Positions 1 to 49,960 of a DNA stretch of 49,960 nt are shown here, piece by piece. This DNA is from an uncultured Eubacteriales bacterium (lineage in GTDB: Bacteria > Bacillota > Clostridia > Oscillospirales > Acutalibacteraceae): positions 1-49,960 of the forward strand of contig ONCX01000011.1 of the NCBI GenBank assembly GCA_900316455.1, given 5' to 3'. A program made the position numbers and the translations under genes. Below the pieces are notes generated by a model. The model had not been told where the DNA came from. It ran no database searches and saw nothing but the letters and a program-made list of their open reading frames with translations. Each line of letters starts with the position of its first letter. Positions within the stretch are counted from its first letter, which is position 1.

Positions 1-112
1 CAAATTAATGGTATTGAACAACCATCATTACTTCATATTATACTAAGGAATTATAAAAAAATCAACACAAAATTTACTAATTTTAAAATTATTTTTACTG
101 TTTTTACAAATT

Positions 113-604
113 TTACAAATCAAACATTTTTTTACAGAAGAATTTACCAGTTTCGGTTGCAAAAACATTCTCATAGGCATATGAAATATCTTCACGAGAT
201 GCGTTTTCCTCATATAGATTAACCAAGAGATCCGCTTCTATCAAAATCTGATGATCCCAGCCGTCAACGCGGCGGTAGGTGTGGTGATGACCTACAAGCC
301 AGCAAACCCTTTCAATAACCTTCTCTTCAAATCCAAGAGCGCTGAGCATGTCCATTGCAAGATCCGGTCCCTCACGCTCCTGAAGTTTTTCGTCGCACTT
401 GCCGTATTTTAATTCACAGATATGTATGCCGATGTCGTGAACGGCTGCGGCAGCCTCGAGAATAAAAAGGGCGTCATTGTCAATCCCCTCGAGAATGCCG
501 ATAGTACGGGCAAGGTCATGAACCTTGATAAAATGCTGAATTCTTTGAGGGTCACCTTTGTAGTATGTTATCATTGCGCCAAGCAGCTGGGATATTTCAG
601 GCAT
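113..604 (-). CDS. HD-domain phosphohydrolase-like protein
   Basis: A 163-residue soluble protein with a metal-binding HD fold. Visible motifs are a first His in HFIKVHD (about residue 24), the HD pair in AAVHDIGIH (about 56-57), a GHHHT block (about 106) and a late Asp in EADLL, the usual order for single-domain HD hydrolases. There is no signal peptide or membrane segment. Family members hydrolyse nucleotides or other phosphoesters; the substrate cannot be told here. The ATG is preceded by GAGAGG about 10 bases upstream. It lies downstream of spoIIID on the same strand but appears to have its own promoter at 656-684, overlapped by a perfect inverted repeat. Fold assignment is firm; function is open. 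Confidence 0.8.
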   Translation of the reverse strand: MPEISQLLGAMITYYKGDPQRIQHFIKVHDLARTIGILEGIDNDALFILEAAAAVHDIGIHICELKYGKCDEKLQEREGPDLAMDMLSALGFEEKVIERVCWLVGHHHTYRRVDGWDHQILIEADLLVNLYEENASREDISYAYENVFATETGKFFCKKMFDL

Positions 605-655
605 TTTTTTTACAACCTCTCAGTGAAAGTTAGTATTTTACGATTTCTTTTGTAT

Positions 656-684
656 ATCCTACATCATATATTAATGATTTACAA
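656..684 (-). promoter_or_regulatory. sigma-A-type promoter for the HD gene
   Basis: On the minus strand TTGTAA and TAGGAT are separated by 17 bases, about 50 bases upstream of the HD gene start. The -35 box lies within the inverted repeat at 678-699. Called by eye. Confidence 0.5.
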
Positions 685-699
685 TGATAATATTGTAAA
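678..699. repeat. 8-bp inverted repeat overlapping the HD promoter
   Basis: TTTACAAT and ATTGTAAA form a perfect inverted repeat with a 6-base spacer. It sits directly after the spoIIID stop codon and covers the -35 box of the HD gene promoter. It could be an operator; it is too AT-rich to be a convincing terminator. Confidence 0.5.
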
Positions 700-701
700 A
701 T

Positions 702-980
702 TTATGTGTTGTTTTGTTTTTGGGAAAGTCTGCGATATTTTTCCCGCGTTGCGTTACCACCTCTGATATGGCGTTCGGATTTGTTTGTTTCCAGTATGTA
801 TCTGACTTTCATATATAGCTCGCTGTCGATTTCGCTGAGACGCTGAGTAACCTCCTTGTGAACCGTAGATTTTGAAATTCCTGTAGCTGCCGCAGCTGAA
901 CGCACGGTTGCCTTGTTTTCCACGATATATTCGCCTAAAAATCTGGCTCTTCGCTCTGTATCCTGCAAAAAATCCTTCAT
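702..980 (-). CDS. spoIIID: Sporulation transcriptional regulator SpoIIID
   Basis: A 92-residue DNA-binding protein that matches SpoIIID along its whole length. The N-terminal segment is followed by a helix-turn-helix (ATVRSAAAATGISKSTVHKE, about 24-43) and the diagnostic C-terminal basic block NKSERHIRGGNATREKY. SpoIIID is the mother-cell regulator made under SigE during endospore formation and it activates or represses many SigE genes, including sigK. In many Firmicutes it lies near spoIID/spoIIQ or mreB; here it lies between an O-antigen-ligase-like gene and an HD gene, so its context is atypical. A 7-bp inverted repeat lies about 30 bases upstream. I saw no unambiguous SigE promoter. Identification is very strong. 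Confidence 0.95.
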   Translation of the reverse strand: MKDFLQDTERRARFLGEYIVENKATVRSAAAATGISKSTVHKEVTQRLSEIDSELYMKVRYILETNKSERHIRGGNATREKYRRLSQKQNNT

Positions 981-1011
981 AAATTTTCCCCCGTATAATC
1001 ATACTAACATA

Positions 1012-1027
1012 TTCTTATTCATAAGAA
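1012..1027. repeat. Short inverted repeat upstream of spoIIID
   Basis: TTCTTAT and ATAAGAA are perfect complements separated by two bases, about 32 bases upstream of the spoIIID start. This is the size and position of a dimeric regulator site, but no known box is recognised. Confidence 0.35.
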
Positions 1028-1057
1028 GCGATAAATATGATGATATATGGGAGCAGA

Positions 1058-1090
1058 AAAACCGGCTTCAATTATGGTGAAGCCGGTTTT
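1058..1090 (-). terminator. Rho-independent terminator of the O-antigen-ligase-like gene
   Basis: A perfect 13-bp stem (1058-1070 with 1078-1090, core ACCGGCTTCA) with a 7-base loop lies directly after the stop codon on the minus strand. The U tract is short. It separates the PBP/ligase unit from spoIIID. Confidence 0.75.
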
Positions 1091-1094
1091 GAGA

Positions 1095-2318
1095 TTAAGT
1101 ATATTGTTTTTCGTAAATTTCGCAGAAGTTGCTGAGTCGCCTGAATACGCGTTCGTTGCGTTCGACGCTGCAGCCTGAAACAATGATTATCAGACCGACA
1201 GCGGACTGAACGCCAAGTATCGGGACGTCGGTAACTCCGTGAATAAGAGTGGCAAGCCCCGCCACCATTATCAGACTGCGTATCTGGCTGTATATCACGC
1301 AGAACTGGGGCTTGTTAAGAACCTTGACTATTCTGCCTATCATGGCGCTGAAATAAGCCAGACCCACAACGCCGAAATCAAGCATTACATTAAGGATCAT
1401 GTTGTGGGAATGCCAGCGTACACGTGGCGCATGTGTGCGAATGCAGATTTCACGGTAGCCGTTCATGCCGTATCCGTATACGGGTTGATGTTTTATCCAG
1501 TGAATAGCGTCGCCCCAGATTTTTGAACGTTTGTCCACGTCATAATTAATAATATTGGTTGCAAGTCTTCCAGAGAACATTGGCACAAGCAAAATTAGGA
1601 TAACAAGAGCGACCGTTATCAGCATAGTGATAACCACCCATTTAACATTGTGCTTATAATGCACGGCATAAATCAGCAGAGCAGCGCCCAAGGCCGCCCA
1701 TGCCGTTCGGCAGTCGCACAGAAGAATGCCGCCCAAATTTACAAACAATATCACAAGATACCACGGAGAATGACGTTTTTCAAATCTGTATAGCGCCATA
1801 AGTACAAACAGCTCTATCATGTAACCATAGAAGTTGGGATTCCAGAAAACAGAAGCTGTGCGTCCTAAAACAATGAAAATTTTTATTCCATAAAAAGCGT
1901 ACAGCAATCTGTCAACAACTCCGATTATCATAGCAAAAACGCTCAGAATCAGCATGAGGTCGATAACGTTGTTGTAGAAGCGTACTCTCATAACTGTAAA
2001 GAGATAAAGCATGAAAACCAGTGTAAGCCAAATTATCACGCCGCCAAGCAATCCAAACCAGTTGCGGAATACAATCGCCGGAAAAACGAATATGGGAAAA
2101 GCGGCGTAAATATATCCTGATGAAGAAACGGACGTCATTCTGTTACGCACGCCTGGGTGGAGCAGTGCGCGGAACACAGCGAAAAGGCATGGCACTGCCC
2201 CAATAAAATACGGCAGAAAGAGAGCAATAGCGCAGACTGCAATAATTCTTTCGTCGGTATTGAGTTCCGACCATCTCTGCAGCGCTCTTTCAAATTTATA
2301 TTTAATTTTTGCAGTCAA
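1095..2318 (-). CDS. O-antigen ligase/polymerase-like (Wzy/WaaL) membrane protein
   Basis: A 407-residue polytopic membrane protein with about ten hydrophobic segments. A large loop near residues 265-310 contains the pattern typical of the Wzy_C/O-antigen ligase family: GYGMNGYREI, then RWHSHNMILNVMLDFGVVGL, in which the H and N precede a membrane segment. Such proteins polymerise or ligate undecaprenyl-linked glycans on the outer face of the membrane. The start is TTG, with AAGGAG about 11 bases upstream; no internal ATG would keep the first membrane segment. It lies 23 bp behind the class A PBP gene and is probably co-transcribed with it, so wall or surface glycan assembly is the likely setting. 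The substrate is unknown. Confidence 0.8.
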   Translation of the reverse strand: MTAKIKYKFERALQRWSELNTDERIIAVCAIALFLPYFIGAVPCLFAVFRALLHPGVRNRMTSVSSSGYIYAAFPIFVFPAIVFRNWFGLLGGVIIWLTLVFMLYLFTVMRVRFYNNVIDLMLILSVFAMIIGVVDRLLYAFYGIKIFIVLGRTASVFWNPNFYGYMIELFVLMALYRFEKRHSPWYLVILFVNLGGILLCDCRTAWAALGAALLIYAVHYKHNVKWVVITMLITVALVILILLVPMFSGRLATNIINYDVDKRSKIWGDAIHWIKHQPVYGYGMNGYREICIRTHAPRVRWHSHNMILNVMLDFGVVGLAYFSAMIGRIVKVLNKPQFCVIYSQIRSLIMVAGLATLIHGVTDVPILGVQSAVGLIIIVSGCSVERNERVFRRLSNFCEIYEKQYT

Positions 2319-2341
2319 GCCGAAATCTACTCCTTTTGGGG

Positions 2342-4765
2342 TTATCCGACGGCCGCCTGTGTAGAAGCCGTAGTTTTTTTGGTTTCTTTTTCTGTTGTCT
2401 TTGAATTTTTATTATCTGTAGCCGCGGTTGATTCAGTTGTGGACTCAGTGGAAGTCGTTGTGGTTGTGGTGTGGAACGAGCTTGAGTCCGCAAGCAAAGC
2501 GGTAAATGATTTAGTCATGGCTCCTCCGCCGTGAAGCGGGCAGACAGGCAGAGAAGAATTACGTGAATAATATCCTGTAGCGAGATTAAAGCGCTTTGAG
2601 GAAAGACCCTTATGAGCCGCACGCATTACATAAGTCCACGCCTGTGTGGCATAGTTGGTACTTGCGTATTCGAGACGCTTGTTGTCCGCGTAGCCGAACC
2701 AGCAGGCGCCAACATAATAGGGAGTTCCTCCGCAGAAATAACGGTCCTTGTTGTCGCTTGTTGTACCGGTCTTTCCAAAGGTATCAAATCCGCTTATCTT
2801 TGCTCTGCGTGCGGTACCGCTTCCGCCGTTAACCGGAGCGAGCAGCATACGGTTCATAATAGAAGCGGCTTCCTCACCCATGACTCTTACTCCGCGCGCT
2901 GTCGTATTTTCAAGGACGGTATTGCCCTGCTGATCTGTAACCAGCGAATAGGTTGCAGGAGAGTAGTATATACCTCCGCTGCCGAACATAACGTATGCAG
3001 AAGCCATTTCGAGAACGGTAACGCCGTCGGTAAGAGCGCCGACCGACATAGGAGCGAGGTTGTTGTCTTTTTCGTTGAGCTTGATTGAAAGTCTTTCTGT
3101 GAGGAATTTATAGCTTTCCTGAGGGGACATATAACGGACGAGTCGCGCCGCAACGCAGTTAGCGGATACCTCAAGACCCTTGACTACAGGGATATTGCCC
3201 CTGTAACGGCGGCTGTCATTTCTCGGCCATTTTATAGTTCTGCCGTTGTCCCTTATAGTCATCTGTTCGTCGGTAACGGGCGTGGAAAATTCAATAACGC
3301 CTTTTTCCACAGCAAGACCGTAAGCGCTTAACGGCTTGATGGCGGAACCGGGCTGACGGCGGGACTGAGAAGCGTGATTCTGCACGCGGTTGGCGTTTTT
3401 CTCACCTCTTGCGCCGACAATGGCTTTAACTTCTCCGTTGTAATTGAGGACTGCGATAGCGCACTGAGGCTGAATGGAGCGCGGGAACTTGCGCCAGTAT
3501 TCGGTATTGTTGCCTGTTTTGTTCTTGAATATTGCCTCCGCCTTGTTCTGAAGATCCATATCGACGTTGGCGTAGATATTGAAGCCGCCGTTGTACATCT
3601 GGAATCTTGCTTCGCTTTCGGTAAGACCGTTGCGCTTCTGCAGATCCTTCACCACGTCGGTAAATATCTGTTCTGTGTACCAGCTCCAGTACTTAGTGAT
3701 GGAATTCTGATTTTTCGCGGCGAAATTAAGCCTTGAAAGATAGTCGTCCTCGCGTGCTTCCTCGTATTCCTGCTTGCTGATGAAGCCGTTTTCGTACATT
3801 TTCTTCAGCACATAGCGCTGACGCTTCTGATTCTCTTCAGGGTGATAGAAAGGATTGTACTTTGAGGGATATTTGGTAATACCCACGATAGCGGCTGACT
3901 CAGAGAGGGTAAGCTCGCTGGCGTTCTTGCCGAAATAGGTCTGGGAAGCGGTCTGAATGCCGTTGCAACCGCTGCCGAGGGCTATAACGTTCAGATAAGC
4001 CTCAAGAACCTGAGGCTTGGTATATTTTTTCTCAAGCTCAAGCGCCTTGAATATTTCCTTGAGTTTTCGGTTTACGCTGTGAGCGTCCTCCTGTGTGACG
4101 TTTTTGATGAGCTGCTGTGTGATTGTGGAACCGCCGCGGTCATTTTTGGATAAACCGAGGAACATATTGGCGAAAGCGAAGGTTGTGCTTTTCCAGTCTA
4201 CGCCATGATGCTTCCAGAAACGCTCGTCCTCAACAGCGACGGCTGCGTCCTTGGTATATTGAGTCATTTCGTCATAATCGACCCATTCGCGGTTTTCAGT
4301 GCCATGCATGGTTTCATACTTGATCATATTCTGGCCGCTGTCATAGGCAAAAATGGTAGTGGTATAGTTAAGCTTCAACTGAGTGAGATCTATGTCGCTT
4401 ACGCTTTTATCGAGAAAAGCCAGAACGTAGATCATAGCAGTAGCGCCTACTATGCATGTAGTAATTACCATGATAAGCAGAAGCGTAGCGAACGTCTTGG
4501 CGATGTAACCGCCGGAGCGCAGGAGCAGCTTTGCCCATGCGGGTCTGTCAGCCTTCTTCGAGCGTCTGCCTTGTGAGGAGGAAGCACCTCTGCCCGAAAC
4601 CGGGTAAGAATCCGACCTGCTTCCGTTTCGCTGACCGTAACGGTTTACGCTGCGTGAAGCTCCTGTGCGGACATTTGCTGAATTACTCTTGCTGCCTCCG
4701 GAAAGCCTGCCTATGCCGTCTTTTACCTTTTTTGAAAAATTGTCAAACGAGTCCTGAAATCCCAT
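2342..4765 (-). CDS. Class A penicillin-binding protein (PBP1A type)
   Basis: An 807-residue bifunctional peptidoglycan synthase. A basic, Ser/Arg-rich cytoplasmic tail (1-85) precedes one membrane anchor (91-117). The GT51 glycosyltransferase domain shows EDERFWKHHG (catalytic Glu about 179) and GGSTITQQ (211-218). The transpeptidase domain shows SAIK (474-477), SAN (534-536) and KTG (665-667), so both activities look intact. The C-terminus is a Ser/Thr-rich extension with Thr runs, common in surface proteins of this lineage. A promoter is visible at 4818-4846. The gene leads an operon with an O-antigen-ligase-like gene. Family is certain; the exact PBP paralogue name is not. Confidence 0.95.
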   Translation of the reverse strand: MGFQDSFDNFSKKVKDGIGRLSGGSKSNSANVRTGASRSVNRYGQRNGSRSDSYPVSGRGASSSQGRRSKKADRPAWAKLLLRSGGYIAKTFATLLLIMVITTCIVGATAMIYVLAFLDKSVSDIDLTQLKLNYTTTIFAYDSGQNMIKYETMHGTENREWVDYDEMTQYTKDAAVAVEDERFWKHHGVDWKSTTFAFANMFLGLSKNDRGGSTITQQLIKNVTQEDAHSVNRKLKEIFKALELEKKYTKPQVLEAYLNVIALGSGCNGIQTASQTYFGKNASELTLSESAAIVGITKYPSKYNPFYHPEENQKRQRYVLKKMYENGFISKQEYEEAREDDYLSRLNFAAKNQNSITKYWSWYTEQIFTDVVKDLQKRNGLTESEARFQMYNGGFNIYANVDMDLQNKAEAIFKNKTGNNTEYWRKFPRSIQPQCAIAVLNYNGEVKAIVGARGEKNANRVQNHASQSRRQPGSAIKPLSAYGLAVEKGVIEFSTPVTDEQMTIRDNGRTIKWPRNDSRRYRGNIPVVKGLEVSANCVAARLVRYMSPQESYKFLTERLSIKLNEKDNNLAPMSVGALTDGVTVLEMASAYVMFGSGGIYYSPATYSLVTDQQGNTVLENTTARGVRVMGEEAASIMNRMLLAPVNGGSGTARRAKISGFDTFGKTGTTSDNKDRYFCGGTPYYVGACWFGYADNKRLEYASTNYATQAWTYVMRAAHKGLSSKRFNLATGYYSRNSSLPVCPLHGGGAMTKSFTALLADSSSFHTTTTTTSTESTTESTAATDNKNSKTTEKETKKTTASTQAAVG

Positions 4766-5078
4766 TTAAATATCGCCTCCCGAGTTTTTTCGGAATAATC
4801 AGTTTTTTATCCCATTAATTATAACACATAATTCCGATAGTTGCACGCTTTTATAAAATTTTTAATAATTTTGTTACTATTGATAATTGCAAACGGTTGC
4901 TCCTTGTCATTTTTGACAATTTATTATGATAAAAAATACGCTTGAATTCGTCACTGAAAGAAATAATCACATATAGTTATAAAAACAACGAAGAGCAGTT
5001 CAAATGTGAGCATGCCCTCCGCTGTTTAAGAAAAATATAGCAGTCTGTCAAATAAGATTAACCGGCTGAACGATTAAT
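4766..5078. other. Intergenic region between SASP and PBP genes
   Basis: This 313-bp AT-rich stretch holds the PBP promoter (4818-4846) and a short palindrome, TTGTCA-TTTT-TGACAA, near 4906-4921. No ORF with a ribosome binding site and no GC-rich terminator for the SASP gene are apparent. Confidence 0.6.
4818..4846 (-). promoter_or_regulatory. Promoter of the PBP/ligase operon
   Basis: On the minus strand a consensus TATAAT lies 17 bases downstream of GTGCAA, about 50 bases before the PBP start. The -35 box is poor; the -10 is perfect. Confidence 0.5.
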
Positions 5079-5279
5079 TTACTTTACGCTGTTTTCATAG
5101 GATTCGATCATCTTTTTGACCATCTGACCGCCGATGCTGCCGGCCTCGCGGGAGGTGAGATGACCATTGTAGCCCTGCTTGAGGTTTACGCCGACCTCGT
5201 TTGCGGCTTCCATCTTAAATCTGTCGAGGGCTTCCCTTGCTTCAGGGACAACTATTCTGTTGCTTGAATTGCTTGCCAT
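5079..5279 (-). CDS. Alpha/beta-type small acid-soluble spore protein (SASP)
   Basis: A 66-residue protein with the two hallmark SASP blocks: an N-terminal stretch running into KMEAANEVGVNL (about 23-34) and a C-terminal GHLTSREAGSIGGQMVKKMI (about 39-58). Alpha/beta SASPs coat and protect DNA in dormant spores and are cleaved by the GPR protease at germination; the EIA-type cleavage sequence appears here as MEAANE. The start has CTCC/GGAG spacing on the minus strand (AAAGGAG about 10 bases upstream). Expression under SigG in the forespore is expected from the family; a CATATTA-like -10 lies near 5348-5354, but no convincing -35 accompanies it. Confidence 0.95.
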   Translation of the reverse strand: MASNSSNRIVVPEAREALDRFKMEAANEVGVNLKQGYNGHLTSREAGSIGGQMVKKMIESYENSVK

Positions 5280-5390
5280 AATACAACAGCACTCCTTTAA
5301 TTTAATCTGAATTTTCAGTCCGTGCGCCGCAGTAATATTGTGCGTAATAATATGAGATTAATTAATGGAAGTTTTTGTATTGATTAATTA

Positions 5391-8174
5391 TTATTTGTGA
5401 AGGCATTTGAAATAGACATAAAGCTTAGGATATTCCCATACCGCGAGCTGAATGAGCAGCAGAGCGACCACAGCGAGCCATTCCCTGAGTGAAAGCGCGG
5501 CAAATCCCATCAGGCGGGCAATCCATGGAAGAGCGATCATCGTGGCGGTTACGGCAGCAGTTGCGGCAGCGCCGACGAGCAGCCTGAAATTCCGGAATAT
5601 TCCGGCTGATATCATTGGCAGCTCCGAGCGCGAACAGAGCGCGTGCATAGGAAGACCAAGTCCCAAAATCGCAAATGCCATTGTAAGACCTGCTTTTTCG
5701 CCGCCGGAGTCAAGCCTGAAATATCCGCTGCCGATCATATAAGCAATTACTGAATTGAATAATATGTACAGACCGGCTATCCAGATGCGGTAGCTTTCAA
5801 ATTTCCCTATCAGTATGCCGTTATTCTGATCAGGCATTCTTTTCATCACGTACTTGTCGGAATGTTCATACGCGAAGCCGGGCTGAACAATAAGGAAAAG
5901 CATAAGGTTGAGAATTGTAAGCGGCAGCAGACCAAGCATATTCTCTCTGAAAACGATGCCGCCAAAAATAAGCAGAAGAGTTTCGGCAAGGGAACATGTA
6001 ACGCTGAATTCGGTGAGATTTTTGAGATTTTTTCTTATGCGTCTGCCCTGTCTTATCATTGAGGCGATATTTGAAAAGCTTGCTCCCGACAGGGTGACGT
6101 CCGCAGCGTCAACGGCGACGTCTGTAGCGGTTGATTCAACCGAGCAGCTTATGTCCGCTTTGTGAAGAGCGGGAGCGTCGGTCATTCCTCCGGCTGTCAT
6201 AAGAACGCTTGCGCCGTTTGACTGCCAGCTTTTTATAATCCTGACCTTGTCCTCCGGCGTGACACGCGCAAAAACGGAATATCTGCCGATAAGCTTTTTA
6301 AGCCTTTTATCGGGGATTTTTACGAGTTCATCGCCCGTCATAACAGATTCGCCGTCGCCGAGTATGTGCAGCCTGCGGGCAAGCGAAGCGGCTGTTTCGG
6401 GGTGATCTCCGGTTATCATTACAGTGCGTATTCCGGCTTCAGAACATGTATCTATAGCATTTCCGACGTCTTCGCGGCACGGGTCGTCAAAGCCAAGAAG
6501 ACCGACAAAGCTGAGATCATGCTCTATCGTTTTGGGAGTTACCTTTTCCGGAAGCTGAATTAGCGATTGAACTGCGACTGCGATCACCTTTAATCCGTCT
6601 TTAAACATAGCTGACGTCTGACGTGCTATTTCAATTTCGTCAGTCTCGGCACATATTGAAATAAGTGCTTCTGGAGCGCCTTTTGTAACCGTCATGTAAA
6701 CGCCGTCCACGTTGTAGACAACGGTCATAAGCTTGCGTGACGCGTCAAACGGAATCTCAGCGCAGCGCGGGTATTTGTCGAGAAGCTCGCCGATATCCCC
6801 GCCGTTGTTGACATACGCGGTTATTATGGCTTCTTCTATAGGGTCACCGGCGATTTTTTCATTTTCAGCGTCGGTGTCGAAGCTTATCCGGCGGTCGCAG
6901 CAGAGAACGCAGCATCTCATCAGATATTTCATGTCGTCAGACCAGAAGCCGTCGCTGACGTTTGCGGGAGAATCTCCCGCGGGCCAAGCCCTCAGCAGGG
7001 TAAGTCTGTCCTGAGTGAGAGTGCCGGACTTATCGGTGCATATCACAGAAGTACAGCCGATAATTTCGGTTTTTTTGAATCGGTGAAGCATTATTCCGTC
7101 TTTACGCAGAGTGGCTATTCCCTTTGCGATAGAGCGCATAATGTTCTGTGGCAGTCCCACGGGAACAATGCAGACCACAAGGGTGAGGAAAAAAATAATT
7201 CCGTCAAAAATTGCGCCTGTGTCTGAATGTACCGTTGAGATCCTGAGGTAATCGGGAATAATTTCAAAATTCTCGGTTACAAACTTTTTTATGTCTGAGA
7301 ATCCTAAAGAAATTCTGCTGAAATCAAGCCTGACGGCGTAGACGGACAGGACGGAAATGACGGTGCATAGCACAAGCCATACGCCGAAAGCTCTTATGCT
7401 GAAAGCGTTTTTGACCAGCGGAGTACGGTTGCTGATGAGCGCGGGACGTTTGCCGTGCTTTTTTGCAAGCTCGGTGTGCGAGCCTGTATCCGTAACCATC
7501 ATGACAGCACGCCCTGTTACGGCAACCGTACCGGCGTAAGCCATATTGCACCGCTGACTGACAGGGGTTTCCTCTGCGAGGACGGCGTTGGCGTCTTTAA
7601 GAGCGGGCGTATCGTCCCCTGTTATAACGCGCTCGTCGCACATGAATGAACGTGTGATAAGCAGTCTGCCGTCAGCCGGAATGATATCGCCAACTTCGAT
7701 TTGTATAATGTCGCCCGGGACAAGGTCGTCAGTCATTATTTCCTTGATAATACCGTTTCGTCTTACCCTGACAAATGTAAGCGCGTTGCGTTTTATATCA
7801 ACTATAGTGCTGTTTGCTGATATTTCTCTGGCGGCGCGTACAATATCAAGAATGAGGGCGCAAAGCATAAGTACTCCGGCGTAAATGAGATTAAGTCTGA
7901 ACCGGCTCATTTCCGCGTGACCGTACCGGTAATTGAAAATGTTTACCGCCAGCGAAAGGGATGAAATTAGAATCATAATAATACTCAGCGGAGACAGCAG
8001 CTTGCCAATGAATACCGGAAAGGCTGACCTTTTGCGAGTGGTGAACATTGTATTAATTCCGAAAGCGGCTCTTCTGACGCCGGCGTTAAGATCTGTGAGT
8101 CCCTTTTTAGGCTGAGAGTCAAGCTCTCTGGCGACATTTTCTTTTGTTGAACTGTGCCATATCATAAATACCAA
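5391..8174 (-). CDS. Divergent P2-like cation-transporting P-type ATPase
   Basis: A 927-residue membrane protein with the overall P2-ATPase layout: N-terminal region, two membrane helices, A-domain, helices M3/M4, P and N domains, and a C-terminal helix bundle. The phosphorylation loop is CTDKSGTLT (Asp381), with a nucleotide-domain KGAPE (498-502), MITGD (586-590) and the conserved Lys of VTPEDK (643). Key motifs are altered: TGES is TGDD (185-188), PEGLP in M4 is PVGLP (338-342), GDGxNDxP is AGGMTDAP (661-668), and M6 lacks the usual Asn/Thr/Asp triplet. The ion and even transport competence are therefore doubtful. A good promoter is present at 8228-8256. It is monocistronic, divergent from a secreted protein gene. 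Confidence 0.85.
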   Translation of the reverse strand: MVFMIWHSSTKENVARELDSQPKKGLTDLNAGVRRAAFGINTMFTTRKRSAFPVFIGKLLSPLSIIMILISSLSLAVNIFNYRYGHAEMSRFRLNLIYAGVLMLCALILDIVRAAREISANSTIVDIKRNALTFVRVRRNGIIKEIMTDDLVPGDIIQIEVGDIIPADGRLLITRSFMCDERVITGDDTPALKDANAVLAEETPVSQRCNMAYAGTVAVTGRAVMMVTDTGSHTELAKKHGKRPALISNRTPLVKNAFSIRAFGVWLVLCTVISVLSVYAVRLDFSRISLGFSDIKKFVTENFEIIPDYLRISTVHSDTGAIFDGIIFFLTLVVCIVPVGLPQNIMRSIAKGIATLRKDGIMLHRFKKTEIIGCTSVICTDKSGTLTQDRLTLLRAWPAGDSPANVSDGFWSDDMKYLMRCCVLCCDRRISFDTDAENEKIAGDPIEEAIITAYVNNGGDIGELLDKYPRCAEIPFDASRKLMTVVYNVDGVYMTVTKGAPEALISICAETDEIEIARQTSAMFKDGLKVIAVAVQSLIQLPEKVTPKTIEHDLSFVGLLGFDDPCREDVGNAIDTCSEAGIRTVMITGDHPETAASLARRLHILGDGESVMTGDELVKIPDKRLKKLIGRYSVFARVTPEDKVRIIKSWQSNGASVLMTAGGMTDAPALHKADISCSVESTATDVAVDAADVTLSGASFSNIASMIRQGRRIRKNLKNLTEFSVTCSLAETLLLIFGGIVFRENMLGLLPLTILNLMLFLIVQPGFAYEHSDKYVMKRMPDQNNGILIGKFESYRIWIAGLYILFNSVIAYMIGSGYFRLDSGGEKAGLTMAFAILGLGLPMHALCSRSELPMISAGIFRNFRLLVGAAATAAVTATMIALPWIARLMGFAALSLREWLAVVALLLIQLAVWEYPKLYVYFKCLHK

Positions 8175-8227
8175 CTCCTTTTCAAATGAAAAAAACTTTC
8201 ATTCTGATAATCCGAATAATAACTTAT

Positions 8228-8256
8228 ATTCTATCAAATTATTATCAATATTTCAA
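8228..8256 (-). promoter_or_regulatory. Sigma-A promoter of the P-type ATPase gene
   Basis: On the minus strand TTGAAA and TAGAAT are separated by 17 bases, about 55 bases upstream of the ATPase start codon. Confidence 0.65.
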
Positions 8257-8425
8257 GAGTATATTTAATATATGTCGGGGGATTCTTGCGTAATGCTCTA
8301 TCATCAGGAATAACCCCTGTATTTTTATGCATTATCAAGAGAAAAAATCCTTTGTTGTTATTATTGTTAGGAAACTATACTAAAAATCAATCTGTTTATT
8401 GTACATTATTATTTGCCATATTTGT

Positions 8426-8455
8426 TTGACAAAATGATTACAAATATGTTATAAC
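8426..8455 (+). promoter_or_regulatory. Sigma-A promoter of the CHAP/Ig secreted protein gene
   Basis: TTGACA and TATAAC are separated by 18 bases, about 50 bases upstream of the start, which itself has a strong AGGAGG ribosome binding site. Confidence 0.65.
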
Positions 8456-8503
8456 TTTATTATTATCTGTAATATTTTAATTGTCTCAGGAGGATTTGTT
8501 TAT

Positions 8504-10510
8504 ATGAAAAAAAGGCTTATTTCGTTTGTGATTGTTATTGCTGCCGCAGTTTTTGCGCTGCAGTTCGGATTCACTGCCGTCGTAAGCGCCGAAGGCTTCA
8601 ATAACGCGGTAGCGCTGACTCCGGTTGTTTACAATAAGGGCGCGTACTCTGCGCTTTGCGTCCTGACTGTTTACAGCAGCGCCGACGGAGTAAAATCCAT
8701 TGGAAAGAGCGTTCCGGCTGGCGCTTCGGTCAATGTTACCTCCGTCAGCGGAGAATACGGAAAGATAACCTACAACGGAAGCACAGGCTGGATAAATCTC
8801 AGCTATGCCTATAATACACGGAATACCGTAAATATCAGCGACAGACTCAATATGCTTCGCGTTAAATTTCCGGATGGAAAATACTGGAATAAAGCGGATC
8901 CCGAAATCAACGATCCTGACGGCTATACGGATACTCCATGCGCCGACGGACACAGCGACAGACTTTGCACATATTTCGACGGGACATGCCAGTGCCACGG
9001 CTTTTCATTAAAGCTGGCATATGATCTTTTTGGAATACACGCGTCCTGCTGGGAACGTCATTATGACATAAACAAGGTAAAAGCGGGCGATCTGATACGT
9101 TACCGCAATCGCCACACGGTGATGGTTACTGGAGTTTACAGCACGTATTTTACCGTAGCCGACTGCAACTGGCTTTATCACTGTGGAATCGAATGGGATC
9201 GCAGAATGGAAAAGAGCTTCTTTTCATTTTATGAGGACAGCAAAAACGACGGAGTATATCACTGCCCGACAAACGGCGGGTATATAAACACTAATGCCAC
9301 CAATTCCACCACAAGCACAACGGCGCCAAAGACCACAACCACGACTACCAGACCGACTGCGTCGGTAAACGCGGCGCTTGCCAACGGAATTTCAAAATAT
9401 ATCCTTAAAACCAAGCTTTCGGTTCAGGGGAAAAGCACGGCGGTTCTGGCAAAATCAAGAAATGAAATATACACGGTGAGCGGTGTGACAAAGAACGGTG
9501 AAACCTCATTCACATTCAATGCTCCTGCCGGAAAATATCCCGAATTTGTAATAATTGTAGATGGCTGCGAGGAATATGTAATAAAGAATTTCACGCTCGG
9601 TAAGGACAGTCTTCCGGCAACCGTCAAAGTCAATAAGGTTGCGAATCCCGCTGACGAAACAAAGGTGAATGTTTCGTCGGTGAAGATAACGTCGCAGCCG
9701 TCGAACGCATCGGTGAAATCGGGGCAGAATGTGACGTTTACGGTGAAGGCGACGGGAAAGGGTCTGAAATACCAGTGGTATTACAAAAAAGCCGGTCAGA
9801 CCGAGTGGTCGCTGTGGAAAGGGCGCGTAACTTCTTCCATTACCGCGACGTCGAACGACAGCTGGCACAACATACAGGTGCGCTGCCGCGTTACTGACGT
9901 CAACGGCAAATCGGCAACATCGTCATCCGCGAAAGTCACGCTGAAGGATGAGGTTAAGATAACAAAGCAACCGGCGAACGCTTCCGTAAAATCCGGAGCG
10001 AGTGTGAAGTTTACGGTGAAGGCGACGGGTATAGGACTGAAATACCAGTGGTATTACAAGAAATCAGGTCAGAAGGAGTGGCAGTTGTGGAAAGGACGAG
10101 TGGCGTCTTCATTCACAACGACGTCAAATGACACATGGCACAACATACAGATTCGGTGCGTAATTACCGGATCCAACGGGAAGTCGGCAACGTCGTCGGT
10201 TGCGAAGGTGACGCTGACAGACGGGATAAAGATAACAAAGCAGCCGGCGGGCGTTTCCGTAAAGTCCGGAGCGAATGTGACGTTTACGGTAAAGGCGACG
10301 GGTACGGGACTGAAATACCAGTGGTACTACAAAAAATCCGGAGCAAAGGAGTGGTCGCTGTGGAAAGGTCACACAGCATCGTCACTCACCGCAACGTCAA
10401 ACAACAGCTGGAACGGCATGGCTGTATATTGCAGAATTACGGACGCAAACGGCAAATCGCTGAAGTCGTCGGAGGCAAAAGTGAAGCTGCTGTCGGTGTC
10501 GCGTGGTTAA
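8504..10510 (+). CDS. Secreted SH3b/CHAP-like protein with three Ig-like repeats
   Basis: A 668-residue exported protein. A signal peptide (1-29, ending VVSA) is followed by an SH3b-like segment (about 45-105), a cysteine-peptidase-like domain with C and H motifs (CQCHGFSLKLAYDLFG, then RHTVMVTGV and a following DCNW, about 150-245), a Thr-rich linker (about 266-290), a beta-rich domain and three Ig-like repeats of about 92 residues. Each repeat has the YQWYYKK...W..W signature also found in the giant LRR protein at the right of the window. A CHAP or NlpC/P60-type peptidoglycan amidase is the likely role, but the catalytic assignment is inferred. No LPXTG, dockerin or other anchor is seen at the C-terminus. 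The psd gene follows after 28 bp. Confidence 0.75.
   Translation: MKKRLISFVIVIAAAVFALQFGFTAVVSAEGFNNAVALTPVVYNKGAYSALCVLTVYSSADGVKSIGKSVPAGASVNVTSVSGEYGKITYNGSTGWINLSYAYNTRNTVNISDRLNMLRVKFPDGKYWNKADPEINDPDGYTDTPCADGHSDRLCTYFDGTCQCHGFSLKLAYDLFGIHASCWERHYDINKVKAGDLIRYRNRHTVMVTGVYSTYFTVADCNWLYHCGIEWDRRMEKSFFSFYEDSKNDGVYHCPTNGGYINTNATNSTTSTTAPKTTTTTTRPTASVNAALANGISKYILKTKLSVQGKSTAVLAKSRNEIYTVSGVTKNGETSFTFNAPAGKYPEFVIIVDGCEEYVIKNFTLGKDSLPATVKVNKVANPADETKVNVSSVKITSQPSNASVKSGQNVTFTVKATGKGLKYQWYYKKAGQTEWSLWKGRVTSSITATSNDSWHNIQVRCRVTDVNGKSATSSSAKVTLKDEVKITKQPANASVKSGASVKFTVKATGIGLKYQWYYKKSGQKEWQLWKGRVASSFTTTSNDTWHNIQIRCVITGSNGKSATSSVAKVTLTDGIKITKQPAGVSVKSGANVTFTVKATGTGLKYQWYYKKSGAKEWSLWKGHTASSLTATSNNSWNGMAVYCRITDANGKSLKSSEAKVKLLSVSRG
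9679..10490 (+). repeat. Three tandem Ig-like domain repeats (about 276 bp each)
   Basis: Direct repeats begin near 9679, 9955 and 10228. Each encodes a KITxQP opening, a KYQWYYKK core and a closing SxxAKV strand. The same domain is present eight times in the large LRR gene (42.5-44.8 kb). Confidence 0.8.
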
Positions 10511-10538
10511 ATATTTAAGTAAAATCGGGGAGTAAGCT

Positions 10539-11408
10539 ATGGAATGGAGAGACCGCGGAGGAAATTATATAAGCGAGGGAGACGAAGGAAATAAATCCCT
10601 GAAATTTTTATATGAAACAAGGATCGGCGGGGTTCTGCTGGGGCTGCTTATAAGAAAGCCGGTTTCAGATATTGCCGGTTGGTTCATGCAGCGCAGGATT
10701 TCCGCGCTGTGGATAAACGGCTTTATCAGGAAAAATCATATTGATATGAGCGGGTATGAAAAAAGAAAATTCAAATCGTTCAATGATTTTTTCACGCGGA
10801 GGATACTGCCGGAATGCCGTCCGGTGGACAGTGATCCGAAAAGATTTGTTTCTCCGTGCGACTGTAAGCTGACTGTATTCAGAATATCGAATGATTCCTC
10901 ATTCATCATAAAAGGCGGCAGCTATACCACGGAGCAGCTTCTTAGGAACGGTGAGCTTGCAAGGGCGTATTCGGGAGGAACGATGCTTGTTTTCAGGCTG
11001 ACGGTTGACGATTACCACAGATATTGTTATCCTGACGGCGGCGAAAAAGAGGAGAATGTGCATATTCAGGGAGTCTATCACACGGTGAATCCCATCGCGT
11101 TCAGGAATCACGCCGTATTCAGGGAGAATACCCGTGAATATACGATTCTTCACAGCGACAATTTTGGAGACATTGTCATTATGGAGGTAGGAGCAACGCT
11201 TGTTGGGCGGATATCCAATCTCCACGGATCATGCCGCGTGGAAAAGGGTGAGGAAAAAGGTCACTTTGATTTCGGAGGAAGCACTGTGATAATTCTTGTC
11301 AAATCAGGAGTTCTGAAAATAGATGAAGATATTCTCAGGAACAATTCGCAGGGATTTGAAACCGTGATAAAATACGGTGAAGGCATAGGCACAAAACAGA
11401 ATTCGTGA
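10539..11408 (+). CDS. psd: Phosphatidylserine decarboxylase proenzyme
   Basis: A 289-residue member of the PSD family, converting phosphatidylserine to phosphatidylethanolamine at the membrane. It has the family's ordered motifs: FNDFFTRR (about 82-89), SPCDCKLT, the catalytic LTVDDYHRYCYPDGG with Asp and His, HTVNPIAF, and a C-terminal GGST (about 246-249) corresponding to the LGST self-cleavage site that yields the pyruvoyl group, so an active enzyme is expected. The start has GGGGAG 8 bases upstream. It follows the CHAP/Ig gene by 28 bp and ends in a terminator-like hairpin. No pssA-type synthase gene is visible nearby. Family certain. Confidence 0.92.
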   Translation: MEWRDRGGNYISEGDEGNKSLKFLYETRIGGVLLGLLIRKPVSDIAGWFMQRRISALWINGFIRKNHIDMSGYEKRKFKSFNDFFTRRILPECRPVDSDPKRFVSPCDCKLTVFRISNDSSFIIKGGSYTTEQLLRNGELARAYSGGTMLVFRLTVDDYHRYCYPDGGEKEENVHIQGVYHTVNPIAFRNHAVFRENTREYTILHSDNFGDIVIMEVGATLVGRISNLHGSCRVEKGEEKGHFDFGGSTVIILVKSGVLKIDEDILRNNSQGFETVIKYGEGIGTKQNS

Positions 11409-11431
11409 ATTTCAATACCATAAAAACGTTG

Positions 11432-11475
11432 ATCTCCAAGCCATTTCAAATTAAAGGAATGGTTTGGAGATTTTC
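11432..11475 (+). terminator. Terminator-like hairpin after psd
   Basis: A 14-bp stem with one G-T pair (11432-11445 with 11458-11471, ATCTCCAA to TTGGAGAT) and a 12-base loop is followed by a short T run. It separates psd from the promoter at 11511-11538. Confidence 0.65.
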
Positions 11476-11510
11476 GGTTAAAAAATGTCCAGAAAATCGG
11501 AAGTTTGTTG

Positions 11511-11538
11511 TTGATTTTTTTGCATAATATGTTATAAT
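11511..11538 (+). promoter_or_regulatory. Promoter of the DegT-like/FHA-ABC/kinase operon
   Basis: TTGATT and TATAAT are separated by 16 bases, with an extended -10 TG (TGTTATAAT). It lies about 20 bases before the DegT-like start and downstream of the psd hairpin. Confidence 0.65.
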
Positions 11539-11557
11539 TAACTTTGGAAAGTGGGCG

Positions 11558-12574
11558 GTGAATATGGCAGATGAAAAAATTGAATTATTCTGCGACAGGA
11601 TAAAAGAACGGCTCGGGGCAGCCGAGTGCATGTCTTTTTCCGGCAGGGTAGAGGGGATTACCGCGCTCTTTGACGCTATACAGCTTGGAAATAAGGACTG
11701 TGTTTATCTGTCAGCGCTGTCTCCGGGGTACATTGTTAGGGCTATACTGGCGTGCGGGGCAGTTCCCGTATTCTGCGACGTTACTGCGGACGGATTTGTC
11801 TTGGATCACAGGGCGCTTGCGGAGGCAGTTAGGCAGACTGTCAACGAGGATAAGCTTTATCCGCGTGCCGTCGTAGCGGATCACTTCATGGGTATGCCGT
11901 GTTCCATGAGCGCGATTCTCGATCTTTGCGACCGTATGGGACTTATTCTCATTGAAAACTGCGGAAACGGCTTCGGCTGCGCGTGGGATCGGACGGAATG
12001 CGGACATTTCGGAGATTATTCCCTGATTTCGCTCGGAATATCTTCAGTTTTCGGCACAGGAGGGAGCGGGTGTCTTGCGGTTGCAAACGGCAGGAATGAG
12101 CTTGCCGGACTTATCGGAAACTGTGACGGCAGCGGCTGGGATCCGATTGACGGCATTTACGCCGACAGGCTTCTCGCTTCATTGGATACAATTCCCGACA
12201 GATTCGCCCAGGCTGAAGCCATGCTTGATGTGATAAGGGAGGCTGTGAGCGAATCTGATTTCTGGCTGTGCAGAGGCGGAGGAAAGCAAAAAAGCTCATG
12301 CTCCGGCACGGTCGTTGTGGCGAGGACCGAGAAGCTGTGTGAAGCTGCTTTAGATATGTTTGCCGCCGCGGGGCTGTCGGATTACATCAGGAAAGTTCAC
12401 GTTCATCACAGAGCATGCTTTGAACGCGGCTGCCGGGGATATAAAACTCTTGAAAATGCTCCGGCACTTGCTCCGAGGGCGTTTACCATCGATATATACG
12501 GAGCGCTGAATTCCGGTAAAGCGGAGGATGTAAAAAAATGCATTGAATTTATTGCGAGCAATATTCACTCGTAA
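11558..12574 (+). CDS. DegT/DnrJ/EryC1-fold protein lacking PLP catalytic residues
   Basis: A 338-residue protein with the fold-type I layout of the DegT sugar aminotransferase family (YLSALSPGYIVRAILACGAVPVFCDV, then a VVADHFMGMPC segment). The cofactor residues are replaced: the PLP-ring Asp of the usual EDAAQ is Asn132 in ENCGN, and the Schiff-base Lys before the GEGG-like turn (here GTGGSG) is Ser, about residue 160. It is also shorter than most family members (360-390). It probably does not transaminate in the usual way; a binding, regulatory or dehydratase-like role is possible. It opens an operon with an FHA-ABC exporter 36 bp downstream, and has its own promoter. Fold call good, function unknown. 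Confidence 0.7.
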   Translation: MNMADEKIELFCDRIKERLGAAECMSFSGRVEGITALFDAIQLGNKDCVYLSALSPGYIVRAILACGAVPVFCDVTADGFVLDHRALAEAVRQTVNEDKLYPRAVVADHFMGMPCSMSAILDLCDRMGLILIENCGNGFGCAWDRTECGHFGDYSLISLGISSVFGTGGSGCLAVANGRNELAGLIGNCDGSGWDPIDGIYADRLLASLDTIPDRFAQAEAMLDVIREAVSESDFWLCRGGGKQKSSCSGTVVVARTEKLCEAALDMFAAAGLSDYIRKVHVHHRACFERGCRGYKTLENAPALAPRAFTIDIYGALNSGKAEDVKKCIEFIASNIHS

Positions 12575-12610
12575 TGCCGCAAAAAAATAAAAAAACGGAG
12601 GACTGGTAGC

Positions 12611-15028
12611 TTGGAAAACAATAATATCAATATGAATCCTGATAATTCCGCGGCAGTGGATTTTGACGGAAGCACAGGATGCTCGGTCACAATATTCGAT
12701 TACAGTCATGTGCCCGACGAGTACAATCTGATGGCGTTTGGCAAGGAGACAGTGACATTTGGACGCGACGACACAAACGATATAATGATAGCGTCGGATA
12801 TCGTGTCCCGCAGGCATGGACACTTCACCATAAGCGAAGGCCGCTGCTATATTGCCGACGACAACAGCACAAACGGAATATATGTAAATGGTAAGCGTAT
12901 AACTCAGATTGAGCTTAAAGACGGAGATTCCATTCGCATAGACGACATGGAGCAATCCTGCTACAGCGGAATAAGCATGGTTTTTTCCGACAAGAATTCC
13001 GGAGCCGACTGGAACAGCTTCCAGCTTTCCAAGGACATTACCGTCATAGGATCGGACAGCGGCTGCGATATTTCTATCGACGATCCCAAGATGAATCCCA
13101 AAGCCGCCGAAATTCACATAGAAGGCGCTACGAGCTATGTTCTTAAATTCCTCGGATCCGTCGGCGAAATTATGGTTAATAATGAGGTCATAGCCGGTGA
13201 CAGTCATTACCTCAAGGACGAGGACGTTTTTGTTATAGGAACGACTAAATTCTCCTATTCCAAGGGATATATCTATTATAAGCAGGAAAAGTCAGGACTT
13301 TCGATAGAGCTTGTTAATATTTCCAAATTCGTTCATCAGGCGATGGGCAAGGATAAAAAAATTCTTGACGACACAAGCATGCTGATACTTCCGGGAGATT
13401 TCGTTGCAATAGTCGGCGGTTCAGGCTCAGGAAAATCCACCCTTATGAACTGCATAAACGGCTTTGACAAGCCGACAACCGGCAAGGTTCTTGTCAACCG
13501 CCGCGATCTTTATGAAAATTATGACGAGATGAAATACAGCATAGGCTATGTTCCGCAGCAGGATATAGTTCACGAAAACCTCACCCTGATAAGTATGCTG
13601 CGTTACGTCGCAAAGCTGAGGCTGCCCGACAATACCAGCCGTGCCGAGCGTGAGAAGCGGGTCGCGGAGGTTCTTCGCACAGTGGAGCTGACAAAGCATA
13701 AGAACAAGCTTATCCGCAAGCTCTCCGGCGGACAGAAGAAGCGCGCTTCGATTGCGGTGGAGCTTATGAGCGATCCGGGACTTTTCTTCCTCGACGAACC
13801 GTCCTCCGGTCTTGACCCCGGAACCGAGCGCACGCTTATGCACACCTTAAAGCGCATGAGCGACGAGGGCAAGACGGTCATAATGATCACCCACAATACA
13901 AACAACATACATCTCTGCGACAAGCTGATATTCCTCGGCGCGGGCGGATATGTGGCATTCTGCGGAAATCCAGCCGATGCGCGTTCATTCTTCGGCATAC
14001 CCAAGGATCAGGATCTCACCGACGCATATACCATGGTTGAGGAGGATCCAAAGGGCTGGGAGGAAAAATTCAACGCTTCTCCGTACAACAAGATACAGAC
14101 CATAGGCGAACTTAAAACTCCGCCGATGACCTCGGAGCAGAAAAAAGAACGTAAGAAGAAGCTTAAAAAGGAAAATCATAAGTCGTTCCTGCACCAATTC
14201 GGCGTGCTTTCCCAGAGATATATGAATCTCATATGGAACGACAAGACGAGACTGCTTTTCTTCCTGCTTCAGGGACCGCTTATCGCATATCTTTTCTCAT
14301 TCGTAACAGTCGAGAACACGTTCAAATCGTATTTTGACGCGCAGTCCATGCTCTTCTGCCTTTCCTGCGCGGGTATCTGGGTAGGTCTGATGAATTCCAT
14401 TCAGGAAGTGTGTAAAGAGCGCAATATTGTGCGGCGAGAATACATGTCCGATGTGAGACTAAGCTCATATATCTGTTCAAAGCTTGCCGTTCAGACGCTT
14501 CTTGCGATAGTGCAGTGCGGTCTGATGCTCGCGGTATTTGTGTATACCATAGGAAAGCCGGATAAGGGCGTTATCTTTGATAATTCCACTGTTGAAATGA
14601 TGATAACCCTTGTGCTTATCACCGTGTCGGCGTCGTCGCTGGGACTTCTTGTTTCCTCGCTGGTGAAGAATACTGACCGCGCAATGGTATTTGCTCCGAT
14701 AATCCTTATACCTCAACTGCTGTTTTCCGGAATACTCTTCAAGCTTGAGGGTGTGACGGAGGTTCTGTCATGGGCATGCGTGAGCCGCTGGGGAATGCAG
14801 GCTTTCAGCAATACCGCCAATCTCAACGGAGTGCTGTGGAACAGTCTGTCGCTCAAATACAAGGATCATGATATGCTGCTTCAGGCATACGAGCTGAACA
14901 AGAATTCACTGTATGCACATTCGGTGAAAAATCTTCTGCTCGCGTGGGGCGTTATGCTGCTGACTATTGTAATATTCTGCTTTATAAGCGCAACCGTGCT
15001 GCGTAGTGTTAAAAATGACAAGCGATAA
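12611..15028 (+). CDS. FHA-domain ABC transporter (ABCG-type half exporter, Rv1747-like)
   Basis: An 805-residue membrane protein. FHA1 (about 40-100) has the phosphothreonine-binding elements GRD (51-53), SRRH (66-69) and NSTNG (85-89). FHA2 (about 138-210) is degenerate in these positions. The ABC ATPase has Walker A GGSGSGKST (269-277), signature LSGGQ (371-375), Walker B LFFLDE (391-396) and an H-loop ITHN. The C-terminal half is an ABC2-type domain with about six membrane helices. The start is TTG, nine bases after GGAGG. The layout matches mycobacterial Rv1747, which is controlled by kinase PknF. The overlapping kinase gene downstream suggests the same control here. The exported substrate is unknown; a lipid or glycolipid is plausible. 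Confidence 0.88.
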   Translation: MENNNINMNPDNSAAVDFDGSTGCSVTIFDYSHVPDEYNLMAFGKETVTFGRDDTNDIMIASDIVSRRHGHFTISEGRCYIADDNSTNGIYVNGKRITQIELKDGDSIRIDDMEQSCYSGISMVFSDKNSGADWNSFQLSKDITVIGSDSGCDISIDDPKMNPKAAEIHIEGATSYVLKFLGSVGEIMVNNEVIAGDSHYLKDEDVFVIGTTKFSYSKGYIYYKQEKSGLSIELVNISKFVHQAMGKDKKILDDTSMLILPGDFVAIVGGSGSGKSTLMNCINGFDKPTTGKVLVNRRDLYENYDEMKYSIGYVPQQDIVHENLTLISMLRYVAKLRLPDNTSRAEREKRVAEVLRTVELTKHKNKLIRKLSGGQKKRASIAVELMSDPGLFFLDEPSSGLDPGTERTLMHTLKRMSDEGKTVIMITHNTNNIHLCDKLIFLGAGGYVAFCGNPADARSFFGIPKDQDLTDAYTMVEEDPKGWEEKFNASPYNKIQTIGELKTPPMTSEQKKERKKKLKKENHKSFLHQFGVLSQRYMNLIWNDKTRLLFFLLQGPLIAYLFSFVTVENTFKSYFDAQSMLFCLSCAGIWVGLMNSIQEVCKERNIVRREYMSDVRLSSYICSKLAVQTLLAIVQCGLMLAVFVYTIGKPDKGVIFDNSTVEMMITLVLITVSASSLGLLVSSLVKNTDRAMVFAPIILIPQLLFSGILFKLEGVTEVLSWACVSRWGMQAFSNTANLNGVLWNSLSLKYKDHDMLLQAYELNKNSLYAHSVKNLLLAWGVMLLTIVIFCFISATVLRSVKNDKR

Positions 15029-15902
15029 TTCATTTGAAGGCAAAAAAGACATTTCATGCGGAAACGGCGTTATTATAAACGGCGTCGCTTTCCGCATTGG
15101 TGAAATGATTCATCATGGCTCCGACAGCCGGATCTTCTCCGCTGAATTAATTGAAAGCGGCGGGGATTCGGCTTTTGTCATAAAACGCTATTGCTGTCCG
15201 CGTGACAGTGAAATATGGAAAAAGGCAATGAGAGAAATCGAAGCCGGAATAATGCTGCGCCGTTGTCCGAATATTGTCCCGATGCTTGGTTACAGTGTTC
15301 TTTCAGGGACGGATAGCGCAGATCATGAGATATTTATACTGTTTGACCGAGTGGAATGTCTTGATGAAATGAGAATTCATGACACACGGCTCATAATGGA
15401 AATGTGCCGCGACATCTGCAACGCTCTTGAATATATGCGAAAAAGGCGATTGATACACTGTGACATAAAGCCGTCGAATATCTATTACGACGGAGTTAAA
15501 TGGCTGCTCGGCGACTTTGGGAGCGTATGCGTTTCAGGCGAAGCGCCGGATTATTGCAGCGAGGGCTATTGTTCTCCCGAAGCGATCCGTGGGGAGCGGT
15601 GCGACGTCCGTTCGGACATCTATTCTCTCGGCATATCCATGTACAGGCTTTTAAGCGGCGGGAGACTTCCGTTTTGCGCCGTTCCGTGCAGCGAAACGGA
15701 CGAGGCTTCCGTATATCAGGCGATAGGAAGAAGACTGAGCGGAGTGGAAATAACGCCGATACCGGATATTTCCGAAGATGTAAACAGTCTGCTGCTGAAA
15801 ATGTGCCGTTTCGACAGTAGAGAGCGGTTCAGAAAACCCTCCGAGGTTTCAAAGCGGGCTGAGAATATAATAAGATCGGACTCCTCGTCAGACAATGTAT
15901 AA
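15015..15902 (+). CDS. Soluble Ser/Thr protein kinase (Hanks type)
   Basis: A roughly 295-residue eukaryotic-like kinase without a membrane segment or PASTA repeats. A glycine-rich loop variant (GEMIHHGSDSRIFSA), the ATP-anchoring Lys in FVIKRY, the catalytic HCDIKPSN, DFG in LGDFGSVC and SPE of the activation segment are all present, so activity is expected. HRD is HCD, making it a non-RD kinase. The gene overlaps the end of the FHA-ABC exporter gene by 14 bp; ATG at 15015 is preferred, GTG at 15006 is an alternative. Translational coupling and the FHA domain of the neighbour suggest that it phosphorylates the exporter or a partner. That link is inferred. Confidence 0.85.
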   Translation: MTSDNSFEGKKDISCGNGVIINGVAFRIGEMIHHGSDSRIFSAELIESGGDSAFVIKRYCCPRDSEIWKKAMREIEAGIMLRRCPNIVPMLGYSVLSGTDSADHEIFILFDRVECLDEMRIHDTRLIMEMCRDICNALEYMRKRRLIHCDIKPSNIYYDGVKWLLGDFGSVCVSGEAPDYCSEGYCSPEAIRGERCDVRSDIYSLGISMYRLLSGGRLPFCAVPCSETDEASVYQAIGRRLSGVEITPIPDISEDVNSLLLKMCRFDSRERFRKPSEVSKRAENIIRSDSSSDNV

Positions 15903-15996
15903 AAATTTTTACATTATTATCATAGAATTCTCTGTATAATAATGTATAATAATTAGGTTAATATGATTTAGCTTGTTTTTACTGCGGGGTGAGCTT

Positions 15997-16641
15997 TTGA
16001 ATTATACCGAGAAGGAAAAAAAGGGCATTGACAAGGTAGAGCGCATGAACAGGCTTTTTGACAAGATACTGATGCCGGCTGTCGGAATTCTGATTATTAT
16101 GCTGCTTATTTCCTTCACGATTAATAAATACAGGGAAAAATTCGGCTCAGGAGACAGCTTATCCGCTAAGGAGGTATACGCGGAGGAGGAACCCCGCGTA
16201 TTTACGCTGAGAAGAAGCTTGCTCTCCGGTTACGGGGAACACGAAAAGGAATTCGAGTCATACGGTTACAAGCCGGTGGAGGGGTATTCGTATGCTCTGT
16301 CGCTTTGCAAGCAGGTGGACGATGAAATGTCCATATTCCAGTTTGCCGACGGCACGCTCGGCGAGCTGACTATAATCAATTATATTCCAAAGGAAAAGAA
16401 ATCTCCTTATGATTCGTTGTCGCTTGCCGTATCATCGCATAAGCTTATAAACGTAACAGCGAAAAGCGGGGGAGAAAAGCATACGGTCACATTCCTGTCG
16501 AGTGATTTTTCAAAATACAGTTCCGATGATGAGGAACAGTTCGATTCGCTGATGAAGCTCACCGATATGGAGGAAATATCCTCTGTGTATGAAATATTCG
16601 AGACAGATATTATAAATTTATCCAAAGTGATAGACGGCTGA
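15997..16641 (+). CDS. Single-span membrane protein of unknown function
   Basis: About 214 residues. The likely start is TTG at 15997 behind GGGGTGAG; a longer reading from TTG 15973 has no ribosome binding site. A charged N-terminus is followed by one membrane helix (ILMPAVGILIIMLLISF, about residues 20-38) and a polar extracytoplasmic domain of about 170 residues rich in Glu, Ser and Lys, without recognised motifs. TATAAT-like sequences at 15935-15950 could start transcription, but no -35 is convincing. It lies 94 bp after the kinase gene and may belong to the same functional group. Confidence 0.6.
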   Translation: MNYTEKEKKGIDKVERMNRLFDKILMPAVGILIIMLLISFTINKYREKFGSGDSLSAKEVYAEEEPRVFTLRRSLLSGYGEHEKEFESYGYKPVEGYSYALSLCKQVDDEMSIFQFADGTLGELTIINYIPKEKKSPYDSLSLAVSSHKLINVTAKSGGEKHTVTFLSSDFSKYSSDDEEQFDSLMKLTDMEEISSVYEIFETDIINLSKVIDG

Positions 16642-16721
16642 ATCGGGTAAATTAATTTGGATTTCGTTTAACAAATCAGCATTGCTTCTTTTATTATCAG
16701 GAAAGGAATGTTTTTTATATA

Positions 16722-18341
16722 ATGAGATTGAAAAGGGCTTCAGCAAGAATCATTGCCTTATTGGTGGCGCTGACGCTGTTTGTGTCGGTTGCGGCGGAAC
16801 CGGTTTCCGCCGCGAAAATAAAGGGCAAGACGGGCATAGGTATGGCGGAATGGGCATTCAAGGCATATAACGAGGGCTGGACGTATAAATGGGGCGGTTC
16901 GAGCGCCGGCAAGGTGGACTGTTCGGGACTTATACGTTCCTACTGCAACGGCAAGGGCGGCGGCGCGAAGTCACTGCTCGATTCGTCCTCCGTCAACGGC
17001 AGCACGAGCGATATGCCGCGTATTCACGGACTCGGTCTGTGGTGCGAGGGACACGCCGGAGTCTATGTCGGCAAGAATAAGGACGGAGTTGACATGGCGA
17101 TAGACATGCGAAATTCCAAGGTTGACGTTGTCTATGCCGCCATGAATTCGAGATATTACAGCCCATGGAAAAAATGGTTCAAGATAAGCATGATTTCGTA
17201 CCCCGACACAGGCTGGTATGAATTCCGGGGAAGTACATATTACTATAAGAACGGGGAATTTGTTGTCGGCAAGGTCACTATAGACGGAAAGACCTATGAT
17301 TTCGGAAAGTCCGGAGCGCTTAAAGGCGAGGTCAAATCGGAGCCTACCACAACAACCTCCAAGAAAAAGACCACTACAACAACCACAACAACTACAACGA
17401 TGACCGAGGCTCCGACGACAACGACAGCGGAGCGGGTGACAACTACAACAACTACCACAACTACAACAACAACCACAACTACAACAACAACCACAACTGC
17501 CGCGGTTACGACAACAACGGAGGAAAGTCAGTATAACGAGCCGGAATCGACAACACAGCCACCGGAAACGTCAGCCGCGACGGAAAAAAAGAGTACTACA
17601 ACGCGCCCAGAGAAGAAAACCACCACATCGACTGCTTCCGCAAAGAAAACAACGACCACGAAGGCTTCAACCAAAAAAACTTCAAAGACTACAGCTAAAA
17701 CAACTTCATCAAAGACAACGAAAAAGACAACAAAGACAACGTCTTCAAACAAAACAAAAAACAATTCAACTACGGAAAAGACGACAAAGAAGCCCACTAC
17801 AACCGCGACTACTGGTTATAAAGCCTATGAGGGCGGCATGAGGGGCGAGGTTGTCGGCAGGATACAGAAGCGGCTTTACGAGCTTGGATATTATGATCAG
17901 GACATAACGGAATACTACGGACCTTTCACCCGCGACGCGATAAAGGCATTCCAGAAAGCACTGGGAGTGCTTCCGACCGGAATAGCCGATGAAGCGACAC
18001 AGAAAGCGCTGTTTGCAGATGACGCGCCTGTTTATTCCGATGACAATTCACTGATGAATGATGAGGTTTATCAGATGGACGAGCCTGAACAGGAGCAGAC
18101 CGAGGAGGAAGCAAAGCAGGAGGAAGCAATTCCGGAAATTGTGGAATCGGTGGGGATCGCGTCGCTGAATATGAGTGCAAATCCGTACAGCTTTACAAGA
18201 AGCTATGGCGAATACGGACCGCTTCAGACGATGGGAGTATTTACTTACCAGTCGCCTACAGTCGTGTTTTACAGGGACGGCGAAAGCTATGAGGTCACTG
18301 AGGAAATGATGGAAACGCTGGATAACTGCGTGTTTATGTAA
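16722..18341 (+). CDS. Secreted NlpC/P60 peptidase with Thr-rich linker and peptidoglycan-binding domain
   Basis: A 539-residue exported cell-wall hydrolase. A signal peptide (1-30, ending PVSA) precedes an NlpC/P60 domain with DCSG (Cys67) and the His of GHAGVYVG (His111), then a short cell-wall-binding-like repeat (TGWYEFRGSTYYYKNGEF, about 165-205), a Thr/Lys-rich linker of about 165 residues, a PG_binding_1 domain (RGEVVGRIQKRLYELGYY to GIADEATQKAL, about 375-435), and an acidic C-terminal tail. NlpC/P60 enzymes cut stem peptides in peptidoglycan. The ribosome binding site (AGGAAAGG) is rather far from the ATG. The linker is encoded by ACA/ACT trinucleotide runs that could vary in length without frameshift. 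Confidence 0.88.
   Translation: MRLKRASARIIALLVALTLFVSVAAEPVSAAKIKGKTGIGMAEWAFKAYNEGWTYKWGGSSAGKVDCSGLIRSYCNGKGGGAKSLLDSSSVNGSTSDMPRIHGLGLWCEGHAGVYVGKNKDGVDMAIDMRNSKVDVVYAAMNSRYYSPWKKWFKISMISYPDTGWYEFRGSTYYYKNGEFVVGKVTIDGKTYDFGKSGALKGEVKSEPTTTTSKKKTTTTTTTTTTMTEAPTTTTAERVTTTTTTTTTTTTTTTTTTTTAAVTTTTEESQYNEPESTTQPPETSAATEKKSTTTRPEKKTTTSTASAKKTTTTKASTKKTSKTTAKTTSSKTTKKTTKTTSSNKTKNNSTTEKTTKKPTTTATTGYKAYEGGMRGEVVGRIQKRLYELGYYDQDITEYYGPFTRDAIKAFQKALGVLPTGIADEATQKALFADDAPVYSDDNSLMNDEVYQMDEPEQEQTEEEAKQEEAIPEIVESVGIASLNMSANPYSFTRSYGEYGPLQTMGVFTYQSPTVVFYRDGESYEVTEEMMETLDNCVFM
17341..17815 (+). repeat. Low-complexity ACN-repeat DNA coding for a Thr-rich linker
   Basis: Runs of ACA/ACT/ACC codons, densest at about 17435-17500 where some twenty Thr codons are nearly uninterrupted. 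The downstream half mixes AAG/AAA (Lys) with Thr. Length change by slippage would stay in frame. Confidence 0.85.
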
Positions 18342-18400
18342 AACAATATTGTAGGAAAAATAAATTAAGATAATTTCAGAAAGGTGGTGCCGCCGGTATT

Positions 18401-19375
18401 ATGAGCGCAGGAATTATACGACTTATTATTCTGATATCGGTGGTTTCCGCCGTTTTGCTTATTGGCATGGTAATATTTGGCTTCTGGATGTTCGACTTTG
18501 CGCTTGTCCGCAAACCGCAGATGGATTTTGACGCGGGCGACGATCTGCTTCCGCACATGGACGTAATCAGGTTCCGGAGCCGTGAGGCTCAGAATAAGAT
18601 AATGAATATGAAACATGAGGATGTCTATATAAAGTCATACGACGATCTTCTGCTTCATGCGACATTTGTGCAGTCGCCGTTTTTCTCACGCAAGGTGGTA
18701 ATTGCGGTGCATGGCTACAACAGCTTCGGAATGTTCGACATGTCGTCCGTAGTGCCTTTTTTCAGAGGAATGGGATATAATGTCATAATTGTTGACGATC
18801 GGGCGCACGGCAAGAGCGAAGGCAAGTATATAGGGTTCGGGTGGCTTGACCGTCTTGATGTTATGAACTGGTGCAGGTACGCCGTAAAACGCTTTGGCGG
18901 GAACTGCGAGATACTTCTCCACGGGGTTTCGATGGGCGCGGCGACAGTCCTTATGACGTGCGGCGAAAGCTGTCTGCCGGAGCAGGTAAAGGGAGTGATT
19001 GCGGATTGTCCGTTTGCCGGAGCGTATGAGGAATTCGGATATATCATGCGAAGCAACTACCGGGTTCCGGGCAGACCGCTGTTGTATTTTGCGAGCATGG
19101 TATGTAAGCTGCGCGCCGGATACACATTCGGTCAGGCGTCAACGGTAAGAGCTGTTAAAAATATTCACATTCCGGTTCTGTTTATTCATGGAGAAAAAGA
19201 CACTTTTGTTCCTCCGTATATGACAAAACGAATGTACAGGCATTGCAAATCAAAGCAGAAATACCTGTACATCTGTCCCGAGGCTACCCACTGCTACAGC
19301 GCTTTTCAGGATATGGACGCCTATGTCAGCCATCTCACGGACTTTGTTTACAATATACATCATCCTGAGGTGTGA
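18401..19375 (+). CDS. Membrane-anchored alpha/beta hydrolase
   Basis: A 324-residue protein with an N-terminal membrane helix (about 4-30) and an alpha/beta-hydrolase domain. It shows an oxyanion-region HGYNSFG, the VDDRAHGKSEG loop, the nucleophile elbow GVSMGA (Ser about 172), Asp in HGEKDTFVPP and the catalytic His in EATHCYS, so the triad is complete. Relatives are often annotated as YqkD-like esterases or serine aminopeptidase S33-like lysophospholipases. It follows the NlpC/P60 gene by 59 bp with AAAGGTGG about 12 bases before the ATG. Catalysis of an ester or thioester at the membrane is likely; the substrate is unknown. Confidence 0.85.
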   Translation: MSAGIIRLIILISVVSAVLLIGMVIFGFWMFDFALVRKPQMDFDAGDDLLPHMDVIRFRSREAQNKIMNMKHEDVYIKSYDDLLLHATFVQSPFFSRKVVIAVHGYNSFGMFDMSSVVPFFRGMGYNVIIVDDRAHGKSEGKYIGFGWLDRLDVMNWCRYAVKRFGGNCEILLHGVSMGAATVLMTCGESCLPEQVKGVIADCPFAGAYEEFGYIMRSNYRVPGRPLLYFASMVCKLRAGYTFGQASTVRAVKNIHIPVLFIHGEKDTFVPPYMTKRMYRHCKSKQKYLYICPEATHCYSAFQDMDAYVSHLTDFVYNIHHPEV

Positions 19376-19495
19376 GAATTATAATATTATTTATAAAATC
19401 CTGAACAAATAAATCCGAAATAAATTCAAAAATAATCCTTTATTTGGCTAAAACGGCGAATTATTTTTTAAAAATGCAGGATTTCAAAAAAACAC

Positions 19496-19524
19496 TTGCA
19501 AAATCCGGTGAAGTGTATTATAGT
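19496..19524 (+). promoter_or_regulatory. Promoter of the aminotransferase gene
   Basis: TTGCAA and TATAGT are separated by 17 bases. The predicted leader is about 80 bases long and I recognise no riboswitch in it. Confidence 0.6.
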
Positions 19525-19608
19525 AGACTACAGTGCTTTGTGTGCGGAATGTGTATTTAACCTGCCGCTAATCACTGCTCACTAATTCCGAGGGAGAGTG
19601 TTTTTAAA

Positions 19609-20892
19609 ATGTCGTCATTCAAGGATATGAACAAGCAGGAGCTTCTTGAGGAAAAGGAAAAGCTGAAGAAAGAATACGAAGGCTACAAGGCTGAAAATCT
19701 CAGTCTGAATATGGCGAGGGGAATTCCGGGAAAAGCGCAGCTTGAGCTTTCAATGGGACTGCTCGATTCCGTCAACAGCTCGACGGACCTCACAGGAATA
19801 AACGGTGCGGATTACCGCAATTACGGCATTCTGGACGGTATTCCGGAGGCAAAGCAGCTTTTTGCGGATCTTTTCAATGTCACGACAGATCAGATAATTG
19901 TGGGGGGCAATTCCAGCCTTACCCTGATGTTCGATACAATTTCATCAGCAATGGCGCACGGATTGCTCGGCAGCACACCGTGGGCAAGTCTTCCGGAGGT
20001 AAAATTTCTCTGTCCTGTGCCGGGCTATGACCGTCACTTCGGAATAACGGAATACTTTGGTATCAAGATGATTCCTGTAGAGATGAACCAAGACGGTCCG
20101 GACATGGATTTTATAGAGAAAGAGGTTGAGAACGATCCATACGTCAAGGGCGTGTGGTGCGTTCCGAAGTACGCCAATCCCACAGGTATAACATATTCTG
20201 ACGAGGTTGTGCGACGTTTTGCCAATCTCAGACCCGCCGCGAAGGATTTCAGAATTTTCTGGGACAACGCCTACTGCATTCACCATCTTTTCAATGAGGA
20301 CGTGAAGCTTCTCGATATTCTCAAGGAGTGCGAGAAGGCAGGAAATCCCAACATGGTATATATGTACTTTTCGACCTCAAAGATAACGTTCCCCGGCGCC
20401 GGTCTTGCTGGAATGGCGTCATCAAAGGAAAACATTACCGCGATCAAGAAGCGCATGTCGGTTCAGTCAATCGGTCCTGATAAGATTAACCAGCTCCGCC
20501 ACATGAAATTCTTTGTAAATCTCGACGGACTTCTCGAACAGATGAAGAAGCACGCCGAGATAATACGCCCGAAATTTGAAGCTGTCGAAAGGACTCTCAC
20601 CGAACGGTTCGGAGACAGCGGAGTAGCTACATGGAGCAAGCCTAACGGCGGTTACTTCGTAAGTCTGAACGTGCTTGACGGCTGCGCGAAGAAGACCGTG
20701 AAGCTCTGCAAGGAAGCCGGAGTGACGCTTACCAAAGCCGGAGCGACATATCCTTACGGCAACGACCCGAAGGACAGCAATATCCGCATAGCGCCCACGT
20801 CGCCGACAGTCGGGGAGCTTACGGAAGCCATGAAGGTACTGGCGTGCAGCGCGAAGCTGGCGGCTGTTGAAAAGCTGCTCAAGCAATTCTGA
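19609..20892 (+). CDS. Aminotransferase class I/II fold (type Ic aspartate aminotransferase-like)
   Basis: A 427-residue cytoplasmic PLP enzyme of the Aminotran_MocR (PF12897-like) group. Visible features are NMARGIPGKAQLELS near residue 34, GGNSSLTLMFDTI, the PLP Asp in IFWDNAYCIHHLF (about residue 215), the Schiff-base Lys in YFSTSKITFPGAG (about 262) and an Arg in NIRIAPTSP (about 392) for the substrate carboxylate. The length and motifs match the family to which the Corynebacterium type Ic aspartate aminotransferase belongs. The ATG has GAGGGAGAG upstream. It appears to be monocistronic with its own promoter; secD follows behind a separate promoter. Substrate preference (Asp or Ala) cannot be read from sequence. 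Confidence 0.88.
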   Translation: MSSFKDMNKQELLEEKEKLKKEYEGYKAENLSLNMARGIPGKAQLELSMGLLDSVNSSTDLTGINGADYRNYGILDGIPEAKQLFADLFNVTTDQIIVGGNSSLTLMFDTISSAMAHGLLGSTPWASLPEVKFLCPVPGYDRHFGITEYFGIKMIPVEMNQDGPDMDFIEKEVENDPYVKGVWCVPKYANPTGITYSDEVVRRFANLRPAAKDFRIFWDNAYCIHHLFNEDVKLLDILKECEKAGNPNMVYMYFSTSKITFPGAGLAGMASSKENITAIKKRMSVQSIGPDKINQLRHMKFFVNLDGLLEQMKKHAEIIRPKFEAVERTLTERFGDSGVATWSKPNGGYFVSLNVLDGCAKKTVKLCKEAGVTLTKAGATYPYGNDPKDSNIRIAPTSPTVGELTEAMKVLACSAKLAAVEKLLKQF

Positions 20893-20948
20893 TTGGCATG
20901 GTAGTTTGTAAAATTTTTGCATATTTTTAAAAAAATAGCTTAAAATTG

Positions 20949-20977
20949 TTGACATATCGCTTTAATGATTTTATAAT
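20949..20977 (+). promoter_or_regulatory. Consensus sigma-A promoter of secDF
   Basis: TTGACA, a 17-base spacer and TATAAT: both hexamers are perfect. Transcription should begin around 20984, just before the hairpin at 20990-21017. Confidence 0.85.
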
Positions 20978-20989
20978 ATGATTTGTTAC

Positions 20990-21017
20990 GTCCGTTATCA
21001 TCGGTGTGATAACGGAC
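20990..21017 (+). promoter_or_regulatory. 5' UTR stem-loop of the secDF transcript
   Basis: GTCCGTTATCA and TGATAACGGAC form a perfect 11-bp stem with a 6-base loop (TCGGTG). It lies only a few bases after the predicted start of transcription and about 70 bases before secD. A second, weaker stem (TATGC/GCATA) can be drawn between it and the ribosome binding site. No T run follows, so a simple terminator is unlikely. Confidence 0.65.
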
Positions 21018-21084
21018 TGTTTGCTTGTATGCACGGTTCGCTTACGGGCATATTGGCAAATAAAAAAATCAAGGAGGAAATAAA

Positions 21085-22578
21085 ATGAAGCGTGTTGGCA
21101 AGCCGTGGTTTTTTGTGGTTGCCCTGCTGATATTCGCTCTGGCGTTCACATCGTTTTTCGGCGTATATGAGCAGAACGGCGACTTGCAGGATACAATAAT
21201 CCGCGGCGCAAAGGATATCAGATGGGGTACAGATATTCAGGGCGGCGTTAACGTAATTTTCGGACCCGAAGAGAATATCGACGCCACTGACAATCAGATT
21301 GACTCCGCGAAGTCGATACTTGAGATACGTCTTGTCTCATCCGGCGTTACGGACTATGAGCTGTATGCCGATAAGGACAATGACCGTCTTCTTGTGAGTT
21401 TTCCGTGGAAAGACAACGATTCGCAGAATGTGGCTGGCACTATCAAGAGTCTGTCGCAGAGTGCGGAACTGCTTTTCATAGGCGGCGCCCCAAGCTCGAT
21501 TAAGATTGAATACAATGAGGACGGAACAAAAACCGTTACCGACGGCAACGGCGATCCTGTCGATATCGTAATCGAGGGCAAGGACGTTGAAAAGGCGGAA
21601 AGCGGCACAATAGGCGATAAAAATGAAATCGGCGTAAGTCTTAAACTGACAAACAAGGTTGCCGAGGGCGAAACTCAGACCGGCGCGGAGAAATTCGCGG
21701 CAGGTACAGAGAAGTACCTCAATCAGCAGATTTCCATATGGATGGACGAGGAATGCATTTCCGCTCCGAATGTCAATAGCATTATCGCTGAGGGCAACGC
21801 TCAGATCACCGGCAATTTTACCGCGGCAACCGCAAAGGATCTTGCCGACAAGATAAATGCCGGCGCACTGCCGTTCAAGCTTGTTACAATAGATTATTCG
21901 TCTGTAGACCCGACACTTGGCTCGGATGCTCTGACTGCAATGCTTCTTGCCGGAATTATTGCATTCAGCCTTATCTGTGTATTCATGATAGTCTATTACA
22001 GACTGCCCGGTTTTGTCGCCTGCATATGCCTGCTTGGTCAGGTTGCGGGTACGATTGCGGCTGTTTCTGGATATTTTGCGGCATTCGACAGCTTTACCCT
22101 GACGCTGCCCGGTATTGCCGGTATTATTCTCTCGGTCGGTATGGGCGTTGACGCCAACATCATTACAGCCGAGCGAATTCGCGAGGAGCTGCGTAAGGGC
22201 AAGACCCTCGACGGAGCAATCAAGGCTGGCTCCGCCAACAGCTTCTCTGCTATTTTCGACAGCAACATCACAAATATCATTGTTTCTGTCATTCTCATGG
22301 GCGTATTCGGACCTCCCGATACTGTCTGGAACACGATTCTTTATCCGTTCCTTTGGATGTTCGGTCCATCGACTACCGGCGCGATTTATTCATTCGGATA
22401 CACCCTGCTGGTTGGCGTTGTGCTGAACTTCATCATGGGTGTGGCTGCCTCCAGAATAATGATCAGCTCGCTCTCCGGCTTCAAATTCCTCCGCAGCAGA
22501 GTCATCTACGGCGATTACAGCGAGAAGAAAAAGCAGGAGCTTGCCGCAGCTAAAGCAAAGGAGGCGCTACAGAACTAA
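21085..22578 (+). CDS. secD: Protein translocase subunit SecD
   Basis: A 497-residue RND-family membrane protein that works with SecF and SecYEG to use the proton motive force late in protein export. An N-terminal helix (8-25) is followed by the DIRWGTDIQGGVNV motif (about 44-57), a large extracytoplasmic P1 domain and five C-terminal membrane helices that carry the SecD signature GIAGIILSVGMGVDANIITAERIREE (about 340-365). The ATG has AAGGAGG upstream. Its stop overlaps the secF start by one base. Unlike the fused secDF of B. subtilis the two are separate genes, as in many clostridia. Confidence 0.96.
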   Translation: MKRVGKPWFFVVALLIFALAFTSFFGVYEQNGDLQDTIIRGAKDIRWGTDIQGGVNVIFGPEENIDATDNQIDSAKSILEIRLVSSGVTDYELYADKDNDRLLVSFPWKDNDSQNVAGTIKSLSQSAELLFIGGAPSSIKIEYNEDGTKTVTDGNGDPVDIVIEGKDVEKAESGTIGDKNEIGVSLKLTNKVAEGETQTGAEKFAAGTEKYLNQQISIWMDEECISAPNVNSIIAEGNAQITGNFTAATAKDLADKINAGALPFKLVTIDYSSVDPTLGSDALTAMLLAGIIAFSLICVFMIVYYRLPGFVACICLLGQVAGTIAAVSGYFAAFDSFTLTLPGIAGIILSVGMGVDANIITAERIREELRKGKTLDGAIKAGSANSFSAIFDSNITNIIVSVILMGVFGPPDTVWNTILYPFLWMFGPSTTGAIYSFGYTLLVGVVLNFIMGVAASRIMISSLSGFKFLRSRVIYGDYSEKKKQELAAAKAKEALQN

Positions 22579-23618
22579 TGGTTAAAAGCTATGTAGACAG
22601 AAATGAATATAAATTCCTTGAAAACCGCAAAAAATTCCTTCTATTTGCCCTTTGTGTAATTTGTGTCGGCGTTATTTTCAATATTTTCCGCGGCGTGAAG
22701 CTGGACATCAAGTTTACCGGCGGCGCTATGCTGAAATACTCCTATGCGCTGGATAAATCGGTTTCAGATTCCGATGTTTCGGCGAGTGACTACATGAAGC
22801 TTGACAAGGCTAATGTGGCGTCGGTTGTCAAAGAGGTCACCGGAAAGGATTCGACTATCACTATTGCTCAGAGCGCTACTTCTGAGGGCGGCGTAAAGAA
22901 TACTGTCACCGTATCGATGAGCGGAAAGAAGACCATTTCCGAGGATGCCGGTGAACAGGTCGCCGAAAAGCTGACCGAAATTTATCCCAAAGTCAAGTTC
23001 TCACTGATAGAGTCCAATTCAGTTGACGCTACCACGGGCAGCGAATTCTTTGGCAAATGCCTTGTGGCTGTCATACTTGCAGCGGTGTTCATGATAATAT
23101 ATGTCGCATTGAGATTCAAGAAGATCGGCGGCATGTCTGCGGGCGTTACGGCGATAATAGCTATTATCCACGATTGCCTTATCGTGTACTTCACATTTGT
23201 TATTCTTGGATTCTCCATTGACGATAACTTTATTGCGGTGCTGCTGACAATTATAGGTTACTCCATCAACTCCACCATTATCATCTATGACAGGATTCGT
23301 GAGAATCGCGGTATAATGGGTTCAAAAGCGACGTACGCCGAGCTTGCCAACCGCAGTCTTAATGAAACTCTCGGAAGAACAATCAATACCAATCTTACTC
23401 TTGTAGCAGCTGTGCTGACAATAGTTGTTGTCGCGTACATCTACGACATAAGATCCATCATCACTTTCGCTGTTCCGATGATGGCTGGCGTTATAGCCGG
23501 CGCGTACTCTTCAATGTTTATCTCCAATTCCCTTTGGGTTACATGGCGTGAATACCGCGACCGCAAGCTTGCGCTTGACAAAGTAGCTTCCTTCAACAGT
23601 GGTAAGAAGAAGAAATAA
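22578..23618 (+). CDS. secF: Protein translocase subunit SecF
   Basis: A 346-residue partner of SecD. An N-terminal helix (about 19-37) precedes the KLDIKFTGGAMLKYSY motif, then a small periplasm-side-type domain and five helices with the SecF signature FTVDDNF-like FSIDDNFIAVLLTIIGYSINSTIIIYDRIREN (about 212-245). The start ATG is one base overlapped with the secD stop (TAATG), showing translational coupling. A strong terminator follows at 23644. Confidence 0.96.
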   Translation: MVKSYVDRNEYKFLENRKKFLLFALCVICVGVIFNIFRGVKLDIKFTGGAMLKYSYALDKSVSDSDVSASDYMKLDKANVASVVKEVTGKDSTITIAQSATSEGGVKNTVTVSMSGKKTISEDAGEQVAEKLTEIYPKVKFSLIESNSVDATTGSEFFGKCLVAVILAAVFMIIYVALRFKKIGGMSAGVTAIIAIIHDCLIVYFTFVILGFSIDDNFIAVLLTIIGYSINSTIIIYDRIRENRGIMGSKATYAELANRSLNETLGRTINTNLTLVAAVLTIVVVAYIYDIRSIITFAVPMMAGVIAGAYSSMFISNSLWVTWREYRDRKLALDKVASFNSGKKKK

Positions 23619-23643
23619 TTTAATAAGACTTTAATCATAACAG

Positions 23644-23690
23644 AAAATGCCCCCTATGCGGTAACGTATAAGGGGCATTTTCCTTTTTAA
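23644..23690 (+). terminator. Terminator of secDF
   Basis: AAAATGCCCC (23644-23653) pairs with GGGGCATTTT (23672-23681), followed by CCTTTTT. The A and T flanks make it usable from both strands. Confidence 0.85.
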
Positions 23691-23694
23691 AGTT

Positions 23695-23738
23695 AAGATA
23701 AAGAAACCCCGCACGACGTCACTTGATATCGTGCGGGG
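23695..23738 (-). terminator. Terminator of the HD-GYP-like gene
   Basis: A 10-bp GC-rich stem, CCCCGCACGA with TCGTGCGGGG (23707-23716 and 23729-23738), is followed on the minus strand by TTTCTTTATCTT. It is back to back with the secDF terminator. Confidence 0.85.
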
Positions 23739-23763
23739 CAAGAAAGGAATGAAGAAATGTATG

Positions 23764-25632
23764 TTATATTGAAATAGGCGTGACAATAGCAGGATCGACA
23801 TTGATTTTCGGAAGAGCCTTTTTCTTTTGTGCCTCTTCAGTTGATTTGTCTGTTTCTGCTGTAACAATTGTTTCAGAGTTTGCGGTGATAATGTTCTCCT
23901 CGTCATTTTCGTCGTCGGGGAACTGATCTCTGATCTTGAGCATATCGACGTAACAATTTTTAAAGGCTTCAACAGCGGATGGATCGAACTGTCTGCCGCT
24001 TTGCGAGGTGATTTCCTCATAGACCTTCTGTGCGGACCATGCGGGCTTGTAGCTTCTGCGGCTGAGAAGAGCGTCGAAAACGTCGCAGACTGAAACATAA
24101 CGCGCAAATTTATTTATATCCTCGCCGGATACTCCGAGATAACCGGTTCCGTCCCAGCGTTCATGGTGGTGCAGAATGATATGACGCGCCATTTCCATAA
24201 CCTCACCGGGAGCATTTCCGATAATGTCTCTGCCATAGATAACGTGCTTCTTCATCACACCGAATTCCTCGGCGGTGAGTCTGCCGGGCTTTTCAATTAT
24301 TTCCTTGGGTATCATGAGCTTGCCGATGTCGTGGAGCATAGCGGCTATGCGGAACGTTTCAAGCTGTTCGTCGTTCGCGCAGATATATTTGCCCATGACT
24401 CTGGCGTATTCCGAAACGCGGCGGATATGCTGACCGGTTTCCTGAGAGGAGTTTTCAGAAACAACAGCGAGAGAATAAGCCAGCTGCTCCTGAGTGCGGA
24501 ACATGTCGAATGTCAGCATAGTGTTGTTGATGATACTTGTGGTGCTGTAGGTGTAGATATTGAGGACTTCCTTCATGCTGTAGTCGTCCGATTCCACATC
24601 CTGTCTGAATATCGCAAAACCAGTAAGCTTGCCGTGGTCGTAGAAGCGGATATTTACAAAGCCCTCGCGTTCCTCGGCATAGCTTGTAGCGTCGTTGATC
24701 TGCTTGCTGAGTTTGAATCTTGCGTTGTTGAATTCAAAGCCGATGTCGTCGCCGAGATCGCGGCAGATATTGTTGGGATTGCCGTTGCTGTCAACGGTAT
24801 AGAATTTATCGCCGTCAAGAACGCCGACCGTACCCACAGGACGATTCTCAAGCTTGAGCATCAGCACAAGGAGATCGCCGAGATTTTTGACGAGACGACC
24901 AGCAAGAATCCGGATGTCGCGGGTTCCCATGAGCTTTTGGTTCTGACTCATGACGAGCTGAATACCGCTTGTCATTCTGCCGATTTCATTGGAATTCTCG
25001 ATAGCGTTGGTGAGCATTTTTGAAGCCTTTTTGGTGACCTGACGTGCGATGAAAGCTATCGAAAGGAAGAGGATCACTCTCGGCAGAGCGCCGTAAAGCA
25101 TTGCGGCCTGGACGGTACGCAGCGGATCGTCGCCAAGCAGAAGGAATGTACACGCCAAATAATGTCCCAGTAAAATAGCGGGAATTGTGGTGAAGATAGC
25201 AAAGTGTACAAGTTTCTTGTCAAAATAGATAATGCTTGAAACAAGCGGGAAGAGCCAGAGCATCATAACATGGTAAGACAAAAGCGAATAGAGCATTATG
25301 ACAACAATAAGAATATCGATGATCATAAAATATTTTACCCAGTCGCCATTGCGTTTTAACACATAAGAAATGACAAAAGGTATGAAGAAAAGTATCGCGG
25401 AAGCAAGGCAGCTTATTCTCATAATAACTGGAGCTATCCGGAAAACGCCGGCTTCATTGAGCACAAGACAGAACAAAACCAAAAATCCGGCAAAAAGACA
25501 TATCTTACAGAATAGCCTGTTAGATTTTGCCTCGTTGTTATTCATGAATTCAGACTTGGACAAATTAATGTTTAGTGAACCATGAACCTTTTTCTTTTTC
25601 TTTTTCAGGGTATCTTTATTATCATTTTTCAT
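23764..25632 (-). CDS. Multi-pass membrane HD-GYP-like phosphodiesterase
   Basis: A 622-residue protein. A Lys-rich N-terminus precedes about six membrane helices (roughly 40-205), a GAF-like region (about 230-380) and an HD-GYP-like domain (about 395-560). The domain shows HIRRVSEYA, MLHDIGKLMIP, a KKHVIYGRDI segment, HHHERWDGTGY and VCDVFDALLSRR, so the metal ligands look complete. The GYP signature itself is altered: GY is followed by LGVSGED, without the Pro and one residue shorter than the usual GYPxGLxGE. HD-GYP proteins cleave cyclic di-GMP; with the altered signature activity is probable but not assured. A low-complexity, Glu-rich C-terminal tail ends the protein. Own promoter and terminator. 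Confidence 0.85.
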   Translation of the reverse strand: MKNDNKDTLKKKKKKVHGSLNINLSKSEFMNNNEAKSNRLFCKICLFAGFLVLFCLVLNEAGVFRIAPVIMRISCLASAILFFIPFVISYVLKRNGDWVKYFMIIDILIVVIMLYSLLSYHVMMLWLFPLVSSIIYFDKKLVHFAIFTTIPAILLGHYLACTFLLLGDDPLRTVQAAMLYGALPRVILFLSIAFIARQVTKKASKMLTNAIENSNEIGRMTSGIQLVMSQNQKLMGTRDIRILAGRLVKNLGDLLVLMLKLENRPVGTVGVLDGDKFYTVDSNGNPNNICRDLGDDIGFEFNNARFKLSKQINDATSYAEEREGFVNIRFYDHGKLTGFAIFRQDVESDDYSMKEVLNIYTYSTTSIINNTMLTFDMFRTQEQLAYSLAVVSENSSQETGQHIRRVSEYARVMGKYICANDEQLETFRIAAMLHDIGKLMIPKEIIEKPGRLTAEEFGVMKKHVIYGRDIIGNAPGEVMEMARHIILHHHERWDGTGYLGVSGEDINKFARYVSVCDVFDALLSRRSYKPAWSAQKVYEEITSQSGRQFDPSAVEAFKNCYVDMLKIRDQFPDDENDEENIITANSETIVTAETDKSTEEAQKKKALPKINVDPAIVTPISI

Positions 25633-25695
25633 TGCCTGATAAAGCCTCCTGTTAAAAAATCGTGGACATTCAGAATTGAAATACCATTTAAATAA

Positions 25696-25723
25696 ATTAT
25701 ATCATATATTAATTAAATTGCAA
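25696..25723 (-). promoter_or_regulatory. Promoter of the HD-GYP-like gene
   Basis: On the minus strand TTGCAA and TATAAT are separated by 16 bases, with an extended -10 (TGATATAAT), about 65 bases before the start. Confidence 0.65.
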
Positions 25724-25805
25724 CCCGTTTTTAATTTTTTTGCAAAAAAATTTAAAAAAATGATAATTTTTTTAGGACAATATGCGGTTGATTTTTAATG
25801 CAATA

Positions 25806-25834
25806 TTGACAATAAATATAATAAGCTGTATTAT
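25806..25834 (+). promoter_or_regulatory. Promoter of the lipoprotein gene
   Basis: TTGACA and TATTAT are separated by 17 bases, about 40 bases upstream of the start codon. Confidence 0.7.
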
Positions 25835-25874
25835 ATTCAATGAAGAAAATATTTAATAAGGGGCGAGTGAAGTA

Positions 25875-26459
25875 ATGAAAAAGATGACAGCTTTATTATT
25901 TTCAGGGATATTTTTTATTTCACTGATTATCACGGGCTGTGCTTTCGGTTCTTCAACTGAAGAGCATACTGGCGATACCGGAGTGACGCAGAGCGATCTG
26001 ATTTCATCTGAGGAAGAAGTAAAGCATGTAGAAGCCGGACAGGCTGTCAAAATAAGTGTTGATGGTGAAGAGATAGCTCCGGTTTTCCTGTTGAGCTACA
26101 ATTGGTACGGAGAGGAATACACGTCAGAGGACACATTAAATAAAATCATGATGGATCATTATGCTCCGGAAGGTCAGTACGCCTCGCCTGTATGGGGAGG
26201 TAAGGAGCTGATTATTTCATTTGACGCCGTGGAAGGCGTGCCGTCGGAAATGAAGCTTACACAGTACGCCAATACTGTCAGAGCCAATTCAGGACTGCCG
26301 TTTGACGTTGTTGAGGAAGAGCCCTTAATTGTTAACGAAAACACATTCAGCGTCGTAGTTAATTACAGAACATACCGAATGTTCTATTATCTGCTGGAAT
26401 GCGCGTGGTCTAACGGCAACACGGCGAAGTATGCGTTTGCAGTGGAAAAACCACGATAA
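25875..26459 (+). CDS. Predicted lipoprotein of unknown function
   Basis: A 194-residue exported protein. The signal peptide (1-20) ends in a lipobox, IITGC (Cys about 21), followed by a Ser/Thr/Glu-rich spacer, so lipid anchoring on the outer membrane face is expected. The mature domain begins near KHVEAGQAVKISVDG and shows an alternating beta pattern with a conserved-looking WYGEEYTSEDTLNKIM segment; I recognise no family. It has its own promoter. The next gene begins 207 bp downstream behind another promoter. Confidence 0.7.
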   Translation: MKKMTALLFSGIFFISLIITGCAFGSSTEEHTGDTGVTQSDLISSEEEVKHVEAGQAVKISVDGEEIAPVFLLSYNWYGEEYTSEDTLNKIMMDHYAPEGQYASPVWGGKELIISFDAVEGVPSEMKLTQYANTVRANSGLPFDVVEEEPLIVNENTFSVVVNYRTYRMFYYLLECAWSNGNTAKYAFAVEKPR

Positions 26460-26547
26460 TATGCTGTGAAGTGACTATTGCTTTGCGTAAAACAATAATC
26501 AACAAATAAAATTATCATGTATACGATATATTTTAATAAAAAATCAC

Positions 26548-26576
26548 TTGACTGCCGCGCGTTAAAATGATAACAT
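26548..26576 (+). promoter_or_regulatory. Promoter of the acidic-tail membrane protein gene
   Basis: TTGACT and TAACAT are separated by 17 bases, about 90 bases upstream of the start. Confidence 0.5.
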
Positions 26577-26666
26577 TAACATATCGGGCTTTTTTACGGT
26601 CAATATTTGCCTTGTTTTGATTAAGCTGTATTCAGTTGTAATACGAATTAACGGAGGAGTAATTTT

Positions 26667-27410
26667 ATGAAAAACGATAGTAATTTAAAAAAGAAGCCTA
26701 TTGGAGGAATTGTGCTTGACATAATAACAATTGGCATGCTTTTCGCTTCATTCGCGGCGCTGTTCTATTCGGGATTTATCCTTCAGACCGATACATTTCC
26801 TGTCGGGGCGTTGTGTGCGATAACCGCGGTTGGATTGCTGCTTCTTTTTTTCATAGGCGATGTGTCTTGCCTGTCTTCTAAGGTAAAGAATAACTCTCTT
26901 ACGGTTGGATTTTTGGTTTTTTCGGCAATTCAGCTTGTTGCATTGATTGTAAATCTGACGCTTCTTTTTGCCATTATGGTTAAGTTTTTCAGCGTTGAAG
27001 ACATAGTGGCGAGAACTACATATGTAGTAACGACTGTGATAGTGCTTATCGGGTATGTAATGAGCATAAGCTATTTCTCAGACGGTTTACCAGAACCCGA
27101 CAGCGATTCCGACGAAGATGAAGAAACAGCCGACGAAGATGAAGCTGCCGATGAAGAGACAGCCGTCGAAGATGAAGCTGCTGACGAAAAAACAGCCGTC
27201 GAAGATGAAGCAGCCGATGAAGATGAAGCTGCCGATGAAGAGACAGCCGACGAAGATGAAGCTGCTGACGAAAAAACAGCCGTCGAAGATGAAGCTGCTG
27301 ACGAAAAAACAGCCGTCGAAGATGAAGCTGCTGATGAAGAAAAAGCCGACGAAGATGAAGCTGCTGATGAAGAAAAAGCCGTCGAAGACGAGCTTGTTGA
27401 GAAAGCGTAA
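26667..27410 (+). CDS. Four-span membrane protein with acidic 11-residue repeat tail
   Basis: A 247-residue protein starting behind GGAGGAG. A Lys-rich N-terminus precedes four hydrophobic helices (about 12-40, 45-65, 77-108, 118-138). From about residue 149 the tail consists almost wholly of Glu, Asp and Ala, with occasional Lys, Thr and Val, in repeats of the type EDEAADEETAV. With a positive N-terminus and four spans both ends should be cytoplasmic, which would put the acidic tail inside. I recognise no family for the membrane part. A hypothetical membrane-anchored gene follows after about 50 bp. Confidence 0.75.
   Translation: MKNDSNLKKKPIGGIVLDIITIGMLFASFAALFYSGFILQTDTFPVGALCAITAVGLLLLFFIGDVSCLSSKVKNNSLTVGFLVFSAIQLVALIVNLTLLFAIMVKFFSVEDIVARTTYVVTTVIVLIGYVMSISYFSDGLPEPDSDSDEDEETADEDEAADEETAVEDEAADEKTAVEDEAADEDEAADEETADEDEAADEKTAVEDEAADEKTAVEDEAADEEKADEDEAADEEKAVEDELVEKA
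27111..27390 (+). repeat. 33-bp in-frame tandem repeats coding EDEAADEKTAV units
   Basis: About eight units of 33 bp, starting with the complete unit at 27135, encode EDEAADE(E/K)(T/K)A(V/D). One unit is shortened to six codons. All three forward frames and one reverse frame stay open across the repeat, producing spurious ORFs. Confidence 0.85.
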
Positions 27411-27459
27411 TAAAGGATTTAATATAATATCTTCATAGTTGGAAGTGAATAATAGTAAC

Positions 27460-28119
27460 ATGAAGACCAGAATAAAAATAGCGCTTTTAATAGCAGTTAC
27501 GGCATGCTTCTTAGGCGTGATCATTGGGTTTTCAACAATGTTTGTTTCAAGTGAAAATAATCCCGTTATTGCCTATGAACAATTTTGCGGGTACATATCC
27601 GATGGTGACTTCAGGGCTGTAATCGAGATGACAGGAAATACGGTCGATACTGTCTCCGGAAGCGACAATGAAGCTGTTGATGAATTAGTTATGTCAAAGC
27701 TTCTTCAAAAAATAAAGATTGAAGCGCTTTCGGAACCAAAAACAAATGCGATTATTGCCAAACAACCTGTCAGGATATCTTATGTAGATATGGGAATGTT
27801 AATGAAAAAGCTTTTTTCCGGAGTGCTTGCTGAAACAAGCGAATACGAGTGGAATCACGGTTCGTATGAAAACGATGATCAGATCGCTGAGGCAATTAAG
27901 AATTCGCTGACGAACCAGCTCAACGGAGAATTTGACGATTGTATCGTAACTGATACAATTACGATTGAATATCACTATAAAGACGGAAAATGGTTTCCTT
28001 TAATGTCAAAGGAGCTTTACCGCGCATTGACAGGAAATGCTGATAAATGCATTGACAGCGTTGAAGAATTAATAAAGGAATACGAAAATAAAAAATCGTC
28101 GGATTCTGAAAAATCATAA
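27460..28119 (+). CDS. Membrane-anchored protein of unknown function
   Basis: About 219 residues from ATG 27460; TTG 27439 and GTG 27445 are in-frame alternatives, and the only Shine-Dalgarno-like sequence (GGAAGTG, 27441) fits the ATG loosely. One N-terminal helix (about 5-25) is followed by an extracytoplasmic domain with YEQFCGYISDGDFRAVIEMTG near its start, reminiscent of the compact alpha+beta domains in clostridial DUF4878/DUF5105-type proteins, but not assigned. The end is Glu/Lys/Ser rich. It lies between the acidic-tail protein and the DUF1015 gene, with 59 bp to the latter. Confidence 0.65.
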   Translation: MKTRIKIALLIAVTACFLGVIIGFSTMFVSSENNPVIAYEQFCGYISDGDFRAVIEMTGNTVDTVSGSDNEAVDELVMSKLLQKIKIEALSEPKTNAIIAKQPVRISYVDMGMLMKKLFSGVLAETSEYEWNHGSYENDDQIAEAIKNSLTNQLNGEFDDCIVTDTITIEYHYKDGKWFPLMSKELYRALTGNADKCIDSVEELIKEYENKKSSDSEKS

Positions 28120-28178
28120 ATATGCAGATGTATGTGCCTGTAAGTTAAAAATCAAATTTGAAAGGAATGTAATTTTAA

Positions 28179-29456
28179 ATGGCAGAGATCAAGCCGTTCA
28201 GAGGGGTACGTTTTACTAAATATGCGGGGGATATGGACAGTTTGCTATGTCCTCCTTACGATATTATTAATGAGCAGCAGAGACAGGAATATCTGCAAAA
28301 AAATCCGAACAATATTGTAAAGATTGAACTTCCTGTCCCTGAGGAAGGCGTGGAAGACCGTTATGCAGCAGCGGCAAAAACGCTGGAAAACTGGATGGCC
28401 AATGGCGTTCTTGAACGTGATCCCAAACCGGCGCTGTATATTTATGAGGAGGAATACAAGACCCCTGAAGGTACGATTAAAAAGGTCAGAGGAATTACAT
28501 GTCTGGTTAAAATTGAGGAATTTGAAAAAGGCGTAATCATGCCGCATGAATTTACTCTTTCCAAACCCAAGGCGGACAGACTCAACCTTATTCAGGCTAC
28601 GCATGCCAATATCAGCACAATTTACTCTCTTTATACCGACAAGGGAAGACGGACTGAATCCAAGCTTGAGCTGCTGACTGAGAGCGAGCCGGATATTGAG
28701 GCAGTAGAAGGAGAATGCACACACCGTCTCTGGGTAATTGATGACGAGGTTGATGTTGCGGCTATCTGCCGGGATTTTGAAAAGAGAAATCTGTATATTG
28801 CAGATGGACACCACAGATATGAAACATCTCTAAAATATCGCAATATGTGCCGCGAATCAGGCGCTCCGGAAGGTTCCCCCTGCGATTATGTAATGATGCT
28901 GCTTGTCAATATGGACGAGGAGGAATTTACGCTCTTTCCCACGCACAGACTTATCAAAAACGCCGGGAATTTCGATGTTGAAGGATTCCTGAAAGGTATA
29001 GCCGAGAATTTCCACATACATGAGCATCATGGTGTGAGTGGAATAAAGCCAACGCTTGCGGAGTATTATGAACAGGGCAAGAAGGTCACCGCGTGGTATG
29101 TTGGAAACGACACATGGTATCTGCTCAGACTCAGAAGCGCGAGTACAGCAATGGAGAGCGCAATGCCGGATAGCAGTATGGCACTGAAAAATCTTGATAT
29201 CAGCATTTTGCACCAGCTAATAATAGACAGAGTTATGCATTGCAATAATGAGGATTGCGTAAATTACACACGCAGCTTTACTGAAGCAATAGCCGCAGTT
29301 GACGCCGGAAAGTACCAGTGCTGTTTCATACTGAATCCCACAAGAATACAGGATATAAAGGATATAGTAGACGCCGATGAAAAAATGCCGCAGAAGTCAA
29401 CTTACTTTTATCCGAAGCCAACAACAGGTCTTGTAATGAACGTTTATGAGGACTAA
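28179..29456 (+). CDS. DUF1015 family protein
   Basis: A 425-residue soluble protein that matches DUF1015 from end to end: an N-terminal IKPFRGVRF and CPPYDIINEQQR (about 26-37), a central HEFTLSKPKADRLNLIQAT (about 126-144), and the family's most conserved block ADGHHRYETSLKYR (about 208-221), then a C-terminal LHQLIIDRV and FILNPTRIQDI. The family is widespread in anaerobes and its biochemical role is not settled in my knowledge, although the HHR block looks catalytic. The ATG has AAAGGAA upstream, and a strong two-way terminator follows. Confidence 0.9.
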   Translation: MAEIKPFRGVRFTKYAGDMDSLLCPPYDIINEQQRQEYLQKNPNNIVKIELPVPEEGVEDRYAAAAKTLENWMANGVLERDPKPALYIYEEEYKTPEGTIKKVRGITCLVKIEEFEKGVIMPHEFTLSKPKADRLNLIQATHANISTIYSLYTDKGRRTESKLELLTESEPDIEAVEGECTHRLWVIDDEVDVAAICRDFEKRNLYIADGHHRYETSLKYRNMCRESGAPEGSPCDYVMMLLVNMDEEEFTLFPTHRLIKNAGNFDVEGFLKGIAENFHIHEHHGVSGIKPTLAEYYEQGKKVTAWYVGNDTWYLLRLRSASTAMESAMPDSSMALKNLDISILHQLIIDRVMHCNNEDCVNYTRSFTEAIAAVDAGKYQCCFILNPTRIQDIKDIVDADEKMPQKSTYFYPKPTTGLVMNVYED

Positions 29457-29471
29457 AATAGAGCTTTAATT

Positions 29472-29520
29472 AAAAAAATCTCACTAAGCCAATTAATATG
29501 GCAAAGTGAGATTTTTTTAT
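29472..29520. terminator. Bidirectional terminator between DUF1015 and BY-kinase-like genes
   Basis: AAAAAAATCTCAC (29472-29484) pairs with GTGAGATTTTTTT (29506-29518) on a 13-bp stem that extends inward. It serves converging genes on both strands. Confidence 0.9.
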
Positions 29521-30863
29521 TATTTTAGACGTTTGTAGTCGGTAAATCCTTCTACTATGAATCCAGGCATTTTAATCATTAATGCATTGATCTGATTTAT
29601 TGCCGAAGCAATGTCAGGATATTTTGAACGGGAATATCTTACAGTCAAAATCAAATTTCTCGCAAGTTTTCCCATAATGAGCGCGTCTCCAACGCCGGTT
29701 AAGCATGGAGTTGATATAATAATATAATCATATAATGAATCAAGCGCGTTTAACACAGATGAAAATTCATCAGAAGAAAGTATTTCCGAAGGATTGTCAG
29801 GAATTGGACCGGACAGAATCAGATCAAGGTTCTCTGAAACGGAGTGTCTGATAGTGTCGTTTAGTTCAGAATTACCGGAGATAACGGATGAAATACCAGT
29901 ATTGTTTTCGATGTTAAAAACATTATTAAGTCCTGGTTCTCTTAGATTTGCGTCAATAAGCAGTGTTTTTTTACCTGTCATGGCAAAAGCCAGCGCAATA
30001 TTTGCGGCGATGAGAGGATTATTTTTTTTCGTGCCAACTCCGGAAACCGCAAAAATGTTCTTATCTGAATCGTCCAGAGAATAAAGCAATTCTGTGCGAA
30101 TTGTTTTGTAGCTTTCCAGAACATCAGCGGATACATTTTCGTCAGAAATAAGTGATGAGCAGTCTTTTCCAAATAAGTTCCTTGTTTTGAGTTTGCCCAA
30201 AACAGGTTTAGAAAAAATTCTGATAAGCTCATTGGGATCTTTAACAGATTTACCGATGACGTCAATTGCAATCAAAACAGCGCAGGAAATTCCAAATCCC
30301 ATTGCGAGGTATTTGATAACGTCAGGCAACATGCTTGATTCACTGTAAGGTTCGGCGCGATTAATAATATTTACATTTCCCTGTGGAGCGATTTCCGAAA
30401 TATATCTGTCTGCATTTTCCGCGAGAGTATTGCATATTTTTTCTGAAATATACGGATCAGAGGTTGTCGCATAAACAGTAAGCATCTGGTGTTCATAGGA
30501 AAAATCGATAGCTATGCATATTCTGATTTCATGCGGAACGATTTTTCCGTCTGTTACATTAAAAACCTTATTAACTCTTTTTAAATCACAAGAAGAGACA
30601 AGAGCATCGGAAATATCCTCCATTGCCTGATCTCCAGTCATAACAATGGTATAAGTTTTAAGCAAATAGCTTGATGTAATATCCTGATTTTCGTGATTTT
30701 GAAAGTTAATATGCAAAACAGATCTGTACGTGTTTGAGTGCGGCACTATTGAAAAGCCGTATATTCCAAAAGCAATCGTTACTACAAGAACTATCCAGAA
30801 TTTTCTAAGGATTACGGCGATCAGATTGCTTATTTTAATATCCTCTGCATCGCAGCAGTTCAT
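29520..30863 (-). CDS. Wzz/BY-kinase fusion with degenerate nucleotide-binding site
   Basis: A 447-residue protein from ATG 30863, which has GGGAGG nine bases upstream; an upstream TTG (30899) lacks a site. The N-terminal Wzz-like part has two membrane helices (about 22-40 and 183-201) flanking an external domain. The C-terminal part (about 250-440) aligns with CpsD/CapB tyrosine kinases (ESYKTIRTELLYS, ANIALAFAMTGKKTLLIDANLREPG), but Walker A is TKKNNP in place of GxGKST (about 278-283), A' reads DAN in place of DAD, and Walker B reads IIISTP in place of IIIDTP. The C-terminus has only one Tyr where a Tyr cluster is usual. ATP binding is therefore unlikely. It may be a regulatory remnant of exopolysaccharide export. 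It sits directly downstream of ldh. Confidence 0.8.
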   Translation of the reverse strand: MNCCDAEDIKISNLIAVILRKFWIVLVVTIAFGIYGFSIVPHSNTYRSVLHINFQNHENQDITSSYLLKTYTIVMTGDQAMEDISDALVSSCDLKRVNKVFNVTDGKIVPHEIRICIAIDFSYEHQMLTVYATTSDPYISEKICNTLAENADRYISEIAPQGNVNIINRAEPYSESSMLPDVIKYLAMGFGISCAVLIAIDVIGKSVKDPNELIRIFSKPVLGKLKTRNLFGKDCSSLISDENVSADVLESYKTIRTELLYSLDDSDKNIFAVSGVGTKKNNPLIAANIALAFAMTGKKTLLIDANLREPGLNNVFNIENNTGISSVISGNSELNDTIRHSVSENLDLILSGPIPDNPSEILSSDEFSSVLNALDSLYDYIIISTPCLTGVGDALIMGKLARNLILTVRYSRSKYPDIASAINQINALMIKMPGFIVEGFTDYKRLK

Positions 30864-30895
30864 TATAAAAAACCTCCCGAAAATTTTATAATTTA

Positions 30896-31843
30896 TCAAA
30901 AAATTTCATTAATAACATTTTTGAGAGTGTCCGCCGAATTTCTCAGAGCAAGAGCCTCCTGACCGTTCAGTTCAATCGGAACGGTAGCCTCCACTCCATT
31001 TCTGCCTACGATTGCCGGCATACTCAGCGCAATGTCGTTTATGCCATAATTGTTATGCTGAATGCTCGATACGGGAAGGATTGATTTCTCGTCCCTGACA
31101 ATTGCCTCGCATATTCTTTTTACCGACATAGCAATGCCATAATATGTTGCGCCCTTGCGGTTAATAATTTCATATGCGCTGTTTTTTACGTTTTCAGCGA
31201 TTTTATTCATGGATTCCTGATGTTTGAAATGACCTCTCATTTCACAGAACTTATTGATCGGAATACCGGAAACATTTGCGCTGCTCCATGCGGCAATCTC
31301 GCTGTCTCCGTGCTCGCCGATAATGAATGCGTGTACAGAGCGGCTGTCCACACCCAAGTGCTGTCCAAGCAGATATTTCAGACGTGCCGAGTCAAGCACA
31401 GTACCGGAACCGAATACGCGGTTCTCAGGAAAACCACTGAGTTTTGTGGCAGCGTATGTCAGGATATCAACCGGATTAGCGACAATCAGCAAAATGCCGT
31501 CGGTGTTGTTTTTGGCGATTTCGGGGATAATGGTCTTGAAAATACCGACATTTTTTTTGACGAGATCCAGTCTGGTTTCGCCAGGCTTCTGTCCCGCGCC
31601 AGCTGTAACTACAATTATTGCCGCGTCGGAAATATCGCTGTAGTCGCCAGCGTAGATATTCATGGGCTTTGCAAACGGCAGTCCGTGACTGATATCGAGA
31701 GCCTCACCCTCTGCCTTTTCGGCGCTTACGTCAATAAGCACCATTTCGGAGAACAAACCGCTCTCCATAAGAGCGAACGCGGAAGCGGAGCCGACGAATC
31801 CGCAGCCTACAATGGCGACTTTTCTGCTGTTTACCTTACTCAT
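30896..31843 (-). CDS. ldh: L-lactate dehydrogenase
   Basis: A 315-residue NAD-dependent enzyme converting pyruvate to L-lactate in fermentation. The Rossmann motif GCGFVGSASAFAL (about 13-25) with a following Asp (LIDV) fits NAD. The active-site segments GQKPGETRLDL (about 82-92, substrate Arg), NPVDILTY, the DSARLK Arg/Asp region (about 149) and the catalytic His in GEHGDSE (about 176) are all present. Gln before KPGETR distinguishes it from malate dehydrogenase (Arg at that position). It has a GAGG site before the ATG and lies 20 bp after ricT, so it may be the last complete enzyme of the cluster that begins with the decarboxylase. Confidence 0.93.
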   Translation of the reverse strand: MSKVNSRKVAIVGCGFVGSASAFALMESGLFSEMVLIDVSAEKAEGEALDISHGLPFAKPMNIYAGDYSDISDAAIIVVTAGAGQKPGETRLDLVKKNVGIFKTIIPEIAKNNTDGILLIVANPVDILTYAATKLSGFPENRVFGSGTVLDSARLKYLLGQHLGVDSRSVHAFIIGEHGDSEIAAWSSANVSGIPINKFCEMRGHFKHQESMNKIAENVKNSAYEIINRKGATYYGIAMSVKRICEAIVRDEKSILPVSSIQHNNYGINDIALSMPAIVGRNGVEATVPIELNGQEALALRNSADTLKNVINEIF

Positions 31844-31862
31844 AATAAATTACCTCATTTCA

Positions 31863-33158
31863 TCAGTCGTTATTTTGTTTTTCTGTTGTACGTTCATGAT
31901 TTTTGCTGCTGTTTTTTTTGTTAAAATTCTGCTTGTTTTTTCCATTCGGGTTTTTCTGAATGCCGCCTTTTTGCTCCGCTGTTTTCTGAGTGGTTCCTTT
32001 TAATGCCTTTTCCTCCTGACGTTCCTGATTTTTTTCTCTCCTCACATGATTCCTGCGATCGGGTCTTCTGCCGGAACGGCGGGAATTGTTGCGTTTGCCT
32101 GAAATCCGCACGTCATCTTCCATATCCTCATACGCGCTTAAATTTCCCGACAGGCTTTCCTCAAAATCTATGCCGTCATATGCGGGAAGCGGTTTTCCGG
32201 CATTATCAGCTTTTATCTGAGGTTTATTTTTTTTCTCGTTTTTTGTATGTGCTTTAGATGATGAATTTGGTTTATTTTCTTCGGTTTTTGAGGACGATTT
32301 CACGATTGTTTCAGAAATAACATTATTTTGAGGAGAAGCTGAAGGTTTTTCTCCGGGCTTGTAGATTTCCGATACACGAAAAGTCTTGGGAGGCGAATCG
32401 TTAGTACCGTCGAGTTTCACTTTAACCTTTCCCGCTATCAATTCGCGGTCAGTTATTGTTCCGCTTCCCTCCGGGGTCATTATTGCCGAACCTATTTTGG
32501 GCATTGTACGCATAAGATCTTCATACGCGTCCTGTTCGTGTTTAAGGCAGCACATAAGCCTTCCGCATGTACCTGAAATTTTGACAGGATTTAAAGAAAG
32601 TCCCTGTTCCTTTGCCATTTTGATTGAAACCGACTGGAAGTCGCCCATAAACTGATGGCAGCAGAATGGCCGCCCGCATATTCCAAGACCGCCAAGCATT
32701 TTTGCCTCGTCACGGACGCCGATCTGTCGAAGCTCTATCCTTGCGCGGAACACGCTTGCGAGATCCTTGACAAGCTCGCGGAAGTCCACACGTCCTTCGG
32801 CTGAGAAGCTGAAAACTATCTTGCTGTTGTCAAATGTACATTCCACATCGAGAAGATTCATCTCCAGATTGTGAGCCTTTATCTTCTGATTGCAAATATC
32901 GAATGCTTTTTTTGCTTTTATTTTGTTCTCATTGAACCGTGCAAGGTCAGCGTCGGTTGCCTTGCGGATAATGGATTTGACCTCGCGGTTAAATTCGTTT
33001 TCGTCTATTTCGCGGCGTTCCATAACCACTTCACCGCATTCCGTACCGCGTACTGTCTCCACTATAACATGACAGCCGAGCTTTAGCTCTTCGTCATTGG
33101 GGCGGAAGTAATAGATCTTGCCGCCCTCCTTGAATCTTACTCCAATTATTTCAGACAT
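31863..33158 (-). CDS. ricT: PSP1-domain protein RicT (YaaT) with long basic C-terminal extension
   Basis: A 431-residue protein. The N-terminal 270 residues match YaaT/RicT: MSEIIGVRFKEGGKIYYF, then the Cys-rich block GLGICGRPFCCHQFMGDF and ISGTCGRLMCCLKHE (about 160-210), which in B. subtilis ligates an Fe-S cluster of the RicT-RicA-RicF complex. That complex assists RNase Y in mRNA maturation and affects sporulation and biofilm formation. The remaining 160 residues are low-complexity Lys/Asn/Gln/Arg-rich sequence, about 150 longer than B. subtilis YaaT, and could bind RNA. The ATG overlaps the holB stop by one base (TAATG) behind GGAGG. Confidence 0.93.
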   Translation of the reverse strand: MSEIIGVRFKEGGKIYYFRPNDEELKLGCHVIVETVRGTECGEVVMERREIDENEFNREVKSIIRKATDADLARFNENKIKAKKAFDICNQKIKAHNLEMNLLDVECTFDNSKIVFSFSAEGRVDFRELVKDLASVFRARIELRQIGVRDEAKMLGGLGICGRPFCCHQFMGDFQSVSIKMAKEQGLSLNPVKISGTCGRLMCCLKHEQDAYEDLMRTMPKIGSAIMTPEGSGTITDRELIAGKVKVKLDGTNDSPPKTFRVSEIYKPGEKPSASPQNNVISETIVKSSSKTEENKPNSSSKAHTKNEKKNKPQIKADNAGKPLPAYDGIDFEESLSGNLSAYEDMEDDVRISGKRNNSRRSGRRPDRRNHVRREKNQERQEEKALKGTTQKTAEQKGGIQKNPNGKNKQNFNKKNSSKNHERTTEKQNND

Positions 33159-34186
33159 TATTTCCTCCGTTGCAAAATAATTGCCAGCATTGTATTAAAA
33201 AGAGGCATACTAATATTTATTCTAAGCATGTCGCTGAGTTCGTTAATTTTGTCTATCATCTCTATAATCTCGTCGGGCGAAAGTAGTGTGCCAAGCGTCA
33301 GGATATTCTGATCAGACGGTTCAAATGTATCCTGAGCCCCCACAGACGCAGCCAGAATGAATCTGAGCTTTTCACAAAGAATCGCGCACACCGCTCCTCC
33401 CATTGCTCTGTCCTTGCCGATGGAGGCGCACACCACAGAAAGCTCAAGCTCGCTGCCGGAGCACATAGCCTGTATGATTTTCTGAGATATCCTATCCGCT
33501 TTTTCAGCATTCTGTGAAGCATTCTCGTCCCCAAGCAAACGAAGGGCTTCACCGATATTGCCTCCGCTTGTCGTGCAAGCCCTGACGGCGGACTCAATGT
33601 CGCCAATGTGAAGCACGTCTGATATAAATCGCGCTCCCTCCTGAATTTCAACAGGATTGAGGGTGACTATTCTTCCCCTTGAACGAATTGTTGTGAGCAG
33701 GTTCATCGCAGAACGGCAGGTCATAATAAAAATCACGTGAGACGGGGCTTCCTCGAATATTTTCAGGAAGGCGTTCTGGGCAGCCGGAAGCATATTGTCG
33801 CAGTCCTCTAAGATAAATACCCGTTTTTCGGCTTCATTCGGAGCGATCAACGCGTCTTTCCGCATAAGGCGTATGGATTCGATTGTGATGGCGTTTATCT
33901 TGCCGCTTCCAAGTACATACGCGAGATCGGGGTGAATATTCTCATGAATCTTGCGGCAATGAGCGCATTCGCCGGAAAGCGGCTTGCTGCATTCGCACAT
34001 TGCGCCCCTTGCAATAATCCGCGCAAAGGTTGATTTACCCAGACCGTCGGCGCCCTCGATGATGAAAGCGTGGGGGAGTCTGTGTTTGTCTATCATTCCG
34101 GCGAGCATACATATAGCGTCAGAATTTCCGCAGAATTCGCGTGATATTCTGACTGCTGTCGGAGATGCTTGAGAATCGCTCAACAT
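33158..34186 (-). CDS. holB: DNA polymerase III delta' subunit
   Basis: A 342-residue clamp-loader subunit. It shows the AAA+ P-loop GADGLGKST (about 44-52), a zinc-binding set of Cys (CECSKPLSGECAHCRK, about 66-81), an ILEDCDNMLPAAQNAFLKIFEE block (Walker B and sensor region, about 126-147) and a later SRGRIVTL Arg segment. The ATG overlaps the darA stop by seven bases. Order darA-holB-ricT is the same as yaaQ-(yaaR)-holB-yaaT in B. subtilis, supporting the call. Family certain. Confidence 0.93.
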   Translation of the reverse strand: MLSDSQASPTAVRISREFCGNSDAICMLAGMIDKHRLPHAFIIEGADGLGKSTFARIIARGAMCECSKPLSGECAHCRKIHENIHPDLAYVLGSGKINAITIESIRLMRKDALIAPNEAEKRVFILEDCDNMLPAAQNAFLKIFEEAPSHVIFIMTCRSAMNLLTTIRSRGRIVTLNPVEIQEGARFISDVLHIGDIESAVRACTTSGGNIGEALRLLGDENASQNAEKADRISQKIIQAMCSGSELELSVVCASIGKDRAMGGAVCAILCEKLRFILAASVGAQDTFEPSDQNILTLGTLLSPDEIIEMIDKINELSDMLRINISMPLFNTMLAIILQRRK

Positions 34187-34503
34187 TTAATGAAATTCTC
34201 CACGTCGAGTATGAAAATCGCAGCTCCGCCAACTGTGACCTCCACCGGAACGCTCTTGAAAAGTGTGAAGTCGAATTCCGTTTCGTCGCCGACTACCTGT
34301 TTTCTTTTATGTGAAAATGTTTTGATAATGCCTATAACCTCGTCCACCTTTTCGTCGTCGGTTCCTATAAGAAAGGTGGTATTTCCGGCTTTGAGGAAAC
34401 CGCCGGTAGTGGAAAGCTTAGTGGCGATATGTCCTTTTGCGGTCAGATTATTGGCAACTGCGGCGCTGTCGTCGTTGTTTACTATCGCAAGCAAGAGTTT
34501 CAT
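34180..34503 (-). CDS. darA: Cyclic di-AMP receptor DarA (PstA/YaaQ, PII-like)
   Basis: A 107-residue PII-like protein. The start is ATG 34503, preceded by GAGGAG; upstream in-frame starts lie inside the previous gene. The sequence TKLSTTGGFLKAGNTTFLIG (about 28-47) is near identical to the cyclic di-AMP-binding loop region of B. subtilis DarA, and PVEVTVGGAAIFILDV closes the domain. Family members bind c-di-AMP as trimers; the downstream effector is not settled. The ATG overlaps the decarboxylase stop as ATGA, indicating translational coupling. Confidence 0.95.
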   Translation of the reverse strand: MKLLLAIVNNDDSAAVANNLTAKGHIATKLSTTGGFLKAGNTTFLIGTDDEKVDEVIGIIKTFSHKRKQVVGDETEFDFTLFKSVPVEVTVGGAAIFILDVENFIKC

Positions 34504-35843
34504 GATAGTGACTCCTCGTATAATATATTTTTGATTCTGGTTATTACGCAATTTTCGTTAATTTTCTCACCGGGCATGACCACTGGCACTCCAGGAGGAC
34601 ACGGACAGGCTGCCTGAGCGGAAATTCTGCCAAGAGCTTTCTCGGTCGGAATGATTACTGAATTGCACAGCAGAGTTTCTCCCGGGGATATTTCCATTTC
34701 TGGGAGAATATCAGGAAAATAATCAGGGCAATCGTTATAAACCGCTTTGCCTTTGGGAAATTGTTCTATCGCGCATTTAAGCTGCTCTATTTCACGCGGA
34801 GAATTGAACGGAGTAAGAATAAAAATAACCGCGCAGGAGTCGCTGTGTTCACATTCAAGACCGTGATTTCTGAAATAATCCGCCGCGTCGTTTCCGCTCA
34901 TTCCGAGACGGCGGGGGAGAAGTGTCAGCCGCACTGGGTCACATTCGCCCTCCGGCAGACCGAAGCCCATGCCGAGCGCTATTTCACGCAGCTCGGACAC
35001 TTTTTCAGCGAGCTGCGTAAAGCGGGCTTGTCCGTCTTTTTCCATCCATGCCCTCGCAAGATCGAGCGACGCCATTATCAGGTAAGACGGACTTGTGGAG
35101 CCGAAGAGCGACATGCATGATTTTATTCGCGGTATTGCATTCTCGTCGTTGCAGTTGAGCCACGCGCCTCCGGTGAGTACTGGGAGAGTCTTGTGAGCCG
35201 AACAAGCGGAAGCCTGAGCGCCGAGAGTTATCGGGTGAAGTCCGAATACGATAAGGTGCGTTCCGTGGGCGTTATCCACAAGAAGCGGAATTCCGTATTC
35301 CACGCAGACTCCTGAAATTGACTGGATATCTGAAAGGCAGCCGTAATAATCAGGAGATGTGATGTAAACGGCTCTTGCGTCGGGATTGTTAATTATTGCG
35401 GCTTTTACGTCGTCAGGGCTTATCCTGCCAGGAAGTCCCTCGCCGCAGTCGTGCCTGTGCATGATCCACACCGGTCTGATTCCGAGAAGCATTGCCGTGT
35501 TTATAGCGCTTCTGTGGATATTACGGCTGAATATGACTTTGCCGCCCGCACCGGCGAAAGCCGCAAGCATACCTTGAATGGCAAGCGTGCAGCCTCCGGA
35601 GGAGAGGGCGGTGTATTTTGTGCCGAACATTGCGGCGGCTCTGATTTCAGATTCGCGAATGCAGCCGTCGCATTCATATAGCGAATCGGTATCCGGCAGC
35701 TCGGTGAGGTCGAGCTGCGTATCGAGCCGCAGGAATTCGCAGTGTCCTTTATGTCCGGGAGTGTGGAATGAGGTTTTTCCGCTTTCTACGTGCCTTTTCA
35801 GAGCGTCGTACAGCGGGGCGTCATAATTGGAATAATAATTCAT
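34500..35843 (-). CDS. Orn/Lys/Arg decarboxylase-family PLP enzyme (YaaO-like)
   Basis: A 447-residue member of the small Orn/Lys/Arg decarboxylase group. FHTPGHKG (about 26-33) is the family entry motif; PLP contacts include ALSSGGCTLAIQGM, VDNAHGTHL (about 200) and the Schiff-base Lys in SACSAHKTLPVLTGG (about 230). The short C-terminal domain fits YaaO/SpeA-like clostridial enzymes. The product would be a polyamine such as cadaverine, putrescine or agmatine; the substrate cannot be chosen here. In B. subtilis yaaO lies next to tmk, yaaQ, yaaR, holB and yaaT; here tmk and yaaR are absent. No clear promoter directly upstream, so read-through from the vWA gene is possible. Confidence 0.9.
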   Translation of the reverse strand: MNYYSNYDAPLYDALKRHVESGKTSFHTPGHKGHCEFLRLDTQLDLTELPDTDSLYECDGCIRESEIRAAAMFGTKYTALSSGGCTLAIQGMLAAFAGAGGKVIFSRNIHRSAINTAMLLGIRPVWIMHRHDCGEGLPGRISPDDVKAAIINNPDARAVYITSPDYYGCLSDIQSISGVCVEYGIPLLVDNAHGTHLIVFGLHPITLGAQASACSAHKTLPVLTGGAWLNCNDENAIPRIKSCMSLFGSTSPSYLIMASLDLARAWMEKDGQARFTQLAEKVSELREIALGMGFGLPEGECDPVRLTLLPRRLGMSGNDAADYFRNHGLECEHSDSCAVIFILTPFNSPREIEQLKCAIEQFPKGKAVYNDCPDYFPDILPEMEISPGETLLCNSVIIPTEKALGRISAQAACPCPPGVPVVMPGEKINENCVITRIKNILYEESLS

Positions 35844-35894
35844 CTTAGCTGATCTTACCCTTTACCGCGATAGAGCTTCAGCGGCAGAAAGGAT

Positions 35895-36563
35895 TTATTT
35901 GCCGCGTCTGTTTTTATCGGGTTGTCTGTTTTCATAATCCTCGTTGATGCTGCTGGACCAGTCTTTGGCTAACTCTCTGCCGGCTCTCATATTTCCGATA
36001 GAAGCGCTTACAGTCTCATATAATACGGCGGTTCCCTTGCTATCCGCGTGATAATTAACGGAATGATGGGAGTCAATGCCGATGTGTCCCGCTGTTTCTA
36101 CGGAGTCGATGTTGGCTCCGATAAAGAGGAATTCCCAGCCGTATTTTTCTTTCTGGCGCTGTACCATCTGCTTTACCTTGTCGCTGCTGTAGCGATGGCT
36201 TGCGTTTTCCATGCCGTCTGTAGTTATCACGAACATGGTATGCTCCGGAACGTCCTCTGGACGGGCGTACTTGTGAATGTTGCCAATGTGCTTTATCGCG
36301 CCGCCGATTGCGTCGATAAGAGCGGTGCAGCCTCTTACTGTGTAATCGTCCTCAGTCATTTTTCTCACATCGGCGAGCTTCACGCGGTCATAGAGAACCT
36401 CGCTTTCGTTGTCGAAGAGAACAACGGACACATAGCATTCGCCGTCCTGCCTGCGCTGCTTTTCAATGAGCGAATTGAAGCCGCCTATCGTGTCGCTTTC
36501 CAGTCCTGCCATAGAACCGCTTCTGTCAAGAATGAATACCAGTTCAGTAGTGTTGTTTTTCAT
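35895..36563 (-). CDS. von Willebrand factor A domain protein
   Basis: A 222-residue soluble protein that is essentially one vWA domain. A complete MIDAS metal site is visible: DRSGSMAG (Asp about 12), the Thr of RGCTALIDAIGGA (about 79) and the Asp of TTDGMENAS (about 116). There is no signal peptide, so it acts in the cytoplasm. Similar stand-alone vWA proteins occur in tellurite/stress (TerY-like) and chaperone-ATPase contexts, but neither partner is present. ATG with ACGGAGG upstream; a TATAAT at 36633-36638 on the minus strand may start its transcript, without a good -35. Its neighbour is the macro-domain/HTH gene. Confidence 0.85.
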   Translation of the reverse strand: MKNNTTELVFILDRSGSMAGLESDTIGGFNSLIEKQRRQDGECYVSVVLFDNESEVLYDRVKLADVRKMTEDDYTVRGCTALIDAIGGAIKHIGNIHKYARPEDVPEHTMFVITTDGMENASHRYSSDKVKQMVQRQKEKYGWEFLFIGANIDSVETAGHIGIDSHHSVNYHADSKGTAVLYETVSASIGNMRAGRELAKDWSSSINEDYENRQPDKNRRGK

Positions 36564-36696
36564 AATTCTTACCTCCGTAATAATAGTGCGAGATGTGAAA
36601 TGATTAAATCCTCACTTCAAGCTTACAGCCATATTATACAGTAAGAGAATTATGAATTGGTCGCCTGAGAAACGACAATTTTATTTATGAAGTCCG

Positions 36697-37752
36697 TCAG
36701 CTGCCGAGCATGAGCTGATCAAATGAGAAGAGAACCTCGTTTATCTCAAAAATGTCATAGCGCTTGTTTTTGATGAAGTATTCTATTATAACATCAAATT
36801 TGCTGCTGTGAGAAAGGGCAAATCCCGCTTTCATCAGCATGTCCCTTGTTTCGTCAAGCGATAATTCAAGCGCTATGGCAAACGCAAGCACGGTTTGCTT
36901 GCTGGGCTTATAATTGATATTGCTGCGGATTTTGGAAAATAGCTTGCGGTCAATATTTGCCTTTTTGTAGCATTGTACATCAGTCATGCCTTTTTCGTCT
37001 ATTTTACGGAGAAGCATCTGTGAGAAGCTTTCGTCAAGAGAATCAAGCATTTCGTTAAGATCAGGTTCAACGGTTTTTTCCTCGCATGGAAGATGACAGC
37101 TCCGACAGGAATGTGAATCGGCTCTGCCCGTCAAGCCTTTCGCCCCAAGCATTCTTTCCATAATATTTAGCTTTGAGGGAGGTTCATCATAGAACACAGT
37201 TGAATTTCTCGGTGTAAAATGCTCGTCAATATAATGCTGGTCTATGTATTCCTCAACGTCGCTTAGGAGCTTTTTGCTCGTCTGAAAGCATTCACTGTCA
37301 TAGACTACAATATATACAGTCATTTCGTTTTTCATCAGGAATCTGCTTATTTCGCTCACGGCGATATGCAGGGCTTCTTCCTTAGGATATCCGTATGCTC
37401 CGGCTGAAATCAGCGGGAACGCGACTGATTCGCATTTGTATTCCTTGGCAAGTATTAGCGATTCCCTGTAGCATGAGGCGAGAAGCTCCGGTTCGTTCTT
37501 GTCGCCGCCGCGCCAGACAGGACCGACAGTGTGAATAATGTATTTGCACGGCATATTGAAGCCGTCGGTTATTTTTGCCTTTCCTGTGGGGCAACCGCCG
37601 AGCTTGCTGCATGCGTCGTATAATTCCTGTCCGGCGGCGCGATGGATAGCGCCGTCAACGCCGCCTCCTCCGGCGAGCAGTCTGTTTGCTGCGTTTACGA
37701 CCGCGTCGCAGGGAATTTTGGTTATGTCGTTGCGGATTATTTTCAGCGGCAT
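36697..37752 (-). CDS. Macro-domain protein with Cys cluster and C-terminal XRE-like helical domain
   Basis: A 351-residue protein. The macro domain (1-175) shows NDITKIPCDAVVNAAN, LAGGGGVDGAIHRAAG, the IIHTVGP segment and PLISAGAYGYPKEEA, complete for ADP-ribose binding and typical of O-acetyl-ADP-ribose deacetylases. A linker holds CRSCHLPC (about 216-223), a possible metal site. The last 110 residues (from about MLLRKIDEKGMTDVQ) look like a Cro/C1-type helix-turn-helix followed by a helical end. The ATG has AAGGAGATG upstream, and it is 34 bp from yfhO, probably co-transcribed. A link between ADP-ribose sensing and regulation is inferred. Confidence 0.85.
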   Translation of the reverse strand: MPLKIIRNDITKIPCDAVVNAANRLLAGGGGVDGAIHRAAGQELYDACSKLGGCPTGKAKITDGFNMPCKYIIHTVGPVWRGGDKNEPELLASCYRESLILAKEYKCESVAFPLISAGAYGYPKEEALHIAVSEISRFLMKNEMTVYIVVYDSECFQTSKKLLSDVEEYIDQHYIDEHFTPRNSTVFYDEPPSKLNIMERMLGAKGLTGRADSHSCRSCHLPCEEKTVEPDLNEMLDSLDESFSQMLLRKIDEKGMTDVQCYKKANIDRKLFSKIRSNINYKPSKQTVLAFAIALELSLDETRDMLMKAGFALSHSSKFDVIIEYFIKNKRYDIFEINEVLFSFDQLMLGS

Positions 37753-37785
37753 GATATCATCTCCTTTTTCAAAGCCAAGTATGCG

Positions 37786-40374
37786 TCAATTGTTGTCTTT
37801 ATCTGATACATTATCATCGAAATCATCAAAAACATTGAAATCGTCGAAGTCGTCGAAGTGTATTTGTTTCTCGCTTATTACCCGAACCGATTCAGGCTCA
37901 TTGATATGGCAGACCGTGCGGAGCTTTCTGACGAATTTTTTCAGGCGCGCGTTTTTCCCTTTTTCAGGATTATAGGCAAAGAACAGCGCGTAGACTATAA
38001 ACGCTATTATACAGAACACGGAAGCGTATGTTCCAAGTTTAAGCATCGGGGTTTCAAATTCAAATCTGATATCCGAATGTCCCGCACCGCATTCTACAGC
38101 CATGAAGCCTATGTTGACTTTTTCAACGTCAACCTCTTCACCGTTGACATAAGCCCTCCAGCCCTCGTGATAGGGAATGCTGAAAAATACGAGATTTGGT
38201 TTTTCCTGTTCGATAGAGGCGGAAAACCCATTTTTATCGGTGGCAAAGCTGATGCAGCTCATATTTGCGCGTTCCATGCAATCCTGCCTGTAGCTGTTTT
38301 CGTTGATTGAAGTCATGGAGGCGGGAAGCGGCTTCAGGATATCTCCGAATTTTTTCTCCTGTTCGTCGCTGAGAACTATGGCGCGAAGCATAGCGCCGCC
38401 GCGTTCGTTTTTCGTGAATACGTCTTCGAGGTTTTTCTCTGTGATGTAATATTCATAGGTAAAGCCCATAGGAATAAAGCAGTCGTTGCGCCATACGTTG
38501 TATCCGCCCTCTGTTTTTACAGGAGTCCAGTAGGGCATTTTGGGATCGGTCAGGGATGGCTGTCCGGACTGATCCGTGCTGAATCTGCTTTTTTCGGCGT
38601 TGTCGAATAGATACCTGACGCTTAACAGTGAACGTATAGCATAGTGATCGGTTTCAGGACGGCTTCCCACACCTCTCTGGACGCCGACTGTCGTATAGAA
38701 ATCTATAACCGATTTTGGCACAATCGAATGGAATGCCTGAATGCATGATGTGTCCCAGAACATGCCCATGTTGTCCATATCCTTGTAGAAGTCAACGCGG
38801 TATTCAGCGTCGTGAAGTTTGTCGATGTTGATATTTTCAGCGCGGCTGAGAGCGAGCGGGATTACATATTCGCGGCTGTCGTATGAAAGGGTCTTGCCCT
38901 GTCCGTTGAATATAAAAAGCGTGCAGAAATAAATTCCGATAATTCCGGTCATAGCGACGGAGTAGACCTTCCTGCGGTCATTTTCCCTGATGAATCTTAT
39001 AATCAACGCAACCATCATCATTGACAGCATGACTATTGCCACATATATCCAAAATCTGTCCTTGTACGCAATAAGACCGTACTCAGCTTCCGTGCCGTTT
39101 TCGGGGGCAGCCTCCTTTTTCAGAAGTCCCGCGAGCGGGAGAGCGATTGCGAGAGTTATTCCGAGCGACCATTTGAATGCCCTGTCCCAGTCGATATCCT
39201 CGTTTCCGAGCGCCATGACGGTTGCGAGAGAATTCATCAGTGTGAACATAAAGAACCATCTTGCGTAATACGTTGCGCTGAAAAGCTGAAACGCGGAGTT
39301 AAGAAGAGGAATAAACGCCATAAAGAAGCAAATTATTATCATGCGGCGCAGCCAGTGTCCTTTACGGCTCTGGAGCCAGCCTATTACTCCCGTCATACCG
39401 AAGAGCGGGAGCCATGCGGCAAGCGAACCCCATTTGGTATTGGAATCGGGAGTAAAGTTGGGACGTGCGGGAAGATCGGGAGGGAAGAAAAACGCCTCTA
39501 AAATATTGAGATATCTTTGGGAATTGGAATACACTATGGCGTTCCAGCCATAGAGCTTTGCTTCGGCACGAGGATTCTTTGCGACCTCCCATACGGAGGG
39601 GAGAACGATAACTCCTGCCATGCCGAAGCCGAGAACGGCTTCAAAAGCGATTCTTCCGAATTTCGCAGGAGTGATTTTCCATTCTTCGCACATTGACAAA
39701 CGAACGAAGAAGTAGATGATTATGAAGAGTACCTCGGCGACAAAGAAGTAGTAATTGACAAAGGCGTTTACCGCGACAGCGGCGGCGAACCAGCCCTTGC
39801 GGTCGTTAATCATCAGTTCCTCAAGGGCAATGAGCATGAGCGGGAAGAATACCATAGGCTCATGGAAGTGGTTGAAGAACATATTGAAGACGGAAAAACC
39901 TGAAAAAGCGTACATCAGTCCGCCCAGCACGGCGTATTCGTCGTATCTTGTGAAGCGGCGGATATACGCGTAGCCAGTCATTGCGGCACATCCTACCTTC
40001 AGCGCGAGCAGCGGTCCAATAGTGTAGGGGACAGCTCCGGACGGCAGCAGCAGGGTAAGCAGAAAAAACGGCGAGCCTAAATTATAGAAGCTGTAGGAGC
40101 CGATGAAATTGACGCCTAAATCGGTTTTGAAATCCCAGCCAATCTCACCGGAGAGTATCGCGTCGTGCGCATGCATATAGAAAGGGTACTGTTGAACGTT
40201 GAAATCCCCATACATGAGAAAATATCCGCTGTCGTAGATGATATACGGCAGCATGACGAAGAATGCCGTGATAAATCCCACCGCAAGCACGAATAAATAT
40301 CTTCCCTCCGCGCTAAAATACGGAGAGCCATATATTCTTGAAATAAACGCGGGACGTTTATTCTTAACTTCCAT
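37786..40374 (-). CDS. yfhO: YfhO family membrane protein
   Basis: An 862-residue polytopic protein. The start ATG at 40374 is eight bases after GGGAGG; the ATG at 40380 is too close. About 12-14 membrane helices are followed by a large extracytoplasmic segment (about 530-780) and a last helix. The motifs YGDFNVQQYPFY (about 57), SFYNLGSPFFLL and FSIPYHEGWRAYVNG near the end are those of YfhO. In B. subtilis and Listeria YfhO relatives place sugars from undecaprenyl carriers on lipoteichoic acid. The C-terminus ends in an Asp/Phe repeat (FDDFDDFNVFDDFDD). It follows the GT-C gene by 30 bp. Confidence 0.9.
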   Translation of the reverse strand: MEVKNKRPAFISRIYGSPYFSAEGRYLFVLAVGFITAFFVMLPYIIYDSGYFLMYGDFNVQQYPFYMHAHDAILSGEIGWDFKTDLGVNFIGSYSFYNLGSPFFLLTLLLPSGAVPYTIGPLLALKVGCAAMTGYAYIRRFTRYDEYAVLGGLMYAFSGFSVFNMFFNHFHEPMVFFPLMLIALEELMINDRKGWFAAAVAVNAFVNYYFFVAEVLFIIIYFFVRLSMCEEWKITPAKFGRIAFEAVLGFGMAGVIVLPSVWEVAKNPRAEAKLYGWNAIVYSNSQRYLNILEAFFFPPDLPARPNFTPDSNTKWGSLAAWLPLFGMTGVIGWLQSRKGHWLRRMIIICFFMAFIPLLNSAFQLFSATYYARWFFMFTLMNSLATVMALGNEDIDWDRAFKWSLGITLAIALPLAGLLKKEAAPENGTEAEYGLIAYKDRFWIYVAIVMLSMMMVALIIRFIRENDRRKVYSVAMTGIIGIYFCTLFIFNGQGKTLSYDSREYVIPLALSRAENINIDKLHDAEYRVDFYKDMDNMGMFWDTSCIQAFHSIVPKSVIDFYTTVGVQRGVGSRPETDHYAIRSLLSVRYLFDNAEKSRFSTDQSGQPSLTDPKMPYWTPVKTEGGYNVWRNDCFIPMGFTYEYYITEKNLEDVFTKNERGGAMLRAIVLSDEQEKKFGDILKPLPASMTSINENSYRQDCMERANMSCISFATDKNGFSASIEQEKPNLVFFSIPYHEGWRAYVNGEEVDVEKVNIGFMAVECGAGHSDIRFEFETPMLKLGTYASVFCIIAFIVYALFFAYNPEKGKNARLKKFVRKLRTVCHINEPESVRVISEKQIHFDDFDDFNVFDDFDDNVSDKDNN

Positions 40375-40404
40375 TTTCATTTCCTCCCGTGAAAATCCGA
40401 CAGT

Positions 40405-41853
40405 TTAAATGTCCTTACTGTCATTGAAATGATCATTCAATCTCAAAAGCACCGGCTCATCGCTCCGGTCATCAAAGAAATATCTTAGCACAAACACCAT
40501 TGACGCCACAAAAAGCGCGGTATTCAATAGGGAATTGAATGAGGCGAAGCTTCCGCGTTTTACAATCCATTCCGCTGTGCCGTCAGTGTATTTGTAATAG
40601 CCCCACCAGTTTGATTTTTCACGCACGGCGCTCAGTACGCGGAACTGATTGAAGAAGATAACAACTGAATTCAAGCTGAACAGCGTGAGGATCCGCTTGT
40701 CGGTAAGCCTGATAAATGCTCCGGCGAGAAGAATGAGCGTGATTATCTGATAACGCTCGTGCTGTCTGCAAGTCAGCATGAATATGCATTCCATCAGCAT
40801 GAATCCCGCAAGCCAGTGCGACTTTTTCTTGCCGAATAAATACAATGCCACCACAGCGCAGACAGAAAGCACAAGAAGAATTCCGCTGAGACCCGAATAG
40901 CTTATTACGGACAGGAATTTCAGCTCATCGTTCACGCCGTTGAGTCCTGACAGCATGTAGATATTGTCCGCGTTCAGTGTGCAATATGGGTATTTTGCCA
41001 CTCCGTCCGAATATACTGTCACCGGCTTCAGGAATTTCTCAATGAAGCCAAGCTCGGGCTGATAGTCGGAAAATCCTGAGCCGATCATAAACGGCAGATA
41101 GACAAGCGCAAGCGTAAGCGACGCGGCGCAGACAAATCTTATGAATCTGACGACAGCGGATTTTTTTATCTTTGAAATTGAAAAATCCTTTGGATTCAGA
41201 TTGCCGAAGCAGATTGTCAGCACTTCCATTCCGACCACCGGAGTGAGGTACAATCCCTGCAGCTTTGTGGAACACATTGCCGCCCACAGCACTCCCGCAG
41301 CCGTTACGTGCTTTTGATCGAGAGCGAGCATGAGCATTGCTGCCATAAACATCATTACGCAGTCGGTCTGTCCCCAGCAAGCACAGTTGAATATGACCGC
41401 CGGATTGACAGCCCAGAGCGAAGCGGCAGTCAAACCCAGCAATTTATTTTTTTTGGATGCGAGGGTATAAAGCACAACGCAGGTCAGACTGTCGGCAAGA
41501 CAGGGAAAGAATTTTATTGCAAGCATTCTGAGTGGAGCGTATCCGCCTATGCCGGCATTTTTTACACATTTACCTACAATATAAAGAGGATAGAGATAAA
41601 GGGGAGGATAATCCAGCGCGTTCACATGGCTGTAGGCTGAAAAAAAGCCGTCGCCAAGCTGAACTCCCCACATAATATTCCATTCGGTGTCGTATGAATT
41701 CAGGTAGCTCACGCTAATTACCAGTCTGAGAAGAAATGCAAAAAAAGCGATGTAAGCTAATATTCTCGAATAAGGAAAGTTTTTTTCGCTTATACTGAAT
41801 TTTCCTCTTTTATAATCGACGAAATAATCCGTCAGCCTATCAGGAATATTCAA
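40405..41853 (-). CDS. GT-C-fold polyprenol-linked glycosyltransferase (GT39/GT87-like)
   Basis: About 482 residues from TTG 41853, which has AAAGGGT seven bases upstream. The longer ATG reading (41904) starts inside the predicted promoter and is rejected. About eleven membrane helices are visible. The first external loop carries an acidic motif (SYDTEWNIMW, about 51-60) and then DYPPLYLYPL, as in GT-C enzymes that use dolichyl or undecaprenyl-phosphate sugars; WGQTDCVMM lies in a later loop. It is likely to add a sugar to a surface glycan or teichoic acid, in the same unit as yfhO. Sugar and acceptor unknown. Confidence 0.8.
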   Translation of the reverse strand: MNIPDRLTDYFVDYKRGKFSISEKNFPYSRILAYIAFFAFLLRLVISVSYLNSYDTEWNIMWGVQLGDGFFSAYSHVNALDYPPLYLYPLYIVGKCVKNAGIGGYAPLRMLAIKFFPCLADSLTCVVLYTLASKKNKLLGLTAASLWAVNPAVIFNCACWGQTDCVMMFMAAMLMLALDQKHVTAAGVLWAAMCSTKLQGLYLTPVVGMEVLTICFGNLNPKDFSISKIKKSAVVRFIRFVCAASLTLALVYLPFMIGSGFSDYQPELGFIEKFLKPVTVYSDGVAKYPYCTLNADNIYMLSGLNGVNDELKFLSVISYSGLSGILLVLSVCAVVALYLFGKKKSHWLAGFMLMECIFMLTCRQHERYQIITLILLAGAFIRLTDKRILTLFSLNSVVIFFNQFRVLSAVREKSNWWGYYKYTDGTAEWIVKRGSFASFNSLLNTALFVASMVFVLRYFFDDRSDEPVLLRLNDHFNDSKDI

Positions 41854-41892
41854 AATAATCACCCTTTGATAAAATCCGAATATATTATAATA

Positions 41893-41921
41893 ATCATACC
41901 ACATTTTTCATGCCATTACAA
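41893..41921 (-). promoter_or_regulatory. Promoter of the GT-C/yfhO/macro-domain unit
   Basis: On the minus strand TTGTAA and TATGAT are separated by 17 bases. Transcription would start near 41886, leaving a 30-base leader to the TTG start. Confidence 0.6.
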
Positions 41922-41951
41922 CTAAACTAAATTCTTTTTTAAAAAATTAAT

Positions 41952-41983
41952 TATGTTTGTATGATTGATGGTTTACAAACATA
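41952..41983. promoter_or_regulatory. Perfect 10-bp inverted repeat, candidate operator
   Basis: TATGTTTGTA and TACAAACATA are exact complements, 12 bases apart (about two helical turns centre to centre). The right arm overlaps the -35 box of the SCP2 gene promoter, and the site lies 30 bases upstream of the divergent GT-C promoter. A dimeric repressor could control both. Confidence 0.6.
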
Positions 41984-42000
41984 CGCAGTTCGGTTATAAT
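41972..42000 (+). promoter_or_regulatory. Promoter of the SCP2-domain gene
   Basis: TTTACA and consensus TATAAT are separated by 17 bases, about 35 bases upstream of the start. Confidence 0.7.
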
Positions 42001-42035
42001 TTTCATTAATATATTCGCGAAAGGATTTTTGAAGA

Positions 42036-42368
42036 ATGAAATTTGAGCAGCTTTATAATATTATGAAAGATTATTTTGAAAAACAGGATTTCAGCGGATT
42101 TGGTGAGGGAGTATATTCCTATGAATTCGATGTGACAGGGGAGGGGGAAGGAAAATTTTACGTAGAGGTTCGCGACGGGAATTTTGACATTCAGCCATTT
42201 GATTATAAGAATTCCGTCTGTTCATTTACCGTAAGCTCAGGAGAACTCAAGCGGCTTATAGAAAGAAGCGTTTCGCCTGCCGACTCCTATTCGACGGGAA
42301 GGCTTACCGTCAAAGGCGACGTTTCAGCGGCATTCCGCCTTGCCGATGCGCTGATGTTATCAATGTAA
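42036..42368 (+). CDS. SCP2 sterol-binding-like domain protein
   Basis: A 110-residue soluble protein. The beta-rich start (YSYEFDVTGEGEGKFYVEVRDG), a CSFTVSSGELKRLI middle and a closing GRLTVKGDVSAAFRLADAL (about 87-105) are the pattern of stand-alone SCP2-like proteins, in which the last block forms the lid of a hydrophobic ligand cavity. The family binds lipids in eukaryotes; the bacterial ligand is unknown. The ATG has AAAGGA about ten bases upstream. It is monocistronic, with a promoter carrying a striking inverted repeat and a strong terminator behind it. Confidence 0.8.
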   Translation: MKFEQLYNIMKDYFEKQDFSGFGEGVYSYEFDVTGEGEGKFYVEVRDGNFDIQPFDYKNSVCSFTVSSGELKRLIERSVSPADSYSTGRLTVKGDVSAAFRLADALMLSM

Positions 42369-42394
42369 TTTTACATCGAAATTTTTTTACTCAT

Positions 42395-42456
42395 ATAAAA
42401 AAGCGCCCTGTCTTCAACTCCATTCAGGAGAAGAAAACAGGGCGCAATTTTATTTT
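42395..42456. terminator. Bidirectional terminator between the SCP2 and LRR/Ig genes
   Basis: GCGCCCTGT (42403-42411) pairs with ACAGGGCGC (42437-42445), flanked by A-rich and T-rich runs on both sides. The longest U tract is on the minus strand, for the LRR/Ig gene. Confidence 0.85.
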
Positions 42457-42526
42457 ACGCTGTTAAAACGCGAGCTGTGACTGAATTATGACAAACAGTT
42501 TGTTGAAAACCGCCGTCTGAATTCAA

Positions 42527-45500
42527 TCAATAAATGGTGATTGTAGCGGCATTTGAAGTTACGGAATTGCCATTGCCGTCTGTGACAGTGCAATAGATCT
42601 GCATGCCGTTCCATGTGGAATTTGTAGTTGCGGACGTGGTAGGCGTTGTGTGACCGGTCCATGCTTTCCAGTCGCCGTTGACTTTCTTAATGTACCACTG
42701 ATAGGTCAGTTCGCCTTCACCTGTCGCTTTAACGACAAAGCTCACGTTTTCACCGGCAGCAGCGGTTACGTTTGACGGGTGCTGGGTGATTTTGAGCTGT
42801 GAAGACTGCTGAACAAATGTGATAGTTGCAACATTGGAATCAAGTGTATTTCCGCTGCCGTCCTTCACAACACAGTAAAGCTTAATGCCGTCCCATGACT
42901 CGTTGGGGGTTACCTTTTCAGTGGCGTGGGTTCTGCCGTTCCACTTGGACCACGCGGTAGCGCCTTTCTTCATGAAGTACCACTGATAGGTCAGATTGCT
43001 GCCTGTTGCCTTGACTGAGAGAGTTACCTCGCTGCCGAGAGCAATGCTGGCATTCTGAGGCTGCTGAGTAATTGCGAACGTTGTTGAGAATGTCACTGTT
43101 GCGGTGTCGGAATTAAGCTTGTTACCCTTGCTGTCGGAAATTGTGCAATAGAGCTTAATGCCGTCCCATGTGGCGTTAGGCGTAACCTTTTCGGTAGCGT
43201 GGGTTCTGCCGTTCCACTTAGTCCAGGCGGTAGCGCCCTTCTTCATGAAGTACCACTGATAGGTCAGACCGTCGCCCTCTGCAACAACAGAGAGTGTAAC
43301 CTCGCTGCCGAGAGGAACGTTGACGTTCTGCGGCTGGCTGGTTATCTTGATAGACGTTTCAGACTCGCTGAGTGTCACTGTAGCGATGTCGGAATCGAGA
43401 GTATTGCCCTGACTGCCTGTAATTGTGCAATAGAGCTTAATGCCGTCCCATGTGGCGTTAGGAGTAACCTTTTCGGTAGCGTTGGTTCTGCCGTTCCACT
43501 TAGTCCAGGTAGTAGCACCCTTCTTCATGAAGTACCACTGATAGGTCAGACCGTCGCCCTCCGCAACAACAGAGAGTTTGACCTCGCTGCCGAGAGGAAC
43601 ATTGACGTTCTGCGGCTGGCTGGTGATCTTGATGGCAGGCTCAGGCTCGCCAAATGTGATGGTAGCAACTTCGGAATCAAGCGACTTGCCGTGGCTGTCG
43701 CTCACGACGCAGTAGAGCTTAATGCCGTCCCAGGTAGCGTTAGGAGTTACTTTTTCTGTAGCGTTGGTTCTGTTGTTCCACTTAGTCCAGGCGGTAGCGC
43801 CTTTCTTCATGTAGTACCACTGATAGGTCACATTGTCGCCGTCTGCCTCGACAGAAACAGTAAGCTCGTCGCCAAGGAGAATTTCCTGACTCTCAGGCTG
43901 CTTTATAATGACAAGCTCCGCCTGAGGCTCTATGATGGTGATTGTTGCGATTTCAGAAGTAATTGTATCCTCGTTGTAATCGGTAACGGCGCAGTAGAGC
44001 TGCATGCCGTCCCATGTTGCGTTGGGTATAACCTTTTCGGTTGCCTTGTTGTGATTCTTCCAGATTGTCCAGCGGTTTGCGCCCTTCTTCTTAAAGAACC
44101 ACTGATAGGTCAGATCGTCGCCTTCGGCTTCAACGGAAATTGTAAGCTGGCTGCCGAGATTGATGTTCTGGCTTTGCGGTTGAGCGGTGATGGCAAGAGA
44201 TGTATGAGGCTCTCCCACGGTAATTGTAGCGATTGCGGAATCAACTATTGTGCTGTCCGCGTCGGTAATTGTGCAGTAAAGCTGAATGCCGTCCCATGAA
44301 GCATTGGGGGTAACGGTCTCGGTTGCGTGGGTTCTGCCGTTCCACTTTGACCAGACTGCGGCGCCCTGCTTCTTGAAGTACCACTGATAGGTCAGATTTT
44401 CGCCTTCCGCCGCGACGGAAACCGTCAGCTCGTCACCAAGCTCGATTGTCTGGCTTTCAGGCTGCTGGGTGATGATGGGACCGCCGTGTTCGGCTATAGT
44501 GAGCGTTACGGCGTTGGAGGAGACGGAATGATCCTTTGTGTCCTTGATGAGGCAGTAGACCTGCATGCCGTCCCATGTTGCGTTGGCTTTAGCCGTGGTG
44601 GTGGCGGTGTTATGACCGTTCCACTTGCTCCAAGCTAAAGCGCCGGCTTTCTTGAAGTACCACTGATAGGTCAGATTTTCGCCGTCCGCGGCTACTGCAA
44701 ATGTCACGATCTCGCCCTCGACGGCGGTGGTATCCTCAGGCTGTGCTGTGATAGCTATGTCGCCGAATACGCGGATAGTGAAGTAAGCGGTCTTGCCGCC
44801 ATATGAAGCCTGCACCTGCTGCAAGCCGGGCTTTGAGAGCGCGCCGGTTGAGCATACGATGTCCTCGGAGATAATCTCTGTGGAGCGGTCGTCATAGGTT
44901 GCAAGGAGCGTCAATCCCTCAGGATCGAATGTCTGACCGACGGTGTACTGTGTCTTTGTCGGGTATGTTGCGACAGCAAGGGACGTCAGGGTCGGACCCG
45001 GATATTCCGTGCCGTAATGCATGCGAAGAGTGGTGTTGAAGAGAGACTTGTTACGGATAAGATTGTTCCATGTCTCTTCATCGCCTCCGAAGTAAACGTC
45101 TGTCACAGTTGCGTTATCGTAGAAGCTGTGGTAGTTGAATTCCTCGAAGGTGGCAGGAAGAGAGATCAGACCGACAGAAGTGGCAGTTTCGAACGCGTAG
45201 CTGCCAAGAACCTTGATGGTGCTGGGGAGCTTGACTGACTTGAGCGACTTGCAGTTTGCGAATGCGCAGTACTTTACATTCACCAGCGGTTCTGAGAGAT
45301 CGATGCTGCGGAGTGAATTGCAGTTGTAGAAAGCGTAATCGCCTATAACCTCAGTCGCGTTGGGCATTGTTACAGCGGTCAGCGCAATGCAGCCGTTGAA
45401 TGTCTCATTGGGTATATACTTGATAAGAGCAGGGAGTTTTGCGGTCTTCAGACCAATGCATTCCTTGAAGTTCCTGTTGCCGATTTCGGTAACGGAGTCT

Positions 45501-48127
45501 GGAATGTCGATATGGGTCAGAGCGTTGCAGCCCTGGAATACGCCTTCGCCGAGGGAGGCAACTTTTTCAGGAATATTAATAGAGACAAGCGATCTGCAAT
45601 GGAAGAATGCAAAGCTCTCAATGCCGACCAGATCAACTGGCAGATTGACTCTTTCGAGATAACTGCATTCCTCAAAGGTGCTGTTTCTGAGGATGGCGAT
45701 TTTAGAAGGAATCGTTACCTCAAGGAGTCCCGCGCATTCACGGAACACGCTTGAACCCATAGTTGTGAGCGATTCAGGCAGATTGACCTCTGTGATGGTC
45801 GCGCAGCCGCGGAAAGCTTCATCGCCGATGGTAGTGAGCGTATCTGGAAGCGTGAAGTTGTGAAGTTCAGCACAGCTTCTGAAAGCGCCGTTCTCGATGA
45901 TTTCAAGCTTTGGCGGGAAGAAGACCTCAGAGAGAGTTACACAGCCGTTGAAAGCGTTGCTTCCGATAACTGTGATCTTCTCCGGAACTGTAAAGGTAGA
46001 AAGCTTGATGTCGCCATAGAAAGTGCCTCCGGGCAGAGTGGTAATGGCGACAGGCAGCGTGCATGTCTTGAGCTCTATGCAGTTGGCAAGCACTTCGTAT
46101 TCAAATGTCGTCACGGTATCCGGGAAGGCAATGGTTTCGAGAGATGCGCAGCCTCTAAAAGCTCTGTAACGGACGGTCTTGAGCGAATTTGAAAGAGTTA
46201 CGGTAGCAAGAGACTGACAGTTGTCAAACGCTTCCCCGCCGATGGTGATAACCTTGTTCGGAATTACGATAGAGGGAAGCTTGACACAGTTAGCGAATGT
46301 GCGGTGTCCGATGGAAGTCAGATTAACAGGGAGAGTAACGGAGGTCATTCTCTCGCAGCCTTCAAAGGCATGGTCGCCGATGGAGGTAACGCCGTCGGAA
46401 ATTTCGATAGACGGAAAGATCTTGCAGTCTTCGAATGCGCCGGTATCAATTTTCAGCAGGGCTGTCGGAAGGGTGACGCTGGTCAGCTTCTGACAGTTGT
46501 AGAATGTGTAGCTCGGCAGAACTTCCATATCCTTTGGCATGGTAGCTGACTGGAGAGCGCTGCACTCCGCGAGGACTGAAGCTCCCATTGTTTCGACGGA
46601 ATCCGGAATAGCGATGTTTTTAAGTACAGCACATGAGCGCAGCGCATTGTCGCCTATTGAAACAACGCCGTCAGGAATGTCGATCGACGGAAGCAGCACG
46701 CAACCCATGAAAGCTTCGTTTTTAATGGTGAGCAGCGTCTCGGGAAGCGTGACGCTGGTAAGCTTCTGGCAGTCGCGGAAGATACCCGTTGGCAGGCTGG
46801 TGACCAGTGAAGGTACGGTAACGCTTGTCAGCGCGGTGGACGAAAAAGCGTAATTGCCTATGGACTCCAAGCTTGAGCTGAAAGTGACGCTTCTCAGGTT
46901 GGAACACCCGCTGAAAGCGTGGTTGTCGATCTGGTAGGTGGAATCAGGGATTGTCACGTTTGTCAGCGAAGTGCAGTAGCGGAACGCTTCGCTTCCGATG
47001 ACCTCGAGCTGATTACCGAGAGTCAGATTTTTGAGCGCCGTGTTATTGTAGAAAGCACTGGTGCTGATTGAGGTGATGTCATTGCCGATGGAGACGGTCG
47101 CGAGCTTAGCGCAGTCTTGGAAAGCCGATGCTCCGATAGTCTGCACATGATACAGAGTGAGACTTGTAATCGAGGAGCAGTTGCGGAAAGCATCTCCGCC
47201 GATGGATTCCACGGCATTGCCGACGGAAAGCGTCTCAATCTTGCTGTCGTTGTAGAAGGCGCGGTATCCGATGCTCTTAACCGTGTTGCCGATGGAAACA
47301 CTTGTCAGACCGATACACTCCGCGAAAGCGTTGGCTTCAACTGTCTCCGCAAATTCAACCGAAATCTCGGTCAGAGCGGTCAAGCCATAGAAGGATCTTT
47401 CGCCGATGATCTTTGTGGTTTCCGGAATGGCATAGGTGTAATCCGTTCTGCCGTGGGGATAAAAGATCAGCTTTTCTCCGGTCCTGTTGAAAAGAACGCC
47501 ACCGTTGCTGGAATAGGCGGGGTTACCTTCTATGACGGTGATGTCGTGCATTCTGCCGCAGTTTTCAAACGTATCTACGTTAATACCTGCGCGAACGCCT
47601 TTGCCGAGAGTTACGTCAGTGAGATTGACGCATCCGCTGAAAAGATGATCGCCCACGTCCACTACAGAATCCGGCAGGGAAAGCGCTCCCAGTGAGCTAC
47701 AGCCGATGAAAGCATAACGACCGATGGTAACGGTACCTTCGGAGAGCCTGAGACTTCTGAGTGAGGTGCAGTTTCTGAATGCGTACTCGCCTATGGTGTC
47801 AACATTGTCGGACATGGTTACGGTCTGGAGAGCGGTACAGCCGCTGAAAGCGGAGTTTCCGATCTCGGTGACAGTATTGGGAATAGTGACGCTGGTAATA
47901 CCGGTTTTGTTGTTGAATGCGCCGGAACCGATTTTGGTTGCCGAGTCAGGAATCACCAGCGCGGTTTCCTCACCGGAATAGCCGGTGACAATGCAGTCAG
48001 TGATGGTGAAGCCGTTTTCGGTGATGGTTGCAGCACTAACAGGCGTAAATTCCGCATACGGAAGGAAGTGAGCGGCTGCAAACGGGATTGCCAGGCATAT
48101 TGCCAGGGCAATAAGTTTTTTCTTCAT
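42527..48127 (-). CDS. Giant secreted BspA-like LRR protein with Ig-like repeats
   Basis: An 1866-residue exported protein. A signal peptide (1-33, ending PVSAA) is followed by about 40 leucine-rich repeats of the Treponema/BspA LRR_5 type (about 45-1040; units like TSIGDHAFEGCERMTSVTLP), a Big_3-like Ig domain (about 1045-1115; YTVGQTFDPEGLTLLATYDD) and eight tandem Ig-like repeats of about 92 residues with a conserved LTYQWYFKKxG..W..W.G core, ending TITIY. No LPXTG, dockerin or S-layer domain is present, so attachment is unexplained. LRR_5 proteins are implicated in adhesion to host or substrate. Ribosome binding site GCGAGG before the ATG; the leader has a uORF. The Ig repeats are homologous to those of the CHAP-like protein at 8.5 kb. 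Confidence 0.92.
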   Translation of the reverse strand: MKKKLIALAICLAIPFAAAHFLPYAEFTPVSAATITENGFTITDCIVTGYSGEETALVIPDSATKIGSGAFNNKTGITSVTIPNTVTEIGNSAFSGCTALQTVTMSDNVDTIGEYAFRNCTSLRSLRLSEGTVTIGRYAFIGCSSLGALSLPDSVVDVGDHLFSGCVNLTDVTLGKGVRAGINVDTFENCGRMHDITVIEGNPAYSSNGGVLFNRTGEKLIFYPHGRTDYTYAIPETTKIIGERSFYGLTALTEISVEFAETVEANAFAECIGLTSVSIGNTVKSIGYRAFYNDSKIETLSVGNAVESIGGDAFRNCSSITSLTLYHVQTIGASAFQDCAKLATVSIGNDITSISTSAFYNNTALKNLTLGNQLEVIGSEAFRYCTSLTNVTIPDSTYQIDNHAFSGCSNLRSVTFSSSLESIGNYAFSSTALTSVTVPSLVTSLPTGIFRDCQKLTSVTLPETLLTIKNEAFMGCVLLPSIDIPDGVVSIGDNALRSCAVLKNIAIPDSVETMGASVLAECSALQSATMPKDMEVLPSYTFYNCQKLTSVTLPTALLKIDTGAFEDCKIFPSIEISDGVTSIGDHAFEGCERMTSVTLPVNLTSIGHRTFANCVKLPSIVIPNKVITIGGEAFDNCQSLATVTLSNSLKTVRYRAFRGCASLETIAFPDTVTTFEYEVLANCIELKTCTLPVAITTLPGGTFYGDIKLSTFTVPEKITVIGSNAFNGCVTLSEVFFPPKLEIIENGAFRSCAELHNFTLPDTLTTIGDEAFRGCATITEVNLPESLTTMGSSVFRECAGLLEVTIPSKIAILRNSTFEECSYLERVNLPVDLVGIESFAFFHCRSLVSINIPEKVASLGEGVFQGCNALTHIDIPDSVTEIGNRNFKECIGLKTAKLPALIKYIPNETFNGCIALTAVTMPNATEVIGDYAFYNCNSLRSIDLSEPLVNVKYCAFANCKSLKSVKLPSTIKVLGSYAFETATSVGLISLPATFEEFNYHSFYDNATVTDVYFGGDEETWNNLIRNKSLFNTTLRMHYGTEYPGPTLTSLAVATYPTKTQYTVGQTFDPEGLTLLATYDDRSTEIISEDIVCSTGALSKPGLQQVQASYGGKTAYFTIRVFGDIAITAQPEDTTAVEGEIVTFAVAADGENLTYQWYFKKAGALAWSKWNGHNTATTTAKANATWDGMQVYCLIKDTKDHSVSSNAVTLTIAEHGGPIITQQPESQTIELGDELTVSVAAEGENLTYQWYFKKQGAAVWSKWNGRTHATETVTPNASWDGIQLYCTITDADSTIVDSAIATITVGEPHTSLAITAQPQSQNINLGSQLTISVEAEGDDLTYQWFFKKKGANRWTIWKNHNKATEKVIPNATWDGMQLYCAVTDYNEDTITSEIATITIIEPQAELVIIKQPESQEILLGDELTVSVEADGDNVTYQWYYMKKGATAWTKWNNRTNATEKVTPNATWDGIKLYCVVSDSHGKSLDSEVATITFGEPEPAIKITSQPQNVNVPLGSEVKLSVVAEGDGLTYQWYFMKKGATTWTKWNGRTNATEKVTPNATWDGIKLYCTITGSQGNTLDSDIATVTLSESETSIKITSQPQNVNVPLGSEVTLSVVAEGDGLTYQWYFMKKGATAWTKWNGRTHATEKVTPNATWDGIKLYCTISDSKGNKLNSDTATVTFSTTFAITQQPQNASIALGSEVTLSVKATGSNLTYQWYFMKKGATAWSKWNGRTHATEKVTPNESWDGIKLYCVVKDGSGNTLDSNVATITFVQQSSQLKITQHPSNVTAAAGENVSFVVKATGEGELTYQWYIKKVNGDWKAWTGHTTPTTSATTNSTWNGMQIYCTVTDGNGNSVTSNAATITIY
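42540..44765 (-). repeat. Eight tandem Ig-like repeats (about 280 bp each)
   Basis: Eight direct repeats code for domains with the YQW(Y/F)(F/Y) core. The fifth and sixth copies are nearly identical in protein over much of their length, which suggests recent duplication. Confidence 0.88.
45040..47990 (-). repeat. LRR_5 repeat-coding region (about 40 units of 69 bp)
   Basis: Degenerate 23-codon units coding xFxxCxxLxxVxLPxxLxxIGxxAF-type repeats. Occasional cysteines and LP/IP turns repeat at constant spacing. Confidence 0.88.
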
Positions 48128-48157
48128 GATTTGTTTTCCTCGCTTTCTTTTAAAATA

Positions 48158-48193
48158 TCAGGGGAAAAAAGATAAGGTGGAAAAAATAATCAT
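48158..48193 (-). CDS. Possible 11-codon leader peptide (uORF) of the LRR/Ig gene
   Basis: An ATG behind GGGAGG (four bases away) opens a reading frame of 11 codons (MIIFSTLSFFP) that ends 30 bases before the LRR/Ig ATG. It is short, hydrophobic and rich in Phe/Ser. Translation could regulate the main gene, or the GGGAGG could be fortuitous. Confidence 0.35.
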   Translation of the reverse strand: MIIFSTLSFFP

Positions 48194-48254
48194 ATCGCCT
48201 CCCTTGTAAACCGTAGTTGCCGTTCCCTCCCCAGCATGATCGACTCTTACCTGA

Positions 48255-48283
48255 ATTATATCATTTTATAATATGTTTGTCAG
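48255..48283 (-). promoter_or_regulatory. Promoter of the LRR/Ig gene
   Basis: On the minus strand CTGACA and TATAAT are separated by 17 bases, with an extended -10 (TGATATAAT). Confidence 0.7.
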
Positions 48284-48366
48284 TGAATCGTGAAAAACAT
48301 TAAAGGATTTATAACATTTTAATGAGCGTTGCGGAGCTTGTGAATTGAGAAATACAGAAATTTATA

Positions 48367-48395
48367 TTGAATTTCTTAGGATAAAATGATAAAAT
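48367..48395 (+). promoter_or_regulatory. Promoter of the phosphopantetheinyl transferase gene
   Basis: TTGAAT and TAAAAT are separated by 17 bases, with TG upstream of the -10. The implied start near 48402 supports ATG 48469 over TTG 48415 as the start codon. Confidence 0.6.
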
Positions 48396-48468
48396 ACTTT
48401 TTGTTGATGGCTTCTTGTACGATAGCTTCAATTGCATCATAATAAAACATAAAAGGAATTTGCCATTA

Positions 48469-49080
48469 ATGTATTGTTTTTATAATATCGTAAATATAAC
48501 CGATTTTTCAGACAGTGATTATGAATATTGCCTCTCACTCATGACAGAGGAGAGAAAATCGCGGGTTGAAAGGCTTCGATTTGCGGACGACCGTAAGCGA
48601 ACGACTGCGGGCGAGCTTGTTGCAAGAGAAATGATCGCGTCGTTGTGCGGCGTTCCGCGGGAAAGCATCGTTTTTTTTCGCACGGAAAAGGGAAAACCCA
48701 TTGCAAAGGATCTGCCTGTATATTTCAGCGTCAGCCATAGCGGAGAGCATGTGCTGTGTGCAGTAGGCGACAGCCCTGTGGGAGCGGATATAGAAAGAAT
48801 ACGCGAGGTCAATGAAAAGCTGATAGAACGCGTCTGTACTTTGGAAGAAATGCGGTTTATTGATAAGGAAAGCACCTCTGCTGATGACAGAATGAGACTC
48901 TTCTTTCGCTTCTGGACTGCCAAGGAAGCATATTTCAAGCGAATAGGAACAGGCATATTCGTTCCGCCTGATATAAACATTACGGACCTCGAAATCAGTA
49001 AAAGCCTGACCTGTTTTTACTACGGGAATTATGCGGTCAGCCTTGCAAGCGAGGTTGTTCCGGTTAATTATTCTGTGTGA
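48469..49080 (+). CDS. Sfp-type 4'-phosphopantetheinyl transferase
   Basis: About 203 residues from ATG 48469, with AAAAGGAA about 11 bases upstream; TTG 48415 is an alternative. The family motifs are present in order: AGELVAREM, KGKPIAKDLPVYFSVSHSGEHVLCAVG, the magnesium-binding GADIE (Asp about 106) and FRFWTAKEAYFKRIGTG (about 142-158). It transfers the phosphopantetheine arm from CoA to carrier proteins. Sfp-type enzymes usually serve polyketide or non-ribosomal peptide synthases, none of which is in the window, so its partner lies elsewhere, possibly ACP itself. It has its own promoter. Confidence 0.9.
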   Translation: MYCFYNIVNITDFSDSDYEYCLSLMTEERKSRVERLRFADDRKRTTAGELVAREMIASLCGVPRESIVFFRTEKGKPIAKDLPVYFSVSHSGEHVLCAVGDSPVGADIERIREVNEKLIERVCTLEEMRFIDKESTSADDRMRLFFRFWTAKEAYFKRIGTGIFVPPDINITDLEISKSLTCFYYGNYAVSLASEVVPVNYSV

Positions 49081-49183
49081 TATTACTCTGAATTTATTCA
49101 TCTATTGTAAAATATGCATAAGAATAAGCGACGACAAAAAAAAAGATTATTCTACATTTTGAAAAACAATTTCACATATGCGG

Positions 49184-49212
49184 TTGACAAATCTTTTGTA
49201 TTGTGTTATCAT
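49184..49212 (+). promoter_or_regulatory. Promoter of the Wzz gene
   Basis: TTGACA and TATCAT are separated by 17 bases, with TG one base before the -10. It lies about 50 bases upstream of the Wzz start. Confidence 0.75.
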
Positions 49213-49260
49213 AAAAAAGAAAAATAATTTTAATTACTTATTAGTTGGAGTGATACAGGC

Positions 49261-49960
49261 ATGAGTGAAACCCAGATAAATGCAAGAAATTTTGATTCGG
49301 ATAATCGGGCGCCAATTGATCCATTTGAGTTTGCAGGTTATTTATATAAAAACATCAAGTATCTGGTGCTCTTTTTATTGGTGGGTGGAATTATCGGATT
49401 CTTGATTTCCTCGTTTGTTATCAAGCCAAGATATTCCAGAAACAGATACAGTTCAATACACAGATATAAACGCTTCACAGAAGCTTGTAAGTACCTACAT
49501 GGTAATATTACAGTCAAATGTAGTTACAAAAAAGGTAAGAAATCAGCTTGGAAATCAAATGACTGACGCGCAGCTTCTTAAACTTGTAACTTTTTCTTCT
49601 GTTAATGAAACAGAAGTATTAAGAATAAAGGCTGAAACTACAGATCCAAAACTGACAGTTAACATCTGCAAGGCATATAAGGAAATCGCTTCCGAAGCGC
49701 TTGACGATATTGTAGGAGCCGGCTCAGTAAGAGTCATAAGCGAACCTATTTATCCCAAGAGACAAAGCTATCCGAATGTCATTAAGTTTTCTCTTTACGG
49801 CGCTTTTGCGGGGCTTCTTATCAGTGCTTTGCTGTTTTTTGTTTTGATGGTGTTTAACAACACTGTAGAGGACGACGGAAAGCTCAGCGAACGCTATGAT
49901 ATTCCCGTTTTGGGAGGAATACCGGACTTCTTTGAATTTTACAAGGAGCTTGGCATTTCA
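49261..49960 (+). pseudogene. Wzz/CapA polysaccharide co-polymerase, frameshifted, 3' end outside window
   Basis: The ATG frame gives a normal Wzz start: a PFEFAGYLYKNIKYLV segment, a first membrane helix (about 36-52) and KPRYS. From there it leaves the family and stops at 49566. The next frame, open from before 49430 to the window end, carries the family's continuation: YTDINASQKLVSTYMVI, NQLGNQMTDAQLL, EPIYPKRQSYPN, a second membrane helix and DIPVLGGIP. The shift lies around 49421-49465 and the segment there is about ten or more codons shorter than usual, so a small deletion is likely. If real, the gene is broken; an assembly error cannot be excluded. Wzz proteins set chain length of exopolysaccharide with a BY-kinase partner. 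Confidence 0.75.

Follow-up and report, generated by a model that had tools for sequence, protein, structure and literature searches.

A conserved unit of a DegT-like protein, a two-FHA ABC exporter and a Ser/Thr kinase in a genus of Clostridia

The locus described here raises the question of whether a soluble kinase, an exporter with phosphothreonine-reading FHA domains and a protein of a sugar-enzyme fold constitute one unit, and whether the kinase could control export as in the Rv1747–PknF system of mycobacteria. The window (the whole stretch of DNA that was analyzed, 49,960 nucleotides) belongs to a genome of 2.19 Mb in 69 contigs with a completeness of 88.6%. Its near relatives in named records are genomes from metagenomes that bear the labels Clostridia, Clostridiales or Ruminococcus sp.; two of these came from stomach compartments of goats. 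Within the window, the genes encoding the DegT-like protein, the exporter and the kinase follow one another on the forward strand at positions 11558–15902 (Table 1). The preliminary description of this region had reported the same order, with a 14 bp overlap of the last two genes, which was indeed seen at 15015–15028.

Layout of the locus and its conservation in the genus

The exporter was searched for in 60 genomes, namely that of the window, 17 more from its genus and 42 from outside it. It was found in all 17 same-genus genomes with an identity of 68–92%, some of the sequences being fragments at contig ends. Outside the genus, a full-length relative was present in one of the 42 genomes (G056, 42% identity), and the other 41 gave best matches of E 1e-34 or weaker, as is usual for general ABC ATPases. 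The DegT-like gene lies upstream of the exporter in 15 of 15 genus loci with sequence there, and the kinase gene follows the exporter in the window and in all 16 other genus loci whose sequence extends that far. The exporter and kinase frames overlap in all 17 genomes containing the junction, the window included; with the start chosen by the script, the overlap amounts to 14 bp in 11 genomes and to 4 bp in 5, and one genome has 23 bp. The trio is kept while the flanks differ, and at one locus (L041/L098) both flanks differ. The three genes thus form a conserved co-oriented unit, the last two of them overlapping. The joint conservation of kinase and exporter in related genomes, on which the preliminary description had staked its reading, was therefore found. 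The overlapping frames suggest translational coupling of the exporter and the kinase.

Loci L034–L044 were used in this comparison; L045 and L046, which are 25% matches to the ATPase in other phyla, were dropped. Some loci coincide across sets (L041 = L098, L037 = L099), and each count uses one set. Locus L043 also carries the DegT-like gene.

As for the boundaries of the unit, the stretch 11425–11485 upstream of it folds into a terminator-like hairpin with −27.8 kcal/mol (z −7.04), and none of 200 shuffled sequences was as good. A run of four U stands at the 3′ end of the hairpin, half of it within the stem; the list produced by a pattern scan does not contain this element. The hairpin is likely to be the upstream boundary of the trio. 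The single promoter proposed earlier has a counterpart in a promoter-like site before the DegT-like gene; since the scan gave 17 such sites in the region versus 9.5 ± 3.5 in shuffled sequences, this site alone is weak evidence. The decarboxylase gene does lie upstream, as had been described. As a fourth member of the unit it was rejected, since the hairpin separates it from the trio and no decarboxylase match above 40 bits was found in the eight loci whose sequence reaches more than 5 kb upstream of the DegT-like gene (L036–L039, L041–L044). A downstream gene (15973–16641), which travels with an NlpC/P60 gene, was also considered as a member; it occurs in 10 of the 11 loci L034–L044 but is absent from L041, where the trio is kept, and it was not counted as a member. 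None of the three genes was recognised as a phosphatase gene, and five PP2C matches are located elsewhere in the genome.

Table 1. Positions of the features of the locus in the window
Feature	Positions	Strand	Remarks
Phosphatidylserine decarboxylase gene	10539–11408		Upstream of the trio
Terminator-like hairpin	11431–11472	+	Stem of 17 pairs with a loop of 8; lies after the decarboxylase gene and before the trio
Promoter-like site TTGATT-16-TATAAT	11511–11538	+	TG before −10; 10/12 matches; consensus match only
Putative DegT-fold pseudoenzyme	11558–12574	+	338 aa; GTG start (or ATG at 11564)
FHA-FHA-NBD-TMD exporter	12611–15028	+	805 aa; TTG start
FHA1	12752–12940	+	Canonical phosphothreonine-binding residues
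FHA2	13040–13240	+	Recognised by the FHA model; lacks GR, SxxH and NG in the window's protein
Nucleotide-binding domain (NBD)	13364–13804	+	Walker A, LSGGQ and Walker B intact
Thr497 codon	14099–14101	+	Candidate phosphosite; lies in an NBD–TMD insert specific to the genus
ABC2-type membrane domain (TMD)	14195–14809	+	
Exporter/kinase frame overlap	15015–15028	+	14 bp
Hanks-type Ser/Thr kinase	15015–15902	+	295 aa; predicted soluble, non-RD

The dN/dS values (Nei–Gojobori method), which are rough because pS is high, were 0.03–0.06 for the exporter (9 pairs), 0.09–0.17 for the DegT-like protein (9 pairs) and 0.22–0.32 for the kinase (8 pairs). These values point to purifying selection on the DegT-like protein and to a fast-evolving kinase. 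The possibility that the DegT-like gene is a decaying pseudogene was rejected given open frames in 16 of 16 members and the low dN/dS, with pS near saturation in several pairs.

Domains and conserved residues of the three proteins

According to the Pfam analysis, the exporter contains two FHA stretches, ABC_tran and ABC2_membrane (residues 48–110, 136–215, 252–398 and 529–733), i.e., two FHA domains followed by the NBD and the ABC2-type TMD in a single chain, the arrangement of the Rv1747 kind. The structure model of the exporter (mean pLDDT 37.6) was too poor for use. Residues 1–233 matched 20 solved sequences, two of which are FHA domains of Rv1747, namely 6cah in first place (E 8e-8) and 6ccd in fifth, which correspond to FHA-1 and FHA-2. 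The best solved match of FHA1 is an FHA domain of Rv1747 itself. The likeness to Rv1747 put forward in the preliminary description is borne out by this match.

The phosphothreonine-binding residues of FHA1 are kept in the window's protein (GR, SRRH, STNG), and inspection by eye found GR, SR[RK]H and STNG in all 15 full-length genus exporters. FHA2 of the window's protein has none of the three motifs, in accordance with the earlier description. Ser-x-x-His and NG are missing from FHA2 in 15 of 15 full-length genus exporters, the most divergent of which, G009, keeps HA; the FHA2 Arg was lost in four of them (the window's included) and kept in 11. Among distant relatives, whose alignment comprised 16 rows (G426, the exporter of L072, was left out of it, though it is in the tally of 17 loci given below), a canonical FHA2 was seen by eye in 12, and in G766 and G567 it is FHA1, not FHA2, that looks degenerate. 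Since FHA2 is degenerate across the genus and canonical in 12 of 16 distant relatives, the loss of the second reader is a trait of the genus, still under way and not yet complete.

The two FHA domains are separated by approximately 25 residues, with no gaps among the genus rows and no Thr between the domains in the window's protein. In Rv1747, the FHA domains are joined by a disordered linker (PMC9312465). The short spacer of the window's protein departs from this, and the phosphorylation of an Rv1747-style linker, anticipated in the preliminary description, is therefore weakened. A candidate phosphosite is Thr497, which is Thr in 14 of 15 genus exporters and Arg in the most divergent member; T470 (15/15) and T474 (14/15) at the end of the NBD are conserved as well as T497.

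The kinase matches Pkinase in Pfam (89 bits). In the window's protein HCD replaces HRD, making it non-RD, and the set expected of a Hanks-type Ser/Thr kinase, namely the catalytic Lys, HxD (HCD or HGD), DxG and xPE, was found by eye in all 17 genus kinases. With a plain hydropathy threshold (mean >1.8 over 19 residues), a transmembrane segment was predicted in none of these 17 proteins. The kinase thus appears both soluble and non-RD, as had been described. Its ends outside the kinase fold are short and variable within the genus. The ATPase motifs of the exporter, its FHA1 and the catalytic residues of the kinase are all intact.

The Pfam match of the third protein to DegT_DnrJ_EryC1 (81.9 bits) covers residues 6–177 only. 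An AlphaFold2 model built from 12 sequences has a mean pLDDT of 79.5, and the best 50 structures matched by Foldseek belong to aminotransferases of the DegT type or to related ones (E 5.3e-21 for 8gyh_A; TMq 0.78 for 4qgr_B). Pfam, the model and Foldseek all indicate the DegT aminotransferase fold. In an alignment with solved enzymes, the position of the catalytic, PLP-binding lysine is occupied by Ser163 in the window and by Ser or Thr in 16 of 16 genus members. R30-V31 stands in place of the GT phosphate motif (position 30 is Arg or Lys in 14/16, and the adjoining Glu32 is invariant), and the stacking-aromatic position holds Pro or Ser. The ring-pairing Asp is kept in 13 of 16 proteins, but the window's protein has Asn there. 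The functions given here for these positions are those known from PLP enzymes. The loss of the motifs argues against PLP binding; although the catalytic lysine and further residues of the cofactor site are gone, the protein is under purifying selection. Other positions are invariant, namely H281, H283, C287, W236 and Q244-K245-S246, with C292 in 15 of 16; the protein has an HxHx3C motif and many invariant polar residues. No invariant Thr was found outside the old active-site loop; inside this loop, T167 is Thr in 15 of 16.

At E 1e-30, the DegT-like protein had matches in four of 150 family genomes. Full-length matches were those of the window's own genome and one same-genus genome, and partial matches of about half the length came from two other genera (E 1.3e-34 and 5.4e-32). 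The single match in 341 class genomes was the window's own. No full-length strong match outside the genus was therefore found in the 150 family and 341 class genomes at this threshold.

FHA-ABC exporters in other families of Clostridia

A search at E 1e-60 in 394 genomes of the order and 391 of the class, partly the same ones, gave exporter matches in 12 order and 12 class genomes, with the window's own in each. The full exporter with both FHA regions was present in 17 other genomes from other families of Clostridia (17 loci among L068–L087). These proteins have the same architecture and 38–46% identity. The tally excludes L076, L077, L078, L093 and L094, where the exporter is split, partial or cut (a kinase adjoins the exporter in L076 and in none of the other four), as well as the same-genus split paralogs L089–L092 and L095.

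At 11 of the 17 loci, a kinase was found within the 10–18 kb around the exporter, also by Pfam PF00069; it lies on the opposite strand in L073 and more than 5 kb away in L080, which also encodes a VWA-FHA protein. The stretch contained no kinase at the other six loci. The background rate was 68 kinase matches in about 40 Mb, or 0.03 per 18 kb, so that about 0.5 such loci would be expected. The probability of 11 of 17 in random neighbourhoods is about 2e-13, a figure that serves as a guide only, related genomes not being independent. The linkage of FHA-ABC exporters to kinases across other Clostridia, as judged from these gene neighbourhoods, appears strong. That the pairing is new to the lineage, as the preliminary description had suggested, is therefore not supported.

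By hydropathy, with several values just above the cut, one transmembrane segment was predicted in each of the 14 kinases at the 11 loci and in each of two more kinases beside split exporters (L076, L089). A scan of nine of these 16 kinases showed PASTA, LRR, NPCBM, F5/8, TPR, NHL or DUF matches beyond the kinase domain, some of these below the curated cut-off. PP2C was found near the exporter at 8 of 17 loci, and the DegT-like family at none of the 17 within the 10–18 kb stretches. Where the distant loci have kinases, these thus carry a predicted transmembrane segment and often extra domains, and some of the loci encode PP2C, whereas the genus has a bare kinase, a degenerate FHA2 and a DegT-like protein. 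The bare genus kinases may share an origin with the receptor kinases of distant exporters, their grouping in the kinase tree having a support of 83/45.

Proposed mechanism and comparison with known systems

We give about even chances to the reading that the locus is a phospho-switched operon of a half-size ABC exporter, in which the pseudoenzyme would be a soluble non-catalytic partner, perhaps a sensor. The kinase would phosphorylate a Thr on a member of the trio (either Thr497 in the NBD–TMD insert of the exporter or a residue of the DegT-like protein or of the kinase), and FHA1 would bind this phosphothreonine within its own chain or on an adjacent subunit, thereby gating or clustering the exporter. 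The DegT-like protein would be cytosolic and carry a signal to the kinase or FHA1, a part perhaps played in distant relatives by the kinase's own extra domains. By analogy, the likeliest exported substrate would be an envelope lipid or glycan. Writing, reading and export in this scheme are derived from the protein families and from Rv1747–PknF, while the sequences themselves show anatomy, linkage and selection. The conservation of the trio, the intact FHA1, NBD and kinase residues, the degenerate but constrained DegT-like protein and the kinases and PP2C near distant exporters favour this reading. The six distant exporters with no kinase nearby, the Arg at position 497 of the most divergent member, the equally conserved T470 and T474, the fast evolution of the kinase, the missing phosphatase gene in the trio and the DegT-like protein's want of an invariant Thr beyond the old active-site loop speak against it.

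A more daring version, which we regard as doubtful, is that an ancestral receptor kinase–phosphatase–FHA exporter module lost its membrane sensor, phosphatase gene and second reader in this genus and took on a catalytically dead sugar aminotransferase to serve as a cytosolic sensor of nucleotide sugars (or of metal or redox state), controlling export via the kinase and FHA1. Its boldest step, in which the pseudoenzyme would have taken over sensing upon the kinase's loss of its membrane part, is weakened by the tree support of 83/45 and by the finding that, beyond the old active-site loop, the DegT-like protein has no Thr that is conserved.

It is unlikely that the three genes are only co-expressed, with FHA1 reading phosphothreonines outside the trio and the kinase acting mainly elsewhere. 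The genome does hold four kinase matches and a further protein with FHA, joined to an FtsW/RodA domain, which could be such a target, and the six kinase-free distant exporters fit this explanation; the invariable overlap of the exporter and kinase frames and the linkage across other Clostridia speak against it. About equally unlikely is that the DegT-like protein still works as an enzyme, or processes sugar nucleotides, and so makes or modifies the exported glycan by a lysine-free mechanism. The fold, the frequent retention of the ring-pairing Asp, the invariant polar residues and the HxHx3C motif would suit an enzyme, but Ser or Thr always replaces the lysine, the GT motif is gone, the Asp is Asn in the window, full-length matches come from the genus only, and neither the exporter nor the kinase is a glycan-biosynthesis gene. 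Slightly less probable still is that FHA1 serves only to bring the kinase, once autophosphorylated, to the exporter, with the DegT-like protein as a structural helper that senses nothing: kinases docking FHA proteins through autophosphorylation sites are known, but this kinase has little sequence outside its fold, with short and variable ends.

The pair of kinase and FHA exporter is of a known kind, counted here across Clostridia, and what is new in the genus is the combination of a DegT pseudoenzyme, a bare kinase and the single-reader state. Among the matches listed from the open-access literature, which leaves most subscription journals outside, titles and abstract openings described no such unit in Clostridia. 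The pairing is extended from mycobacteria to Clostridia with counted genomic linkage, and an anaerobic gut lineage becomes available for studying the gating of an exporter by FHA domains. If a conserved DegT pseudoenzyme does act as a signalling partner, a sugar-enzyme fold would have been put to an unusual new use.

With the DegT/DnrJ/EryC1/StrS sugar aminotransferases, the genus protein shares the fold, but their catalytic Lys, GT phosphate motif and stacking aromatic are all absent from it. PknF is a receptor kinase with a transmembrane segment, whereas none is predicted in the 17 genus kinases. The genus differs further in the degenerate FHA2, the additional DegT-like gene and the position of the kinase gene, which is downstream of the exporter and overlaps it, while pknF lies upstream of Rv1747. 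Rv1747 is described as a single chain of two N-terminal FHA domains, an NBD and a TMD, with pknF in the same operon (PMC3908365, PMC9312465), and PknF as a positive modulator of Rv1747 (PMC3908365); to that extent, the chain and the linked kinase gene are alike in both systems. Rv2623 is a universal stress protein, in contrast to the genus partner, which has a DegT fold and in which no Thr beyond the old active-site loop is conserved. Soluble Rv2623 interacts with FHA I of Rv1747, aided by phosphorylated T237, and mutation of T237 reduces this interaction (PMC5549992), which provides a precedent for a soluble protein reaching the FHA I domain of an exporter via a phosphothreonine.

His/Cys motif of the DegT-like protein

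According to the alignment of 16 genus sequences, the motif H281-x-H283-x3-C287 of the DegT-like protein (window 11558-12574) is retained in all of them, and C292 in 15 of the 16. In the AlphaFold2 model, the stretch of residues 281-292 is mostly of low confidence. Several further Cys residues outside this stretch are near-invariant, and together with the motif they possibly represent a metal or redox site.

Neighbouring gene and other FHA proteins

The gene for a small protein that follows the trio (Table) is kept, together with the NlpC/P60 gene 3' of the trio, in most of the genus loci at hand. A Pfam search with its product returned no family over its cut-off.

Table. Features in the window and in other loci
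Feature	Location	Remark
Small-protein gene after the trio	window 15973-16641	Hydrophobic N-terminal segment (by eye)
FHA domain–FtsW/RodA/SpoVE fusion protein	G000:C42:4424-6694 (= L088:4424-6694)	756 aa
Split FHA-NBD/permease system	L090 (G006), L091 (G012), L092 (G004), L095 (G001)	
VWA-FHA protein gene	L080:6401-7954 (G617)	Immediately 5' of distant FHA exporter

In the own genome (88.6% complete), the FtsW/RodA/SpoVE fusion was the sole FHA match besides the trio exporter at a threshold of E 0.001.

Kinase and phosphatase genes near related systems

A second system, in which the FHA-NBD protein and the permease are separate proteins, was observed in same-genus genomes. A PP2C gene lies upstream of it in L091 and L092, and a weak PP2C match adjoins it in L090. 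In another same-genus genome (G016:C38, L089), a receptor-type kinase, PP2C, FHA-NBD protein and permease are clustered. In the distant Clostridia locus L080, a kinase and two PP2C matches were found upstream on the same strand.
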